A DNA stretch of 64,000 bases from Nitrosococcus wardiae (GTDB lineage: Bacteria > Pseudomonadota > Gammaproteobacteria > Nitrosococcales > Nitrosococcaceae), in contig NZ_CP038033.1 in the NCBI RefSeq assembly GCF_004421105.1, positions 639,659-703,658 on the forward strand, written 5' to 3'. Below are positions 1 through 64,000 of the stretch, in pieces. Positions within the stretch are counted from its first letter, which is position 1. Every line of letters begins with the position of its first letter. The position numbers and the translations under genes are program-made. Under the pieces are notes generated by a model. It was not told the DNA's origin. It ran no database searches and saw only the letters and a program-made list of their open reading frames with translations.

Positions 1-2
1 AA

Positions 3-368
3 GAAGCCGATCAGCTAGGCGATTATCTACGCCGTGATTTAGAAGACGCGGCAAAATATTTGAGCGACACTGGCAAAGCCCTCGGCGACTGGCTCATGCT
101 GGATCTTGAACTCATTGAAGAACAACTGCTAGATACTTTTTCCCAAGTCGCTGATAAAACCCAGCTCGAACTGGCCCTCTGGGCGGAGCAGGCCCGCCAT
201 GCTCAGGATTACTACACGGGCGAGATCGTGGGTATCGGGACCTTTGCCTGCTTAAGTTGCGGCGAACGCCTCCATTTTCATAAGCCAAGCCGCCTACCCT
301 CCTGCCCCAAATGTCACCATACCCTCTTCAAGCGTTTAAAACGAAACCAGCAGAGCGAGAGCATGTAA
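3..368 (+). CDS. DUF1451 zinc-ribbon protein, 5' end cut off by the window
   Basis: The reading frame is open from the first bases of the window, so the true start lies upstream and only about the last 121 codons are seen. The C-terminal part has two cysteine pairs, CLSC and CPKC, spaced as in a rubredoxin-like zinc ribbon, after an acidic helical region. This matches the DUF1451 family (E. coli YbeL) in layout and in the GTFACLSCG segment. The family has no established function. A TTG at 60 could be taken as a start, but the matching sequence continues upstream of it, so I treat the gene as partial. Confidence 0.8.
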   Translation, partial: EADQLGDYLRRDLEDAAKYLSDTGKALGDWLMLDLELIEEQLLDTFSQVADKTQLELALWAEQARHAQDYYTGEIVGIGTFACLSCGERLHFHKPSRLPSCPKCHHTLFKRLKRNQQSESM

Positions 369-580
369 TTTTTACCCCATGCTGAATTGAAAAGCTATTG
401 GAAAATCCCTTTTTGGACAAGGCGGGTTGAGCGTAGCGACCGATTCGCCAGGAATGAACCGGACCGTATGCAGCACGCCCACAGGGTACGGGCCAGGGAT
501 GGCCTGCAACAAATCCAGCAATTCACCTTTCCATGGTGCGCACCGCCATACTCTACACATCCACCAACTTGTCATGAATT
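369..580. other. Gene-free spacer
   Basis: No convincing gene lies here. The short frames on both strands have no recognisable product. A GC-rich patch near 424-450 contains an ACCGATTCGCC motif that also occurs inside the hairpin element near 47.07 kb. The shared stretch is too short to claim a common repeat. Confidence 0.4.
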
Positions 581-606
581 AAAAAAGGGGCGCCGCAGCG
601 CCCCCC
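581..606 (-). terminator. Rho-independent terminator of the porin gene
   Basis: A perfect 7-bp GC stem (GGGGCGC 587-593, GCGCCCC 598-604) with a 4-nt loop lies 23 bases past the porin stop codon. Read on the minus strand it is followed by a run of six T, the classic intrinsic terminator arrangement. Confidence 0.85.
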
Positions 607-628
607 TCAAATTGTTGGAATAATTTGC

Positions 629-2014
629 TTACCAGAAGAAATAACCGCCAACACCCACTACGTCGGCATCCTGCTCCTGACCATCATGCCATTCATTTTC
701 CACACGGGAGTATTCGGCCACCAACTTCAGGTTGGCATTAACATCATGATAGATACCCACCACATAGGATTCCTGTTTATCAATTCGCGCCCCGCCAGCA
801 CCTGCACAATTTATATCATTAGGACGAAGGCGGCAAAGTTCATCATTATTGGTCTCATCCGCTTCTGAGCGGCCATAGCTTGCTGCCACTTTGGTGCGGT
901 CCATGATGGTGTAGCCCCCCTGGACCAGCCAGCCCCTGTTGTCACGCTTCTCCCCGGTCGCATCTAGAGAATCTGCATCCAGGAGGAAGGAGGTCCCCAA
1001 GCCCTCACCATCGTAGTAGGAACCCGTAACCTCAAAGCCCATAAACTGGATTTGCGTGCCTGCGGTCCAACCCCAGGCCTCCACCTCGGTACCATTTTGG
1101 AACTCCGCATCCTGCCACATTCCCGCGCCCCAAACCTGGTAGCTGCCATTATTGAAGGTGCCAGCATAGCTGATTTCACCTTCGGCGCGGGGAGTATCGG
1201 TCTCGGTGGCGCAGTTCACGCCGCTAGCAACAGGAATTAGATTGCCCGTCACTGGATTAATAACGCTACCTTCACCGCAGATTTGGGAAGGATCCACCCC
1301 CGCCAAAGCTACCTTGAAGCCCATCATGTCAGGGCTGCTCCAACGAATCTGGGAGTTAAAGTTTGGATAGAGGTAGCCATAACCAATCCGTCCCAGGGTA
1401 AACCCGCCTCCGTGGACGTCGCCGGTGGCACCCACACCAAATAGGGTCTGGTCAGTAAGGATATTTTTGCCCATGAACAGGGACAAAGTCCGCCCTAGAA
1501 GGACCTGACCAAAGGCCCCATCTACGGTAAAGAAGGCTTCCCGGAACTCAATATTGGAGCCTAAATCATCTGTAGAATCACTTCTTACTTTGCCGATACC
1601 CTGATGACCGATACCATTTTCAATACCGAGATCACTGTTCTTGGTATTGGCATTGTTGGTCTGACCCGCAAAGCTAACCCGGGCCCCCATATCTAAACCA
1701 TTCCAGGTGGGCGCCTTCACATTGAAGCTAAATAAGGCCGGCATGAGGCCGGTGCGGAAACGGCTAGATTCCACGCCTGTTCTGACAAGCTGACCGTTCT
1801 CATCTATAAAGGTATTGCCGGAAATGTTGCCACCAATCACTCCCATAGGCAGTTCTTCTGTGTCGCTATAGACATAGAACTGGTTGATATTACCGTCAAA
1901 GCTGACTTCCCAACCATTCTCCCCGCCCACCACAACGACAGCCCCTGCAGGCAGCGAGAGCCCCATGGCGGCAGCAGCAGCCACAGCGAGCTTGGTTTTC
2001 TTAAAGTTTTTCAT
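629..2014 (-). CDS. Outer-membrane porin
   Basis: This 461-residue protein has a clear signal peptide: a lysine-rich start, an alanine-rich core and a likely cut after LPAGA near residue 25. The rest is rich in glycine, aromatic residues and alternating polar/hydrophobic stretches, and ends in YFFW. A terminal aromatic residue is the usual signal for insertion of beta-barrels by the BAM complex. Length and composition fit a 16-strand general porin allowing diffusion of small solutes. A strong AAGAAGGGGG ribosome site precedes the ATG. The gene stands alone with its own terminator. Substrate specificity cannot be read from the sequence. Confidence 0.8.
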   Translation of the reverse strand: MKNFKKTKLAVAAAAAMGLSLPAGAVVVVGGENGWEVSFDGNINQFYVYSDTEELPMGVIGGNISGNTFIDENGQLVRTGVESSRFRTGLMPALFSFNVKAPTWNGLDMGARVSFAGQTNNANTKNSDLGIENGIGHQGIGKVRSDSTDDLGSNIEFREAFFTVDGAFGQVLLGRTLSLFMGKNILTDQTLFGVGATGDVHGGGFTLGRIGYGYLYPNFNSQIRWSSPDMMGFKVALAGVDPSQICGEGSVINPVTGNLIPVASGVNCATETDTPRAEGEISYAGTFNNGSYQVWGAGMWQDAEFQNGTEVEAWGWTAGTQIQFMGFEVTGSYYDGEGLGTSFLLDADSLDATGEKRDNRGWLVQGGYTIMDRTKVAASYGRSEADETNNDELCRLRPNDINCAGAGGARIDKQESYVVGIYHDVNANLKLVAEYSRVENEWHDGQEQDADVVGVGGYFFW

Positions 2015-2427
2015 AAATACCCCCTTCTTCAGTAGAAGCTGATTATCATCATGACCCTAAACCCTGCGGTCTGAAGCGCTTGTGGCATTCTAGCCACTTT
2101 AAAAGTGATTGCAATACTTTTTTACAACAGTGTTATCGAACCCTACCCCTCGTCACTGCCCTTACCTATCGACAGGGTCATCTTGATCTTTAAATTTTCT
2201 TTATCTCAAGATGTTGTTTCAATACTCAAAGAATCTTCTTTAAGTTTTATACCATAGGGAACGTTTGATCAACATCCCGTTACATTTAATTTTATTTTTT
2301 GAATTTTCAATACCTTGTAACTTTCCATGGGAACGATAGCTTTTTTTATGGGAGGCTACCTTAATGCCTTTTCTGTATTATTTCTGCAACAGAAATTTAT
2401 GTCCATCATTGGAGAAGAAGCAAGGGC
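2015..2427. other. AT-rich intergenic region between divergent genes
   Basis: About 410 bases separate the divergent porin and Uma2 genes, so the porin promoter and probably that of the Uma2 gene must lie here. The stretch 2180-2400 is strongly AT-rich with several T runs. I found no convincing -35/-10 pair, operator palindrome or small gene. Confidence 0.5.
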
Positions 2428-2475
2428 ATGCTAAATTTTATTAAGTTGGCTTACCACCTACACAGGTACGATGTG

Positions 2476-3045
2476 ATGACATCCCAGGCTAGGATACGCT
2501 TCTTAAGTCCTGAAGAATATTTAGCAAGTGAATTAGGTAGTCACGTCCGCCACGAGTATATTGCTGGACGAGTCTTTGCCATGGTAGGAGCAAGCCAAAG
2601 GCACAATCTTATCGCCGGGAACATCCATTTTGCCCTTCGCAGCCACCTACGAGGAGGTCCCTGCAGGGCTTTCATCTCAGAGATGAAGGTCCGTATTGGG
2701 AGCGCGGACTCGTTCTATTATCCCGATGTGGTGGTCAGTTGCGCCCCTGACGATAAGGAACCTTATTATTTAACGCAGCCCTGCCTCATTGCCGAAGTCC
2801 TATCCCCAGCGACAGAGGCCATCGACCGGCGGGAGAAACCGCTGGCCTACCAGCAATTACCCAGTCTTAAGGAATACCTATTAGTTTCCCAAGAGCAACC
2901 AAAGGTGGAACTCTATCGGCGCCGCGATGAAGATGAATGGTGGCTAGAAGCCTATGAGGCGGGTGAAACTATACTATTGGAATCTTTGAACAGGGCATTG
3001 CCCTTGGCAGTGGTCTATGAAGACCTGTCAGCCACTTCTCCCTAA
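2476..3045 (+). CDS. Uma2 family (DUF820) PD-(D/E)XK-like protein
   Basis: The protein has the pattern of the Uma2 family, putative restriction-endonuclease-fold proteins common in cyanobacteria. It shows an N-terminal SPEEYLA, then HEYIAGRVFAMVGAS with a following HN, then PDVVVSC, then EVLSPATEAIDRREK. The acidic residues of PDVVV and the Glu of EVLSP are the expected metal ligands. No biological role is established for the family. An ATG at 2428 would add 16 residues not typical of the family. It has a GGAG about 14 bases upstream, so either start is possible. The gene stands alone in this window. Confidence 0.75.
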   Translation: MTSQARIRFLSPEEYLASELGSHVRHEYIAGRVFAMVGASQRHNLIAGNIHFALRSHLRGGPCRAFISEMKVRIGSADSFYYPDVVVSCAPDDKEPYYLTQPCLIAEVLSPATEAIDRREKPLAYQQLPSLKEYLLVSQEQPKVELYRRRDEDEWWLEAYEAGETILLESLNRALPLAVVYEDLSATSP

Positions 3046-3164
3046 AGAAAGAGGCTTATAGCTGTACTCCCTCAATCCCTATGAGATCAACGCACGCTAC
3101 ATTGGCCATCAAAAGCACGGAGAGGCCTATAAAGAGAATGTTAATTTCTGGGATGAGTATGAAA
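3046..3164. other. Spacer with a possible gene remnant
   Basis: The plus-strand frame starting after a stop at 3059-3061 is open into the end of tadA. It encodes protein-like sequence containing NPYEINARYIG and KENVNFWDEYE. It has no start codon and no family I recognise. It may be the tail of a lost gene, or chance. Confidence 0.25.
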
Positions 3165-3614
3165 TCACCGCCGGGCACGGAAAAAGGCAGACAGGATTTC
3201 CCCACAGGGTTCTGCTAGAACACCTCCTTGGCATTGGACCTGATGGTTGAGAAGGTCTCCGGGAAGAATGCTCAACACGCTCCCTGCTGCCCCCCCTTTA
3301 GGATCAAAGGCCCCGAAAACCACCCGCTGAATTCTAGCTTGGATGATGGCACCAGCACACATGGCGCAGGGCTCCAAAGTGACATAAAGGGTCGTCCCCA
3401 CTAAACGGTAATTGCCAAGCTGCTGGCTAGCCGCGCGAATGGCCTGGATCTCAGCATGGGCGGTAGGATCCTTGGCGATAATAGGGCAATTCCAACCCTC
3501 GGCAACCATTTCCCCTTCCTGCACCAACACTGCCCCTACCGGGACCTCTCCCCTTTCTTCAGCATGCCGCGCCAAGGCCAAGGCATAGTGCATCCATTCT
3601 ATGTCCCCGTTCAT
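3165..3614 (-). CDS. tadA: tRNA-specific adenosine deaminase
   Basis: TadA deaminates adenosine 34 to inosine in the anticodon of tRNA-Arg(ACG), which permits wobble decoding. The 149-residue protein has the cytidine/adenosine deaminase zinc site: HAE (His53, Glu55 as proton shuttle) and PCAMC (Cys83, Cys86). Its length fits the family. It follows guaA closely on the same strand with a 30-base gap, so guaB-guaA-tadA may be cotranscribed. Confidence 0.93.
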   Translation of the reverse strand: MNGDIEWMHYALALARHAEERGEVPVGAVLVQEGEMVAEGWNCPIIAKDPTAHAEIQAIRAASQQLGNYRLVGTTLYVTLEPCAMCAGAIIQARIQRVVFGAFDPKGGAAGSVLSILPGDLLNHQVQCQGGVLAEPCGEILSAFFRARR

Positions 3615-3644
3615 GGGAAAGAGTATTTCCGCGATAAGTCTTGA

Positions 3645-5219
3645 TTACTCCCACTCGATAGTGGCGGGCGGCTTTCCGGAAATATCATAGGTGACCCGGG
3701 AAATACCCGAGACTTCATTAATAATGCGGCGGGAAACATGATCCAGAAAATCATAGGGCAAATGGGCCCAGCGGGCAGTCATAAAGTCCACGCTCTCCAC
3801 CGCCCGCAACGCAACCACAAAATCATAGCACCGCCCATCCCCCATTACGCCAACGGATTTTACCGGCAAGAATACGGCAAAGGCCTGACTCACCTTATCG
3901 TACCAATCATGGGCGTGTAATTCTTCAATGAAAATAGCATCCGCCAGGCGGAGCAGATCCGCATATTCCTTTTTAACTTCCCCTAAAATCCGCACCCCAA
4001 GCCCTGGCCCTGGAAAAGGGTGTCGATAAACAAGATCAAAAGGCAAGCCTAGTTCAGTGCCCAGATGACGCACCTCATCCTTGAATAACTCCCGTAGGGG
4101 TTCAAGGAGCTTCAAATTGAGTTCCTCGGGCAACCCCCCCACATTGTGGTGGGACTTGATGACCTGCGCCTTTCCCGTTTTACCCCCTGCCGATTCAATC
4201 ACATCAGGATAGATCGTGCCCTGAGCGAGCCACTGGACATTAGGCAACTTGGCCGCCGCCTCCTCAAAGACCTCGATAAATACTCGCCCAATGATTTTCC
4301 GTTTGGCCTCTGGATCAACCACCCCGGCCAAGGCTTCCAAAAACCGGGATTCGGCATCGATGCGGATGACCTTGATCCCCAGATGACGGGCAAAAGTGGC
4401 CATGACCTGATCCGCCTCTCCCCGTCGCAGCAGGCCATTGTCCACGAATACGCAAATGAGTTGGTTACCAATAGCCTTGTGCAACAAAGCCGCAGCAACA
4501 GAAGAATCAACTCCACCGGAGAGCCCTAGCAGCACCGTATCAGTACCTACTTTAGCCCTTATTTTTTCAATGCTCTCAGCGATAATATGGCCGGGTTTCC
4601 ATAAGGCTTCACAGCCGCAAATCCCATGAACAAAGCGTTCCAGAATGCGAGCCCCCTGGCGGGTATGGGTCACCTCCGGGTGAAACTGGAGACCATAGAA
4701 GCGCCGTGCCTCATCCGCCATCGCTGCCAGAGGAGCATAATCCGTCGAAGCAATCCGCTCAAACCCCTCGGGCAGGCTAATCACCCGATCGCCATGGCTC
4801 ATCCAGACATCCAACAGGGCCTCACCCTCAGCGGTAGTATGGTCCTCTATGTTCTGAAGTAACTGGGAATGGCCATGGACACCGACCTGAGCATAACCAT
4901 ACTCCCGGTGGCTGGAAACCTCCACCTTGCCCCCCAATTGAGCCGCCATCGCCTGCATGCCATAGCAAATTCCCAGTAATGGCACTCCCAGCTTAAACAC
5001 CAACGGAGAGACCCGGGGAGCGGTTTCCCCCACGGTAGATGACGGTCCTCCGGAAAGGATAATCCCCCGAGGAGCAAAGGACTGCAGAGCCTTCTCATCT
5101 AGGTCGTAAGGATGGATCTCGCAATAGACCCCCACCTCCCGGACGCGGCGGGCAATCAGCTGGGTATATTGGGAACCAAAATCAAGGATCAGGATACGGT
5201 GGCTGTAAAGATCACTCAT
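3645..5219 (-). CDS. guaA: GMP synthase (glutamine-hydrolysing)
   Basis: GuaA converts XMP to GMP using ATP and ammonia from glutamine. The class I glutamine amidotransferase domain comes first, with nucleophile Cys85 in GICYGMQ and a HPEVTHT segment for the His/Glu of the triad. The ATP pyrophosphatase domain follows with the PP-loop GLSGGVDSS, then the dimerisation domain ending [13 protein letters not shown] chose the ATG at 5219, giving 524 residues. The longer frame to 5273 would overlap guaB and add unrelated sequence. Only one base separates guaB's stop from this start, indicating translational coupling. Confidence 0.96.
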
Positions 5220-5220
5220 T

Positions 5221-6731
<1,511 letters not shown>

Positions 6732-6773
6732 CGGATTTTCACCACCAAATGCCCAGTGTATTATTATTAAAAA

Positions 6774-8132
6774 ATGGCTAATGTGTTTTCCACCCCAAAA
6801 TCTACACGGGATATCTACACCATATCACGCTTAGCGCGTGAAGTCCGATACGTTCTGGAAAGTCGTTTTCCCCTACTTTGGGTTGAAGGGGAGATATCTA
6901 ACTTATCGCAACCCTCCTCTGGGCATTTTTATTTTACGCTTAAGGACAAAACAGCCCAGGTACGCTGCGCCATGTTTCGCAACCGCAACCGTCTGCTGGG
7001 ATTTTCCCTTGAAAATGGGATGCAAGTGCTGGCACGGGTTCAGGTGGGCCTCTATGAAACCCGTGGCGAATTCCAACTGGTAGTCGAATACTTGGAAGAA
7101 GCAGGGGATGGGGCCCTGCGGCGAGCCTTTGAAGAACTCAAGCAGAGGCTCTCTGCCGAAGGACTGTTTGCCCCTGAACATAAGCGCTCCCTCCCCACTC
7201 TACCCAGACAAGTAGGAGTCATCACCTCCCCTTCAGGCGCCGCTATCCGGGATATCCTAAGCGTTCTCAAACGGCGTTTCCCAGCAATCCCCATCCTCAT
7301 TTATCCCGTTCCTGTCCAAGGGGAAGGAGCATCTCAGAAAATCATTGCGGCTATTACTAAGGCTGAACAGCGCTGCGATTGCGATCTCCTGATCCTGGCT
7401 CGAGGCGGCGGTTCCCTGGAAGATCTTTGGGCTTTTAATGAAGAAACATTAGCTCGCGCTATCTACAATTGCAGCCTTCCCATAATCTGTGGTGTCGGCC
7501 ATGAAATAGACTTCACCATTGCCGATTTTGTCGCCGATCAACGGGCGCCTACTCCCTCGGCAGCAGCGGAAATAGCGGTTCCCGATAGCCGGGAATGGCG
7601 CCAGCACTTTCTGAATCTCCAACAACGGCTTGGCTTTCTATTCCAGCAACATTTACGACACTTACGGCACTCGCTTGAAGGTTTGACCAAGCGCTTCCGC
7701 CACCCCCATGCCCGGCTGCAAGAGGGGGCGCAACGGGTGGATGAATTAGAACAGCGCCTTCATCGCGCCTATACTACCCTGGAAAGAGAACGGTTCCACC
7801 AACTAGAAGGGCTGCTGACCCACCTGCGAAGATTAAGCCCAGCGCAGTGTTTAGAAGTTTACCGCGCGCGCCTGGTGGATCTAGACCGGCGTCTTCATGC
7901 CTCTCCACAGCAACGCTTAGAACAGCAACGAACGCGGCTTGAGATGGCGCAACGGGCTCTTCAAGCGGTAAGCCCCCAGGCAACATTAGAGAGAGGATAC
8001 GCCATCGTCACTGGGCCCCAGGGAGTCCTGCTACGTAAAGCCAGTCAGGTCGAGCCTGGGGCAAGGATCGAGGCCCGCTTAGCAAGGGGTCGTATTCGCG
8101 GTGAGATTACAAAAATTCTGGATGAGATCTAG
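6774..8132 (+). CDS. xseA: Exodeoxyribonuclease VII large subunit
   Basis: XseA is the catalytic subunit of exonuclease VII, which degrades single-stranded DNA in both directions and works with the small subunit XseB (not in this window). The 452-residue protein begins with an OB-fold (LWVEGEISN, GHFYFTLKD). The catalytic core follows with GVITSPSGAAIRDI, LARGGGSLEDLW and GVGHEIDFTIAD, then a long coiled-coil region at about 270-390 and a C-terminal segment with ERGYAIV. All are family hallmarks. It is divergent from guaB. Confidence 0.95.
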   Translation: MANVFSTPKSTRDIYTISRLAREVRYVLESRFPLLWVEGEISNLSQPSSGHFYFTLKDKTAQVRCAMFRNRNRLLGFSLENGMQVLARVQVGLYETRGEFQLVVEYLEEAGDGALRRAFEELKQRLSAEGLFAPEHKRSLPTLPRQVGVITSPSGAAIRDILSVLKRRFPAIPILIYPVPVQGEGASQKIIAAITKAEQRCDCDLLILARGGGSLEDLWAFNEETLARAIYNCSLPIICGVGHEIDFTIADFVADQRAPTPSAAAEIAVPDSREWRQHFLNLQQRLGFLFQQHLRHLRHSLEGLTKRFRHPHARLQEGAQRVDELEQRLHRAYTTLERERFHQLEGLLTHLRRLSPAQCLEVYRARLVDLDRRLHASPQQRLEQQRTRLEMAQRALQAVSPQATLERGYAIVTGPQGVLLRKASQVEPGARIEARLARGRIRGEITKILDEI

Positions 8133-8237
8133 CAACCATTGGAGTTCGCCAGGGCGAGCTGCGGTTCGCTCCCTTCTCGTCTTACTAGCAAAGTTTTAAA
8201 GGTTAAGGTTTAAGTCTTTGCTTTTTTAAAAAATAAA
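8133..8237. other. Downstream spacer of xseA
   Basis: Non-coding sequence between xseA and a minus-strand terminator. No gene is visible. Confidence 0.4.
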
Positions 8238-8267
8238 GGAGAGCTTGAACTGAATTTCAAGCTCTCC
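8238..8267 (-). terminator. Rho-independent terminator facing the mini-lipoprotein genes
   Basis: A perfect 12-bp stem (GGAGAGCTTGAA and its complement at 8256-8267) with a 6-nt loop is followed on the minus strand by a T-rich tract. It lies 167 bases past the stop of the first small lipoprotein gene and probably ends that transcript. Confidence 0.75.
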
Positions 8268-8433
8268 TGGCCTTAACTTATTATCCGCTACACCTTTTTA
8301 TCTGAAGCTGCTTAGAGTAAAGGCCAATCGCTTATCCTCGAAGATAAAAGCATAAAAACTGGCCCACGCAAAACCCTTTTGCATTGCCTCTAGTGCAGCT
8401 AAGAAGTTTCTTCCCTTTTAAGGTGTACACGCT

Positions 8434-8568
8434 TTAGCGATTAAATTGCTCAATGAAGGACGATTGAGTGGGCTCATCAGGCGCCATATCAGACTTTTCA
8501 CACCCTGCCAGTCCTATCGTAAAAGCAACGGCACACAGCAGTAACAGACCAAACTTTACTGACTTCAC
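8434..8568 (-). CDS. 44-residue lipoprotein, copy A
   Basis: A GTG-started frame of 44 codons is preceded by a strong GGGAGAAGG ribosome site. The product starts MKSVKFGLLLLC, has one hydrophobic helix and a lipobox LAGC with Cys23, so about 22 residues of acidic, Ser/Gln-rich peptide would remain after lipidation. It ends FIEQFNR. The neighbouring gene at 8700-8834 encodes a paralogue of identical length with the same start, lipobox position, central DM-P and terminal NR. The size resembles entericidin-type small lipoproteins, but the sequences do not match those. Function unknown. Confidence 0.75.
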   Translation of the reverse strand: MKSVKFGLLLLCAVAFTIGLAGCEKSDMAPDEPTQSSFIEQFNR

Positions 8569-8638
8569 AACCTTCTCCCTTATGCTTATATGCTTAATTA
8601 ACTAAATAAAATTTATCTTTCCCTGTAGTTATATTCTA

Positions 8639-8660
8639 CCTTCCCTCAGCCTTCCCTCAG
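8639..8660. repeat. Tandem 11-bp direct repeat
   Basis: CCTTCCCTCAG occurs twice in immediate succession (8639-8649 and 8650-8660), between the two small lipoprotein genes. It may be a replication-slippage duplication. No function is evident. Confidence 0.6.
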
Positions 8661-8699
8661 CACGGGTGGAACCCCTTATAAAGCATAAGCGTATAGACT

Positions 8700-8834
8700 T
8701 TAGCGATTGAGTTGGCTAAAGGGCGACGAACTTTCCGGTGACATATCCGCCGGTCCTTCTCCAGTACACCCGACCACTCCTATTGCAAGGGTTAAAGCGC
8801 ATAGAGCCAACAAACAGCGTCTTAACGATTTCAT
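8700..8834 (-). CDS. 44-residue lipoprotein, copy B
   Basis: An ATG-started 44-codon frame with a GGGAGAAAG ribosome site. The product starts MKSLRRCLLALCAL and has a hydrophobic helix and a lipobox VVGC with Cys23, followed by a short tail containing ADMSPESSSPF and ending QLNR. It is a paralogue of the gene at 8434-8568, with the same length, lipobox position and end, which argues strongly that both are real. The two tails share little beyond the pattern, so they have diverged since duplication. Probable periplasmic-facing lipid-anchored peptides of unknown role. Confidence 0.78.
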   Translation of the reverse strand: MKSLRRCLLALCALTLAIGVVGCTGEGPADMSPESSSPFSQLNR

Positions 8835-8971
8835 AAAGCTTTCTCCCTTTTGTGATTAGACTGAGGTTTATGACTTCCTGTAATACAACAATTAAATTCC
8901 CTCAAGAAAATATTTAGCAAAATTTTGAGAAAAAGCAAGGCCTTTTTGGAAAAAATCTTACCCGGGGAAAC

Positions 8972-9015
8972 AAAAAAGGCATCTCCTAGTAGGCGTGGAT
9001 CCTTCTTAGGATGCC
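8972..9015 (-). terminator. Probable terminator of the TonB2-type operon
   Basis: An imperfect stem pairs GGCAT+CCTA (8978-8988) with TAGG+ATGCC (9007-9015), and a run of six T follows on the minus strand. It overlaps the stop codon of the TPR gene, the last gene of the operon. Confidence 0.5.
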
Positions 9016-10340
9016 CCTCCCCCGGATAGTTTTTGCTTTCGGAGAGCTTGTAAATGTTTGATCCAGTGGTTAGCCCGTTTGGCATATTCCGGTGACCGCC
9101 GGGCCACCTCTAAGGCCTCAATGGCCTCAGCTAATTGTCCCTGCTCGTAATGCACTTGTCCCAATAGAAATTGAGCTTGCCCTACACTATCCAACCCCCC
9201 TTTGCGTAGGGCCTGCTGTAGGGCAACGCTAGCCTCATCCCACCGCTGAAGTTCCATGAAGAGCTGGGCTCGGCGCAAATCCGCCTTACCCTTTTGGCTC
9301 CCTTGCCCCGCCTTACTTAGAGCCTCAATTCCTTTCTCCCATTCCCGAGCGGCGATCCAACTATTGGCCAAACGCTCCCAATTCTGGGTGGTGCGCTTGA
9401 TGGCCCCTGTTTCTAGGGCCTGTTGCAAAATCTGCGCTCCCTTATAAGGAATATTAAGGGAACGGTAAAAATCAGAAAGGTAGAGCAATGCCTGACCCTC
9501 AAGGTGCCCCATTTTTTCCGCCAAGGCTTGTACTGCCAGCGCTCGCTTATCTTTGTTGATTTCCGAATATACAGCGGCTAGCTGTTTCCAGTAACGCTCA
9601 TTTTTAGGCTGCAATTCGATCAGTGTCTCTAACACCTGGGCGGCCTGCGAATATTGCTTTAATTCCAAGCGCGCTGCCAGGTGCAGTTGATACCAAGACT
9701 CTTGGGGTTCCTCAGCAAGCTTGATAGCCGCCATGATAGGAGGAATCACTTTAGCGTACTGCTCTAAATGATAATAGGCACTAGCCGCCAACACGTGGGC
9801 TTCTGGGGGAGGCGCTTTTGCTTCCTTCAACCAGACCTCTAGAAACCTAATCCCCTCTCCATATTGCTCCGTGGCGATATAAAGCTGGGCTAGACTGTAG
9901 CGCAAATCACGACCAACCTCTGCGGGTAACGCATCCAGGGCCAGACTGGCCTTGAAGGCTTGGATCGCCCTAGAATAATCCTCTACCGAGGAGTAAACAT
10001 ACCCAAGGGTTTGCAGGACCACTGCCTCTTCATAAGCATTCTGTTGACCTGAACCCTTGACCTGCTTTTGGAGTCCCGTCAGCTTTTCCACCGCCTGCTG
10101 GTACTTCTGCTGGTCCATGAGTTTATGGACCGCCGTCAGTGCCTCATAAGTACGGGGAGAAAGCAAGTAGGGGTCAGCCGCTTGGGCAGTCAAACATAAC
10201 AGCGAGGCCATCCCCATGGCACTGCCCAAAAGCAAACCCTGAAACCGACCTCGGTCTCCTATTGCCAAGGCGAAGGCGACCGCACCCTTTTCTAGCCAGG
10301 GGTGCAAACAAAAGCATCGGATCAACGCTTGCCTCTTCAT
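9006..10340 (-). CDS. TPR-repeat periplasmic protein of the TonB2-type system
   Basis: The protein has 444 residues. A hydrophobic segment near 33-53 ending in AQAA is probably a late signal sequence. The remainder is helical tetratricopeptide-like repeats with the usual small/aromatic pattern (for example ALQTLGYVYSS, LAQLYIATEQYGEG, AAVYSEINKDKRALA). TPR proteins close TtpC-ExbB-ExbD-TonB2 clusters in Vibrio and relatives, where they assist energy transduction. Its start overlaps the tonB stop by 4 bases, so it is translationally coupled. The N-terminus is unusually long, and an internal Met near residue 41 is an alternative start. Confidence 0.8.
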   Translation of the reverse strand: MKRQALIRCFCLHPWLEKGAVAFALAIGDRGRFQGLLLGSAMGMASLLCLTAQAADPYLLSPRTYEALTAVHKLMDQQKYQQAVEKLTGLQKQVKGSGQQNAYEEAVVLQTLGYVYSSVEDYSRAIQAFKASLALDALPAEVGRDLRYSLAQLYIATEQYGEGIRFLEVWLKEAKAPPPEAHVLAASAYYHLEQYAKVIPPIMAAIKLAEEPQESWYQLHLAARLELKQYSQAAQVLETLIELQPKNERYWKQLAAVYSEINKDKRALAVQALAEKMGHLEGQALLYLSDFYRSLNIPYKGAQILQQALETGAIKRTTQNWERLANSWIAAREWEKGIEALSKAGQGSQKGKADLRRAQLFMELQRWDEASVALQQALRKGGLDSVGQAQFLLGQVHYEQGQLAEAIEALEVARRSPEYAKRANHWIKHLQALRKQKLSGGGAS

Positions 10341-10999
10341 CCGGGTAGATTAAACTCGATCTCTTGGGTTGCGCGCTGCTCGACCGGCTCTCCCTCCATC
10401 AGTTTGGGCTTGAATTTCCACTTCTTAATGGCCTCTAGCGCGGCCCGGTCAAACACTCCTGGCGGGTGGGATGCCACTACTTTAGGAGCACGCACGGAGC
10501 CATCTTTCCTGATAATAAACTCGACGGTAACCGAACCCTCAAGCCTACGACGGGCCGCATTCCGTGGATAGCGTGGAAGGGTACGCACCAAGGGAATGAC
10601 TTCACCTTCCCGCGCTGAGAGGATCGTCTCTCCGGATGTTGGGGCAGCAGGTGCAGCCCTATAGTCCCCCAGATAGGGTCCCGTTCCCTTAAGGCTTAGG
10701 GGCAGATCGATGTCAGGGATTTCTGCCGGCAGTGTGGGCGCATTGGGCTGTGGAAGCGGCGATTTTGGCATCGAGGTGGATGGCGGTGGCAATTTCTCTG
10801 GCGGTGGAGGTTTTTTCGGTAATTTCCGCTGCTTGAGTTCCGGCGATTCCGCCTCTCGCTTCAGCCGCACAAATTCCACCACGGTCATGCCTTCGTCCTC
10901 TGACTGCGCCCCATCCTGTCCAGCAGTCATATAAGACATCAGCAGGAATAACCCCACGTTGACTAATCCCGCAATGGCAATAGCGACCAGAAATCTCAC
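10337..10999 (-). CDS. tonB: TonB-family energy transducer
   Basis: The 220 residues follow the TonB plan. A single N-terminal membrane helix occupies residues 3-24. A proline/lysine-rich periplasmic spacer follows at about 57-100 (KKPPPPEKLPPPS). The C-terminal TonB domain has RYPRNAARRRLEGSV and ALEAIKKWKFKP, which contact TonB boxes of outer-membrane receptors. The short length and gene context make it a TonB2-type protein. It overlaps exbD upstream and the TPR gene downstream by 4 bases each. Confidence 0.92.
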   Translation of the reverse strand: MRFLVAIAIAGLVNVGLFLLMSYMTAGQDGAQSEDEGMTVVEFVRLKREAESPELKQRKLPKKPPPPEKLPPPSTSMPKSPLPQPNAPTLPAEIPDIDLPLSLKGTGPYLGDYRAAPAAPTSGETILSAREGEVIPLVRTLPRYPRNAARRRLEGSVTVEFIIRKDGSVRAPKVVASHPPGVFDRAALEAIKKWKFKPKLMEGEPVEQRATQEIEFNLPG

Positions 11000-11415
11000 T
11001 GCGCTTTAGTGGCTGCAATGGAGACATCCGTCACTCCAGCCAACCTGACCTGGTCCATCACGTTAATTACCAGCCCGGTTTTGGAGTCCTTATCGGCCAC
11101 GATGACTACAGCTCCCTCTGGATTTTCGGCGTGCATACGCTCCACATTGGCCCGTACTGTACGGATATCGATTTGGCGCTCATCCATCCAGATCTCGTTA
11201 TTGGCACGCACGGCAATTAAAATATTGCCCCGCTCCTCGCGGACCGCAGTCTGTGCTGAGGGTCGATTGACTTCTACCCCCGTTTCTTTGACAAAAGAGG
11301 TGGTCACGATAAAAAAAATCAATAGAATAAAGACCATGTCAATCAGCGGTGTCAGGTTAATGTTGACCGCCGAGCCACTCTGCCGCTGGCTGTGTTGTTG
11401 CCTCATAGATTTCAC
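10996..11415 (-). CDS. exbD: ExbD-type biopolymer transport protein
   Basis: The 139-residue protein has one N-terminal membrane helix containing the essential aspartate in LTPLIDMVFILLIFF, the proton-carrying residue of ExbD/TolR proteins, then a periplasmic domain. It works with ExbB in a proton-driven motor that energises TonB. Start and stop overlap the neighbours by 4 bases. A Met at residue 4 is an alternative start. Confidence 0.93.
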   Translation of the reverse strand: MKSMRQQHSQRQSGSAVNINLTPLIDMVFILLIFFIVTTSFVKETGVEVNRPSAQTAVREERGNILIAVRANNEIWMDERQIDIRTVRANVERMHAENPEGAVVIVADKDSKTGLVINVMDQVRLAGVTDVSIAATKAQ

Positions 11416-11936
11416 TCCTGGCGCAGCAGATCTCTTGCGTGTTGGATAGCCCGCTGCGCTCGATGTTCCAAGTTAGCGCTAAAGTAGAGACCCGAAAGGG
11501 CTGTCACTAACCCAGCCATGGTGGTAATCAAAGCCACAGAAATCCCCCCAGCAAACCCGCGAACGTTGCCGGTACCAAACACTGTCATTACATCAAACAC
11601 TTGGATCATGCCAATCACAGTACCGAGCAGCCCTAACATGGGCAGTACGGCCGTTAGAGTTTTAATGGGCAACAGAAATTTGCGTAGGTTCTGGGAAAGT
11701 TCGGCAATCATTCCCTCCCGAATGCATTGCGCGTGCCAGGAATGACGTTCCTGGCGCTGTTGCCAATAGTCGATCAACTGTTGCAACTGGGCGGGATAAA
11801 GCACTAACATAAAATAATAACGCTCAATAATCAGCACCCACATCAGGACTGAAGCCACCAGAATGACCCAGAGAACGCCCCCGCCTCTTTCCAGCAGGAG
11901 CTCAATCTGAAAGAGGTTGTCCGCCAGTGCGCCCAT
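11412..11936 (-). CDS. exbB: ExbB-type proton channel protein
   Basis: About 174 residues from the chosen ATG. It has three membrane helices, and the second and third carry the MotA/TolQ/ExbB signature (LPMLGLLGTVIGMIQVF and GGISVALITTMAGL). With ExbD it forms the inner-membrane motor for TonB. I prefer the ATG at 11936, giving MGALADNLFQ before the first helix. The frame extends to 11981 but that would lie deep inside the upstream gene. Even so it overlaps the upstream gene by 35 bases, so the two are tightly coupled. Confidence 0.92.
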   Translation of the reverse strand: MGALADNLFQIELLLERGGGVLWVILVASVLMWVLIIERYYFMLVLYPAQLQQLIDYWQQRQERHSWHAQCIREGMIAELSQNLRKFLLPIKTLTAVLPMLGLLGTVIGMIQVFDVMTVFGTGNVRGFAGGISVALITTMAGLVTALSGLYFSANLEHRAQRAIQHARDLLRQE

Positions 11937-13335
11937 TCTGCTTCTCTGCTCGTTGCGCCACAATGGCGGCACTTTCCTCATCCAGCACTTGCACCAGTCG
12001 ATTACTCTTGCTAGAAAGTCCGCTGTGGATCAACAAGATGGGGATAGCCACCGCCAAGCCCAACTCGGTAGTCACCAGGGCCTCAGAAATCCCTCCCGAC
12101 ATGAGCTTAGGATCACCCGTACCAAAGAGGGTGATAGACTGGAAGGTTTCAATCATGCCAGTAACAGTGCCCAACAGCCCCAGTAAGGGTGGAATCGCGG
12201 CTAAAATGGCTAAGGTGGGCAATCCTCGCTCCAAACGGGGTATCTCTTTGAGGATGGCCTCATCAAGCTTGAGATGAAGCGTTTCCACATCCTGGCCATT
12301 ATCCTTGTAAACCCCCAGGATGCGACCCAGGGGGTTATTATTCTGTGGCATCTCCTGTTGTCGCTGGCGATGGATGCGGCGGCCGATGATTTGCAAATAG
12401 ATAAAGCGCTGCAACGCAATCAGCAAGGCGATCGCTCCCAGACCCAGGATCAAATAACCAATCCATCCCCCCTGTTGGATATGCTCTTGCAAATTAGGTT
12501 TTTGAACGAACAAGGCCAAGATAGCACCACGGCTGGGATCTACCGCCATAGGCGCCACCTCACCTCTTTCCGCCTTTTCGAATTCAGCGGCTGCCTCGAG
12601 AAAGCGGGAGGGGGGCTGGCGGCTAAGCTCCACGAGCCCGTTAATCGGCTCAGAGAGATACCGCAGGTAGGTGCCCTCGGAGACTGCCGTAAAAGTCCCA
12701 ATTCGGGAAACTTGTCGCTCTTCGACTTCCCCTCCTGCAATGATCACCGGGGCCGAGAAGGTGACCACTTTCCCCGATTCCGTCATCTGCTCCTGTAAAC
12801 TCAACCATAATTGCTGCAGCTCATCGATGGTCGGCAACTGCTTACGTTCTGCAATCGTTTCAAGAACTTCAGCGCGCCCAGGAAACTGAGCTGAAACTAG
12901 AGAGTGGTTAATAATATGTAGCAGATCATGGGCGGTCTGTCGGGCCACGCCGAAAAGCTCTCCTAGAGAAGCCGAGCGTTCCTTGAGGGCAGCTTCATTT
13001 TCAGCAAGAGTCTCCTCATTCTGCTCAAAAATCCGCCTAAGCTTTTCTTCCCGTTTCTGCGCCGCCGCCAACTCAGCCTTGGCCCGCTCCAGTAGATTTC
13101 TTTGCTGGTCGCGGGCAGAGAGAAAGCGAGCTTCTCGCTCTGCATTCAGCTGACGTTCTTGAATGCTATCTTGCCGAACCTGCTCCAGAAGCTGATCCAG
13201 CGTTTCCGGGGTCTTCGCACCCCAAGAGCCCATAGGCGCGCCTAACATTATAATTCCAATAAGGGCAGCCATTCCCTTAGCTTTTAGGAATAAATTCCTA
13301 TCCCCGGACAGCGTGCCAAGCCTGATGGCCCTCAT
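11902..13335 (-). CDS. ttpC: TtpC-like MotA/TolQ/ExbB proton-channel protein
   Basis: The 477-residue protein has a signal sequence, a long periplasmic coiled-coil-rich region at about 45-275 (many Glu/Arg/Gln) and three membrane helices. The C-terminal ExbB-like core has IPPLLGLLGTVTGMIETF and GGISEALVTTELGLAVAIP. This layout is that of TtpC, the extra ExbB-like subunit required by TonB2 systems in Vibrio. It overlaps the DUF3450 gene by 4 bases. The function is inferred from family and operon order. Confidence 0.88.
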   Translation of the reverse strand: MRAIRLGTLSGDRNLFLKAKGMAALIGIIMLGAPMGSWGAKTPETLDQLLEQVRQDSIQERQLNAEREARFLSARDQQRNLLERAKAELAAAQKREEKLRRIFEQNEETLAENEAALKERSASLGELFGVARQTAHDLLHIINHSLVSAQFPGRAEVLETIAERKQLPTIDELQQLWLSLQEQMTESGKVVTFSAPVIIAGGEVEERQVSRIGTFTAVSEGTYLRYLSEPINGLVELSRQPPSRFLEAAAEFEKAERGEVAPMAVDPSRGAILALFVQKPNLQEHIQQGGWIGYLILGLGAIALLIALQRFIYLQIIGRRIHRQRQQEMPQNNNPLGRILGVYKDNGQDVETLHLKLDEAILKEIPRLERGLPTLAILAAIPPLLGLLGTVTGMIETFQSITLFGTGDPKLMSGGISEALVTTELGLAVAIPILLIHSGLSSKSNRLVQVLDEESAAIVAQRAEKQNGRTGGQPLSD

Positions 13336-14108
13336 CGCACAGTCTCCGGCGCTCGTATAGGCAGCAATAATAGATCAGGGGGAGCCTGCTTACGGGCAAT
13401 TCGCAGACCCTGGGTAACTGCGGAACGATATCCATCGGGGAGGACTGACCAACGCTGCTCATGGGCATCCCAGCGACCACAGGTCTTGCCATCTAGGGTG
13501 TGAAAAAACAAGGCTGTCCGCCCTATGCGAAGAAAATCCACGGTACGAGATTTACCATCCATTTCTAAGGTGCCTCGATAGGCTTCAATAGTACGCCCAT
13601 ATTCCACTTCTACCTGAAAAGCCTCGAGCACGCGCCGGTATTTTTCCGATAAACCCACATCAGCCCGGTCCATTAGGGCCTTAAGTTGCTGAATGCGAGT
13701 CTGGCGCTCATGGGGAAGAAAAGGAATATCCAAGGCCACAAACTGTTCCAATGACGAAACCATGCGCAACATCAAGGGCACGATTTCCCGCTGGGTCACC
13801 TCAATTTCCGAAAGCTGCTGCTGGAGGGAAGTAAATTCTTCCTTTTGGGAACGAATGAGTTTCCCTAATTGGCGATTATAAGTACGAAGACTATCAAGCT
13901 GAGCGGTAACCTGGCGATATTCGGCTAACAATTCCGCCGTTTCTTCTGACAGGGCATCAATCTTCTCCTGGGATTTCGCCGCAGCCTGCTCCGTCTTGGC
14001 CTGAGCACCAACAACCCCTTCCAATGAAGCGGCCATCCCCTCCATCCCATATATCGCCCTAAAGGCCAAAAGCACACAGAACCCTATTCTAACTATCCTC
14101 TGTGGCAT
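13332..14108 (-). CDS. DUF3450 periplasmic coiled-coil protein
   Basis: The 258 residues begin with a signal peptide. A long helical region at about 30-115 resembles coiled coil, then comes a globular C-terminal half containing VDFLRIGRTALFFHTLDG and a WDAHEQRW segment. These fit DUF3450, the family that regularly opens TonB2-type operons. It is the first gene of the six-gene operon, with a GGAGG ribosome site. The exact role is unknown, but it is probably an accessory of TtpC. Confidence 0.85.
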   Translation of the reverse strand: MPQRIVRIGFCVLLAFRAIYGMEGMAASLEGVVGAQAKTEQAAAKSQEKIDALSEETAELLAEYRQVTAQLDSLRTYNRQLGKLIRSQKEEFTSLQQQLSEIEVTQREIVPLMLRMVSSLEQFVALDIPFLPHERQTRIQQLKALMDRADVGLSEKYRRVLEAFQVEVEYGRTIEAYRGTLEMDGKSRTVDFLRIGRTALFFHTLDGKTCGRWDAHEQRWSVLPDGYRSAVTQGLRIARKQAPPDLLLLPIRAPETVR

Positions 14109-15013
14109 AATATTGTCTTTACCCCTCCAATAGCATACTTCTTCGCCGCCTCCTAATTAAGGCACACGAAATGAAGCTTTGTTTGGGAGACCCTAAATTA
14201 TGGTTCGACAGTTGCAGACCCACTCGGGCTTCTGGCTCAACACCAAAACACAAGGGAAAACACTTAGGATGTTTTAGAGACCAGAAGAGAAGGTCAGGTC
14301 AGATAATCCTGCCTAAGAAATAAATTTAGGATTAAAGAAAAAGCAGTAACCAAAAATATCTTAACCTATTACCAAGTAGGAAGCACCCGTTCCATCCAAA
14401 TTCCGCAGCCATTCTAAAAACAAAACCAATGGTTACCATCACAACTTGGATTACGATAAAAAACTAAAATATTATCCGCCTCAAGAGAATTGCTTTACTA
14501 AACTTAATGTTTATAAGCAAAATTTATACCAAAATATGCACACCAAGAAAATCAAAATCTAAGAGATCTTTCCACAAGCAAAACCCGAGAAGAAATGGGT
14601 CATTTCACTGAATGATTCAGGCAAATGACCAAAAATAACCCCTTTCGTCAACCCACTCACAGCTAATATTTTGGAGTTCCGCCATGACTGATTTCAATTG
14701 TGTTCCAACAAAACTTCATCAATCTGGAGAATTCGCGGTTCCTCGCGGTCCTCGACGAAGGGGTGACCTTGGTCTTGGGGTCTTTACCGCTCCTCGCGCT
14801 TTCACTTCGGGTGCTCCCCACCCTAGGCTCCGAGAGCAAGAAAATCATAGCGCCAATTTATGGCAAAACGCAACTCATGTGGCCCTCGCGCTCGGCGCGC
14901 CGTTTCACTTCGCGACTTTGCTAGGGGAGCGCCTAACCTCCATGAGGCTCCAATGCAAATATAAATGTTTCCCAATAAAGACTGCTAGGTGATTTCAGCC
15001 CTCAAGGAGTCCC
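14109..15013. other. Long gene-poor region upstream of the TonB2-type operon
   Basis: About 900 bases hold no gene I can support. The part 14240-14660 is AT-rich and contains a near-perfect palindrome, listed separately. The part 14730-14940 is GC-rich and open in several frames on both strands. None of those products has a ribosome site with recognisable family features. The promoter of the TonB2-type operon must lie in this region, but I could not identify it or a Fur box. Confidence 0.5.
14598..14630. promoter_or_regulatory. 33-bp two-tiered palindrome
   Basis: GGTCATTT (14598-14605) pairs perfectly with AAATGACC (14623-14630). Inside, CTGAAT and ATTCAG pair around a single G. Only two non-matching bases on each side separate the tiers. 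No T run follows on either strand, so it looks more like an operator or recombination site than a terminator. Confidence 0.45.
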
Positions 15014-15514
15014 TCAAAGCTCGTATAAAGCTTCATCCACCTTAGGTGGAAGAAAATGCCGATGTCCATTTTTAAGACTGCCTTTACCCGGGGAAGTAAA
15101 GGGAACCTCCTCCTCTAGAATGTCTCCCATCTCCGCCTCGACTTGTTCTGGATCTTCTCCTTTTTCCAACCGACGAATAGCCTCTTCTACTCCTGGACCT
15201 AGTTTAAGACCAGTGGCATCATAAAGCTTGCGCATCATCTGCGCCATCGCCTTCGGATTGTTTTCGTCGACTCCTTCCATCTCCCCTGCAAGGGATGCAA
15301 AGGCCTGCTCCATTCGCGCCTCATCCAGATCCGGAAACCCCTCACCGCTATCCTCCTCCTTGCGGCCTTTAGAGATAGCAAATAACGATAATTTCCGCTC
15401 TAATTCAGGTCGGCCACAGCGGGGACAATTCGGACGCGTTTCCGTGTTGACACGACGGGAGAAAAAGTTAAATATCGTATGACAATCCATACAATAGAAC
15501 TCATAAATAGGCAT
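15014..15514 (-). CDS. FmdB-family zinc-ribbon protein
   Basis: The 166-residue protein begins MPIYEFYC, with C-x2-C (CMDC) and CPRC motifs in the first 35 residues. This is the putative regulatory zinc ribbon of the FmdB family. The rest is acidic and helical (EGVDENNPKAMAQMMRKLY, EEAIRRLEKGEDPEQVEAEM), as in longer proteobacterial members. The molecular role is not established. It lies 91 bases downstream of the rubredoxin gene on the same strand and may share its transcript. Confidence 0.88.
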   Translation of the reverse strand: MPIYEFYCMDCHTIFNFFSRRVNTETRPNCPRCGRPELERKLSLFAISKGRKEEDSGEGFPDLDEARMEQAFASLAGEMEGVDENNPKAMAQMMRKLYDATGLKLGPGVEEAIRRLEKGEDPEQVEAEMGDILEEEVPFTSPGKGSLKNGHRHFLPPKVDEALYEL

Positions 15515-15605
15515 TATCTGCTAACCCCCTATAACAAGGCGCTCCCCCTGGAATCCACACAGCCCCAAGAATATTAACGTCCTGCCCTTGGGGTGCTCAA
15601 TAATT

Positions 15606-15770
15606 TTAGATTTCAACCATTTCAAAATCATCCTTACCCGCACCACAATCTGGGCAAACCCAAGTTTCAGGAACATCTTCCCACTTGGTGCCAGGGGGAA
15701 TACCATCTTCAGGCCAGCCCTCTGCTTCATCATAGATAAAACCACAAATAATGCACATATAGCGCTTCAT
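15606..15770 (-). CDS. Rubredoxin
   Basis: This 54-codon gene encodes a textbook rubredoxin. CIICG (Cys6, Cys9) and CPDCG (Cys39, Cys42) form the single-iron FeS4 site, and the hydrophobic core signature of Tyr, Trp and Phe residues is present ([29 protein letters not shown]). It is a small cytoplasmic electron carrier, typically serving oxygen-reducing or alkane-hydroxylating partners. No partner is next to it, and the neighbour is an FmdB-type zinc ribbon. Confidence 0.95.
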
Positions 15771-15921
15771 AGGCCACTCACTCAATTATTATTATGAAAA
15801 TCATGAAAAACCAATTGCTATGATGGACGAATTCTCGCATGTTTTTCCACTATTGGAAAATCGCATCCTGCCCGAGATATTGATACACTTTAAAGCTAAT
15901 CACTTCAGCCTATGAACACCC

Positions 15922-16575
15922 ATGAATGAGCTAATCCGCGGTCTTTACGCCATTGCTGACACTCATCTTCTGCCCCATCAGGACTTGGGCAACGCCGTCG
16001 CCCTCGCATTACTGGGAGGGGCCTCCTTGATCCAGTACCGAGATAAAGGCCAAGAGGTGAAACGACGCTACCAAGAGGCCAAGTCTTTACAGCAAATCTG
16101 CCGTCAGCATCACGTCCCCCTGATTATTAATGACGATACTCTACTCGCGGCCGAGATTGGTGCTGACGGGGTTCATCTAGGGCGGGATGACCTTGCTCTC
16201 AGCTCAGCCCGACAGATCTTAGGCGCAGACGCCATTATTGGTGTCTCCTGTTATAACGAACTGGCGCGGGCCATCGCCGCCGAGCAAGCCGGCGCCGATT
16301 ATGTGGCCTTTGGCCGTTTTTTTCCCTCCGAAACCAAGCCAGAGGCCATCCAAGCGTCTCTAGAGCTATTAAGGGAAGCTCGAAAAAGGTTAAAACTCCC
16401 TATTGTCGCCATCGGTGGCATCACCACAGAAAATGCGTCTCAGGTGATTGAGGCGGGGGCTAATGCGGTAGCCATTATCGGCGGACTCTTTAAAAGCCAG
16501 GATATCCGAGCGACGGCCGCTGCCTATCAGCAGCGATTTCTAAGCCAGCATTTACCTGCACCCCATTCTTTTTAA
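15922..16575 (+). CDS. thiE: Thiamine-phosphate synthase
   Basis: ThiE joins HMP pyrophosphate and thiazole phosphate to form thiamine monophosphate. The 217-residue TIM-barrel protein shows the family motifs: LIQYRDK for pyrophosphate, LIINDD with the Mg-binding Asp, ADGVHLGRDDL, IGVSCYN, ADYVAFGRFFPSETK and VAIGGIT. It stands apart from other thiamine genes and I see no TPP riboswitch upstream. An ATG ten bases upstream leads to an immediate stop, so 15922 is the start. Confidence 0.95.
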   Translation: MNELIRGLYAIADTHLLPHQDLGNAVALALLGGASLIQYRDKGQEVKRRYQEAKSLQQICRQHHVPLIINDDTLLAAEIGADGVHLGRDDLALSSARQILGADAIIGVSCYNELARAIAAEQAGADYVAFGRFFPSETKPEAIQASLELLREARKRLKLPIVAIGGITTENASQVIEAGANAVAIIGGLFKSQDIRATAAAYQQRFLSQHLPAPHSF

Positions 16576-16629
16576 TCTTCTTATTAATCTTCTTAAATAC
16601 GGTGAATATTCGAGCTTATTGATGCGTTT

Positions 16630-17493
16630 ATGAGCGACAACCACTATATTATCGATGTCACTGAGTCTAATTTTGCCGAGCAGGTTTTGGCGAAATCCCA
16701 CCAAGCCCCCGTCCTCGTGGACTTCTGGGCCGCTTGGTGCCAACCCTGCCAAATGCTCATGCCTCTTTTGCAGCAGTTGGCTGAAAACTACCAAGGCCAA
16801 TTTTGGTTAGCCAAGATAGATGCTGACAAAGAACAAGGCTTAACCCTCCAGTATGGAGTACGTGGCCTACCCACCCTGAAATTGTTCCGCCACGGCGAAG
16901 TGGTTGAGGAGTTGGTGGGCGTCCAGCCGGAATCGGTGATCTGCGCCGCTATTGATCGGCACCTGCTCCGGGAATCTGATCGGCTATTAGAACAAGCCCA
17001 AACAGCCTTGGCGGCCGGACAAGAGGAACAAGGCCTTCATTTATTGCATAAAGCCGCGGAGATAGATCCAGAACATTACCCGGTCTCTGTGGCGCTAGCA
17101 GGCGCTCTTCTCAAGCAAGGAGAAAGGACCAAGGCCGAACAGATGCTGAAGGCACTGCCTTTAGAAGTGCGAGGAGAAGAACCTGCTAGCGGCCTGTTGG
17201 CGCAAATTGAGTTTGCCACTCTTACCGAGAAGGCACCCGACATCCATAGCTTAAAGCAGCGCCTCAAAGCCAATCCGGAGGATTCCGAAGCCTGTTATCT
17301 ACTCGGTGCCCAGCAAGCGCTTGCTGGCGATTACCAGGATGCTTTGGAACAGTTCATGGTACTGCTTAAACAAAACCCAAAATATGGGGATGAGGCAGCC
17401 CGTAAAGCCTTACTGGCCGTGTTTAACATTCTCGGTCCCGATCATGAGCTTGTTCTCCGCTATCGGCGACAAATGTTTCGTTACCTTCACTGA
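16630..17493 (+). CDS. cnoX: Thioredoxin-TPR co-chaperone (CnoX/YbbN-like)
   Basis: The 287-residue protein has an N-terminal thioredoxin domain with the active site WCQPC (Cys37, Cys40) and GVRGLPTLKLF with the cis-proline. About 150 residues of TPR-like helices follow (LEQAQTALAAGQEEQGL, GDYQDALEQF). This is the YbbN/CnoX layout, a holdase that protects proteins from oxidation and hands them to GroEL. E. coli CnoX lacks a complete CxxC. This one has both cysteines and may be redox-active. It lies 54 bases after thiE. Confidence 0.88.
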   Translation: MSDNHYIIDVTESNFAEQVLAKSHQAPVLVDFWAAWCQPCQMLMPLLQQLAENYQGQFWLAKIDADKEQGLTLQYGVRGLPTLKLFRHGEVVEELVGVQPESVICAAIDRHLLRESDRLLEQAQTALAAGQEEQGLHLLHKAAEIDPEHYPVSVALAGALLKQGERTKAEQMLKALPLEVRGEEPASGLLAQIEFATLTEKAPDIHSLKQRLKANPEDSEACYLLGAQQALAGDYQDALEQFMVLLKQNPKYGDEAARKALLAVFNILGPDHELVLRYRRQMFRYLH

Positions 17494-17553
17494 AAGAGAC
17501 GAAATTTTCTCCTCAAAATAAGCAAAAATTTTAAGTACAGGAGAAGTTTTCCA

Positions 17554-19260
17554 ATGGGGTATTGGCGGATCTTGTTACTCATTGCCATTTTTTTGACGAT
17601 GGCAAATAGTCAGGCTGAAGAGTCCCTAACCTCCCCGAAGGCGGTAACAAAAGCGGGGACTTCTCCGACGGTCACGGCAGTTAAACCCAATCCCGTTATC
17701 GGCGCTCAGCAACGGCAATGGATCAGGATCATCGGCTCAGGCTTCAGCTCGGGCTCAAGGGTTACGCTGCAGCTTGGGGAGCGAATTTTCCCCATCCCTC
17801 CTGAACGAACGAAATGGCTTAACGATGAGGAGTTGGCGATTTACGCCAACGTCTCCACGGGACCCTCTACTTGGAAAGGGCAAGTGACCCACCCAGATGG
17901 CCAAAACTCCGCCCCCTTCAGCTTTAAAGTCAAACCTCCTGCCGCAATAGGGCAGGAAAAACAGGCAGTAGAAGCACAGGGAAGAAAAGCTGAAGTGGAG
18001 ACACTAGAAAAGAAAGCGGAAGAAACCAACGGAAAAATAGAACAGGCCAAAAAAGCCGCTGAGAAAGCTAAACGGGAAGCCACACAAGCGGCCACCGGGA
18101 AAGCAGCGCTACAAAAGGAGGTGGAAAAAAAAGCACAAGCGGCCATGGCCGCCAAGCAACAATTAGAGGCAGCAAAAGCCAAGGCTCAGGCGACGGGAGA
18201 TTTCGCGGACCAAGAAGACGTTGAAAAACTCGCGCAAGCCGCAGAAAAACTTGAACAAGCCGCCGCCACTGAGAAAAAAAGGCTGGCCGCCCTGGAGGCT
18301 AAAGAGCAAGCCGCCCAAGAAAAGGCGACGGTTACTGAAACTGAAATTGAAAAACTCCGCCAGGAATTTGCTGAATTAAGGAAGCAAAGAGCCGCAAGCC
18401 GGACTTTTCTTGAGAAAGCAACGACTGCAGCCTGGATTATTTTAGTGGCCCTGATTGTTTGGTTTCTAAAAAGACTCGCCGTCAATCGGTTTGAAAGCGC
18501 TGCGGCTAAAAAAGAGGAAGTCCAAGAAGGCAGCTCCAGATTGAGAACCTTGGTATTGTTGCTCAATTGGCTAGGCACCATTCTCATTATTCTTACCGCC
18601 GGTTATCTTATCCTGGATGAATTCGGGATTAATATGGCGCCAGTTTTGGCCAGCGTCGGCATTGTAGGTCTTGCTCTTGGCTTTGGGGGACAATACCTGA
18701 TCCGAGATATCATTAACGGCATTTTTATTCTGATAGAAGGGCAATACAACGTGAATGACATCGTTCAGATCGGTGAGTTTGTGGGAATCGTCGAGAGGGT
18801 GAACTTACGCCATACCCAATTACGGGATCTGGAGGGACGAGCCATCTATATTCCCAACGGGGAAATTAAAACCGTGGTTAATTTTACCAAAGGTTATGGA
18901 CGGATGGTTCTCGACATTGGCGTCGCCTATAAAGAAAATGTTGACCAGGTCATGGAAGTGATGAAAGCGGTGGCGGAGGAAATGCGCCAGATTACAAAAT
19001 ATGGGCGGCTAATCAAGGAATTTGAAATGTTTGGCCTAGAAAACTTTGGAGAATCAGCCATCACTATTCGCTGCCGTTTTAAAACCCTAGCCAGTAAACA
19101 GTGGGAAGTGGCTCGGGAATACCGGCGGCGGCTCAAAAACCGTTTTGATGAACTCGGGATTGAAATTCCATTCCCCCAGAGAACATTAAATTGGAGAACG
19201 CCCCCTCAACCTCATGATACGGACGAATTTGAACAACCCAGAAATGCTGTTATATCTTAA
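17554..19260 (+). CDS. MscS-type mechanosensitive channel with periplasmic IPT-like and coiled-coil module
   Basis: The 568-residue protein has a signal peptide (cut near residue 21), then an immunoglobulin-like IPT/TIG-style segment at about 38-125 (VTAVKPNPVIGAQQ, IRIIGSGFSSGSRV). A long Ala/Glu/Lys-rich coiled coil follows at about 130-275. Membrane helices lie at about 287-305 and 330-355, with the pore helix near VLASVGIVGLALGFGGQ, and the beta-domain contains NDIVQIGEFVGIVERV. The C-terminal half is classic MscS. The domain in front is unusual and may anchor or gate the channel from the periplasm. Confidence 0.88.
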   Translation: MGYWRILLLIAIFLTMANSQAEESLTSPKAVTKAGTSPTVTAVKPNPVIGAQQRQWIRIIGSGFSSGSRVTLQLGERIFPIPPERTKWLNDEELAIYANVSTGPSTWKGQVTHPDGQNSAPFSFKVKPPAAIGQEKQAVEAQGRKAEVETLEKKAEETNGKIEQAKKAAEKAKREATQAATGKAALQKEVEKKAQAAMAAKQQLEAAKAKAQATGDFADQEDVEKLAQAAEKLEQAAATEKKRLAALEAKEQAAQEKATVTETEIEKLRQEFAELRKQRAASRTFLEKATTAAWIILVALIVWFLKRLAVNRFESAAAKKEEVQEGSSRLRTLVLLLNWLGTILIILTAGYLILDEFGINMAPVLASVGIVGLALGFGGQYLIRDIINGIFILIEGQYNVNDIVQIGEFVGIVERVNLRHTQLRDLEGRAIYIPNGEIKTVVNFTKGYGRMVLDIGVAYKENVDQVMEVMKAVAEEMRQITKYGRLIKEFEMFGLENFGESAITIRCRFKTLASKQWEVAREYRRRLKNRFDELGIEIPFPQRTLNWRTPPQPHDTDEFEQPRNAVIS

Positions 19261-19299
19261 ATATCCATGCTCTTTTCAAATAGTTGCAGAGGTTCTGCT

Positions 19300-20580
19300 A
19301 TGACCCATTCAGATGAATTGTTCCAGCGGGCGCAAGCCCATATCCCCGGGGGGGTGAACTCTCCTGTGCGCGCCTTTAAAGGCGTGGGCGGTAAACCCGT
19401 GTTTTTTGCCCGCGGTGAGGGCCCTTATTTATATGACGTTGACGGCAACCGTTATATTGATTACGTCAGCTCCTGGGGTCCCCTAGTGGTTGGCCATACC
19501 CATCCTGAAGTGGTCGCGGCAGTCCAAGAGGCAGCAGCCCAGGGGCTTGGCTTTGGCGCCCCTACCGCCATTGAGATCGAAATGGCGGAGACCGTGTGCC
19601 GCCTCGTCCCCAGCATGGATCTAGTCCGCATGGTCAGCTCGGGCACCGAAGCCACAATGAGCGCCATTCGGCTAGCCCGAGGATTTACAGGACGAGACAA
19701 AATTTTAAAGTTTGAGGGTTGCTACCACGGCCATGCCGATTCTCTATTAGTAAAGGCAGGTTCCGGTGCGTTAACCCTGGGTGTCCCCACCTCACCCGGT
19801 ATTCCCCTGGCTTTAGCCGAGCACACCCTGACCGTCAGCTACAATAATTTGGATGCGGTCCAGGAAGCTTTTGCCCATTTCGGTGGACAAATCGCTGCCG
19901 TGATTGTCGAACCTGTCGCTGGGAATATGAACTGCATCCCTCCTGCCCCCGGCTTTTTAGAAGGTCTGCGAAGCATCTGCAATGAGTACGGCAGCGTCCT
20001 CATTTTTGATGAGGTCATGACCGGTTTCCGGGTAGCCCTAGGCGGCGCCCAGGAATTTTATAACGTTACTCCGGATTTAACCACTCTGGGGAAAGTGATT
20101 GGTGGTGGTCTGCCGGTAGGGGCATTTGGTGGCCGCCGAGAAATTATGGAGATGATTTCGCCCTTAGGTCCTGTCTATCAAGCGGGTACGCTCTCCGGTA
20201 ATCCAGTGGCGATGACTGCCGGGTTAACTACCCTCAAGCTGATCCAGACCCCTGAATTTTATCAGCGCTTATCTCAGCAAACTCAAAAGCTAGTTAAGGG
20301 CCTTCTTGAGCGGGCTCACGACGCAGGTGTTCCCATGGCGGCAAACCAGGTAGGAGGCATGTTTGGCCTCTTCTTCACCGAGGAAGAAGAAGTCACCAAT
20401 TATTACCAAGCCACAAACTGCAATCTGGATCGCTTTAAACTCTTTTTCCATGGGATGCTAGGGCAAGGTATTTACCTTGCGCCATCAGCCTTTGAAGCGA
20501 GTTTTGTCTCTAGCGCCCATGGCGATGAACAGATAGAGGCCACCCTGCAGGCCGCAGAGCAGGTATTAACTGAGCTATAG
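19300..20580 (+). CDS. hemL: Glutamate-1-semialdehyde 2,1-aminomutase
   Basis: HemL makes 5-aminolevulinate from glutamate-1-semialdehyde, the C5 route to haem. The 426-residue PLP enzyme has [49 protein letters not shown] and the PLP lysine in [19 protein letters not shown] chose the ATG at 19300, preceded by AGAGGT. The frame is open to 19267, but the extra 11 residues do not fit the family. Confidence 0.96.
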
Positions 20581-20597
20581 CGGTTCCCATTTAGATG

Positions 20598-20657
20598 GAA
20601 CTCCGTGGGGCTTGGAGTTAGCGTGTCTGGTCACGCTAACTCCAAGCGCTTTAGTTC
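20598..20657 (+). terminator. Strong hairpin after hemL
   Basis: A perfect 16-bp stem (20610-20625 with 20632-20647, 6-nt loop) is extended by an outer GAACT/AGTTC pair. It begins 18 bases after the hemL stop and very likely ends the hemL transcript. No T run follows, so it may act by RNA protection or be a repeat element rather than a classic intrinsic terminator. Related sequence occurs near 47.29 kb. Confidence 0.6.
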
Positions 20658-20771
20658 TCATTTAAACGAGGAATGCTAAGCAGGTAAACCCATGAAGTGG
20701 CGACGAGCGCACGCCTAAACCCTTATTCGCCACTTTTAAAATCAAAACAAGGATTGACTCAATTTTTAAGT

Positions 20772-21304
20772 ATGAAAATTCGCGCCGCTGCCGCCCAGTA
20801 TGATATTGGTTATCTTCAGAACTGGAGAGAATATGAAGCCAAAATCATCCTCTGGGTGGAACGGGCAGTTGCCCAAGGAGCGCAACTGCTGATCTTTCCT
20901 GAATATTTTTCCCTGGAGCTCACTACTCTGTTTGGCAGTGAAAAAGAAGGAAATCTGTCGCGACAGTTGGCAGCACTACAGGAATCTCTGCCTAATTTTC
21001 TGGCCCTATTCCGGCAATTAGCAAAAGCCCATCAAATCTATATTCTCGCAGGAACTTTCCCCGTCCGAGTCGCGGAAGGCTTTCGCAATCGTGCCCACCT
21101 CCTAGGTCCTACGGTATCCTTACCATAGGAAAAATCAACGAACCCCAGTGGGTATTTGCCGAGCTAGACCTTGAGGCCATAGACAAAGTACGGCAAACAG
21201 GTGAGGTACTTAATTATCAAGATTGGCCGGAACAAAAACGCCTAGAGAGCGCTAAGTTAGAGCAAGTCAAAATTATCGGAAGCCCTCACCCTTCTTTCCC
21301 TTAA
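20772..21304 (+). pseudogene. Carbon-nitrogen hydrolase (nitrilase family) with internal deletion
   Basis: The N-terminal half reads as a nitrilase-family protein (MKIRAAAAQYDIGYLQNW, LLIFPEYFSLEL with the catalytic Glu, ILAGTFPV, GFRNRAHLLGP). It then runs out of frame and stops at 21128. In another frame, from about 21112, the family's C-terminus follows (GKINEPQWVFAELDLEAID, VLNYQDWPEQ) to the stop at 21304. Roughly 130 codons holding the catalytic Lys and Cys are missing, so no active enzyme can be made. The frame extends upstream to 20697, but the ATG at 20772 fits the family start. Confidence 0.85.
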
Positions 21305-21351
21305 GCTAACCGTAAATCCCCTAGCGGGGCGCAATTTGTTAAAATCGCCCC

Positions 21352-23505
21352 ATGGATATTTCCTCTTTGCTCAATCCGCTTAATAAGGCCCAGCGTGAGG
21401 CGGTCGCCGCCCCCGCAGGGCATCATTTAGTGCTTGCCGGTGCGGGTAGCGGCAAAACCCGGGTATTGGTACATCGAATTGCTTGGCTGATCCGAAGCCA
21501 AGGGATCTCTCCTTTCAGCCTCTTGGCAGTAACTTTTACCAATAAGGCTGCCGGAGAAATGCGAGGGCGAATCGAAGAGTTGCTAGGAATGCCGGCGGGG
21601 GGTATGTGGATGGGCACCTTTCATGGACTGGCCCATCGCCTGTTACGAACCCATTGGCAAGAGGCCCAACTCCCCCAGGACTTTCAGATCCTGGATTCGG
21701 AGGATCAATATCGTCTAATCCGTCGGATTTTGCAAAATCTCAACCTAGATGAAACCCGATGGCCGCCACGCCAAGCCCAATGGTTTATCAACGGTCGTAA
21801 GGATGAGGGGCTGCGCCCCCAACATCTTGAGGATGATGGCAATCCCTATCTCCGGCAGCACATCCGCATCTACCACAGCTACCAAAGCCATTGCGAGCGT
21901 AGCGGCCTGGTGGACTTCGCTGAACTTTTGCTGCGGGCTCATGAACTGTGGCGAGACCATGCCGAACTCCTCGAGCATTACCAAAACCGTTTTACTCATA
22001 TTTTGGTGGATGAATTCCAGGATACCAATGCTATTCAATATGCTTGGCTGCGATTGCTGGCCGGGAGCCAGGGAGAGCTCTTTATTGTCGGGGATGACGA
22101 TCAATCTATCTATGGCTGGCGGGGAGCGCGGATTGAAAATATTCAACAACTGACTCGGGATTTTCCTACCGTACGTACCGTGCGCTTGGAACAAAACTAC
22201 CGCTCAACGGGCACCATCCTCGCCGCGGCTAACACGGTCATTGCCCACAATTCACAGCGGCTGGGGAAAAACCTCTGGACCGACGGCGAAGAAGGCGAAC
22301 CTATTCAAATCTATCGGGCCTTTAATGAACGGGACGAGGCCCATTTTGTAGTCGAACGTATCCAAGCTTGGCAAATCCAAGGGGAAAGGCGCGCTGATAT
22401 CGCCGTACTCTACCGCTCTAATGCCCAATCCCGGATATTGGAAGCGGCCCTGGTGGAGGCCGGCATCCCCTATCGGGTCCAGGGGGGACTGCGGTTCTTC
22501 GAGCGGGCGGAAATTAAAGATGCCCTGGCTTATTTGCGCCTAGTGGCCCATCAAAACGATGACTCTGCCTTCGAGCGGGTGGTGAATACCCCCCCTCGCG
22601 GCATTGGCGAACGAACTCTTTCCCAAGTCAGAGAACAAGCCCGCCAGGCCGGCCTCTCCCTATGGCAAGCGGCAACCCAATTAATCAACACGCGGAACCT
22701 CTCCCCTCGAAGCGCCAACGCCCTCCAAAAATTTCACCGACTTATCGAAGGCATGGCGACAGCCATCAAGGCCCTTGCCCTCCCGGAGAAAATTGAACTT
22801 GTACTTGATCAAAGCGGTTTGTTTGACCACTACCGCAAAGACCGTAGCGAAAAAGGCCAATCGCGCTTAGAGAACCTGAAAGAGCTGATTAATGCCGCCT
22901 CCCAATTTAAATCCGAAGATCCTAGCCTCGAAACACTATCGGAATTTTTAGCCCATGCGGCACTGGAGGCAGGGGATACCCAGGCCGAGAACCGGGAAGA
23001 TTGCGTGCAATTGATGACTTTGCATGCGGCGAAGGGCTTGGAATTCCCCCTGGTATTTATAGTCGGCATGGAAGAAGGCCTATTTCCAAGCCCCCAATCC
23101 CTTAATGAGCCCAGGCGGCTGGAAGAGGAGCGTCGACTTTGTTATGTGGGAATGACCCGGGCTCGCTATCATCTCTATCTCATTCATGCAGAGCATCGCT
23201 GGCTTTATGGTTCGGAGAGCTACCCCAAACCTTCCCGTTTTCTTCATGAAATCCCCGCCGAATTCACCTATGAGTTACGGCCGCAAACCCATATTGTCCG
23301 TCCCGGTTATGCTCCCCACCTCCAAGAAGCCATGGCCTCTGATGGAAGCCTGCAACAGGGTCAACGGGTCAGGCACCCTAAGTTTGGGGAGGGGGTGATA
23401 CTCGCCTTGGAAGGAAAAGGCGAGCATAGGCGGGTGCAAGTCAATTTCAACCAAGGGGGGACTAAATGGCTAGCAGTGACCTATGCCAACCTGCAAATTG
23501 TTTGA
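21352..23505 (+). CDS. uvrD: DNA helicase II
   Basis: UvrD is a 3'-5' superfamily 1 helicase acting in nucleotide excision and mismatch repair. The 717-residue protein has NKAQREAV (Q motif), Walker A GAGSGKT (about 30-36), LLAVTFTNKAA (Ia), DEFQDTN (II), GDDDQSIYGWRGA (III), LEQNYRST (IV), LMTLHAAKGLEFP (V) and VGMTRA (VI). The C-terminal Tudor-like segment HPKFGEGVILALEG is also family-typical. Confidence 0.96.
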   Translation: MDISSLLNPLNKAQREAVAAPAGHHLVLAGAGSGKTRVLVHRIAWLIRSQGISPFSLLAVTFTNKAAGEMRGRIEELLGMPAGGMWMGTFHGLAHRLLRTHWQEAQLPQDFQILDSEDQYRLIRRILQNLNLDETRWPPRQAQWFINGRKDEGLRPQHLEDDGNPYLRQHIRIYHSYQSHCERSGLVDFAELLLRAHELWRDHAELLEHYQNRFTHILVDEFQDTNAIQYAWLRLLAGSQGELFIVGDDDQSIYGWRGARIENIQQLTRDFPTVRTVRLEQNYRSTGTILAAANTVIAHNSQRLGKNLWTDGEEGEPIQIYRAFNERDEAHFVVERIQAWQIQGERRADIAVLYRSNAQSRILEAALVEAGIPYRVQGGLRFFERAEIKDALAYLRLVAHQNDDSAFERVVNTPPRGIGERTLSQVREQARQAGLSLWQAATQLINTRNLSPRSANALQKFHRLIEGMATAIKALALPEKIELVLDQSGLFDHYRKDRSEKGQSRLENLKELINAASQFKSEDPSLETLSEFLAHAALEAGDTQAENREDCVQLMTLHAAKGLEFPLVFIVGMEEGLFPSPQSLNEPRRLEEERRLCYVGMTRARYHLYLIHAEHRWLYGSESYPKPSRFLHEIPAEFTYELRPQTHIVRPGYAPHLQEAMASDGSLQQGQRVRHPKFGEGVILALEGKGEHRRVQVNFNQGGTKWLAVTYANLQIV

Positions 23506-23584
23506 TATTCCATAAAAATAACTTATCTCTCTCCCGCTCCTTAGCTTAGGGTCAATTGAGAGTTCAAAACTTAAGGAAACACTT

Positions 23585-24691
23585 ATGGTTCGAATGATGA
23601 AACTGATTTCAACATTCCTTTTTTTCCTGGTGCTGCTCAACCTTAGCGCCTGCCGCTCTGAACCCCCAAGCACAACCATCGAAGACTCCTCCAACCAAAT
23701 TATTCACTGGCGGATGGTCACCACTTGGCCCCCCGGTTTTCCGGTCCTCCAAGAGGGAGCGGAACGTTTCGCCAAAAATATCGAAACCATGAGTGGGGGA
23801 CAGCTCAGGATCAAAGTTTTTGCGGGAGGAGAACTGATCCCCCCCTTAGAAACCTTTGAAGCGGTCTCCCAAGGGGCAGTGCATATGGGCCATGGTTCGG
23901 CCTATTACTGGGCGGGAAGAATTCCTGCCGCGCAATTTTTCTCCACTGTCCCTTTTGGCATGACTGCCAAAGGAATGAACACTTGGCTCTACGATGGTGG
24001 CGGACTGAAAATGTGGCGAGAAATTTATGCTCCTTTCAATGTGGTCCCCTTTCCGCTGGGAAATACCGGAGTCCAAATGGGCGGATGGTTTAATAAGAAG
24101 ATTGAATCAGCTGAGGATCTCAAAGGGCTTAAAATGCGCATCCCTGGCCTTGGCGGCAAGGTTTTCGCTAAAACCGGCGGTAATCCAGTGCTTTTAGCAG
24201 GAGCTGAAGTCTATACCGCTTTAGAGCGTAATACTATCGATGCTACCGAATGGATTGCCCCCTTCCATGATCAACGCCTGGGCCTGAACCGGGCGGCCCA
24301 GTACTACTATTATCCTGGCTGGCATGAGCCAGGCACAGTGCTGGAACTTATCGTCAATAAAGAGGCCTGGGAATCCCTTCCTAAAGACCTCCAAGCCATC
24401 ATCTCTGTGGCTGCCCAAGCCGAGAACTTACGAATGAGTTCAGAAATGGAAGCTAGAAACGCACAAGCGCTGAGCGAACTCCAATACCAAAATCACACTG
24501 AGCTTGTAGCTTTTCCAGAGGACGTACTTACCAAACTGTATCGGCTTACCCAACAAACCCTTAGGGAACAGGCTATTCAAGATCCCCAGTTTAAGCAAGT
24601 CTATGAAGCCTATACCGCTTTCCGGCAAAAGTTTGAGGCTTGGGAGGCTATTTCAGAACAAGCCTACCAACAGGCTTTAAAAAAGCAATAA
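23585..24691 (+). CDS. TRAP-type transporter substrate-binding lipoprotein (DctP family)
   Basis: This 368-residue extracytoplasmic solute receptor has a lipobox LSAC (Cys at about 20), so it is probably lipid-anchored, unlike most free DctP proteins. Family features include TTWPPGFPVLQEGAERFA, GALHMGHG-like AVHMGHGSAYYW, LKGLKMRIPGLGGKVF with the substrate Arg, and NTIDATEW. It most resembles the 2-oxoacid/monocarboxylate-binding branch (TakP-like). No DctQ or DctM membrane subunits are adjacent, so it must pair with a transporter elsewhere or have another role. Confidence 0.87.
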   Translation: MVRMMKLISTFLFFLVLLNLSACRSEPPSTTIEDSSNQIIHWRMVTTWPPGFPVLQEGAERFAKNIETMSGGQLRIKVFAGGELIPPLETFEAVSQGAVHMGHGSAYYWAGRIPAAQFFSTVPFGMTAKGMNTWLYDGGGLKMWREIYAPFNVVPFPLGNTGVQMGGWFNKKIESAEDLKGLKMRIPGLGGKVFAKTGGNPVLLAGAEVYTALERNTIDATEWIAPFHDQRLGLNRAAQYYYYPGWHEPGTVLELIVNKEAWESLPKDLQAIISVAAQAENLRMSSEMEARNAQALSELQYQNHTELVAFPEDVLTKLYRLTQQTLREQAIQDPQFKQVYEAYTAFRQKFEAWEAISEQAYQQALKKQ

Positions 24692-24711
24692 ATATCTATT
24701 TTCTAAGGTAG

Positions 24712-25749
24712 TTAGCGCATCTGACGCAAATAGCGAGACGCCACCCAACCGGTTATGCCGCTGCCTTCTACTTGCCACCAGCCCCCCTGCTGCGCCGGCC
24801 CGTGGTAACCAGCACCACTCCCGGTTTTACCTGCGTGATTATAGCTGTATTAGTGCCTGCGCCGGCTCGAACATTTAGGGCAGTCACAACGGTATAGGAA
24901 GTACCCGCCTTCCAGGCGGGTACGGATTGTTGAGACTCTGTTTTAGACTGGGGTTGAACAGCTGGCAAATTAGGCTGCGCAGCCCGGACTTGAACCACTA
25001 GTTTATTAAAAGCATCCAACAGTGCTGCGGCAATTAACTTGCCTTCGGCTGTATTACCATACCCCCCAACTCCAGCGAGACCGGCAATGCCACCACCGAA
25101 ACCGCCCAAACCACCGGCACCGCCAAAATCGCGGACCTTGGCTGAGCCTTCAGCCCCCCCCATCTGAACCCCGCTGGGCATCGGTAAGGAACAGGGCCGT
25201 CTGCGCTTCTTGAATACGAATACTACCTGCAATAGCTCCGGCAATAGCACCGCCTGCACCTAACAACCCCCCCAAAGCACCAAGGGCGTTATACCCTCCT
25301 GCATTGGGATTGCTAAAAATAACATTGGGAGTAATAAGATACTGGACCGTGACCATACGCCCCCGGGCGGTTGTGCTCCCCTGTTGCAACATCCCCGAAG
25401 CTCTAAGCTGATCCTCTGTTTGAATACTGCCTAATGCCGCCCCCCCATCAACGACCTGAAAACAATTGGACTGAGCCATCATAAGGCGAAGCAGTGGCGT
25501 AGGTGATTGCAGCCCCACGCTACTTAGCAGGCTCAGGGCATGGGCCTCAGGTTCTACCAGCGCGGCTGTCCCCAATGGTTTATCACAGCGAGGCAGGGAG
25601 GCGGCCGCCGCCCCCTGAGCCCCGGCGTCACCACCACTGCCCGTGGCCATGGAGCTGCCCCCGCCAAGTTGGGTTTGGCTCGCGCAAGCCACCAGCGACA
25701 TTATCGCGCTAGCAGCCAGGATCCGGTATCCCCCTTTTAATATGCTCAG
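24712..25749 (-). pseudogene. CsgG-like lipoprotein with C-terminal SH3 domain, two frameshifts
   Basis: The parts read across three frames. The N-terminus is a lipoprotein signal with LVAC. A CsgG/HfaB-like region follows (LMMAQSNCFQVVDGG, VQYLITPNVIFSNPN), breaking near 25165-25180. A Gly-rich continuation (SGVQMGGAEGSAKVRDFG) leads to a bacterial SH3 domain (TALNVRAGAGTNT), with a second break near 24785-24800 before its end (GGWWQVEGSGITGWVASRYL). CsgG-type proteins form or aid outer-membrane secretion pores. The only start placed behind the strong AGGAGG site is a CTG at 25749. Both breaks lie near short G/C runs, so sequencing error or slippage is possible as well as true decay. Confidence 0.75.
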
Positions 25750-25899
25750 GAAACTCCTCCTCTAAGCGGAAATGACCCTTTTTTGTTAGTTTATTTTTTC
25801 GTTTAGGCGGCACTTTCCTTAACAGTAAGGTGCGAAAGTAATGCTAAACTGAACAGTATTCTTTATAGTTGTTGGAGTTGCAATTCTAAGCGACTTACT

Positions 25900-26820
25900 G
25901 TGAGCAGGGTAGAAGTAAAGGAAAAAAAACCACATTTGCCCTCGAGAAACGAGAGGCGAGTCTTTTGGGCCGCATTAGTCACCGGTGCTTTTACCATTGT
26001 AGAAGCCATCGGCGGAATACTTTCTGGCTCCCTGGCATTACTGGCCGATGCGGGTCATATGCTGGCGGATACCGCCGCCCTGGTGCTAGCGTGGCTTGCC
26101 TTTCGTGTTGGCCGCAAACCTGCTGATAGGCGCCGTTCCTATGGATATCAGCGACTTCAGGTGCTTGCCGCCTTGATCAATGGGGTAGCTTTGTTTTTCA
26201 TCGTTGGCTGGATCTTGATCGAGGCTATGGCCCGGCTATTGGAACCGGTCAAAGTATTTGGCGGGATTATGCTAATAGTGGCTGCCGCCGGGTTGCTTAT
26301 TAATCTTCTAGCTTTTGCCATTCTCCATGGTGGCGACCACCATAATCTTAATGTCCGAGGGGCTTTGTTACACGTTTGGGGGGATTTACTCGGTTCGATA
26401 GCTGCGCTAACAGCGGCTGGCGTTATTCTAGGAACCGGTTGGACCCCTATTGATCCCCTTTTGTCCTTATTTGTTGCTCTTCTCATTCTCCGCAGTGCTT
26501 GTATGCTGATGAGGAAGTCAGCCCATATCCTGCTAGAAGGGACTCCCGAATGGTTAGATGTGGAGGAATTGCGTGGGAGGCTGATAGAAGCTATCCCAGA
26601 GGTCGAGGATATCCATCATGTCCACGTTTGGCTGCTCACCTCAGAAAACCCGCTCCTAACGCTGCATGCCAGTGTTTACCAAGGGGCTAATTACGATCAT
26701 ACCTTGGTCGCCATCAAGGAATGTCTTCGGAAACAATATGGGATTGATCACTCCACTGTCCAAATTGAAACCCATAGCTGCGCGGACAAAGCCCTTAGCA
26801 CTAGGCGGAAAACCGGCTAA
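25900..26820 (+). CDS. Cation diffusion facilitator (zinc/cobalt efflux)
   Basis: This 306-residue CDF protein exports divalent metals, probably Zn(II), from the cytoplasm in exchange for protons. Six membrane helices carry the metal site residues in ALLADAGHMLADTAAL and LLHVWGDLLGSIAAL (His/Asp pairs). A soluble C-terminal domain has IHHVHVWLLTSENPLLTLHASV. It resembles CzcD/ZitB. A histidine-poor N-terminus precedes the first helix. The start is a GTG without a strong ribosome site. No Met precedes the first metal motif, so this start is the most likely. Confidence 0.92.
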   Translation: MSRVEVKEKKPHLPSRNERRVFWAALVTGAFTIVEAIGGILSGSLALLADAGHMLADTAALVLAWLAFRVGRKPADRRRSYGYQRLQVLAALINGVALFFIVGWILIEAMARLLEPVKVFGGIMLIVAAAGLLINLLAFAILHGGDHHNLNVRGALLHVWGDLLGSIAALTAAGVILGTGWTPIDPLLSLFVALLILRSACMLMRKSAHILLEGTPEWLDVEELRGRLIEAIPEVEDIHHVHVWLLTSENPLLTLHASVYQGANYDHTLVAIKECLRKQYGIDHSTVQIETHSCADKALSTRRKTG

Positions 26821-26963
26821 ATGGCCCCCAAGCATTTCTGCAATCCTGGCGATGGTCTACACTTTATCATAGACAATTTAGGAATATACGATAACCAAAT
26901 TTGCTAAAGCCATTAGCAATGGCGGCGGCGACCACCCTCAATAAGCTTTAGGAGGGAAACCCT

Positions 26964-27278
26964 ATGCCTACATTTATTATGCTAACGCGGGTCGAATCCA
27001 ATGGAGCCCAGTCACCAAAATCCCTTGAAGAATTGGAGCATAAAGTGGTGGAGCAGATTCAGGCTCAATGCCCTCAAGTGAAATGGCTACAAAATTATGC
27101 GGTTCTAGGCCCTTATGATTATTTAGATGTCTTTGATGCTCCCGATAATGAAGTTGCTGCAAAGGTATCTACCCTTATTCGTACTTATGGTCATGCTCAC
27201 GCCGAAGTATGGCCAGCCACTGAATGGGCTAGATATAAAGAAATGATACACGGCATGGCTGATGCGAAAACTACCTAG
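26964..27278 (+). CDS. GYD-domain protein
   Basis: The small cytoplasmic protein of 104 residues begins MPTFIMLTRV and carries LGPYDYLDVFDAPD, the variant of the GYD motif that names the family, followed by the conserved VSTLIRTYGHAHAEVWPA. It belongs to the dimeric alpha/beta-barrel-like group. No function is established. A GGAGGG ribosome site lies just upstream. It stands alone between the CDF gene and the phosphatase gene. Confidence 0.88.
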   Translation: MPTFIMLTRVESNGAQSPKSLEELEHKVVEQIQAQCPQVKWLQNYAVLGPYDYLDVFDAPDNEVAAKVSTLIRTYGHAHAEVWPATEWARYKEMIHGMADAKTT

Positions 27279-27429
27279 TAATAGGGAGCATTTCTTGACG
27301 ACTCAGGAGTTTTTACTTAAAAAACAACTAGTTCCGTAAGCACCGATATGATTAAACTTTGCTCTATTCTTGGCCTTATGCCCTGGTCACTGATAAGCTA
27401 ACCACAAAATATTCTGAAGTATCCCTATA

Positions 27430-28116
27430 ATGAGGATCAAGCGCTTCTGCAAAAACCTGGTGGGCAAAGACTATGTGGTGAGTGATATACACGGGACCTA
27501 TAGCCTACTGACACGGGAGCTGGAACGCCTCAATTTTAACCCCGACCAAGATCGGCTGTTTTCCGCCGGCGATCTGGTAGATCGGGGGCCTGAATCACCC
27601 GAAGCACTCAAGTGGCTTGACTACCCCTGGTTCCACTCCTGCTTAGGAAATCACGATGAGTTCGTGATTAACGCCCAGAGCCCCGGGTTTGATGTCAGGT
27701 GGTGGGTGCTAGTCAATGGAGGAGAGTGGTGGCTTACTATGGACTCGGCCATCCAAAAACGTTTTTCAGATCGCTTCCAACAACTCCCCCTTGCTCTGGA
27801 GATTGAAACTGATGGAGGCAGAGTCGGGATCGTCCATGCCGACGTCCCCCCAGAACTTAGCTGGACGCAATTTACCGCCGCCTTGGAGAAAGGCAACCGC
27901 ACCATCCAGGAGTACGCCCTTTGGAGCCGTAACCGAGCCATGGGGAGGTATACCCACCCTGTTGAGGGTATTGATCGAGTTTACTGTGGCCACACTGTCA
28001 ATGAGAACGGCGATATCAAAATTGTAGCAAATGTGTATTTCATCGATACCGGCGCGGCCTATAACCTCCCCCACTCTAAACTGACCATCCTCCCTTTAAC
28101 CCTCGAGAAAAATTGA
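27430..28116 (+). CDS. PrpA-like serine/threonine protein phosphatase
   Basis: The 228 residues contain the calcineurin-like metallophosphoesterase set: VVSDIHGTY, GDLVDRGPESPEAL, LGNHDEF, VHADVP and YCGHTV. These supply the two-metal site ligands and catalytic His. Similar proteins (PrpA/PrpB, lambda phosphatase) remove phosphate from proteins in stress signalling. Length and motif spacing fit. It ends in the short gap before the convergent sulfurtransferase gene. Confidence 0.9.
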   Translation: MRIKRFCKNLVGKDYVVSDIHGTYSLLTRELERLNFNPDQDRLFSAGDLVDRGPESPEALKWLDYPWFHSCLGNHDEFVINAQSPGFDVRWWVLVNGGEWWLTMDSAIQKRFSDRFQQLPLALEIETDGGRVGIVHADVPPELSWTQFTAALEKGNRTIQEYALWSRNRAMGRYTHPVEGIDRVYCGHTVNENGDIKIVANVYFIDTGAAYNLPHSKLTILPLTLEKN

Positions 28117-28183
28117 ACTGCTTTTAATTTTTCGGTCAATCACAAGGAATTTACGCCAGAATTTTTGATAGGGCAAAAGTGCT

Positions 28184-29041
28184 TCACCCCTGGGTTTCAT
28201 CCCCCATCGCGATAGGCCGAGTCCCATCGGTGATCCATTCACTCCAAGACCCCGGGTATAATCGAGCTCCCTGGAACCCCGCAATTTCCATCGCTAGCAA
28301 ATTATGGCAGGCAGTGACTCCCGATCCACACATGCATACGATTTGCTCTGGCGGGACTTCATCCATCTGCCTGCGAAAAGCAAGCGCTAATTTACGCGGC
28401 GACAAAAAATTTCCCTGCTCATCCAGATTTTGCTGAAAAGGATGATTCTTGGCCCCTGGAATATGACCGGCAACCCTATCGATAGGTTCGAGTTCACCCC
28501 GAAAACGCTCTGGTGTACGCCCGTCAATGAGTAGATATCCAAGCAGAGAGGCATGTTCTACATCTTCTGTGGTGACTGTCATAGAGGGCTGAACCCGAGC
28601 TTCAAAGCGAACTGGAGTCGGCTCAGGCAATTCGGTAGTCCGTGGATAACCTTCCCTTTGCCAGCATTGCCACCCTCCATCGAGAACAGCCACGGCCTCG
28701 TGGCCTAACCAGCGCAACAGCCACCATAAACGCCCGGCAAAGGCGCCCGAAGCATCATCATAGGCTACGACCTGAGTAGTCGAGTCCACACCCCACCGGC
28801 CCAATTTTTCCGCCAGATGTTCCGGATCGGGTAAAGGGTGGCGCCCTGTGTAAGGGGTCACCGGACCCGATAGGTCCTCCTCCAAGTGGACATAGTAGGC
28901 TCCCGGGATGTGGCTCTGCTGATAGGCATGTCTACCAGCCGATGGATCCATAAGATTAAAACGACAATCAAAAATAACCCAGTTAAAATCACCTAGGGCC
29001 TTCGCCAACTCTGTTGAACTCATGATTGTACGGTAAAGCAT
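28184..29041 (-). CDS. sseA: 3-mercaptopyruvate-type sulfurtransferase
   Basis: The 285-residue protein has two rhodanese domains. The first is inactive (FDCRFNLMDPSAGRHAY, HIPGAYYVHLEEDLSG). The second carries the catalytic cysteine in CMCGSGVTACHN; the CGSGVT loop is typical of mercaptopyruvate sulfurtransferases rather than thiosulfate sulfurtransferases. It would transfer sulfane sulfur to cyanide or thiols. AGGAAA lies at proper distance before the ATG at 29041, favouring this start over the Met at residue 7. Confidence 0.9.
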   Translation of the reverse strand: MLYRTIMSSTELAKALGDFNWVIFDCRFNLMDPSAGRHAYQQSHIPGAYYVHLEEDLSGPVTPYTGRHPLPDPEHLAEKLGRWGVDSTTQVVAYDDASGAFAGRLWWLLRWLGHEAVAVLDGGWQCWQREGYPRTTELPEPTPVRFEARVQPSMTVTTEDVEHASLLGYLLIDGRTPERFRGELEPIDRVAGHIPGAKNHPFQQNLDEQGNFLSPRKLALAFRRQMDEVPPEQIVCMCGSGVTACHNLLAMEIAGFQGARLYPGSWSEWITDGTRPIAMGDETQG

Positions 29042-29119
29042 CTGATTTCCTGCTACTATCCGTTCGTTAAACTCAAGGATAGCATTTACGGCTATTCACT
29101 GGGAAAATGAAAAGAAACG

Positions 29120-29448
29120 CTCGGCCCCGGAGTTCTCCATGGATGGTGAACGAGACCCCCTAGCGAGAGAGCGAAGGCCGGTAACACGGTGTTAACTGAA
29201 GTGTTTTTCCGTATAATTGCCCCCAGGCTAGGGCGTGGTCTCAATAGGGAGACCCGGGGGTTGTTAGCAGAAGACCGGCCATGATGTAAAACCCGACCGG
29301 CACATCCATTGTGGCTACCGCGAGGAGGGTGGGAAGTTAGACCTGTGGAGGGGCACAGCCTCCCGACGATAGCCCGGCAGGACCGGGCCACAATAGGGGT
29401 CTCTGGGAAGCAGGAAAAACCCAGTGAGCAACCAGGCTTAAGAAAGCA
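29120..29448 (+). ncRNA. HEARO / IscB omega-RNA-like structured RNA without an IscB gene
   Basis: No gene fits this GC-rich block, but it folds strongly. A 7-bp helix pairs GGCCGGT (29176-29182) with ACCGGCC (29274-29280). It encloses GGTCTC/GAGACC (29237-29242 with 29249-29254) and CCCCC/GGGGG (29220-29224 with 29256-29260). An 8-bp helix pairs ATTGTGGC (29308-29315) with GCCACAAT (29387-29394), enclosing CTGTG/CACAG and GCCCGG/CCGGGC hairpins. A further CTGGG/CCCAG hairpin lies at 29403-29424. The architecture and the GGTAACACGGTGTTAAC segment recall HEARO RNAs, the guide RNAs of IscB nucleases, which sit directly upstream of iscB. Downstream here is only an unrelated protease gene. Boundaries are approximate, and the family assignment is from memory of the consensus. 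Confidence 0.6.
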
Positions 29449-29601
29449 ATGCCCATCAAAACCAAAAAAAACGCTCCAGCTAGTGCAGTGGATGGCAGGA
29501 GGATCCTTTACATTTGTCAACCCAAAAATAAAACAGCTATAATTCTTATTGCCTTATCATTGGCGATTCCCAAAATAACCCACGACACAAGGAAGCATTT
29601 A

Positions 29602-30177
29602 ATGGTCTTGCGCTATTCCGCCTGGATTATGCTGATTTTTTCCCTTTTAGCCGGTGCCGCTATATCAGCACAGGAGAAAAAATCGCCGTCTGTGTTCGGA
29701 TGGATAGAATTGGCTAAATTTGTGGACTGGGATACGGTCACCAAAGTCAAAATGGATACCGGCGCACTGAGTTCCTCGTTACATGCCACTGATTTGGAAT
29801 ATTTTCAACGTGACGACGACGAATGGGTGCGATTCACAATCAAAGTCGAGAATCAGCGTGGGGAGGAAGAATGGGTTCAACAAACCTTTGAACGGCCGGT
29901 TTATCGTTTTGTAAAAATCATTAGCTCGAATGGTGACGGTGATCGCCGTCCTTCTGTACTAATGAAACTTTGTCTCGGGGGTGAAATTTACGAAGAACAG
30001 TTTACTTTGAATGACCGCAGTGATTTGACCTATCCTATTTTGTTCGGTCGACGTACCATTGAACACCTAGGCCTTATCGATGTTACCCGCACCTTCACGA
30101 GCCGCCCCCATTGTGACACCGATGCACCTGTACACACCATTGAAAATCGAAAGCTGGACGAAGACATTGGGATCTAA
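29602..30177 (+). CDS. Secreted retropepsin-like protease-family protein (PF05618 type)
   Basis: From the ATG at 29602 the product has 191 residues: a signal peptide (WIMLIFSLLAGAAISA), then a domain with GWIELAKFVDW, KMDTGALSSSLHAT carrying the DTGA aspartate of the retropepsin fold, and YPILFGRRTIEHLGLIDV. This is the family often annotated as ATP-dependent zinc protease or RimK-associated. Similar exported copies are frequent in gammaproteobacteria. A longer frame starting at 29449 exists, but it runs back into the structured RNA. AAGGA sits at the right distance from 29602. Confidence 0.85.
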   Translation: MVLRYSAWIMLIFSLLAGAAISAQEKKSPSVFGWIELAKFVDWDTVTKVKMDTGALSSSLHATDLEYFQRDDDEWVRFTIKVENQRGEEEWVQQTFERPVYRFVKIISSNGDGDRRPSVLMKLCLGGEIYEEQFTLNDRSDLTYPILFGRRTIEHLGLIDVTRTFTSRPHCDTDAPVHTIENRKLDEDIGI

Positions 30178-30228
30178 GTCTGTATCTAACCCATCCTGTT
30201 ATTGTTGTAAAACTTTTATAAATTCCGT

Positions 30229-30849
30229 TTAGAAATCTACTACAGGATCTTCTATCCTCCAGCCCTTATCATAGAAGGTAAAAGTGTAATTTCCCGTGTG
30301 AACAGCGCCTTTTTCTTGGCATTTAGGAGATAGATAGGCAAATGGGGTTTGATTATCATAAGCCCACTCATAATTGACAATCGCCCACTTGTCTTCAGAA
30401 TTACTTCTTGGTTGAATTTCGGTAACTTTTATTAATTTTTTTTCGCAAGACTTCACTTCTATGAAGATACCCTTCTCGTATACTTTTTTAATTCCAGCAG
30501 CGTATTTTTTGCCTTTCTCCGTTATATTAATCAATACATAAAAATAATCTGAATTTTGTTGAGATTCGAATGGTTGATAAGTAATAAGCCCCTTATTTTG
30601 CAAGGGCGTTAATGAATCCTGAAGTTTATGTAGTGCTGATTTATGGATAAGCTCTTGAACATCAAAATCAGCTAGCACAGGCTGAAAGCTTAATTTTTCT
30701 GCCAGTAATTTCTCCGCTTCGTGGACAGATAAAGTTTTTTTCGTGGATAAACCATTCTCTGTGCATGCAATAACGCCAAACAGACTAGTTAACATGGCTA
30801 GCCCTATACTGGACAAATAAGCATATTTTTGTTTTCTAGAAGCCATCAC
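30229..30849 (-). CDS. Predicted lipoprotein, family not recognised
   Basis: A 206-residue product with a hydrophobic N-terminal helix and lipobox VIAC (Cys about 29). The mature part is a mixed alpha/beta domain with a central YFYVLINITEKGKKYAAG segment resembling the winged hinge seen in some phage-like or lipid-anchored proteins. It ends TFTFYDKGWRIEDPVVDF. The base composition is more AT-rich than its neighbours, which suggests acquisition. No function can be assigned. It overlaps the GH57 stub by 4 bases. Confidence 0.7.
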   Translation of the reverse strand: MMASRKQKYAYLSSIGLAMLTSLFGVIACTENGLSTKKTLSVHEAEKLLAEKLSFQPVLADFDVQELIHKSALHKLQDSLTPLQNKGLITYQPFESQQNSDYFYVLINITEKGKKYAAGIKKVYEKGIFIEVKSCEKKLIKVTEIQPRSNSEDKWAIVNYEWAYDNQTPFAYLSPKCQEKGAVHTGNYTFTFYDKGWRIEDPVVDF

Positions 30850-31073
30850 CGTGCCCCTTTAATATTACCTCGGAACTGTTGCAGTAAAATACCAGAAACG
30901 CCTACATGGAGATGGCTGATATCGCTGTACTGGTGCGCATAACGGGCAGCACGCTCGCAGCAGCGGATGATCTGCTCCGCCTCCCAGGGATTGCTGCCAA
31001 TAAGCAGCCGGAGAATCCCCGGCGGCTGGTGCATATGGAGGCCTAAAGCATGGAAAATCTTTCCCGTCTCCAT
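30846..31073 (-). pseudogene. N-terminal stub of a GH57-family glycosidase
   Basis: The 75 residues begin at a plausible ATG with an AGGA ribosome site. They contain LHMHQPPG and the following IRCCERAARYAHQY region typical of the start of glycoside hydrolase family 57 proteins, which are normally 500 or more residues. The reading frame ends at the start of the lipoprotein gene, so about 85-90% of the enzyme is missing, including its catalytic residues. Insertion or deletion around the lipoprotein gene probably removed the rest. Confidence 0.75.
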
Positions 31074-31518
31074 TGATTCCTGCTTTTTATCTTTCCCAAC
31101 TTTTATATGCGGTCACCTGAACTTGAGAAGTTAATACAAGCCTAAAATAGCGATACCAAAATTCTAACCTGGATAATTCATGAGATCACTACAAAGGTAG
31201 AAGAGCACAAAGAAGGCAAAATATTTTAAATGGCATTTAGTTTGCTTGCCTAGAGTCGATAGCAGTAGGCTTATGGGCAATCGGAGACGTCGCTAGATCA
31301 ATGGAGAAGTACCTATACTATATACGGGATATCACTATCCAGCGCAGCAATTGCCCAAAGTTACGGGGCTTAGCCTCTGCAATTATTTAGGAAATAACAC
31401 TTAAATATAAGGCAGTTAGAATTGACTATGCTTCAGGTGATAACACTGCCAAAGTTTTGACAATTATCCAGTCAATATTTTGGCGTTTATAAATAAGGTT
31501 ACGGACAATAGCAATATA
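31074..31518. other. Gene-free intergenic region
   Basis: About 445 AT-rich bases separate divergent genes. I found no gene, strong hairpin or repeat. Confidence 0.5.
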
Positions 31519-32799
31519 ATGGAAGAACACATCAAAACCCACAGTTGGCTACCCCAGGGAATAAAAGGACGTACTCGTCACCTTCCATATAGGCTATTTT
31601 TTAGCCATCTACTGCTCAGCCTCGCCATTGCCCTACCGGCTGCAGCGACAACTCCTCAGAAAGTTGTGGACCCTCGCACTCAGGCTCCTCCCAGCTTAAA
31701 ACAAATGGCAACAGGATCACAGGAAACCCCTCTCCCTGAGGAGGAGCCCATCCTCAAGAAGGACACTGCTACTAAATCGTCCCTACAATTGCTTAAGGAA
31801 ACCATCGGTCCAGGCACGAAAAAACGGATCTTTTGGAACTTGGGCTATACTTTTGAAGGGGTGCCTGTCTCTGCCCCGGTGCTAGTCGTAAATGGGGATA
31901 GTGCCGGACCGACACTCTGTCTCACCGCAGCGCTTCATGGCGATGAAATTAATGGTATCGCGATGGTGCATCGAGCAATTGACGATCTTGAGCCCGGTCA
32001 ACTTAGCGGTGCCGTTATCGGCGTGCCCATTGTCAATTTGTACGGTTATCGCCGCAGTTCCCGTTATCTACCAGACCGACGGGATCTGAATCGGCACTTT
32101 CCCGGCAGTCCCCATGGCAGCTCAGCCGCTCGCATTGCTCACTCTTTTTTCCAGCAGGTCATTACCCACTGCGATGCCTTAGTAGACCTGCATACCGGTT
32201 CCTTTCATCGGACTAATCTCCCCCAAGTACGGGCCGACTTAAGTCATCCCAAAATTCTGGAACTGGCTTATGGTTTTGGCGGCGTAGCCGTGGTCCACAG
32301 CGAAGGCATTTCCGGAACCCTACGTCGAGCAGCCACGGAGATCGGCATTCCCAGTATCACCCTTGAAGCCGGAGAACCTAAGCGCCTGCAACTCCGAGAA
32401 GTCAACCAGGGTTTAAAAGGAATTAACAGCTTGATGAAAAAGTTAGGGCTGCTTAAAGGGGCCAAAACAGAATCTGTTCCCAAAGCCGTATTCCACCAAA
32501 CCAAATGGATACGTACCCACCGTGCGGGAATTCTACTCTCTAATGTCCAGCTCGGTGAGCCAATCAAGGCAGGCCAGCAATTAGGCATCATTACCGATCC
32601 GATCACTAACCAAGAGACGGCTATAGTTTCGCCTTACGATGGCCGGATCCTTGGCATGGCTCTCAATCAGGTAACAATACCTGGCTACGCCGCCTATCAC
32701 ATTGGAATCAAAGCCAATAAACCAAGAACTACCGAGGAAACATCCGATCACGTTGCCGCAAAGCACAAGGCCCCTGACTACTCAGACGGCGAGGAGTAA
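31519..32799 (+). CDS. Secreted AstE/AspA-like zinc carboxypeptidase-family hydrolase
   Basis: A product of about 426 residues with a membrane/signal segment near residues 25-45 (LLLSLAIALPAAA). A succinylglutamate desuccinylase/aspartoacylase domain follows: CLTAALHGDEINGIA supplies Zn ligands His and Glu, LYGYRRSSRYLPDRRDLNRHFPG carries substrate-binding Arg residues, and ALVDLHTG has the third ligand. A C-terminal beta module (LGIITDPITNQE, SPYDGRILGM) resembles a biotinyl-like fold as in related proteins. The substrate is unknown. The start is uncertain; the frame opens at 31480 with TTG and no start has a good ribosome site. Confidence 0.82.
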   Translation: MEEHIKTHSWLPQGIKGRTRHLPYRLFFSHLLLSLAIALPAAATTPQKVVDPRTQAPPSLKQMATGSQETPLPEEEPILKKDTATKSSLQLLKETIGPGTKKRIFWNLGYTFEGVPVSAPVLVVNGDSAGPTLCLTAALHGDEINGIAMVHRAIDDLEPGQLSGAVIGVPIVNLYGYRRSSRYLPDRRDLNRHFPGSPHGSSAARIAHSFFQQVITHCDALVDLHTGSFHRTNLPQVRADLSHPKILELAYGFGGVAVVHSEGISGTLRRAATEIGIPSITLEAGEPKRLQLREVNQGLKGINSLMKKLGLLKGAKTESVPKAVFHQTKWIRTHRAGILLSNVQLGEPIKAGQQLGIITDPITNQETAIVSPYDGRILGMALNQVTIPGYAAYHIGIKANKPRTTEETSDHVAAKHKAPDYSDGEE

Positions 32800-32871
32800 A
32801 CCAACCCTAAAGAATCCAATGAACCCCTGATGGATATTTCCCCCGTAGGTTAGAAAATTCCCTTTTCATAA

Positions 32872-34353
32872 TTCCGGCAAACCATTGAAGAAGACTTCAT
32901 CCTTGATGTGCTTAAACGCTACACGACCTACGCCATGGCCTTTAAGATAGCCCAGCAACAGCGCCTCCTCGATAAAGAAGGAGAGCATGCCTACCCCGTC
33001 TTCCCCTGGGTGCAATGGCCTCCCGATAGCTTGGATATTGAACAGAAAGCTATGGTCATCATTGAGCACTTCCGTCACCACGTGGCCCACCTACTGAGTG
33101 GCCAGGCCAAAGCCGTGCTGATCACCTCTTCATGTCAAGCAGCGGTCCGCTACCAACTGGCCTTTCGTCGCTATACCGCCACCACCAACCAGCAGTATCG
33201 GCATATCCAGACCCTAGACGACCATGATCGGGTGATACTCGGCACCCATAAACTCCAAAAGGGCTTCTCTCAACCCACACTCTGCGCTCTGTATGTGGAC
33301 AAGAAGTTTATCGGCACTGATTGTGTCCAGACTCTATCGCGGCTAAACCGCCTCCGCTCCAGCAAAGAACCGCCCTTCATTCTGGATTTCGTCAACTCGC
33401 CGGAGCAAATACTGAATGCCTTTCGGCCCTACTATCCCAGCGCCGAACTGACCCTGGTTTCCAATCCCGAAGGAATTTATCAGCTCCAATCTCAATTGGA
33501 TAAGGCACGTATTTATACCTGGCAGGATGTAGATTCCTTCGCCGCCGCCTTCTTCGATCCTAAGCAAACTCCGGATCGGCTGCACTACTACTGCCAGCCT
33601 GCAGTGGAGCGCTTCCGGGATCGGTACCAGGAGGTCATCAAGATTATCCAGGCAACCCAACAAGCCGAAAAGGAGGCAGCCGCTACCGGCGATAGGATCC
33701 GCAGGGAAAACGCTCGTCACGATTTTCAACAGGCTAGAGAAGCCAAGGAGACTTTGGAGCAGTTCAAGAAAAATCTAGTCAGTTTTATTCGCTGCTATGA
33801 GTTCATCTCCCAGATCGTAGACTATGGCGACCGAGAGCTGGAGAAACTCACCGTCTATGCCCGCCACCTCCACCTTCTCCTAAAGGAGAAGGGAGGGGGC
33901 GAGACTATCAATCTATCCCTAAGAGCACTGGAGCACTACCGGCTAAATAAGATTAGCGAACAAGAACTTAACATTGTCCAGCAGAAAGCCCCGAACGAAC
34001 CTCGGAATGCCATGAAGACAAATCGTCAGCGTCAGGTAGAGAAGGCGCCCCTCATCACCCGCCTTAAACCTCTATTGGCAGGCGAGAGCCTCAGTGATAG
34101 GGATCGTTTGAACTATTTGCACACCATCAAAGACAAACTTCTAGAGAACCCAGCAATAGCCGCCCAGATAGAAAACCAGCCACAGGAGCAAGACTCGATC
34201 CTAGTGAATGATTTCTCTCAGGCAGTACAGCAAGCAGTCATGGAGAGTTTAAAAAATCATCACGAGATAGCGGCCCAATTGCTCCACAATGAAGTTGTGG
34301 CTAAAGAGTTTGGTCGCTTTCTCCTGGATCTGCTTTTGATTAAGCATGAGTAG
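32872..34353 (+). pseudogene. hsdR: 3' remnant of a type I restriction HsdR gene
   Basis: The frame opens without a proper start at 32872 (IEEDFILDVLKRYTTYA) and carries the HsdR helicase region (AVLITSSCQAAVRYQL, GTHKLQKGFSQPTL, LYVDKKFIGTDCVQTLSRLNR) followed by the C-terminal helical domain to the stop. The nuclease and first helicase domains, several hundred residues, are absent. A further piece between the ITSS and QKGF motifs seems deleted. No hsdM or hsdS is near. A 481-residue protein could be translated from the GTG at 32908, but it cannot cleave DNA. Confidence 0.85.
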
Positions 34354-34483
34354 TCGCCTGCTCTTAGGCTTAATGACGAATTTTTACCTACTTCCCTTTC
34401 TCTCTCCTAAACTCAAGGTATATGAGGCACTCTTTTGTAGGCTAAGCCTTGCCTAGCTTGCCAACAGTTCAGCAGCTTACATA

Positions 34484-36799
34484 GTGGCCCAAATGAACGA
34501 AGAACTGCGAGAACGAGAAGCTCAATATCGGCTTCAAGCACAAATCATCGATCAGATCCACGATGCTGTCACCTGCATCGATTTGGAAAGCGCGATTACC
34601 TATTGGAACAAAGGCGCGGAGCGGCTAAGTGGCTATAGTGCTGCAGAAGTACTGGGAAAGCACATTTCCTTCATCTACCCGGAGGAAGAACATACCTTTC
34701 TTGAACAGCAAGTGATCCAGCCACTCCAGAAAAAGGGACACCATGAGGTGGAAGTCCGCTTGCGCAGAAAATCGGGGGAGGACTTCTATGCCCATTTGGC
34801 CCTCTCCTTGCTGCTAGACCAAGAGGGTAAAGTCACAGGAATGATTGGGTATGCCATGGATATCACCACGCGCAAACAGGCCGAAGAGGCCCTGCGGGAG
34901 AGCGAAGCCCGTTATCGTAAATTGGCGGATTTGCTCCCGGTAGCCGTCTATACCTGTAAGGCACCCAAGGGGACCCTGCAATATTACAATCAACAGGCTG
35001 TAGAATTTTGGGGGCGAGATCCCCTATGTAACGATGACAAGGAACAGCTTTGTGGTCCCTTGAGGCTATACCAAAGAGATGGAGCGCCCCTGTCCCACCC
35101 CCAATCACCGATGACCATTGCCTTGACCCAGGGTGTCAGCTACCGCAACCGGGAAGTGATCATCGAACGGCCAGATGGGTCACGGGTCATTGCCCTGGCG
35201 AATATTGACCCGATTAAAAATCGGGACGGAAAAATCACAGAAATTATTAATGTCTTACAGGACATCACCTATCTCAAACGGGCAGAGGAGGCGCTGCGTG
35301 ACAGTGAGGCCCGCTATCGGGCGCTCTTCGACGGCTCACCTTCGGGTATCCTGATGCTAAATCCCTCCGACTTGACTTTTGTCGAGTTCAACGACCAAGC
35401 CCACCTCCAGCTAGGCTACTCCCGTGAGGAGTTTGCCCAGCTCACCCTGCCGGATATCGAGGCTGCCGCCTCCCCTGAACAGAGCCTGGAGCATGCCTGC
35501 TATTTTGTCCAAGCCCTGGGAATAGACAAACAGGAATTCGAGGCCCATTATCGGACCAAAAGGGGGGAAATCCACGATGTGTTGGTAACCGGAAGACCAT
35601 TACAGATCCAAGGTCATACTTACCTCTGTGCCGTCTTTCAGGATATCACGGAACGTAAACGGGCGGAAAAAGCATTACAGGAGGCGGATCGGCGCAAAGA
35701 CGAATTTCTGGCCCTGCTAGCTCATGAACTGCGCAATCCATTAGTTCCCATCCGCAATGCAGTCCAATTACTCAAACTTCAGTCAGAGCCATCCTTACCC
35801 CACCTCCAGCAGGCTTGTGGACTTATTGAACGCCAACTCAGCCATCTCACCCGGCTGGTAGACGATCTGCTCGATGTGGCCCGGATTACCCGCGGCCGGA
35901 TTACCCTACAAAAAAGTCGGATAGACATGGCTAGCTGTGTAGTCCAAGCCGTGGAGGCAGTCCGTTCCATTCTGGATGAGAAAGGTCATGATTTAACCCT
36001 CAAGCTCCCTCCTTCCCCGCTGCAGGTAGAGGCTGACCCGGTACGCCTCGCCCAAGTGATAGAAAATCTCCTCCATAATGCCGCGAAATACACCCATGAA
36101 AGGGGACGGATTGCGCTCACCTTGACCCCAGAGGGGTCACAGGCAGTACTGACAATTACTGATAATGGCATTGGGATTCCCCCAGAGTTGCTGCCCCATA
36201 TTTTTGACTGCTTTACTTATAATGGACGCCCTTTGAATCACCCCTCGCCCCAAGGCGGTCTTGGCTTGGGTCTTAGTTTGGCTAGAAGCCTGCTGGAGTT
36301 GCACGGCGGCCAGATAGGAGCAGCCAGCCCAGGACTCGATCAAGGCAGCACTTTTACCGTGACATTACCCCTGGCCAAGGAAACCCCTCAACCTGCCGCT
36401 ACTCCAGGGGCAGAAGAGGCCCCTACGCTCTCTTGCCGGCGGGTATTGGTGGTGGATGATAACCGGGATATTGCCCACTCTTTCGAGATTCTACTTGGCT
36501 TATGGGGCCATCAAGTGCAAACTGCATCTGACGGTCCAGCGGCCCTAAAAGCCACCCGCACCTTCCATCCAGAGATTATCCTCTTGGATATTGGGTTGCC
36601 AGGCATGGATGGCTACGAAGTAGCCCGCCACTTGCGGGCAGAATATGGACAGCGCATCAAGATTTTCGCCTTGACCGGCTATGGCCAAGAACAGGATAAA
36701 AAACGTGCAAAAGAAGCAGGCTTTGACCATCATCTGACAAAACCGCCACAAATGGAAACCCTCAAAAAGTTGCTTGCTGGTTCCTCACTTTCCACCTAA
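34484..36799 (+). CDS. Hybrid sensor histidine kinase (PAS-PAS-PAS-HisKA-HATPase-REC)
   Basis: The 771 residues lack membrane helices, so this is a cytoplasmic sensor. Three PAS domains lie at about 14-130, 143-265 and 275-395. The HisKA helix has the phospho-accepting His in LLAHELRNPL, and the ATPase domain has N (ENLLHNAAKY), G1 (TITDNGIGIPP) and G2 (GGLGLGLSLARSLL) boxes. A C-terminal receiver has the phospho-Asp in IILLDIGLPGMDG and the conserved Thr/Lys. The ATG at 34493 is an alternative to the GTG at 34484. No separate response regulator is adjacent. Confidence 0.93.
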   Translation: MAQMNEELREREAQYRLQAQIIDQIHDAVTCIDLESAITYWNKGAERLSGYSAAEVLGKHISFIYPEEEHTFLEQQVIQPLQKKGHHEVEVRLRRKSGEDFYAHLALSLLLDQEGKVTGMIGYAMDITTRKQAEEALRESEARYRKLADLLPVAVYTCKAPKGTLQYYNQQAVEFWGRDPLCNDDKEQLCGPLRLYQRDGAPLSHPQSPMTIALTQGVSYRNREVIIERPDGSRVIALANIDPIKNRDGKITEIINVLQDITYLKRAEEALRDSEARYRALFDGSPSGILMLNPSDLTFVEFNDQAHLQLGYSREEFAQLTLPDIEAAASPEQSLEHACYFVQALGIDKQEFEAHYRTKRGEIHDVLVTGRPLQIQGHTYLCAVFQDITERKRAEKALQEADRRKDEFLALLAHELRNPLVPIRNAVQLLKLQSEPSLPHLQQACGLIERQLSHLTRLVDDLLDVARITRGRITLQKSRIDMASCVVQAVEAVRSILDEKGHDLTLKLPPSPLQVEADPVRLAQVIENLLHNAAKYTHERGRIALTLTPEGSQAVLTITDNGIGIPPELLPHIFDCFTYNGRPLNHPSPQGGLGLGLSLARSLLELHGGQIGAASPGLDQGSTFTVTLPLAKETPQPAATPGAEEAPTLSCRRVLVVDDNRDIAHSFEILLGLWGHQVQTASDGPAALKATRTFHPEIILLDIGLPGMDGYEVARHLRAEYGQRIKIFALTGYGQEQDKKRAKEAGFDHHLTKPPQMETLKKLLAGSSLST

Positions 36800-36809
36800 T
36801 TGAATACCC

Positions 36810-37844
36810 ATGAGCCCGATCCGAATTAACTTATATAGTGATACCCAGACCTTACCCACACCGGCAATGCGAAAAGCCATGGCCGAAGCACCTGTGGGAG
36901 ATGAACAGCGAGGCGAAGACCCCAGCGTAAACCGCCTCTGTGAGGTGGTGGCTGAACTAACCGGCAAGGAGGCTGCCGTATTTTTGCCTTCAGGAACCAT
37001 GTGCAATGAAATTGCCATCTGCGTCCATTGCCGGCCCGGCGATGAAATCATTACCGACCGCACAGCTCATATCCTTAACTTGGAAGGCGGCGCTCCCGCA
37101 GCTCTCAGCGGCGCCTCCATCTGGCCCCTGGAAGGAATCCATGGTGTATTCACTGCCGCTCAACTCCAGCAAGGGATCCGTCCACAGAGCCGGCATACAC
37201 CTCGCTCACGGCTAGTTTGCGTAGAACAAACTGCCAATCTAGGTGGCGGTACCGTCTGGCCCCTGGAGACGATCCAAGCAGTGGCGGAGATGGCCCGAAC
37301 CCACCAGTTGGCACTGCACATGGATGGGGCCCGACTTTTCAATGCGGTCATAGCAACCGGTATCGACGCAAGAGAACATACGGCATCCTTTGATAGCGTG
37401 TGGTTTGACTTAAGCAAGGGCCTTGGCTGTCCCGTAGGAGGAGTGCTTGCAGGAAGTGCCGCCTTCATTGAGGAAGCCTGGTGGTGGAAGCAGCGCCTCG
37501 GAGGGGCCATGCGTCAGGCCGGTATCCTCGCTGCTGCTGGCCTCTATGCCCTAGAGCATCACATTGAGCGTCTCGCTGAAGACCATCGGAATGCACGCCG
37601 ATTCGCCGAACATATTGCCGAAATTCCTGGTATCTCTGTTGCCCTAGCAACGGTGGAGACGAATATCGTCTTTTTTGATGTCACAGCAACCGGGTTGTCA
37701 GCAGCGGAGGTCAGTGACAAGCTCAAATCCTATGGCGTGCTGATTGGTGCCACGGATAAAACTAGGCTCCGCGCCGTAACCCATCTTGATATCTCTCAGA
37801 CGGATATTGAAACCGCGGCAAAGGCCCTTCGAGAAATATGTTAA
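36810..37844 (+). CDS. ltaE: Low-specificity L-threonine aldolase
   Basis: A PLP enzyme of 344 residues that splits threonine or allo-threonine to glycine and acetaldehyde. Motifs include LYSDTQTLPTPAMRKAM, DEQRGEDPSVNRLCE, FLPSGTMCNEIAI, HMDGARLFNA with the cofactor Asp, and the Schiff-base Lys in DLSKGLGCPVGG. Length is normal. It starts 11 bases after the hybrid kinase gene, so the two may be cotranscribed without obvious functional link. Confidence 0.92.
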   Translation: MSPIRINLYSDTQTLPTPAMRKAMAEAPVGDEQRGEDPSVNRLCEVVAELTGKEAAVFLPSGTMCNEIAICVHCRPGDEIITDRTAHILNLEGGAPAALSGASIWPLEGIHGVFTAAQLQQGIRPQSRHTPRSRLVCVEQTANLGGGTVWPLETIQAVAEMARTHQLALHMDGARLFNAVIATGIDAREHTASFDSVWFDLSKGLGCPVGGVLAGSAAFIEEAWWWKQRLGGAMRQAGILAAAGLYALEHHIERLAEDHRNARRFAEHIAEIPGISVALATVETNIVFFDVTATGLSAAEVSDKLKSYGVLIGATDKTRLRAVTHLDISQTDIETAAKALREIC

Positions 37845-37863
37845 AAAGGTTATCCAAAAATTT

Positions 37864-39105
37864 CTAAAGGCCGCGGTATTTTTTAGCCAGCCGCTCAACA
37901 GTCAACCCCTGCACGACGATAGAAAACACTACGACGACATAGCACACCGTGATCAAAAGTTCCCGTGACATAGTCGATGTAAGCGATAGGGCCAACGCAA
38001 TAGAGATACCCCCACGGAGGCCACCCCAGGTCATGATTATCCCTGTTTGAGGCGCTAACCCTAGGCGTTTTTTGAAGATTCGAATGGGAAAAAATAATGC
38101 CATATAACGTGCTAGCAATACGATGGGTATGGCCAGTATTCCTGCCAATAGATATTGGCCATCAAAGGAAATGATAATAAGTTCTAGGCCAATCAGCACA
38201 AAAAGAATGGCATTAAATAATAAGTCGAGCAGCTCCCAAAATTTATCCACGTAAGCTTCAGTGATTCCTGACATGCCGCCAGAGCGGAAGCGTTCATGGC
38301 CAATCATGAGTCCTGCAACTACCATAGCGAGGGGTCCAGAGAAATGCAGGTAGTTGGCTAGCCGATATCCCCCCAGAACAATAGCCAGTGTAATCAGCAC
38401 TTCTATTTGGTAGTTATCAATAGATTTCATTAGCCAATAAGCAAGATAGCCAAAACCAAATCCTAGCAGGACCCCCCCACCCACCTCTTCAAAAAAAAAC
38501 AGGGCAATATCTGTGCTATTTACCTCTCCACTACCCACATGGGCAAGACTAAAAATGGTGAGAAATATCACCACCCCTATACCGTCATTGAACAGGCTTT
38601 CTCCGACTATTTTGGTTTCCAAGACTTTAGAGACTCCAGCCCTTTTCAAAATACTCAGGACGGCGATAGGGTCGGTCGGTGAAATAAGTGCGCCAAATAA
38701 TAAACAATGGATAAAGGGAACGTCTAAACCCACCAACTGGAATCCGGCAAACATCATGCTTCCCACCAAAAATGTGGAGACCAACACCCCCAAGGTGGCA
38801 AACATCACAATAGGGCCACGCATCGCCTTGAGTGAGTCCAGATCAGTATGCAAAGCACCAGCAAACAAAAGAATGCTCAAAAAACCATCAAGCAATACTT
38901 CCTTAAAGTCTATTTGCGCAACGAGATCTTTCTCAAACTCGATAATACCGGGAAAAAAACTACCCACCATTATGGTCACCGTAGAGAACACAATGGCAAT
39001 GACCATCAGCCCAATGGTGTCCGGCAGTTTTAAAAAACGAGCATTTAAATAGCCAAAAATCGCAGCTAACACGGTCAGCAGAGTAACAATATTCAGTATA
39101 TCCAT
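37864..39105 (-). CDS. CPA1-family sodium/proton antiporter
   Basis: A 413-residue polytopic membrane protein with about 11-12 helices. Motifs are those of the monovalent cation:proton antiporter 1 family: FLSILLFAGALHTDLDSL, LISPTDPIAVLSIL with the conserved Asp, and VGESLFNDGIGVVIFLT with the essential ND pair. It also has LTWGG-like MTWGGLRGGISIALAL. It would exchange sodium for protons, useful in a marine habitat. It is convergent with ltaE, 19 bases apart. Confidence 0.92.
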   Translation of the reverse strand: MDILNIVTLLTVLAAIFGYLNARFLKLPDTIGLMVIAIVFSTVTIMVGSFFPGIIEFEKDLVAQIDFKEVLLDGFLSILLFAGALHTDLDSLKAMRGPIVMFATLGVLVSTFLVGSMMFAGFQLVGLDVPFIHCLLFGALISPTDPIAVLSILKRAGVSKVLETKIVGESLFNDGIGVVIFLTIFSLAHVGSGEVNSTDIALFFFEEVGGGVLLGFGFGYLAYWLMKSIDNYQIEVLITLAIVLGGYRLANYLHFSGPLAMVVAGLMIGHERFRSGGMSGITEAYVDKFWELLDLLFNAILFVLIGLELIIISFDGQYLLAGILAIPIVLLARYMALFFPIRIFKKRLGLAPQTGIIMTWGGLRGGISIALALSLTSTMSRELLITVCYVVVVFSIVVQGLTVERLAKKYRGL

Positions 39106-39352
39106 TATTTAATATTCTTTATCCGACGCTAAGACTTCTTCTCCAGGCCTAATAGAACTTTCAAATCTAGAGTGGGCTGGTTAATATTGATAAAGTAGCT
39201 CCATCATACCGAAAACGGACTTCCATTGCCGGTCCCTGGCCCACTTTCCCTATTGACTCTTGGTGTACTTTTTTAGCTAATCATATAATATTTTTATGTC
39301 CCTTAGCTTGATCTCGCCTTAATCCTTTTAATCTATTTCACCGATACTAATT

Positions 39353-39593
39353 ATGAATCATGAAACCAAAGGACTGATTTTAGGCTTTCTCGGAGTGACT
39401 GCATTTGGATTGACTCTGCCTGCCACACACTTTGTGTGTGTCCTATCTTGATCCCCTATTTATTGGTTTAGGGCAAGCAGTTGTTGCTGCTCTAGTTGCA
39501 GGAATTTTGCTTTTACTAGCAAAGGACACTATTCCTCATAAGGAGATTCTGGATGTGACGGAAGTTCAGGAGGACTGTTTAGCGATCGACTGA
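39353..39593 (+). pseudogene. Fragment of an EamA/DMT-family transporter
   Basis: The start reads MNHETKGLILGFLGVTAFG and LTLPATHFV, the first helix of a DMT transporter. It then shifts frame within a short CA/GT-rich stretch near 39430-39445. The next helix continues in another frame (YLDPLFIGLGQAVVAALVAG, ILLLLAKD) before unrelated sequence and a stop. The other eight helices are missing. Confidence 0.65.
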
Positions 39594-39661
39594 TGCCAGC
39601 GGTTGCGGTTCAAACTATGGTGGAGGCTGCGGCGGCGATTAAACACTCAAAAATATCTTTA

Positions 39662-40045
39662 TCAATCAATCACCGCAGGCTTTTCAATTACTGCTGGAAA
39701 AGAATGGATAAAACCTTCTCCTACACCCTTAAAAGCACCTATCCCGAGCCCTGTCATTCCACCTAAAATATGGCCCAAGACAGGAATTTTATTTCCCGCA
39801 GCACGCCCCCACTCTTTTGCACTAAACCCTCCTTCTTCAATAATATTGATGGGCCAACGGGCTCCCATGTTACCGACAAACTCAAGAGGCTCACAAAGTA
39901 TTCTCAAAAATAAATTCACTTCAGAACATTCTAAGTAATTCCTCGAATCCACATCCCAGCGGATAACACCTCGATCTTCAAGCATATCGGCGAATGAAGT
40001 TGTGGAAAATAATAACAATACCAGGGCGAACAACTTCGATTTCAT
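39662..40045 (-). CDS. Small secreted protein of unknown function
   Basis: A 127-residue product with a clear signal peptide (MKSKLFALVLLLFSTTSFA). A conserved-looking core includes two Cys (YLECSEVNLFLRILCEP) that could form a disulfide. A glycine-rich hydrophobic stretch follows (HILGGMTGLGIGAFKGVG), like a glycine zipper that might insert in or lie on a membrane. A good GGTGG ribosome site precedes the ATG. I do not recognise a family. Confidence 0.72.
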   Translation of the reverse strand: MKSKLFALVLLLFSTTSFADMLEDRGVIRWDVDSRNYLECSEVNLFLRILCEPLEFVGNMGARWPINIIEEGGFSAKEWGRAAGNKIPVLGHILGGMTGLGIGAFKGVGEGFIHSFPAVIEKPAVID

Positions 40046-40189
40046 AATCCACCTTATTATAAAAATTACAGACTCCGATCACCCGATCAAGAAATTTCCC
40101 TTAAAAGAAGAATTTTTTAGATGTAATTTATCAGTTTAATTTGACCGGGAGATCGGAGTATTTATTTGATAAATGATATTGATTATAAA

Positions 40190-40870
40190 TTAATCTTTAT
40201 CCTTCTCTTCTTCTTTCTCTTCCTTTTTTTCTTCTTTATCTTTTACTTTTGTTACGCTTGAGCTTCTAAAACGGTAAATAGCATAACCAAGTGCAGCGAG
40301 TATCAAGAGACCAAAAATGATAGGCAGCATACGCCGCACCAAAGGTATCTCTTCTTCTATGCCTACTCGAATAGGGATACTGATTTCTTCTCCCTCGATA
40401 GTCAGGAGAGCGGCGTAGAGGCCCCGCTTGTCAAAATCCACCCGTGTTTCTATCAAACCAGCACGGTATTTTTTTTCAGGAACTTCGACCAGTGTGCGTT
40501 TTTCTATAACTTCGCCCGGCTTTTCACCAGGGTTGACTTCTACAATTCGGAACGCTACCGGTCGGCTCCTAGTATAGCGGTCCATAAGATCAATAGTAAT
40601 AAGGGTCAAGCCTGTAATGGGCAGGTCATGGCAAAAACGCTCAAATTCTAGCTTCCGCTTTTCCTCCTCTTCTTCCTCTTTCTCTATGTCCACACGCTGA
40701 TAAGCGGTAAAGTGCACCATATACCCCTTATCCTTTGTCACACAAGGTATTCCTACCTCAGGAGCCTGCACTGGATCCTCTTCCTGCGCCCACGTGTAAG
40801 ATGTGCAAGAAAGAGCAGCTGCGATAAGAAAAAAAACACTTTGCAATAATTTTTTCATTACTTTCTTCAT
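40190..40870 (-). CDS. Signal-anchored membrane protein with charged tail, unknown function
   Basis: The 226 residues comprise a signal peptide, a periplasmic beta-rich domain of about 140 residues, one membrane helix near 185-205 (MLPIIFGLLILAALGYAIY) and a cytoplasmic tail of almost only Lys, Glu and Asp. A second Glu-rich run (EKEEEEEEKRK) lies in the periplasmic part near residue 65. The type I topology suggests a sensor or tether. No family is recognised. Confidence 0.7.
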   Translation of the reverse strand: MKKVMKKLLQSVFFLIAAALSCTSYTWAQEEDPVQAPEVGIPCVTKDKGYMVHFTAYQRVDIEKEEEEEEKRKLEFERFCHDLPITGLTLITIDLMDRYTRSRPVAFRIVEVNPGEKPGEVIEKRTLVEVPEKKYRAGLIETRVDFDKRGLYAALLTIEGEEISIPIRVGIEEEIPLVRRMLPIIFGLLILAALGYAIYRFRSSSVTKVKDKEEKKEEKEEEKDKD

Positions 40871-41309
40871 TGTTACTCCTGCCTTTCCAGTCTGCCCACC
40901 CTTTTGGAGCAGGGGAGCAGGTGGATTATTTCTGGGTCAAATTATAACTACACCTCATCATTGCGATATGGCTGTAAGTCAATACGCTCTTTCAATTTAG
41001 GTATATGTTTACCATTTATTTTCCATCTGCCTTATAACTGACCCACGTTGTGGCGTTGACCTCCTGGCTATACCACACCTCCTCTAAGGAGCCCTCCCTT
41101 GTAAGCCCTTACCTGATGAAGCTAGGATTTTTTTAATTCCATAACGAGAGCATGGACATCTCGCCAAGGCAGAACTTGCAATAATAAGTCAGATCTTTTT
41201 TGGGTACCATATCACCCCTTGTATACTGGATGAGCTGGATAGCTGAAATATAGTGATCTTTTCGGTTCATAATTAGATACTTAAGTCATTGAATAAAGGG
41301 AGAAAAAAG
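40871..41309. other. Gene-free intergenic region
   Basis: About 440 bases between divergent genes with no gene, strong hairpin or repeat that I can support. Confidence 0.5.
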
Positions 41310-42122
41310 ATGTATGAAGACCTTATAGGCAAACGCGTTCTGGTCACTGGAGCTTCAGGTGGACTGGGTGCTGCTATAGCCAAAGCTTTTGGGGGTCAAG
41401 GCTGCCGCGTTCTAGTCCATTACCGCACCCGAGAACAAGGTGCAGATCAGACAGTTAGAGCAATCCAGCAAGCAGGGGGTAGTGCCCTTCAATACCCTGC
41501 TGATTTACGATCCGAAAAAGCCATTGAGAAGCTTGTTAATTTTATTATCGAAACCTGGAATGGCATCGATGTGTTAGTCAACAATGCCGGCATCGTATTA
41601 AAGGCCAGCGTGCTTGATGCGGGGGCGGTCTACTGGGATGACAGCCTCAATGTGAACCTTCGGGCCCCCTACCTCCTTAGCCGCCAGGTGGCAAACCAGA
41701 TGATTAAAGAAGGGATTGAAGGCGTTATCCTTAATAATTCCAGCATCCATGCTACCAAGAGCGTCCAATACTTTAGCGCCTATGCGGCCTCTAAGGCTGG
41801 CCTAGAGGCCATGAGCCGGGTCATGGCGTTAGAGTGGGCACCCTATAACATCCGCGTTAACTGTATTGCGCCAGGGGTCGTACCCATAGAGCGGACGCAG
41901 GAAACCTTACAAGCCCAGAAGGACAACTGGATGCCTCATATCCCTGCAGGACGTTTTGGGAGACCACAAGATATTGCAGAAATGGCAGTCTATCTCTGCA
42001 GCAAGACGGCTGATTGGATCACCGGCCAATCTTTTGTGGTGGATGGAGGTATGTTAGCGAGAATGGATATGCCGCGCCGCCCACAGCCCCCCCTTCCACC
42101 GCTACCAGACCCTATTACATAA
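41310..42122 (+). CDS. Short-chain dehydrogenase/reductase
   Basis: The 270-residue classical SDR has the cofactor motif TGASGGLG, NNAG (DVLVNNAGIV), and the catalytic Ser (ILNNSS), Tyr and Lys (YAASKAG). WITGQSFVVDGGM closes the core. The sequence resembles glucose/3-ketoacyl reductase-like SDRs, but the substrate is not predictable. The tail ends in a proline-rich run. The ATG at 41310 follows GGGAGA. An earlier in-frame TTG at 41289 is unlikely. Confidence 0.9.
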   Translation: MYEDLIGKRVLVTGASGGLGAAIAKAFGGQGCRVLVHYRTREQGADQTVRAIQQAGGSALQYPADLRSEKAIEKLVNFIIETWNGIDVLVNNAGIVLKASVLDAGAVYWDDSLNVNLRAPYLLSRQVANQMIKEGIEGVILNNSSIHATKSVQYFSAYAASKAGLEAMSRVMALEWAPYNIRVNCIAPGVVPIERTQETLQAQKDNWMPHIPAGRFGRPQDIAEMAVYLCSKTADWITGQSFVVDGGMLARMDMPRRPQPPLPPLPDPIT

Positions 42123-42163
42123 TCAACAGGGTTATCGTCCGGTGCAGTTGGTGGTAAGTTTTT

Positions 42164-42182
42164 GGGCTTTGTTTCAAAGCCC
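42164..42182. terminator. Hairpin between the convergent SDR and pilU genes
   Basis: A perfect 8-bp stem (GGGCTTTG with CAAAGCCC) and a TTT loop occupy the 66-base convergent gap. No T run follows on either strand, so it is at best a weak bidirectional terminator. Confidence 0.4.
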
Positions 42183-42188
42183 CCTGCC

Positions 42189-43325
42189 CTACTCTGGTCC
42201 CTGAAGAGTAACCCCTTCGATGGCAGCGCTTAATTTCTGGGCCGCTCCCTCACCCCCTAGCTTTACCATTAGACGCACTTCGTTTGCCGAATCGGCATTG
42301 CGCAGCGCATCTTCATAACTAATAGCCCCATCTTTATATAATTGATAAACAGCTTTATCAAAACTTTGCATCCCTTGTTCGGTCGAGCGTTTCATCAAAT
42401 CCTTGATACCTACAACATCCCCCTTGTAAATAAGCTCAGCAATTAGTGGCGTATTAATAAGGATCTCTACTGCAGCCCGACGTCCCTTACCATCTGCGGT
42501 CGGAATCAGGCGCTGGGCAACCACAGCCTTAAGATTCAGTGAAAGATCCAACAGCAATTGCCGGCGTCGATCTTCAGGGAAGAAATTGATAATGCGTTCT
42601 AAAGCCTGATTAGCATTATTCGCATGAAGGGTTGATAAACACAGATGACCTGTTTCGGCAAAGGCCATAGCATATTCCATGGTTTCCCGACTCCGAATCT
42701 CACCAATCAAGATCACATCTGGAGCTTGCCGTAACGTATTCTTAAGCGCCACTTCGTAAGACTGAGTATCGATACCCACTTCCCGCTGGGTGATGATACA
42801 GCCTTCATGCTCATGGATATACTCAATGGGATCTTCAATAGTCACAATATGGCCCTTGCTATTACGATTACGGTAACCTACCATGGCGGCAAGGGAGGTG
42901 GATTTACCCGACCCTGTTCCCCCTACAAAGATCACCATACCGCGGCTAATCATGGTCAGTTGACATAATGTCGCGGGCAAGTGGATCTGCTCAAAGCTGG
43001 GGATCTCTGTTTTGATGCGGCGCAGCACCATACCTGCACTACTCCGTTGGTAGAAGGCATTGACACGAAACCGACCGAGATTTTCTCTGCCAAGGGCAAA
43101 ATTTCCCTCATGGGTTTGGCTAAACTCCTGCTGCTGCTGGGAAGTCATCGCTGTGAATACCAACTCCTTTGCTTGACTTTCCGACAAAGGCCGCTGGCTA
43201 GCTGGCATAACTTTACCGTGGATCTTGAAACTAGGGGGAAATCCTGCCGTAATAAAGAGATCCGAGGCATCGTGCTTGACCATGGCCTTTAGCAGAGCCT
43301 CTAGTTCTGTTGCTGGGTCTGTCAT
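42189..43325 (-). CDS. pilU: Type IV pilus retraction ATPase PilU
   Basis: PilU is a PilT paralogue that assists pilus retraction. The 378-residue hexameric ATPase has Walker A GGTGSGKS at about 135-142, the Asp box ending ILIGEIR, and a His box in HLCLSTLHANN. The C-terminus lacks the AIRNLIRE motif of PilT, as expected for PilU. It begins 9 bases after pilT in the same operon. Confidence 0.94.
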   Translation of the reverse strand: MTDPATELEALLKAMVKHDASDLFITAGFPPSFKIHGKVMPASQRPLSESQAKELVFTAMTSQQQQEFSQTHEGNFALGRENLGRFRVNAFYQRSSAGMVLRRIKTEIPSFEQIHLPATLCQLTMISRGMVIFVGGTGSGKSTSLAAMVGYRNRNSKGHIVTIEDPIEYIHEHEGCIITQREVGIDTQSYEVALKNTLRQAPDVILIGEIRSRETMEYAMAFAETGHLCLSTLHANNANQALERIINFFPEDRRRQLLLDLSLNLKAVVAQRLIPTADGKGRRAAVEILINTPLIAELIYKGDVVGIKDLMKRSTEQGMQSFDKAVYQLYKDGAISYEDALRNADSANEVRLMVKLGGEGAAQKLSAAIEGVTLQGPE

Positions 43326-43334
43326 AAGTGATGC

Positions 43335-44372
43335 CTAACGGAAAAGTTCTTTATTTACTGCTTTTTTTACCGCCTCCTGCTTGGTCACCACATTGCGGCG
43401 GGCTAACTCTATCAGACACTGATCCAAGGTTTGCATGCCTGCTCCTTGACCCGTTTGGATAGCAGAATACATTTGAGGGATCTTATCTTCACGAATGAGG
43501 TTACGGATGGCTGGGGTGCCAATCATGATCTCATGGGCAGCCGCCCGACCACCGCCAAATTTTTTAAGGAGGGTCTGAGAAATAACAGCTCGTAGAGATT
43601 CGGAGAGCATTGAGCGCACCATATCTTTCTCTGCGGCAGGGAATACATCGATAATACGGTCAATAGTCTTTGCCGCAGAACTGGTATGCAAAGTGCCAAA
43701 GACCAAGTGGCCCGTCTCTGCCGCCGTTAAAGCTAAGCGAATGGTTTCTAGATCCCGCATTTCCCCCACCAGGATGATGTCAGGGTCTTCACGTAATGCC
43801 GAGCGTAGCGCTTCGCTAAAACCATGGGTATCCCGGTGGACTTCACGTTGATTAATTAAGCTTTTTTTGCTTTCATGAACAAACTCAATGGGATCTTCGA
43901 TAGTTAAAATGTGGGCAAAATCATTCTCGTTTTTATAATTAACCATGGCCGCTAAGGTAGTTGACTTTCCTGAGCCTGTAGGTCCTGTCACCAACACAAT
44001 TCCCCGGGGATGGTTGGCGATATCCTTAAACACGGCCGGGGCATCGAGTTCCTCAAGAGTCAACACCTGGGAGGGAATGGTACGAAATACCGCTGCTGCT
44101 CCACGGTTTTGATTGAATGCATTCACGCGGAAACGGGCTAATCCTGGGATCTCGAAGGAAAAATCGGTTTCAAGAAATTCTTCATAATCCTTACGCTGCT
44201 TGTCATTCATAATATCGTAAATCATGGCATGAACTTCCTTGTGTTCCATGGGCGGTAAATTGATCCGGCGCACGTCGCCGTCTACCCGAATCATCGGAGG
44301 GAGTCCGGCTGAGATATGTAAATCGGAGGCAGAATTCTTGACACTAAAGGCAAGCAGTTCAGCGATATCCAT
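43335..44372 (-). CDS. pilT: Type IV pilus retraction ATPase PilT
   Basis: PilT powers pilus retraction and twitching motility at the inner-membrane base of the pilus. The 345 residues show Walker A GPTGSGKS at about 130-137, the Asp box (ILTIEDPIEFVHE, DPDIILVGEMRD), the His box HLVFGTLHTSSA, and the diagnostic AIRNLIRE motif needed for retraction. It is divergent from yggS, the usual gammaproteobacterial arrangement. Confidence 0.96.
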   Translation of the reverse strand: MDIAELLAFSVKNSASDLHISAGLPPMIRVDGDVRRINLPPMEHKEVHAMIYDIMNDKQRKDYEEFLETDFSFEIPGLARFRVNAFNQNRGAAAVFRTIPSQVLTLEELDAPAVFKDIANHPRGIVLVTGPTGSGKSTTLAAMVNYKNENDFAHILTIEDPIEFVHESKKSLINQREVHRDTHGFSEALRSALREDPDIILVGEMRDLETIRLALTAAETGHLVFGTLHTSSAAKTIDRIIDVFPAAEKDMVRSMLSESLRAVISQTLLKKFGGGRAAAHEIMIGTPAIRNLIREDKIPQMYSAIQTGQGAGMQTLDQCLIELARRNVVTKQEAVKKAVNKELFR

Positions 44373-44492
44373 AAGATTTCCTCAGATGATTTCCACAATA
44401 TGGACGAGTAGCTTATTTCGTTGGGAATATCGGCTAGACTTAGCCAAACTTAAAATGACTGAACATTAGCAAGGAGGAGACAAATACAAAAC

Positions 44493-45188
44493 ATGACCCA
44501 GATCGCACAACAATTAGCTCAAGTTCGTGCTCGCATTGCCGAAGCTGAACAGCGCTTTGGCCGCCCAGCAGGGAGTGTTACTCTTATAGCAGCGACCAAA
44601 ACCTGTTCAGTTTCCGCAATCCGTGCTGCAATAGCCTGCGGACAACGTGCTTTTGGAGAAAATTATCTGCAAGAAGCCTTGCCAAAAATTAAAGAGCTGG
44701 AATCGGAAAATTTGGAATGGCACTTCATTGGTCCTATTCAATCCAACAAAACCCGGGATATCGCCGCCCATTTTGATTGGGTCCACAGCGTTGACCGCTT
44801 AAAAATCGCTCAGCGCCTCAATCAACAACGGCCGCCGGAACTGCCGCCCCTTAATATCTGTTTACAGGTGAATATCAGTGGCGAGGATTCCAAATCTGGC
44901 ACTACTCCCGAAGCACTTACCGAAATAGCCAAAGCAGTCGCTGAAATGCCCCGGCTTTCATTGCGGGGCCTAATGACTCTGCCACCTCTCAATTCCGACT
45001 TTGAAGCGCAACGCCAGCCTTTTCGCGCCTTACATCAATTATGGCAGGAGCTTCGCCAGGGAGGGCTAAAGCTAGACACCCTCTCCATTGGCATGAGCGA
45101 CGATCTAGAAGCTGCCATTGCGGAAGGCGCCACCTTGGTTCGGGTCGGTGCAGCGATATTTGGTCGCCGACCGCAAAAAGGCGCTTAA
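44493..45188 (+). CDS. yggS: YggS/PLPBP pyridoxal phosphate homeostasis protein
   Basis: The 231-residue TIM-barrel protein binds PLP through the lysine in VTLIAATKT. GENYLQEALPKI, WHFIGPIQSNKT and LSIGMSDDLEAAIAEGAT follow, all family signatures. It controls vitamin B6 pools and amino-acid balance. It opens the yggS-proC-yggT-yggU group next to pilT. Confidence 0.95.
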   Translation: MTQIAQQLAQVRARIAEAEQRFGRPAGSVTLIAATKTCSVSAIRAAIACGQRAFGENYLQEALPKIKELESENLEWHFIGPIQSNKTRDIAAHFDWVHSVDRLKIAQRLNQQRPPELPPLNICLQVNISGEDSKSGTTPEALTEIAKAVAEMPRLSLRGLMTLPPLNSDFEAQRQPFRALHQLWQELRQGGLKLDTLSIGMSDDLEAAIAEGATLVRVGAAIFGRRPQKGA

Positions 45189-45282
45189 ACCGGCAGGTTC
45201 CATTAAAACCCTGCTGCAGCATTCAGCTTAACCCCCATTATGAGGTAAACTCAGAATTCGGAATGGAGCTAAAAGTGAAGCC

Positions 45283-46116
45283 ATGAGAGAACAAACCCTT
45301 GCTTTTATCGGTGGCGGCAACATGGCAACCAGTCTCATCGGCGGCTTGCTCGCTGATGGCCGCAATGCCCAGACTATTTGGGTCGCTGATCCGGATCGGA
45401 GTAAACTAGATGCCCTCCATCACCGCTTCAGCGTTAATACCACCCCCGATAATCTTCAGGCCGCTCAAGAAGCGGAAGTGGTCGTGCTGGCAGTCAAACC
45501 TCAACAGTTGAGAGCGGTGGCCACCGGGCTCAAAAGCGTGGTCACACCCTCCCAACCTCTTTGGCTTACGATTGCAGCAGGAATCCGGATCCCGGATTTA
45601 GAACGCTGGCTTGGTGGTCCGGCACCCATCGTGCGCGCAATGCCTAACACCCCGGCGTTAGTGCAAGCAGGAGCCACGGCCCTATTTGCCAACGCCCAAA
45701 CCAATCCCCAGCAACGGCAAATGGCAGAGTCCGTACTACGCGCAGTAGGACTCACCTTATGGCTGAAGGATGAAAATCTCATGGAAGTGGTCACCGCCCT
45801 ATCAGGCAGCGGTCCTGCCTATTTTTTCCTGGTCATGGAGGCCATGGAAAAAGCCGCTATCAATTTAGGCCTGGACGACAGCACTGCCCGTTTGTTGACT
45901 CTCGAAACTGCCTTCGGAGCCGCTAAAATGGCTCTGGAAAGTGAAGAAGATAGTATCCGCCTCCGGCAGCGGGTCACCTCACCGGGGGGGACTACTGAGC
46001 GAGCGATTACCGCCTTGGAGGAAGCCCACATCCGGGAAGCGTTTGCTCGCGCCTTGCGTGCCGCCCGTGACCGTACCCGAGAACTAGCCGAGGAACTGGG
46101 AACCGATCATGCCTAG
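45283..46116 (+). CDS. proC: Pyrroline-5-carboxylate reductase
   Basis: ProC makes proline from pyrroline-5-carboxylate with NAD(P)H. The 277 residues have the dinucleotide fold start AFIGGGNMATSLIGGL, VLAVKPQQL, RAMPNTPALVQAGATAL, ALSGSGPAYFFLVMEAM and VTSPGGTTERAI. Its end overlaps the yggT start by 8 bases. Confidence 0.96.
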   Translation: MREQTLAFIGGGNMATSLIGGLLADGRNAQTIWVADPDRSKLDALHHRFSVNTTPDNLQAAQEAEVVVLAVKPQQLRAVATGLKSVVTPSQPLWLTIAAGIRIPDLERWLGGPAPIVRAMPNTPALVQAGATALFANAQTNPQQRQMAESVLRAVGLTLWLKDENLMEVVTALSGSGPAYFFLVMEAMEKAAINLGLDDSTARLLTLETAFGAAKMALESEEDSIRLRQRVTSPGGTTERAITALEEAHIREAFARALRAARDRTRELAEELGTDHA

Positions 46117-46672
46117 CGATTACCTCTCCACCCCATTCATTTTTCTGGTTAACACCTTTTTTAGCCTTTATATTTTGGCGGTAATGCTGCGCCTGCTCCT
46201 GCAATGGGTACGGGCCGATTTCCATAACCCCTTGACGAAATTTCTGATCACGATTACTCAACCACTGCTCCGACCCCTGCGCCGTTTTATACCCCCTATC
46301 GGCAACATAGATACGGCTTCCCTTTTCCTGCTCTTTGTACTCACGATGGTTAAACTCACCATCATCTCAAGTTTAGCCGTAAGGGTCCCCTCCATAGCCG
46401 TACTGGCATGGGCAAGCATTGGCGATCTAGTCAGCCTGACATTCGACATCTTCAAGATTGCCATCTTAATCCAGGTTATCTTAAGCTGGGTAGCACCCAC
46501 CACCTACAACCCGGTGACTATACTGCTATACCATCTCACCGAACCGCTGTTACGGCCGGCCCGGAATTTAGTACCGCCCATCGGCGGCTTAGACCTCTCA
46601 CCACTAATGGTTCTGATTGGTCTACAAGTGGCCTCCATGCTTATTGAGCCCTGGTTTCCCCGCATCATCTGA
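46109..46672 (+). CDS. yggT: YggT family membrane protein
   Basis: The 187-residue inner-membrane protein has two repeated YggT modules of two helices each. Both contain the motif NP(L/V)T followed by (E/Q)PLLRP and an IPPIGGxD-type loop (PLLRPLRRFIPPIGNID, EPLLRPARNLVPPIGGLD). It has been linked to osmotic tolerance, but the mechanism is unknown. It overlaps proC and lies 6 bases before yggU. Confidence 0.92.
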   Translation: MPSDYLSTPFIFLVNTFFSLYILAVMLRLLLQWVRADFHNPLTKFLITITQPLLRPLRRFIPPIGNIDTASLFLLFVLTMVKLTIISSLAVRVPSIAVLAWASIGDLVSLTFDIFKIAILIQVILSWVAPTTYNPVTILLYHLTEPLLRPARNLVPPIGGLDLSPLMVLIGLQVASMLIEPWFPRII

Positions 46673-46678
46673 TTGCCC

Positions 46679-46990
46679 ATGGCCATTCCTTGGTATTATT
46701 GGGAACAGGATGCTCTGATTATCCAAATACGGCTCCAACCACGGGCTAGTTGCGACGAAATTATTGGCCCCCATGGGGATCGGCTTAAAGTTCGAATCAC
46801 GGCCCCTCCCGTGGAAGGTAAAGCCAATGCTGACTTGATCCGCTTTCTAGCCAAAACCTTCCGGGTCAGCAAAAACCAAATCCGCCTGCTCTCAGGAGCT
46901 ACTAGCCGAGATAAACGGGTGTGCATTGAAAAACCCGCTAAATTACTGCCGGGCATGGCTCCCCCTACGAATAGGGTTAAGGTTAAGTAA
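46679..46990 (+). CDS. yggU: YggU/DUF167 family protein
   Basis: The 103-residue protein carries the DUF167 core: LQPRASCDEIIGPHGDRLKV, APPVEGKANADLIRFLAK and SGATSRDKRVCIE. The function is unknown, but it is consistently linked to yggT. I chose the ATG at 46679. A TTG two codons earlier is possible. Confidence 0.92.
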   Translation: MAIPWYYWEQDALIIQIRLQPRASCDEIIGPHGDRLKVRITAPPVEGKANADLIRFLAKTFRVSKNQIRLLSGATSRDKRVCIEKPAKLLPGMAPPTNRVKVK

Positions 46991-47020
46991 ATACCTCAGT
47001 GAAAGTTTTGAAGTATTCCT

Positions 47021-47193
47021 GGAGCGAGCCGGTGGGGTGGAGCCTGGGGGCAGGGAAGTCCCCGCACCGATTCGCCGGGAGCGAATCGGGACATCCGCAG
47101 GAGGCCCCTCAGGGGGCGCGCCAGGGAGGGCGCGCATCAAACCTTTTTTTTAGGCAGGAAAAACAAGTTTGCGGAACACCACCGGCTCGCTCC
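47021..47193. repeat. 173-bp element with 15-bp perfect inverted ends and nested hairpins
   Basis: GGAGCGAGCCGGTGG (47021-47035) is perfectly complementary to 47179-47193. Inside are a GGGG/CCCC hairpin (47046-47063) and a 9-bp hairpin CCGATTCGC/GCGAATCGG (47067-47089). A TCCGCA/TGCGGA stem (47094-47099 with 47170-47175) encloses a GCCCC/GGGGC hairpin and a 7-bp GCGCGCC/GGCGCGC hairpin (47116-47135). The nested layout looks like a branched RNA or a non-autonomous mobile element. No target duplication is obvious and no product is encoded. Confidence 0.65.
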
Positions 47194-47353
47194 TAAAACA
47201 CCTCATACTTTATTCATAAGTACTTATTACGGGAAGAAGGACTTAGGCCTTTTATCCAAGAATGACATAAGCGGGATAAGTCCACTCCATTTAGAGGAAA
47301 CCCTGTGGGGCCTTTGTAGCAGGCGAGAGACACATGCTATACGAGCACGAAGG
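47194..47353. other. Spacer downstream of the hairpin element
   Basis: No gene. The stretch 47286-47312 resembles 20587-20612 after hemL (both contain CCATTTAGA, then GGAA and TGGGGC), hinting at a dispersed repeat. Confidence 0.35.
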
Positions 47354-48577
47354 TCATAACCAAGGCTGAAAACGGCGCAACAAAAGCAGTCCTGGAATCG
47401 CAATTAAAGCACAGCAAGAAAAAAACGGCACCCACCCAAAGCTCTCGGCGAAAAAACCGGTTGGGGCCGCAACAATCACCCGGGGAATCCCCATTAGGCT
47501 AGAAAGCAAAGCATACTGGGTGGCCGTGAATTTCCTATTGGTCAAGCTCGCCATGAATGCCATGTAGGCAACCGTCCCCATGCCACCGCTTAAATTCTCA
47601 AAGACGATAACGGCAGCAAGGCCTAGCAAGCTATAACCATAAATTCCCAGCACGGCAAAACCAGCAGTAGAAATTCCTTGGAGCAAACCAAACACCCATA
47701 GCGCCCGGTAGATCCCTAGCCGCAGCATAAAGCCTCCCCCTATCAAACCTCCTACAATAGTAGCCCAAAACCCAAATCCCTTGACGATTGCGCCGATCTC
47801 AGTTTTGGAATAACCTAAGTCTAGATAGAAGGGAATCGTCATGTGACTAGCCATCGTATCACCGATCTTATAAAGCAGGATAAAAAGCAGAATCAAGAAG
47901 GCATCAGGGCGACGAAAGTACTCCAGAAAAGGCGCTATGACTGCCTCACGAAGGGTCTTAGGCAGATGGGCAGGAGTCCCTGGCTCTGGAGCCAACAGGG
48001 TTGTGAAGACACCGCTTAACATCACCAGGGCCAGCAATTGATAAACCTGAGGAAAAGGCAGGTAATCGGCAAGAATTAATCCTCCGCCAGAGGCCAGCAG
48101 CATCCCTAGGCGGTAACCATTGACATAAAAAGAAGACCCTAAGCCTAATTCATGGTCAGCCAAGCTTTCCCGACGATAAGCGTCAATAACGATATCTTGA
48201 GTGGCAGAAAAAAAGGTCACCAGCAGAGCAGCACCAGCAACACTCAAGGGACTAATAGCCGGCTCGGTGAGCCCAAGCCCAATCAGAGCAAGGATAAGCC
48301 CCACCTGCACTCGCAACAGCCATCCCCGGCGGCGGCCCATGCGACCCAATGGATAGCGATCCAACAAGGGAGCCCACAGAAACTTAAGCGTATAGGGCAG
48401 CCCCACCAGGGCAAATAAACCAATGGTCCCTAAATCTACCCCTTCCTCTTGCATCCAGGCCTGCAATACTGACCCTGTAAGCAAAAGAGGCAGACCACTG
48501 GAAAATCCCATCAAAAAAACCACCAGCATGCGCCCTGAAAAAATAACGCGCAGGTACTCCTGCCTTGTTTTAATCAA
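47354..48577 (-). CDS. ampG: AmpG-like major facilitator permease
   Basis: The 407-residue protein has about 12 membrane helices. The start FSSGLPLLLTGSVLQAWM, the LPYTLKFLWAPLLDRYP loop and FFSATQDIVIDAYRRE are the signature of AmpG, the importer of GlcNAc-anhydroMurNAc peptides in cell-wall recycling. It is shorter than E. coli AmpG (491), lacking the two C-terminal helices, as in many other proteobacteria. Confidence 0.87.
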   Translation of the reverse strand: MIKTRQEYLRVIFSGRMLVVFLMGFSSGLPLLLTGSVLQAWMQEEGVDLGTIGLFALVGLPYTLKFLWAPLLDRYPLGRMGRRRGWLLRVQVGLILALIGLGLTEPAISPLSVAGAALLVTFFSATQDIVIDAYRRESLADHELGLGSSFYVNGYRLGMLLASGGGLILADYLPFPQVYQLLALVMLSGVFTTLLAPEPGTPAHLPKTLREAVIAPFLEYFRRPDAFLILLFILLYKIGDTMASHMTIPFYLDLGYSKTEIGAIVKGFGFWATIVGGLIGGGFMLRLGIYRALWVFGLLQGISTAGFAVLGIYGYSLLGLAAVIVFENLSGGMGTVAYMAFMASLTNRKFTATQYALLSSLMGIPRVIVAAPTGFFAESFGWVPFFSCCALIAIPGLLLLRRFQPWL

Positions 48578-48710
48578 GTAGAGGCACCTTCACATTTAAA
48601 GGGAATAAATCATCAACTGGGGTTATCTTCACAAAGAGGCGCTCACAATCTGGGTTTCCTAAGGACATGCTGCCCCGCTACAATAATAAATTTTTGGTCA
48701 CGAGGTACCC

Positions 48711-49382
48711 ATGAAGGACTATCAAAATGAGTTTATTGAGTTTGCAATCGAAAAGGGAGTATTACGCTTTGGGGAATTTACCCTAAAGTCCGGCCGAGTG
48801 AGCCCCTATTTTTTCAATAGCGGGTTGTTCAACAGCGGCGCCAGCTTAGCACGGCTGGGTCAATTCTACGCTCAAGCCATCTCCGCTTCGGGGATCGCTT
48901 TTGAGGTCTTATTTGGACCGGCTTATAAAGGTATTCCCTTAGTGGCAGCGACGGCCATCGCCTTGATGGAACAACACGGGCGAGATGTAGGGTACGCTTT
49001 CAACCGCAAAGAGGTCAAGGATCATGGGGAAGGAGGCAGTGTGGTGGGGACCTCCCTTGAAGGGCAGCGGGTCCTGATCGTCGATGATGTTATTTCCGCC
49101 GGTACCTCAGTGCAAGAATCAGTCACTATTATTCATGCTGCAGGCGCCATCCCTGCTGGCGTGGTGATCTCCTTGGACCGTCAGGAACGAGGCCAAGGAA
49201 AACAATCTGCAGTCCAAGAGGTGGAGGCTCAACACGGTATCCCGGTAATGAGTATTACCCGCTTAGATCATTTGATCTGGCATCTAGAAGGAAGGCCAGC
49301 AATGGAGAAACATCTTAATCAAATGCAAGCTTACAAAAAACAATACGGCGTAGAGACGGTTTTTACCCTATCACCAACTTAA
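48711..49382 (+). CDS. pyrE: Orotate phosphoribosyltransferase
   Basis: PyrE attaches ribose phosphate from PRPP to orotate, making OMP for pyrimidines. The 223 residues have [41 protein letters not shown] and the PRPP loop [13 protein letters not shown]. The end overlaps the convergent TSUP gene by 20 bases. Confidence 0.96.
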
Positions 49383-50118
49383 AGCCAACCAATAGAGTAA
49401 CTATTTCAAAGCTTCGCTTAATCCAACGGTTACCTTTGATAATAGCAAGGTGGGCCCCTAAATATCCACCCAGCAGAGACCCCATCAGCAAGGCCGGCAA
49501 CCAGGACCATTGGATACTCCCCAGCCATCCCAGTGTTAGGGCCCCTGTTCCGTTCCAGAATAGCCCCACCAATACCAAAGTGTAAGCCACTGCCCGTTTA
49601 TAGTCTAAACCAAACCATCTGACCAGCCAGAGAGTGACAAATAGACCAGTGCCTGAGGTCAAGGAACCGTTTAATACGCCGATTAGGAATAAAATGCCGC
49701 CACCGACTAAATACCCCTGCCAGTGACGGTTTAGGAGCTGGGGGTCTTGCCCCAGATTCGGTTTGAGCAGGGAATAAGTGCCTAACCCTAGGGTTAGGCA
49801 ACCAAGAGCAAGTTCCGCTGTGCGGTCAGGAATCTTGAGAATTACATTGGCTCCAAAGACTACCCCGGGTAGGCCACAGGCAAGAATAAAGAGGGCAAAG
49901 CGCTGCTCTAGAGTATTTTCTCTCAAGTGTCGGAAAGTCGCGCCGATACCTAGGGCAACGGATGCTACCTTATGAGTTGCCAAAGCAATACCAAATGGCA
50001 AACCCAGGAAAATGAGCGCCGGCAACTGCACTAGCCCTGCCCCACCCCCGCTGAAGGCTGAAAACAAATTGGCGAGCAGGGAAATTAGAAATAAAGCACT
50101 TTGATCAAACCAATGCAT
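49363..50118 (-). CDS. TSUP-family (TauE/SafE) membrane transporter
   Basis: The 251-residue protein has about 8 helices in two repeated halves: the first has [21 protein letters not shown] and the second [20 protein letters not shown]. This is the TSUP pattern. Members export sulfite or organosulfur anions, but the substrate here is unknown. It is convergent with and overlaps pyrE. Confidence 0.9.
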
Positions 50119-50160
50119 TGTGGCGAACGGTCAAGTTAATGGACTTCATTTAATTGTCCT

Positions 50161-50814
50161 ATGCCCAAAGTAAGCAACGTTATCCAGATTCGGTTCATCT
50201 CAGGCGTTTTGATCTTCACTGTCCTCTGCCATTTTGGCCCTTCAATTCACGCGGGAGAACTTTACCGCTACATTGATGAAAAGGGGACTCAGGTACTCAG
50301 TGGCCATCTTCCTCCAGAGGCAACCCAGGGAGGGTATGAAATTATTAATGACCAGACAATGGTGGTGATTGAGCGAGTACCCCCCGCGAAGACTAAAAAG
50401 CAGCTTGCTGAGGAAGCACGCCTAGCCAAAATCGAGGCTGAAAAGCAGCGGCGGGCCCAAGAGCAAGCAAACTATGATCGCATTCTCCTAGCGACCTTTA
50501 GCTCCGAAACCGATCTGCTGCGAAGTCGGGACAGCCAGATCGAAGCCATCGAAGGATTAATCAATCTCGCCCAGGGCAAAATAAGAACGCTGCGGCAGAC
50601 CCTGATCAAATACCAAAGCCAAGCCGCTCATTTAGAGCGTAACGGCCAACCCCTGCCGCAACCCTTGCTTAACAATATCCAAACCGCCAAAACCCGTTTA
50701 ATGAATAACCAGCGCTATATTGTCAAGAAACGCCAAGAACAAGACAGTATTCGGCGAAAATTTGCTAAAGATCTTGAACGCCTCCAGGAACTTAGACAGT
50801 CCACCCCTCCCTAG
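50161..50814 (+). CDS. DUF4124-like secreted coiled-coil protein
   Basis: The 217 residues begin with a signal sequence, then a DUF4124-type segment (GELYRYIDEKGTQVLSGHLPPEA, a variant of the YKWVDEnG pattern). A long Lys/Arg/Gln-rich helical region follows at about 80-217, probably coiled coil. DUF4124 proteins are periplasmic with no settled function. It is divergent from the TSUP gene and convergent with argB. Confidence 0.82.
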   Translation: MPKVSNVIQIRFISGVLIFTVLCHFGPSIHAGELYRYIDEKGTQVLSGHLPPEATQGGYEIINDQTMVVIERVPPAKTKKQLAEEARLAKIEAEKQRRAQEQANYDRILLATFSSETDLLRSRDSQIEAIEGLINLAQGKIRTLRQTLIKYQSQAAHLERNGQPLPQPLLNNIQTAKTRLMNNQRYIVKKRQEQDSIRRKFAKDLERLQELRQSTPP

Positions 50815-50853
50815 AAATCCCCAACTTGAACCCAATCACTATGGATGACAGCT

Positions 50854-51768
<915 letters not shown>

Positions 51769-51804
51769 TCAATAACTTCCAAAGTTTCGAGTTAGCGCCT
51801 CCGC

Positions 51805-54360
51805 TTAAAACGGCAGTGCTAAGCTAGGATCAACCTCTAGCAGCAAACGTCTAAAGGTGTCTTTAATGCGCTCTAAAGCTTCACCATCATTGGCTTCGAA
51901 ACGTAATACTAGACAAGGGGTGGTATTAGAGGGACGGACTAAGCCCCAACCCTCCTCAAAATCCACCCGCAGTCCGTCAATGGTGGTCACGGCAGCATCT
52001 GGGAACTGGGCTTGGTGTAATAATCTTTCCATAAATCGAAAGTGTTCCCCCTCAGCCATCTCTACCCGTAACTCCGGCGTACTGACCGCTTCTGGCAAAG
52101 CTGCAAATACTTCTCCCGAAGTCCGGGTATCGGCCGCTAAAATCTCCAAGAGGCGAGCCCCGGCATAAAGAGCATCGTCAAACCCAAACCAACGTTCCTT
52201 GAAAAAGAGATGGCCGCTCATTTCACCTGCCAAAAGGGCGCCGGTCTCTCTCATCTTGGCCTTAATAAGAGAGTGCCCGGTTTTCCACATCAACGGGCTA
52301 CCCCCATATTCAGTGATGATCTGATCTAAGTGACGGGAACATTTAATATCGTAAAGGATGGTGGCTCCTGGATGCCGAGAGAGGACATCCATCGCATAAA
52401 GCATGAGTTGACGATCGGGCCAAATAATGCGCCCCTGAGAATCAATGACCCCCAAACGGTCCCCATCCCCATCAAAGGCTAGGCCTAAATCGGCCCCCTC
52501 TTCCTTTACCTTATTGATGAGATCCTCTAAATTCTCCGATTGGCTAGGATCGGGATGATGATGGGGAAACTGGCCATCAATCTCGCAATATAATTCGATG
52601 ACCTCACTGCCGAGAGCTCGAAATAGACGGGGGGCTACCTCCCCGGCGGCCCCATTTCCACAGTCCACTACAATTTTCAAGGGACGAATAAGTTTTACAT
52701 CGCTGGTCACCCGCTCAATGTAATCAGGCACCACGTCCACCGCCTGCAAATCCCCTGTGCCACTGGTATAATCTCCCGAATCGATTCGATGCCGCAGCGC
52801 CTGAATGGCGTCTAGCGCAAGCGTCTCACCGCGAAGCATGATTTTCATGCCGTTATAGTGGGGGGGATTATGGCTCCCTGTTAACATCACCCCCGAACCG
52901 GTACTCAGATACTGAGTCGCAAAATACAGTACAGGAGTTGGCACCACGCCAATGTCAACCACCTCACGGCCAGTTGCCCGAAGACCCTCAATGAGGCTCT
53001 GGGACAGCTCCGGACCGGAGAGGCGGCCATCTCGACCCACGATAATATTTTGCTGGCCTTGAGCGTGGGCCTCACTCCCAATGGCCCGCCCAATCTCATA
53101 GACGGTCTCCGAAGTGAGGGTCTCTCCCACCACGCCACGAATGTCATAGGCTTTAAAAATAGAGGCGGCGATAGGACCGCCCTGCTTAGGAAGCTGTTCT
53201 TCCACCTTTATGCCCTCTGTTGCCTCAAAAACCACATTACTGATGGCATTCCCGCTAGAAGCCGCGGCAGAGACTACGGTTTCCTCTCCCGTCTGCTCTT
53301 CCGAGGTCATACGCTGAATAACGGCAACTGCCCCTTTGAAATCGGATAAATGAACTTTATAGCGGCCCTGCAACTGGCCTCTTTGGAGGTCACGGACCAG
53401 ATTAACTAGAGTGATAAGATCGCCCCGCAAAAAATGGGCGAATACCCGGTCTCGGGCATAAAATATCAGGCCTAACATCAGCAATCCAGCAGCCACTCCC
53501 CCCCAAAACATCAGGTGGGCGCTTTCACTTTCCCCTGGAGTGGATAACCAATAGGCCAGCTGCCAGCGACTATCCTCAATAGGGATAAGCCCTTGGGGTG
53601 GATCACTCGCTAATTGTCCATTTCCATACCTTGCAAAGGCCTGATGCTGGTTTGTACCCTGGCGCAGTTCCAGATAACTATCTGCTAAACCTAGCCGGCT
53701 TAGAACATTTGCAAACACGCTGGGCTCAAGGGCTAAGAAGAGAACTCCCGCCACTTCTCGATCCGCTGATAGGATCCGGTGGGCCATAGCCACATATTGC
53801 TCCGAGCGACCTAGCAACTGCACCTCGGCAAGCGTTGTCCCATCGCTGCCTTCTGCCGTTCGCAGCAAGGCTAACCCGGAGTAGCTCAGTGGCGGTACCG
53901 ATTGCTCATCGACATCATTTAACCCAAGCGGTAAAAGCCGAACCCGGATCGCCCCAGGGAAAGCATATTTCAATTCTTGTTCTTTGACCTGCAATAACCG
54001 CTTATCTCCACCCTCGATTAAGCGCGGGAGGATGGGATTACGGGCCATGGAGGCAAGGGTTTCCCCATAAGCACGAATCTTTGCATGCACTGCCACCGCT
54101 TGGCGCTGGACCTCTAACTGAATATATTTACTCAGTTGCTGTTCAGAGGACAGCATCCATTGTTGATAGAAAAGCAGCGCCAAACCCGCGAAGACTAACC
54201 CTGCAGCCAAAAAAGCGGCTAGAGTATAACGCCCCAAGGCCTTCCCCTCTTTAGGCTGCCCGTCCCTATTTCGCCTGCTAAAGAAGGAAAACTTACCTGT
54301 CAAAGATCCCATCCCGTGTTTTATTAATTTTGCTAGGCTTAAATTCAACTTCTGCCTCAA
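51805..54360 (-). CDS. algC: Phosphomannomutase/phosphoglucomutase with N-terminal membrane sensor-like region
   Basis: The C-terminal 450 residues are a complete AlgC-type mutase: AYDIRGVVG, the phospho-serine loop TGSHNPPHYNG, the metal loop DGDGDRLGV, the sugar loop GEMSGHLFF and the phosphate site RPSNTTPCL. The N-terminal 390 residues add a membrane helix at about 43-65, a periplasmic domain of about 215 residues, a second helix near 283-303 and a short HAMP-like linker. The same long form occurs in other gammaproteobacteria. It supplies hexose phosphates for surface polysaccharides. The 851-residue length is about double the classic 463. Confidence 0.92.
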   Translation of the reverse strand: MRQKLNLSLAKLIKHGMGSLTGKFSFFSRRNRDGQPKEGKALGRYTLAAFLAAGLVFAGLALLFYQQWMLSSEQQLSKYIQLEVQRQAVAVHAKIRAYGETLASMARNPILPRLIEGGDKRLLQVKEQELKYAFPGAIRVRLLPLGLNDVDEQSVPPLSYSGLALLRTAEGSDGTTLAEVQLLGRSEQYVAMAHRILSADREVAGVLFLALEPSVFANVLSRLGLADSYLELRQGTNQHQAFARYGNGQLASDPPQGLIPIEDSRWQLAYWLSTPGESESAHLMFWGGVAAGLLMLGLIFYARDRVFAHFLRGDLITLVNLVRDLQRGQLQGRYKVHLSDFKGAVAVIQRMTSEEQTGEETVVSAAASSGNAISNVVFEATEGIKVEEQLPKQGGPIAASIFKAYDIRGVVGETLTSETVYEIGRAIGSEAHAQGQQNIIVGRDGRLSGPELSQSLIEGLRATGREVVDIGVVPTPVLYFATQYLSTGSGVMLTGSHNPPHYNGMKIMLRGETLALDAIQALRHRIDSGDYTSGTGDLQAVDVVPDYIERVTSDVKLIRPLKIVVDCGNGAAGEVAPRLFRALGSEVIELYCEIDGQFPHHHPDPSQSENLEDLINKVKEEGADLGLAFDGDGDRLGVIDSQGRIIWPDRQLMLYAMDVLSRHPGATILYDIKCSRHLDQIITEYGGSPLMWKTGHSLIKAKMRETGALLAGEMSGHLFFKERWFGFDDALYAGARLLEILAADTRTSGEVFAALPEAVSTPELRVEMAEGEHFRFMERLLHQAQFPDAAVTTIDGLRVDFEEGWGLVRPSNTTPCLVLRFEANDGEALERIKDTFRRLLLEVDPSLALPF

Positions 54361-54446
54361 AATCTGTGTTCTTATAGTATTTCCTGTTTAAATTAGACCC
54401 AAGAAGCTTTGGGGCAGGCGGGGACAGACTCGCTGTCTATCCGTCC

Positions 54447-54902
54447 TTAGTGCCGACCTGTGTGACCAAACCCTCCTTCCCCCCGCTGGCTCGTGGTAAA
54501 GGTTTGCACCTGTTCAAACTCTACTTGCACCACTGGCACAAAGAGCATCTGTGCAATGCGCTCTCCTACAGCAAGGGTAAAAACCTCTGAACCTCGATTC
54601 CAGCAAGAAACGAGGACTTCTCCCTGATAGTCACTGTCAATCAGGCCCACCAGATTACCCAGAACAATGCCATGTTTGTGCCCCAGCCCGGAACGGGGAA
54701 GCAGCACAGCGGCAAGCTTTGGATCGGCGATATAAATCGCCAACCCAGTCGGAATCAATTCCGTAGCGCCAGGGGGAATCACCACGGGACTCTCCACACA
54801 GGCTCGCAGATCCAAACCAGCCGCACCTACAGTGGCATAATCTGGCAAAGGAAAATCTGTTCCCAGACGGGAGTCCAGAATCTTAAGCTGAATCTTTGGC
54901 AT
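54447..54902 (-). CDS. dut: dUTP diphosphatase
   Basis: Dut hydrolyses dUTP to dUMP, keeping uracil out of DNA. The 151-residue trimeric enzyme shows [45 protein letters not shown] and the C-terminal arm [11 protein letters not shown] chose the ATG at 54902. The frame reaches 54917. It overlaps the coaBC stop by 20 bases. Confidence 0.96.
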
Positions 54903-56094
54903 GATAATGTTCCGCAATCAATTTTATCAGTCCTCGCGCCAAGTAAATTTTGGGGGCCATGGGCAGCTCTACTTTGCCGCCATGCCATAACACGGTTAAG
55001 GCATTATCATCCACCTCAAATCCCCGCCCCGCCTTAATCCAATTGGCGGCGATCATATCAAGACCTTTGCTGTTAAGCTTGTGGCGCGCATTGGTTTCAA
55101 GATGCTCGGTTTCCGCGGCAAACCCCACCATAAAGGGCTTATCGGCCAGTTTGCTAATCTGCTCAAGAGTGTCGGGAGTTCGCTCTAGCTCCAGGGCAAG
55201 GCCCTGGGAACCCTTTTTAATTTTCTGGGCCGCCGGCCGAGTAGGTCGATAATCGGCCACCGCAGCACAGCCGATAAAGATATCCGTCGCTGCTGTCCGG
55301 GTAAGGGTAGCATCGCACATCTGTTGCGCACTCTCCACCTGAACTTGCTGCACCCCTGGAGGAGGTTCAAGAGTCACCGGCCCGCTGATCAGCGTCACCT
55401 CGGCTCCCGCCTCAGCCGCCGCCGCCGCTAGGGCATACCCCATCTTGCCGGAGCTTCGGTTGCTCAGAAAACGTACCGGATCCAAGTATTCACGGGTAGG
55501 TCCGGCGGTCACTAACACAGACCGGCCAGCCAGGTAAGGCTCGGTTAGTCGTCTGGCTGCCGCCCCTATTAATTCCAGGGGCTCCAACATCCGACCAGGG
55601 CCTTGCTCACCGCAGGCTTGATCTCCCCTAGCAGGGCCCCATACTTGTATCCCCCGGCGGCGCAAAATGGCAATGTTTTCTTGAGTCGCTAGGGCTTGCC
55701 ACATCTGTTGATTCATGCTGGGAGCTACGGCTAAAGGGGCTGTCGTTGCCAAGCATACAGCAGTGAACAAATCATTAGCCCGGCCCTGGGCTAACCGGGC
55801 TAAGCAATCAGCCGAGGCCGGTGCCACTAACAGCAAATCCGCCCAGCGGGCTAAGGCAATATGCCCCATGGCCGCCTCCTGGGCTGGATCCATAAGATCC
55901 GTATGCACTGGTTTTCCAGTGAGTGCTTGAAAAGTAAGAGGAGTGACAAATCCTTGGGCGGCAGCCGTCATGACTACCTGCACCTCAGCTTCCATCTCTC
56001 TCAGCCGGCGAACCAAGTCAGCGGCCTTGTAAGCCGCGATACTACCACTAACGCCGAGTAGGATATGCTTTCCTTTCAAAGGATTAATAACCAT
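54883..56094 (-). CDS. coaBC: Phosphopantothenoylcysteine decarboxylase / phosphopantothenate-cysteine ligase
   Basis: CoaBC performs two steps of coenzyme A synthesis. The N-terminal flavoprotein half has [18 protein letters not shown], the APSMN motif (usually PAMN) and the substrate-clamp [10 protein letters not shown] with its Cys. The C-terminal ligase half has [29 protein letters not shown] and ADYRP. The ATG at 56094 gives 403 residues, matching the family; the frame extends to 56178. The next gene on the same strand is dut, the standard order. Confidence 0.95.
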
Positions 56095-56240
56095 GATTTC
56101 ACTGAATGGGGGATACTCCCAATGTCGGACCAATCTAAGCATAACCTGAAGGTCACAATTTATACTTGTCTTTGCCAACCAATTCCAGGGAAAAGCAGTC
56201 TAAAATGGAATATTTTCCAACATTCAGCGGTAAGCAAAAG

Positions 56241-56267
56241 CCCCGAGGCCCAAGGCCCGGGGTTTTT
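56241..56267 (+). terminator. Intrinsic terminator between coaBC and djlA
   Basis: CCCCG/GGCC pairs with GGCC/CGGGG around a CAA loop with one bulged A, followed by TTTTT on the plus strand. The only upstream gene is divergent, so this ends either a djlA leader or a separate small RNA. Confidence 0.65.
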
Positions 56268-56311
56268 ACAAACGGATCCCGTAGCCAGGGGTGCAGGAGA
56301 GAGTTAAAACA

Positions 56312-57103
56312 ATGAGTTGGTGGGGTAAAGCATTTGGTGGTGCATTTGGCTTTCTGCTGGGGGGTCCCTTAGGAGGACTACTAGGAGCCGCACTGGGCCA
56401 CCAAATTGATACCGGATTGGAAAAAATCGCCTCCCTGGGACTCCACCCGGAAGAGCGAAAACGGATTCAAAATACATTTTTCACCACCACTTTCTCGGTC
56501 ATGGGCCATCTAGCTAAAGCAGATGGCTGGATCTCACCCAATGAAATCCGGATGGCGGAGTCTATCATGACCCGAATGCAGCTCTCACCGGAGCGGCGTC
56601 GAGCCGCCATTGAACTCTTTAATCAAGGCAAGCAACCTAACTTTCCCCTCGATGAGGTGCTGGATCAATTCTACCGCGATTGCCGTTATCGCCATATCCT
56701 GGTGCGAGTATTCTTACAGATTCAATTGCAGGCCGCCACGGCGGATGGGCCTATCAACACCGCAAAGCAGCAATTATTATGGTACATCTTTGCTCGCCTC
56801 AGGATTTCCCGGCGAGAGTTTGAGACTCTACTCTCCCTGCTCCAGGGAACCTGGAGGCAAGAAACGGCAGGCAGTGGCAGAATGCGGCAAAGCGACCTTA
56901 AACAGGCCTACGCTGTCCTGGAAATTAGTGAAAATGCCAGCAATACTGAGGTCAAGCATGCTTATCGTCGCCTTATGAGCCAGCATCATCCCGACAAGTT
57001 AGTCGCCAAAGGACTCCCCGAAGACATGATGGCACTCGCCACCGAGAAGGCGAAAGCCATTGGTGCCGCTTATGATCAGATCCGCAAAGCCCGGGGCTTT
57101 TGA
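56312..57103 (+). CDS. djlA: Co-chaperone DjlA
   Basis: DjlA is a membrane-anchored J-domain protein that works with DnaK. The 263 residues have a glycine-rich N-terminal membrane segment (GGAFGFLLGGPLGGLLGAALG), a central TerB-like helical domain with acidic metal-binding positions (AKADGWISPNEI, ATADGPINTAKQ), and a C-terminal J domain with QHHPDKL. The ATG at 56312 follows GGAGAG. The earlier in-frame start at 56291 adds residues atypical of the family. Confidence 0.94.
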   Translation: MSWWGKAFGGAFGFLLGGPLGGLLGAALGHQIDTGLEKIASLGLHPEERKRIQNTFFTTTFSVMGHLAKADGWISPNEIRMAESIMTRMQLSPERRRAAIELFNQGKQPNFPLDEVLDQFYRDCRYRHILVRVFLQIQLQAATADGPINTAKQQLLWYIFARLRISRREFETLLSLLQGTWRQETAGSGRMRQSDLKQAYAVLEISENASNTEVKHAYRRLMSQHHPDKLVAKGLPEDMMALATEKAKAIGAAYDQIRKARGF

Positions 57104-57134
57104 TGACCATGACCACCCTCCTTGAGGAAACTCC

Positions 57135-57977
57135 ATGAGCCTCCACGCCCTGCTAAAGGGAGTGTTATTGTTTGCCGCCGCCTATGGCATATTGGTGCTC
57201 TTAGCCTATCTCTTACAACCTCACCTGCTGTACTTCCCCCATATTCCTAGCCGGGCCGTGGAGACAACGCCAACGCAGGTTGGTCTTGCTTTTGAGTCGG
57301 TGACTCTCACCACGGAAGATGGGGTCACCATAGAGGGTTGGTACTTGCCCTCTTCTAAAGAGAGAGGAACAGTGCTATTTCTTCACGGTAATGCTGGCAA
57401 CATTAGTCACCGCCTGGACTCTTTAAGCCTGTTCCATCACCTTGGGCTCTCCAGCTTCATTATTGATTATCGAGGCTATGGCCGCAGCCAAGGTCATCCC
57501 ACCGAAACTGGCACCTACCTAGATGCTCAAGCTGCCTGGCAGTATCTTATCCAGCAGCGTCAGATTCCTGAGAGGGAAATTATCCTCTTTGGCCGTTCCT
57601 TGGGCGGGGCCATTGCAGCCCAGCTAGCCGATCATACCCAGCCGGGCGCCTTAATGGTGGAATCAGCTTTCACCTCCATTCCAGATTTAGCAGCGGAGCT
57701 CTATCCTTTCCTGCCGGCCCGGTGGCTAGCCCGCTTTCAATACCCTACCCAGGATTTTCTGCAAAGGGCCACTTGCCCGGTGCTTATCATTCACAGCCGT
57801 GACGATGAAATCATTCCTTTTACTCATGGGCAAGTCCTCTTTAAAGCCGCCCCTTTCCCTAAACAGTTTCTGGTGTTAAATGGGGGTCATAATGATGCTT
57901 TTTTAGTCGACAATCAAAAATACCTCAGCGGTATCAAGGCCTTTTTGCAAACCTACTTCGGTCAAAAAGGGAATTAA
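57135..57977 (+). CDS. Membrane-anchored alpha/beta hydrolase (BEM46-like)
   Basis: The 280 residues begin with a membrane helix (VLLFAAAYGILVLLAYLL), then an alpha/beta hydrolase fold: LFLHGNAGNISHR (oxyanion), DYRGYGRSQGHPTE, nucleophile elbow FGRSLGGAIA, the acid in IIHSRDDEIIPF and the His in GGHNDAF. It lies 31 bases after djlA. The substrate is unknown. Confidence 0.9.
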   Translation: MSLHALLKGVLLFAAAYGILVLLAYLLQPHLLYFPHIPSRAVETTPTQVGLAFESVTLTTEDGVTIEGWYLPSSKERGTVLFLHGNAGNISHRLDSLSLFHHLGLSSFIIDYRGYGRSQGHPTETGTYLDAQAAWQYLIQQRQIPEREIILFGRSLGGAIAAQLADHTQPGALMVESAFTSIPDLAAELYPFLPARWLARFQYPTQDFLQRATCPVLIIHSRDDEIIPFTHGQVLFKAAPFPKQFLVLNGGHNDAFLVDNQKYLSGIKAFLQTYFGQKGN

Positions 57978-58018
57978 AGATTCCCCGGTTATTTTATTAA
58001 CGTTAATCAATATTGCCG

Positions 58019-58672
58019 TTATTGTCGTTCAATTTTATCGATAATAACAGCGCTTTCCGGTTCGAGAACAAGCTTATCGCCTTCCTTCAAGAGGGTAAAT
58101 TGCAGTTTCCCTTTCAAGGCCCGGGGGCCGGAAAGCACAAATTGACTCCGAGTTTCGCCACGCAACAATGCAGAATCCAGCACTTCACCAACGTCCTGTA
58201 CCAACTCCTCGCCAATGGTCCCATTATGCCCTGCTTGATTGAACATTCCCTTAAACCAGACCTGGCTACCTGTTGGAACACCTACCCCTGTTGCAGTCGC
58301 AAAAAACCCCTTAAGTCTAACGCGGCTATAGACAAGCCCTCGCGGCCCCCTAAGAAAATCATGCTCAAAGTCTACGGTCCGGACCTCGTCTGAAGCTTCT
58401 GTCGCGACGAAAGTCACATTCCGAAACTCAATCGCATTCACATTTTCCCGCGTTTTATCAATACAGATTTTAGGGGTTTTCCCAGCTTCACTGGCAACCA
58501 CCCGAACCCCAGGATAATCGCCAGCGATGGTCACGCAGACTCCCGCAAAACCCCCCGTTTCCTCAGCCTCTAATGGCACACCCTGAATGTTAGCAGTTAA
58601 CGCATGGGCAGCGCTCAACCCCAGCCCCATCAATAAGAACAAGCTTAGGGCGACAGCCCGGAGCAATTTCAT
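58019..58672 (-). CDS. Secreted protein of unknown function
   Basis: A 217-residue product with a signal peptide ending AAHA near residue 24. The mature domain is beta-rich with two cysteines (GVCVTIAG and KICIDK) that could pair, and ends in a LVLEPESAVIIDKIE segment. The gene starts with a normal ribosome context and base use like its neighbours. I do not recognise a family. Confidence 0.72.
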   Translation of the reverse strand: MKLLRAVALSLFLLMGLGLSAAHALTANIQGVPLEAEETGGFAGVCVTIAGDYPGVRVVASEAGKTPKICIDKTRENVNAIEFRNVTFVATEASDEVRTVDFEHDFLRGPRGLVYSRVRLKGFFATATGVGVPTGSQVWFKGMFNQAGHNGTIGEELVQDVGEVLDSALLRGETRSQFVLSGPRALKGKLQFTLLKEGDKLVLEPESAVIIDKIERQ

Positions 58673-59062
58673 CGCTAATCCCCCTAGAAGTCATCTACTA
58701 TCATTAAAAATTAAGCGAACTTTTCTAAAAAAAGAACTTATTGGCAAGCTTGGTTTATCCCCCGTCCCCTTACAAGCATTAAGGTTCTGGAAGGCGAAAG
58801 CATATCAGATTCCATGCAATTCCCCTAAAATACTCCCTGATTTCGCCTCCATGGGCCTGGCCTCCCGCCATTATCGGTATCAAACGGCTAATGGGCTTAA
58901 ATATTTAATGTTGGGCTTACCTGACTCCTATATATTAGGGGAACTTCTATATTAGGGGAACTTCATCCCTACTGGAATAATATTTTAATTATAGGGAGTT
59001 TTGTTGCACTATTTAAGGTACTGCTCAGAAGGGGCAGCTAGAGTTAAGAAGAGGAAAGTTAT
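58673..59062. other. Intergenic region upstream of sqr
   Basis: About 390 bases between divergent genes. A plus-strand frame runs through it, but its product has no family features and starts inside the neighbouring gene. The only marked feature is the tandem repeat listed separately. Confidence 0.5.
58931..58964 (+). promoter_or_regulatory. Perfect tandem 17-bp direct repeat upstream of sqr
   Basis: TATATTAGGGGAACTTC occurs twice back to back (58931-58947, 58948-58964), starting about 130 bases before the sqr ATG. It could be a tandem operator for a sulfide-responsive regulator or a slippage duplication. Confidence 0.5.
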
Positions 59063-60313
59063 ATGGCAAACACTCAACACCACCAGATTCTGATCGTTGG
59101 CGGCGGCACCGCTGGGATTACAGTCGCAGCTTCCCTGCGCCGCAAACCTGGAGGCAAAAATCTAGATATCGCCATCATTGAACCGTCAGAGAGCCACTAT
59201 TATCAACCGGCATTTACCCTAGTCGGTGCCGGTGCCTATCCTCTGGATAAGACCCGCCGCCCAGAGAACAGCCTTATTCCTCCCAAGGTGGAGTGGATTC
59301 GCGATATGGTGGCAAGCTTCGATCCCAACAACAATCAAGTCACCCTGGCTTCCGGTGGCCTAGTGGGGTATGACTACTTGGTCGTCTGTCCAGGATTAGT
59401 GCTGAACTGGGAAAACATCCAAGGGCTGACAGAAACGATCGGAAAGAATGGGGTCTGCAGTAACTATTCCCCCGATTATGTCCAGTATACATGGGAATGC
59501 GTGCAGGGGCTTGAAAAGGGCGCCAAAGCCATTTTCACCCAACCGCCCATGCCTTTCAAATGCCCCGGTGCGCCCCAGAAGATTGCCTACCTCGCTGCCG
59601 ACCACTTACGCAAAAAAGGAATTTTGGACGATTGCGATCTCTACTTTTGCAATCATGGGCCAGCCATGTTTGGGGTGCCACTCTTCTCCCGGGAATTGAA
59701 TAAGGTGGTGGCCCGCTACGGTATCCATGCCAACTTTCAACATAACTTGATTGCTGTCGATGGGGAAAAAAAACAGGCGACCTTTGAGATAGTTGGCGGC
59801 GAAAAAGCAGGACAAAAAATCACCCTGGACTTTGACATGTTGCACGTAACGCCGCCCCAAAGCCCCCCCGAAGTAATAAAGTCCAGCCCCCTTGCGAACG
59901 AATCGGGCTACGTGGATGTCCATAAACACTCCATGCAACATACTCAATACAAAAATGTCTTTGCTCTTGGAGATGCAGGTTCTACCCCCAACTCAAAGAC
60001 TGCCGCCGCTATTCGTAAACAAGCCCCAGTAGTGGTGAAGAATCTACTGCATCTCATTGGCGGTGGTGAATTGGAAGAGGGTTATGATGGCTATGGCTCC
60101 TGTCCTCTCACCACCGCTTACGGGAAGGTCATAATGGCCGAATTTATTTACGGAGGAAAAGTTACCCCTACTTTCCCCCTCGATCCCCGCAAAGAGCGCT
60201 GGGTGAATTGGTGGATTAAAACCACGGGGCTGCCCCTTATGTATTGGCATTACATGCTCAAAGGTTATGAATGGTTTTTACCCCATAACACCGACTATGT
60301 GGAACCTTCTTGA
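59063..60313 (+). CDS. sqr: Sulfide:quinone oxidoreductase, type II
   Basis: Sqr oxidises sulfide to sulfane sulfur or polysulfide and reduces quinone at the membrane surface. The 416-residue flavoprotein has the FAD motif ILIVGGGTAGITVA. The redox cysteines match the mitochondrial-type enzyme: Cys167 in PFKCPGAPQK and Cys347 in GYGSCPLTTAYGKVI. Cys132 is a third candidate. FALGDAGSTPNSKTAAA binds the second FAD segment. The AAAGT context near the ATG is weak, but GAGGAAAG lies upstream. It stands alone. Confidence 0.92.
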   Translation: MANTQHHQILIVGGGTAGITVAASLRRKPGGKNLDIAIIEPSESHYYQPAFTLVGAGAYPLDKTRRPENSLIPPKVEWIRDMVASFDPNNNQVTLASGGLVGYDYLVVCPGLVLNWENIQGLTETIGKNGVCSNYSPDYVQYTWECVQGLEKGAKAIFTQPPMPFKCPGAPQKIAYLAADHLRKKGILDDCDLYFCNHGPAMFGVPLFSRELNKVVARYGIHANFQHNLIAVDGEKKQATFEIVGGEKAGQKITLDFDMLHVTPPQSPPEVIKSSPLANESGYVDVHKHSMQHTQYKNVFALGDAGSTPNSKTAAAIRKQAPVVVKNLLHLIGGGELEEGYDGYGSCPLTTAYGKVIMAEFIYGGKVTPTFPLDPRKERWVNWWIKTTGLPLMYWHYMLKGYEWFLPHNTDYVEPS

Positions 60314-60417
60314 TGCTATGGCAGTGCAGCATTACCGTGCTATAAATTAACTCTGAGCTTCTGCTTCTGAAATTGATATGGAATTTGAAGGATATATTTG
60401 CCTACCAAGCCAACCGT

Positions 60418-60484
60418 GATAGATAATCGGGTCGGCGGGGGGATGCTCCCCCGTCCGCCCACACCACCGTGGGTGCGTACTGTA
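60418..60484 (-). mobile_element. Probable 3'-end remnant of a group II intron
   Basis: On the minus strand the sequence contains ACGGTGGTGTGGGCGGACG followed by a GGGGGAGCATCCCCC hairpin and CCGACCCGATTAT. This is the order seen at the 3' end of bacterial group II introns (end of domain V, linker, domain VI, 3' splice site). The 5' strand of domain V and any reverse-transcriptase gene are missing, so it would be a dead fragment. The assignment comes from memory of the consensus. Confidence 0.4.
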
Positions 60485-60541
60485 TCAGGTAAAAGCATTT
60501 TCCCTACCCGGAGGATTTTATCCCTAATATAGTAAAGACGC

Positions 60542-61594
60542 TTAAGGCAGATTCACTTGCTCTTCCAATATATCTTCCACATAAAGCATCTGCACAAGTA
60601 CTAGTATCACAACGGCAAAGGGTGTGGCTAACAATAATCCAAGGATACCAAAGGCAATTCCCATGGCTAACTGTACCGTCAAAATGAAAGCCGGTGGCAA
60701 CATAACAGTCCGCCGTTGTATTAATGGGGTAATAAGATAGCTTTCAATGGCTTGGATAACCATATATAGCAGTATCACATAAAGTGCACTCATGGGTCCT
60801 TGCAGCCAGCCCGCTAATACCGCAGGCACAGCGGCCAATATAGGACCGAGATTGGGTATAAACGACAAAGCCGCCGCTAGCAGTGCCAATGCTGCTGCTG
60901 AAGGAATGCCTAACAGCAGTAATCCTACCCAGGTCAAAACACCTACGACAGTCATTGAGGCAATTCTCCCCACTAACCACCAACGCAACGCGTGCCCCAG
61001 TTCGCTTAAAACAGTTCGAGCCCGCCCACGCTGACTCTTGGGAAACAAATGCACAGCACCATTAATATAAACCTTCGGCTCCGCACTAAAGTAAATGCCA
61101 TTCACAAAGATGATCAAAATACCCGTAATCAGACCCAGCAAGCTAGAGAAAATCCCGGCTACGCGAGCAAACATCTCCTGCGTAAAGAGCGTCGATTTAT
61201 CCTGTTGGAGAAAACGTTCCAATAACCGATCGGCTATATCATGCTCTTTTATAAACTCCTGAAGTTGATGCAATGCTTGAGGAATGATTTGAGTAAGCTC
61301 ATCAAAATTATTGGCAATATCTGGTCCCAGCAACCAAGTACCTATGCCTATAATGTACAGCAAAAGAAAAATCACGAGAGCAAGCGACCACCCCGCAGAA
61401 AGCGGTACATGATCACTCAGCCACTCTGCAATACCATGCAAAAACACTGCCAACAGAATACCCGCAAACACCAGCAGCAATAGATGCGCAAAATACCCCA
61501 AAGAGAATAAAAGGATAATGGCTACTGTAACGATACCCACTATTATTAAAACTCGGTGGGTAAAAGGCTTGCTCGGAAAATTTACCTGTTCCAT
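60542..61594 (-). CDS. AI-2E family (TqsA/YhhQ-type PerM) membrane transporter
   Basis: The 350-residue protein has about eight helices in the AI-2E/PerM layout. Three N-terminal helices and a periplasmic helical segment (about 85-150) are followed by a characteristic loop with FPKSQRGRARTVLSELGHAL, then FIPNLGPILAAVPAVLAG and LLATPFAVVILVLVQMLY. Members are implicated in autoinducer-2 export or sodium/proton exchange. The role cannot be narrowed here. Confidence 0.9.
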   Translation of the reverse strand: MEQVNFPSKPFTHRVLIIVGIVTVAIILLFSLGYFAHLLLLVFAGILLAVFLHGIAEWLSDHVPLSAGWSLALVIFLLLYIIGIGTWLLGPDIANNFDELTQIIPQALHQLQEFIKEHDIADRLLERFLQQDKSTLFTQEMFARVAGIFSSLLGLITGILIIFVNGIYFSAEPKVYINGAVHLFPKSQRGRARTVLSELGHALRWWLVGRIASMTVVGVLTWVGLLLLGIPSAAALALLAAALSFIPNLGPILAAVPAVLAGWLQGPMSALYVILLYMVIQAIESYLITPLIQRRTVMLPPAFILTVQLAMGIAFGILGLLLATPFAVVILVLVQMLYVEDILEEQVNLP

Positions 61595-61883
61595 GGCCGT
61601 CTCCTTATCGCAATTGATTATTCTTTATTCGTAAGTGATGAAAGGGACGTTAATATACGTCACCAGCAGCGCTATCTATGATCGCAAGCTTTGCGGCGAA
61701 CACATCATTCTATTCAACAATAATTGTGCCAGTAAATCGCTATGAGATGAGCGTCCACATCATGGTTAGAAAAATTTTTTCGGTGATTTAATATCCTTAA
61801 GTGTACTGCAATGCCATAAGAAGAAATTAATAGGAGAGAAAAGAGAGGGTGGAGTTTGCCTTGCTGAGTGGGGCGAAAATTTT
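61595..61883. other. Gene-free intergenic region
   Basis: No gene, repeat or clear promoter found. The sequence upstream of the transporter gene is AT-rich. Confidence 0.45.
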
Positions 61884-61944
61884 GCAGCCGCCTCTACCTG
61901 GAACGCTACTAATTTGCTCGAGTAACGTGCCAGAAGGCGGCTGC
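61884..61944 (-). terminator. Terminator of the ferritin-like gene pair
   Basis: A perfect 10-bp stem (GCAGCCGCCT 61884-61893 with 61935-61944) is extended inward by CTGG/CCAG and ACT/AGT pairs. It begins 19 bases past the stop codon, and an A4T4 tract follows on the minus strand. Confidence 0.7.
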
Positions 61945-61963
61945 ATGTTTCGTATCAAGCTAC

Positions 61964-62692
61964 CTATACTCCCGCTTGCTTCAGAGTTAACTGCTCATTC
62001 CATTCACGTATTTGCCTAAGATGATTATCTTCTTCCGCGAGTGCTGTGCGGAAGTCAATTACCATCTCATCAAGCCCCATTTTATCGGCTAGTTGGATGA
62101 GAAGCTCCCAGCCAGCATGATCGACCAATTCAGCAGTGAGGATGGCTTCCATGGATTGAGCCACAGAGGTACGTGGATCACTGATCACCTGGAGCACCCC
62201 CATGGAAGCTACGGCACTAACATCAGCGCCAGGAGTCTGAGCAGTAGGATCAGCCCCTAAAGACTCTAGCGCTCGTGCCACTATTTTAAAGTGGCGTTCC
62301 TCCTCATCTCTAAAACGCCTAAGGGTATCTATAGAAAGTTGGGAATCTGCCTGGACCGCCTGGCACTTGGTTATAAGGTATTCATAAAGACGGGCGCCTG
62401 TGCGCTCAAAAGCTAACCGTTCACCTAGCTTATCAATTAGGACTTCGGGATTCTCTCCAGAAAGCTTATCAAGAAGGGCTTGGGCAGCTCCTTTCAAAGT
62501 GCCCGGAGGCGGAACGGAACCTACCGGACTAGATTCCTTGATATAGGCGCTTTCCACAGAGGTGAACATAGCTTTATCTCCCGCAGAACTTGGAGGCATC
62601 TTCTGCGCGGCATCAATGATAGCTTGGCTATCCATAGGAGACATTGCGATTCCGGTTTTATTTTTTGTCGTCATTTTAACTGAACGTTCCAT
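61964..62692 (-). CDS. Ferritin-like protein, downstream gene of pair
   Basis: The 242-residue cytoplasmic protein has a disordered N-terminus of about 65 residues, then a four-helix bundle with ferritin-type metal positions: AFERTGARLYEYL, RDEEERHFKIV (ExxH), LTAELVDHAGWELL and LAEEDNHLRQI (ExxH-like). Two E..ExxH halves fit a di-iron site. It may oxidise or store iron, or act in redox stress. AAGGAG precedes the ATG, 28 bases after the stop of the upstream ferritin-like gene. No closer family assignment is possible. Confidence 0.78.
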   Translation of the reverse strand: MERSVKMTTKNKTGIAMSPMDSQAIIDAAQKMPPSSAGDKAMFTSVESAYIKESSPVGSVPPPGTLKGAAQALLDKLSGENPEVLIDKLGERLAFERTGARLYEYLITKCQAVQADSQLSIDTLRRFRDEEERHFKIVARALESLGADPTAQTPGADVSAVASMGVLQVISDPRTSVAQSMEAILTAELVDHAGWELLIQLADKMGLDEMVIDFRTALAEEDNHLRQIREWNEQLTLKQAGV

Positions 62693-62720
62693 TATTCAAC
62701 TCCTTCTTTACTTTCCATGG

Positions 62721-63884
62721 CTAAGCAATTTTGCGATTCAATTCAGTTCCGGGGGACCATTGGTATCCCGCCGCAGCGGTCTGAGAAGGTGAACCTTCTG
62801 AGTTCAGTTGCTGCCGCTGCCCCAGGGATGCCTGCCCTTCTTGAGTATGGTCGACGAATTGAGTACCTAAGGCCCGCAAGTTTACTTCTTGGCTGAGCAC
62901 TTCCCGGACGAATTCACGATTACTCTTAAAAGGGATCGGCTCGGGAAGCGTATCTGAAATAACTTCCGTGGGATCCCTCTTTTCATATTTTTTAAACAGC
63001 TCAGCCACATAATTCAACTGTCCAAGCTCATAATCGAGAAACCGTTCCCAAATCGCTTTAATGCGAGGGTTAGTTTCCTGCTCCATACAGCTATAGTAGT
63101 TATAAGCCTCCGTTGCTTCATGTAAAAGCCATTTTTCGAGCCATGTTTCATAAGGGTCAATGATTGACTCATACTGAGTGACATGTTGCTCCTCAATGGA
63201 AGCAATTTCAGCATATAATTGCCGAGCAAGGGGATCAGCGTACATCGGGCCTACATTGGCGTAAAAATCATGTGTCTGGTATTCGGCAGCCATAATGGTT
63301 GTTGCATGTAGCTTGGTAATTGCAGAAGCTTTGGCACGATCATAGTGATCCCGAACATCATCCTCCGGTGCCCGATGTTCGTCCACTGTGGGGCGACCTG
63401 GAAGGATATCGGTATGAGATTGCAGAATATTATTCGCATCCTTACCTTCCAGTCGATCAAGCAGCGCTGCATAACGATAAAGATGATCAAAGTCTTCCAG
63501 TAGCCCGAAACGGTAGACCTGAGCAAGATAAGGATCAGGTTCATTTTGTGCCACTGCGGCCGTGACCTCAATAGCCACCTGCTCATAACCAATGGTCGTT
63601 TCTAAAGGGGAATGATCTGAAGAGATAAGCCAATTAATGGTAGTTTGCTGGTGCTGTTCAACACGCCTGACTTTTGCTAACGGCACCTGAAGCTCTTTAT
63701 TCATCCTCGCACAAAGATGTTGAAAGCGGATTGCTTCTACTTCAAGGCCATTCATGAGGATAATTCTTACTCGCGTGAAGGCATCATCATCGAGTTTACT
63801 TATAGGCTGTTGTACCATATCTTTCCATGTAAACCGCTGCTTATCGAGCGGAGTTCCTTTGGAATCAAATAACTTTACGCCCAT
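62721..63884 (-). CDS. Ferritin-like protein, upstream gene of pair
   Basis: The 387-residue protein has an N-terminal domain of about 120 residues without recognised motifs. A helical bundle follows with candidate iron ligands: LLEDFDHLYRYAALL, IASIEEQHVTQYESI (ExxH), LHEATEAYNYYSCMEQE and FLDYELGQLNYVAELF. A Gln/Ser-rich tail ends the protein. It shares the ferritin-like pattern with the adjacent gene but not overall sequence. AAGGAG precedes the ATG. The two form an operon closed by a strong terminator. Confidence 0.75.
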   Translation of the reverse strand: MGVKLFDSKGTPLDKQRFTWKDMVQQPISKLDDDAFTRVRIILMNGLEVEAIRFQHLCARMNKELQVPLAKVRRVEQHQQTTINWLISSDHSPLETTIGYEQVAIEVTAAVAQNEPDPYLAQVYRFGLLEDFDHLYRYAALLDRLEGKDANNILQSHTDILPGRPTVDEHRAPEDDVRDHYDRAKASAITKLHATTIMAAEYQTHDFYANVGPMYADPLARQLYAEIASIEEQHVTQYESIIDPYETWLEKWLLHEATEAYNYYSCMEQETNPRIKAIWERFLDYELGQLNYVAELFKKYEKRDPTEVISDTLPEPIPFKSNREFVREVLSQEVNLRALGTQFVDHTQEGQASLGQRQQLNSEGSPSQTAAAGYQWSPGTELNRKIA

Positions 63885-64000
63885 GATTTCTCTTCTCCTT
63901 AAGGTAATAGGTCCGTCAACAAAAATACATTTCGCTCGCCTTGTAAGATAGCCTGCAAGACTCTTGCCCTTTTATGATTTGTCTTATGCATCAGGTGCGT
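63885..64000. other. Upstream region of the ferritin-like operon
   Basis: The operon promoter probably lies here, but the window ends before a convincing one can be seen. Confidence 0.35.

Follow-up and report, generated by a model that had tools for sequence, protein, structure and literature searches.

We identify positions 29120-29448 of the window (the whole stretch of 64,000 nucleotides of Nitrosococcus wardiae DNA that was analysed) as almost certainly a tnpB-less element of the IS200/IS605 type carrying a TnpB omegaRNA scaffold, since this scaffold is homologous to the 3' ends of tnpB genes and the left end is one shared with tnpB genes. Intact members of the family open with a left-end (LE) hairpin followed by a promoter-like site and close with a RAGATH-18-like TnpB omegaRNA scaffold and a right-end (RE) tip; many have a structured 5' RNA domain in between, and none contains an ORF. 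The window copy, as judged from its sequence, is a 3'-truncated, non-autonomous member, i.e. a PATE/MITE-like stand-alone omegaRNA element, and the block holds no protein-coding gene, as an earlier reading made from the sequence alone (hereinafter the sequence-only reading) had observed. The explanation that we favor, with a probability of roughly 0.6, joins this identity to the proposal that the omegaRNAs of the intact copies work with a TnpB supplied in trans. The window copy itself is probably a relic, most likely inert though perhaps still transcribed, because it has lost the RE and the guide junction, so that it does not have a complete scaffold followed by a guide. The following parts were recognized in it:

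29129..29175, + strand: left end (LE), with a subterminal hairpin formed by GTTCTCC (29132-29138) and GGTGAAC (29145-29151)
29189..29217, + strand: promoter-like site, with a perfect -10 box TATAAT (29212-29217), a weak -35-like GTGTTA (29189-29194) and a spacer of 17
29222..29312, + strand: central 5' RNA domain, with hairpin C1 (29237-29242/29249-29254, GGTCTC/GAGACC) and helix C2 (29275-29278/29297-29300)
29315..29424, + strand: RAGATH-18-like TnpB omegaRNA/reRNA scaffold, with helices P1 (29318-29322/29328-29332), P2 (29342-29346/29410-29414), P3 (29350-29354/29399-29403) and P4 (29372-29377/29383-29388)
29425..29436, + strand: right-end (RE) remnant, with the probable deletion junction CAAC at 29429-29432, placed by alignment with intact copies and with the empty site of a sister species (L065)

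The left end of the window copy also stands directly before tnpB in the same genome (L044, L046, L047, L050 and L051) as well as in other genomes, and the arms of the LE hairpin vary among copies with their pairing kept (GTTC/GAAC, GCCT/AGGC, GTGC/GCAC). Alignment with other copies reveals that about 26 bp present in sister copies are missing just inside the window LE. The promoter-like site was recognized by comparison with the consensus and was not reported by a stricter promoter scan; at the equivalent place the tnpB element L044 has TTGTTT-17-TATAGT. The innermost pair of P1 is broken in the window copy, and comparison with intact copies, including those of the sister species G002, shows that the RE tip, which spans about 65 bp in the latter, has been lost along with the guide junction. 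Scored for the traits of PATE-type elements, the window copy has the LE, has no ORF and is without the RE. The bases upstream of the element, which are TTGA or TTGG in most other copies, are CCGG here (flank CCCCGG).

The orthologous site in G002 (L065) is empty: its left flank aligns with that of the window locus as far as CCCC and its right flank from CAAC onward, and the window locus is also devoid of some flank bases present at the G002 site. Given that CAAC is found at both break points, the comparison suggests that the RE was lost by a short-repeat deletion between CAAC repeats. In this G002 locus (L065 2600-3100) the interval separating the rhodanese and Zn_protease genes is also longer by about 700 bp and probably holds an additional gene on the - strand.

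The best plausible Rfam match of the block is RAGATH-18 (RF03064), scoring 23.6 bits across 29342-29416, with E 0.011 when 121 nt were searched, and alignment to this model recovers the RAGATH-18 core in the window, namely helices P2/P3 and the GAAGCAGGAA motif. The gathering threshold of 44.9 is not reached by the window or by any other copy, the sister copies and tnpB-linked relatives scoring 24-36 bits (top 36.2). RAGATH-18 is the scaffold of TnpB reRNAs and has been reported only with IS607 TnpB; as 64% of these RNAs adjoin an IS607 tnpB, RAGATH-18 without tnpB has precedent (Ren et al. 2024, PMC11061315). The likeness of our element to it extends over the P2/P3 architecture, the CCUGUGGAG...GAAGCAGGAA core and the conserved 5' and 3' flanks, and the element's homologues likewise sit at the tnpB 3' end. 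The differences are: 1) the TnpB linked to the element is scored higher by the IS200/IS605 model than by the IS607 model, and there is overlap between the scaffold and the tnpB ORF; 2) scores are 23.6 bits in the window and at most about 36 in relatives against a gathering threshold of 44.9; 3) many copies of the element stand alone with an extra 5' domain. A search of the N. wardiae genome with the block aligned part of it within the 3' end of the tnpB gene in L004/L044, at 74% over 98 nt, and gave several short hits to the first 45 bases of the block, and L073 and L094 have scaffold segments in common with it; all homology of the block to tnpB 3' ends lies on the + strand. To collect further members we used R1, a covariance model trained on the scaffolds of 12 stand-alone copies, which scores 112.5 bits on the window scaffold, itself a member of the training set.

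The sequence-only reading had described the structure of the block by two long-range helices. Both are indeed perfect (29176-29182/29274-29280, GGCCGGT/ACCGGCC; 29308-29315/29387-29394, ATTGTGGC/GCCACAAT), but the alignment indicates that they are not kept in paralogous copies, and the conserved structure is a different one, comprising C1, C2 and P1-P4. Across the 12 stand-alone copies 95.6% of the scaffold cells pair, against at most 51% in slid versions, and two-sided changes occur at five scaffold pairs, where shuffles give 1.8 (five or more in 7 of 500); in the central domain (alignment A4) 97% of cells are paired, two-sided pairs number five against 1.5 in shuffles and the covariation score is reached by 0 of 500. 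None of these shuffle counts is a probability, because the copies are related to one another and the helices had been picked visually from the very alignment that was scored. Within the stand-alone copies P2 is nearly invariant and P3 shows compensatory changes, while P4, registered by hand, varies as CCGGG/CCUGG, CCAGG/CCUGG, GCCCG/CGGGC and GCUUG/CAAGC and is paired in all but one of the copies listed. The block contains 10 distant 7-base complements against 2.4 in dinucleotide shuffles (reached by 0.3%) and three distant 8-mer complements against 0.5 (reached by 3.7%). Its - strand folds better than shuffles (z -3.09), and its whole + strand no better (z = -0.26); despite the latter, chance structure is ruled out by the paralogues and the covariation.

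When the window copy is compared with its nearest G002 counterparts, identity is 93% in the central domain, 84% in the core and 61% in the promoter region. The central domain was not seen in the tnpB-linked L044, L073, L078, L094, L074 and L079, and no Rfam family matched it. DNA-pattern scans for this 5' domain in genome_contigs and viral_contigs, collections that may leave out close relatives, gave nine matches, mostly in unrelated phyla and none with an R1 match, which we read as chance.

Other copies of the element, for which the sequence-only reading had proposed a search, are present in related genomes. In G002 blastn recovered seven, at different loci with unrelated gene neighbors and no tnpB, most of them with the RE tip AGCAGCGAACTC, and R1 detected nine tnpB-less scaffold matches; the intact G002 copies have both LE and RE palindromes, contain no ORF and are multi-copy. 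One stand-alone copy was found by blastn in G003 and several in G005, a member of another genus, where two are without the central domain. R1 gave 80 matches in six genomes of the family, with no tnpB just upstream of 45, an approximate count as proximity was taken from thresholded lists (same-strand tnpB matches in the 600 nt upstream, taken from a list at E<=1e-20 plus, in the N. wardiae genome, Pfam hits) and some loci, e.g. L196, keep tnpB remnants. Since L050 and L196 represent tnpB-deletion intermediates with such remnants, the stand-alone elements are probably derived from L044-like elements that lost tnpB through an internal deletion. In a draw of 274 genomes of the class, seven had R1 matches at E<=1e-4, the N. 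wardiae genome included, and tnpB homology was absent from 25 of the 27 loci fetched from the other six, some of these loci being short. One of these genomes, G204, has twelve scaffold matches, with tnpB alongside none of the nine fetched; about 20 nt before the scaffold, several of its copies have a promoter-like site that agrees with the consensus at 10-11 of 12 positions (e.g. TTGACT-16-TATAAT), and its congener G073 holds a tnpB-linked version of the same RNA that is 87% identical. DNA similar to the block was not found in the phage and plasmid collections.

The candidate nuclease gene lies elsewhere in the N. wardiae chromosome. L044 is an intact tnpB element with a 423-aa TnpB frame containing PF01385, PF07282 and PF12323, in which direct reading of the sequence reveals the RuvC residues D (GLDLG), E (AIEDLN) and D (HDRDIA). 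It scores 346 bits as IS200/IS605 against 161 bits as IS607, both under the 'exception' cut-offs of the models, and its nearest natural solved relatives are the ISDra2 TnpB entries (PDB: 8bf8 and 8h1j). The omegaRNA of ISDra2 likewise comes from the tnpB 3' end and RE; its nuclease gene is, however, in cis, whereas window-type elements are without one. The L044 product is this genome's best candidate for a TnpB acting in trans. Among viral contigs its relatives are all distant, none exceeding 41% identity.

In IS200/IS605 TnpB systems the first guide base directly follows the right end (PMC10711439). Since the scaffold is RAGATH-18/TnpB-like, the guide is expected 3' of the element and not, as the sequence-only reading had it, just 5' of about 29120; in the window copy this 3' junction is deleted. 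The intact copies could supply guide RNA in trans, as scaffold, RE tip and promoter-like site are all present in them. We propose that transcription of these copies would continue past the RE, so that flanking sequence would serve as the guide, and that, by analogy with known systems, this RNA would load a TnpB encoded elsewhere. TnpB is thought to aid the persistence of its own transposon. Extrapolating from published TnpB biology, cutting of the vacated donor site by TnpB would then lead to retention of the element.

Several observations weigh against this explanation: 1) RAGATH-18 scores are below gathering everywhere and the TnpB is of the IS200/IS605 type, against the reported IS607 link; 2) G002 has stand-alone copies yet no close cognate TnpB was found in it, the best full-length match having 47% identity, alongside one 75% fragment; 3) no Y1 transposase was found with this LE and RE together, the only candidate being the fragmentary locus L148, near another solo element; 4) the window flank CCCCGG is without the usual TTGA/TTGG. 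The main rival, to which we accord a smaller though appreciable chance, is that these are simply decayed tnpB/IS remnants, in which the omegaRNA is kept only for its overlap with a right end needed in transposition and has no RNA function in stand-alone copies. Elements consisting only of ends are known, such as the PATE-like element of Halanaerobium with 28 nt of LE, the last 58 nt of tnpB and 160 nt of RE (PMC7290912). Our elements resemble such PATEs, i.e. non-autonomous IS200/IS605 elements, in joining an LE hairpin, a tnpB 3' end and an RE without an ORF, and in occurring as several copies in sister genomes; the truncation of the window copy and the tnpB remnants at part of the 45 loci (L196) also fit decay, and pairing of DNA hairpins at IS ends can itself be selected. 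The compensatory changes, however, affect scaffold helices and the central domain, well inside the ends; the latter domain is conserved above promoter or core between the window and G002; and solo copies of another family, that of G204, have a promoter-like site near the scaffold. Window-type elements further differ from PATEs in that they keep or add a promoter-like site and a covarying 5' RNA domain, and in that, in the genomes examined, tnpB-less scaffolds outnumber tnpB-bearing ones; the window copy differs also in being without the RE tip.

A much less probable alternative is that the host has co-opted the stand-alone RNA, for instance as a guide of the TldR kind, serving a catalytically inactive TnpB, or as the leader of the downstream gene. 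This gene, with a conserved start at 29602, encodes a PF05618 Zn_protease, a family with a retropepsin-like fold, in agreement with the protease named by the sequence-only reading; as that reading also noted, no iscB lies immediately 3' of the block. Retention of the core helices and the -10 box in a copy with both ends decayed would fit co-option, but no inactive TnpB was identified, the orthologous G002 site is empty, the guide junction is missing and the Zn_protease gene has another promoter-like site at 29514-29543.

The proposal of the sequence-only reading, an orphan HEARO RNA serving a distant IscB in trans with its guide 5' of about 29120, retains hardly any probability and is refuted for the block by the absence of a HEARO match (none in the window at gathering, none in the block at E<=10, and an empty covariance scan at every threshold tried) and by the homology of the scaffold to tnpB 3' ends, its LE also preceding tnpB genes, even though the genome holds an intact IscB and a weak HEARO-like locus without a nearby iscB. 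What survives of it is the notion of an OMEGA-type RNA without a nuclease gene, derived from an IS200/IS605-type element; the nuclease family is TnpB and the guide side differs. The IscB that it had anticipated does exist, in L001 (C1:3400849-3404026; 439 aa, RRXRR + HNH, NF040563 at 429 bits), where it has its own HEARO-like RNA just upstream (49.8 bits, below the Rfam threshold). The HEARO model matches one further place, L002 (C1:2334916-2335146, - strand; 31.6 bits, below gathering), with no iscB in 3 kb of flank, which is possibly a real orphan IscB RNA.

Returning to omegaRNAs acting with a TnpB in trans, if copies with the guide RNA but without tnpB are more numerous than those with tnpB, which is the case in the six genomes surveyed, TnpB would be exploitable in trans and guide RNAs could spread alone, a plausible step to separate guide-RNA loci. 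Such copies fall below the Rfam threshold and could escape searches for nuclease genes; a description of this stand-alone variant was not found in the part of the literature that our searches covered. Should the trans reading hold, one might tentatively see here a TnpB-parasitic, self-sustaining class of mobile guide RNAs, in which promoter-driven RNAs would recruit TnpB made elsewhere and restore themselves at vacated sites, and in which a previously undescribed 5' RNA domain, absent from tnpB-linked copies, might give an advantage of its own (e.g. TnpB capture or RNA stability), an extension that we hold to be doubtful at present.

Further stand-alone types were encountered alongside these elements. 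One G002 locus (L025/L057; G002:C2:2819388) is a chimera in which a window-type copy has a solo element of another type within, or fused to, its 5' part. A third stand-alone RAGATH-18-like type with its own upstream repeat is represented by L107 (C1:209692-209760 of N. wardiae, - strand), L114, L119, L126, L127 and L130; no tnpB was found within 1.5 kb of these RNAs, and they resemble the ends of the tnpB element L048. The window itself contains a second, apparently complete stand-alone omegaRNA element at 14671-14950 on the - strand, with the LE hairpin GCCTCATGGAGGTTAGGC, the RE tip GGCGGAACTCCAA and no ORF. It has an R1 match (14724-14826, 43.2 bits) and belongs to a sister type, akin to the tnpB elements L046/L047 and the solo copies L102, L108, L111 and L116.
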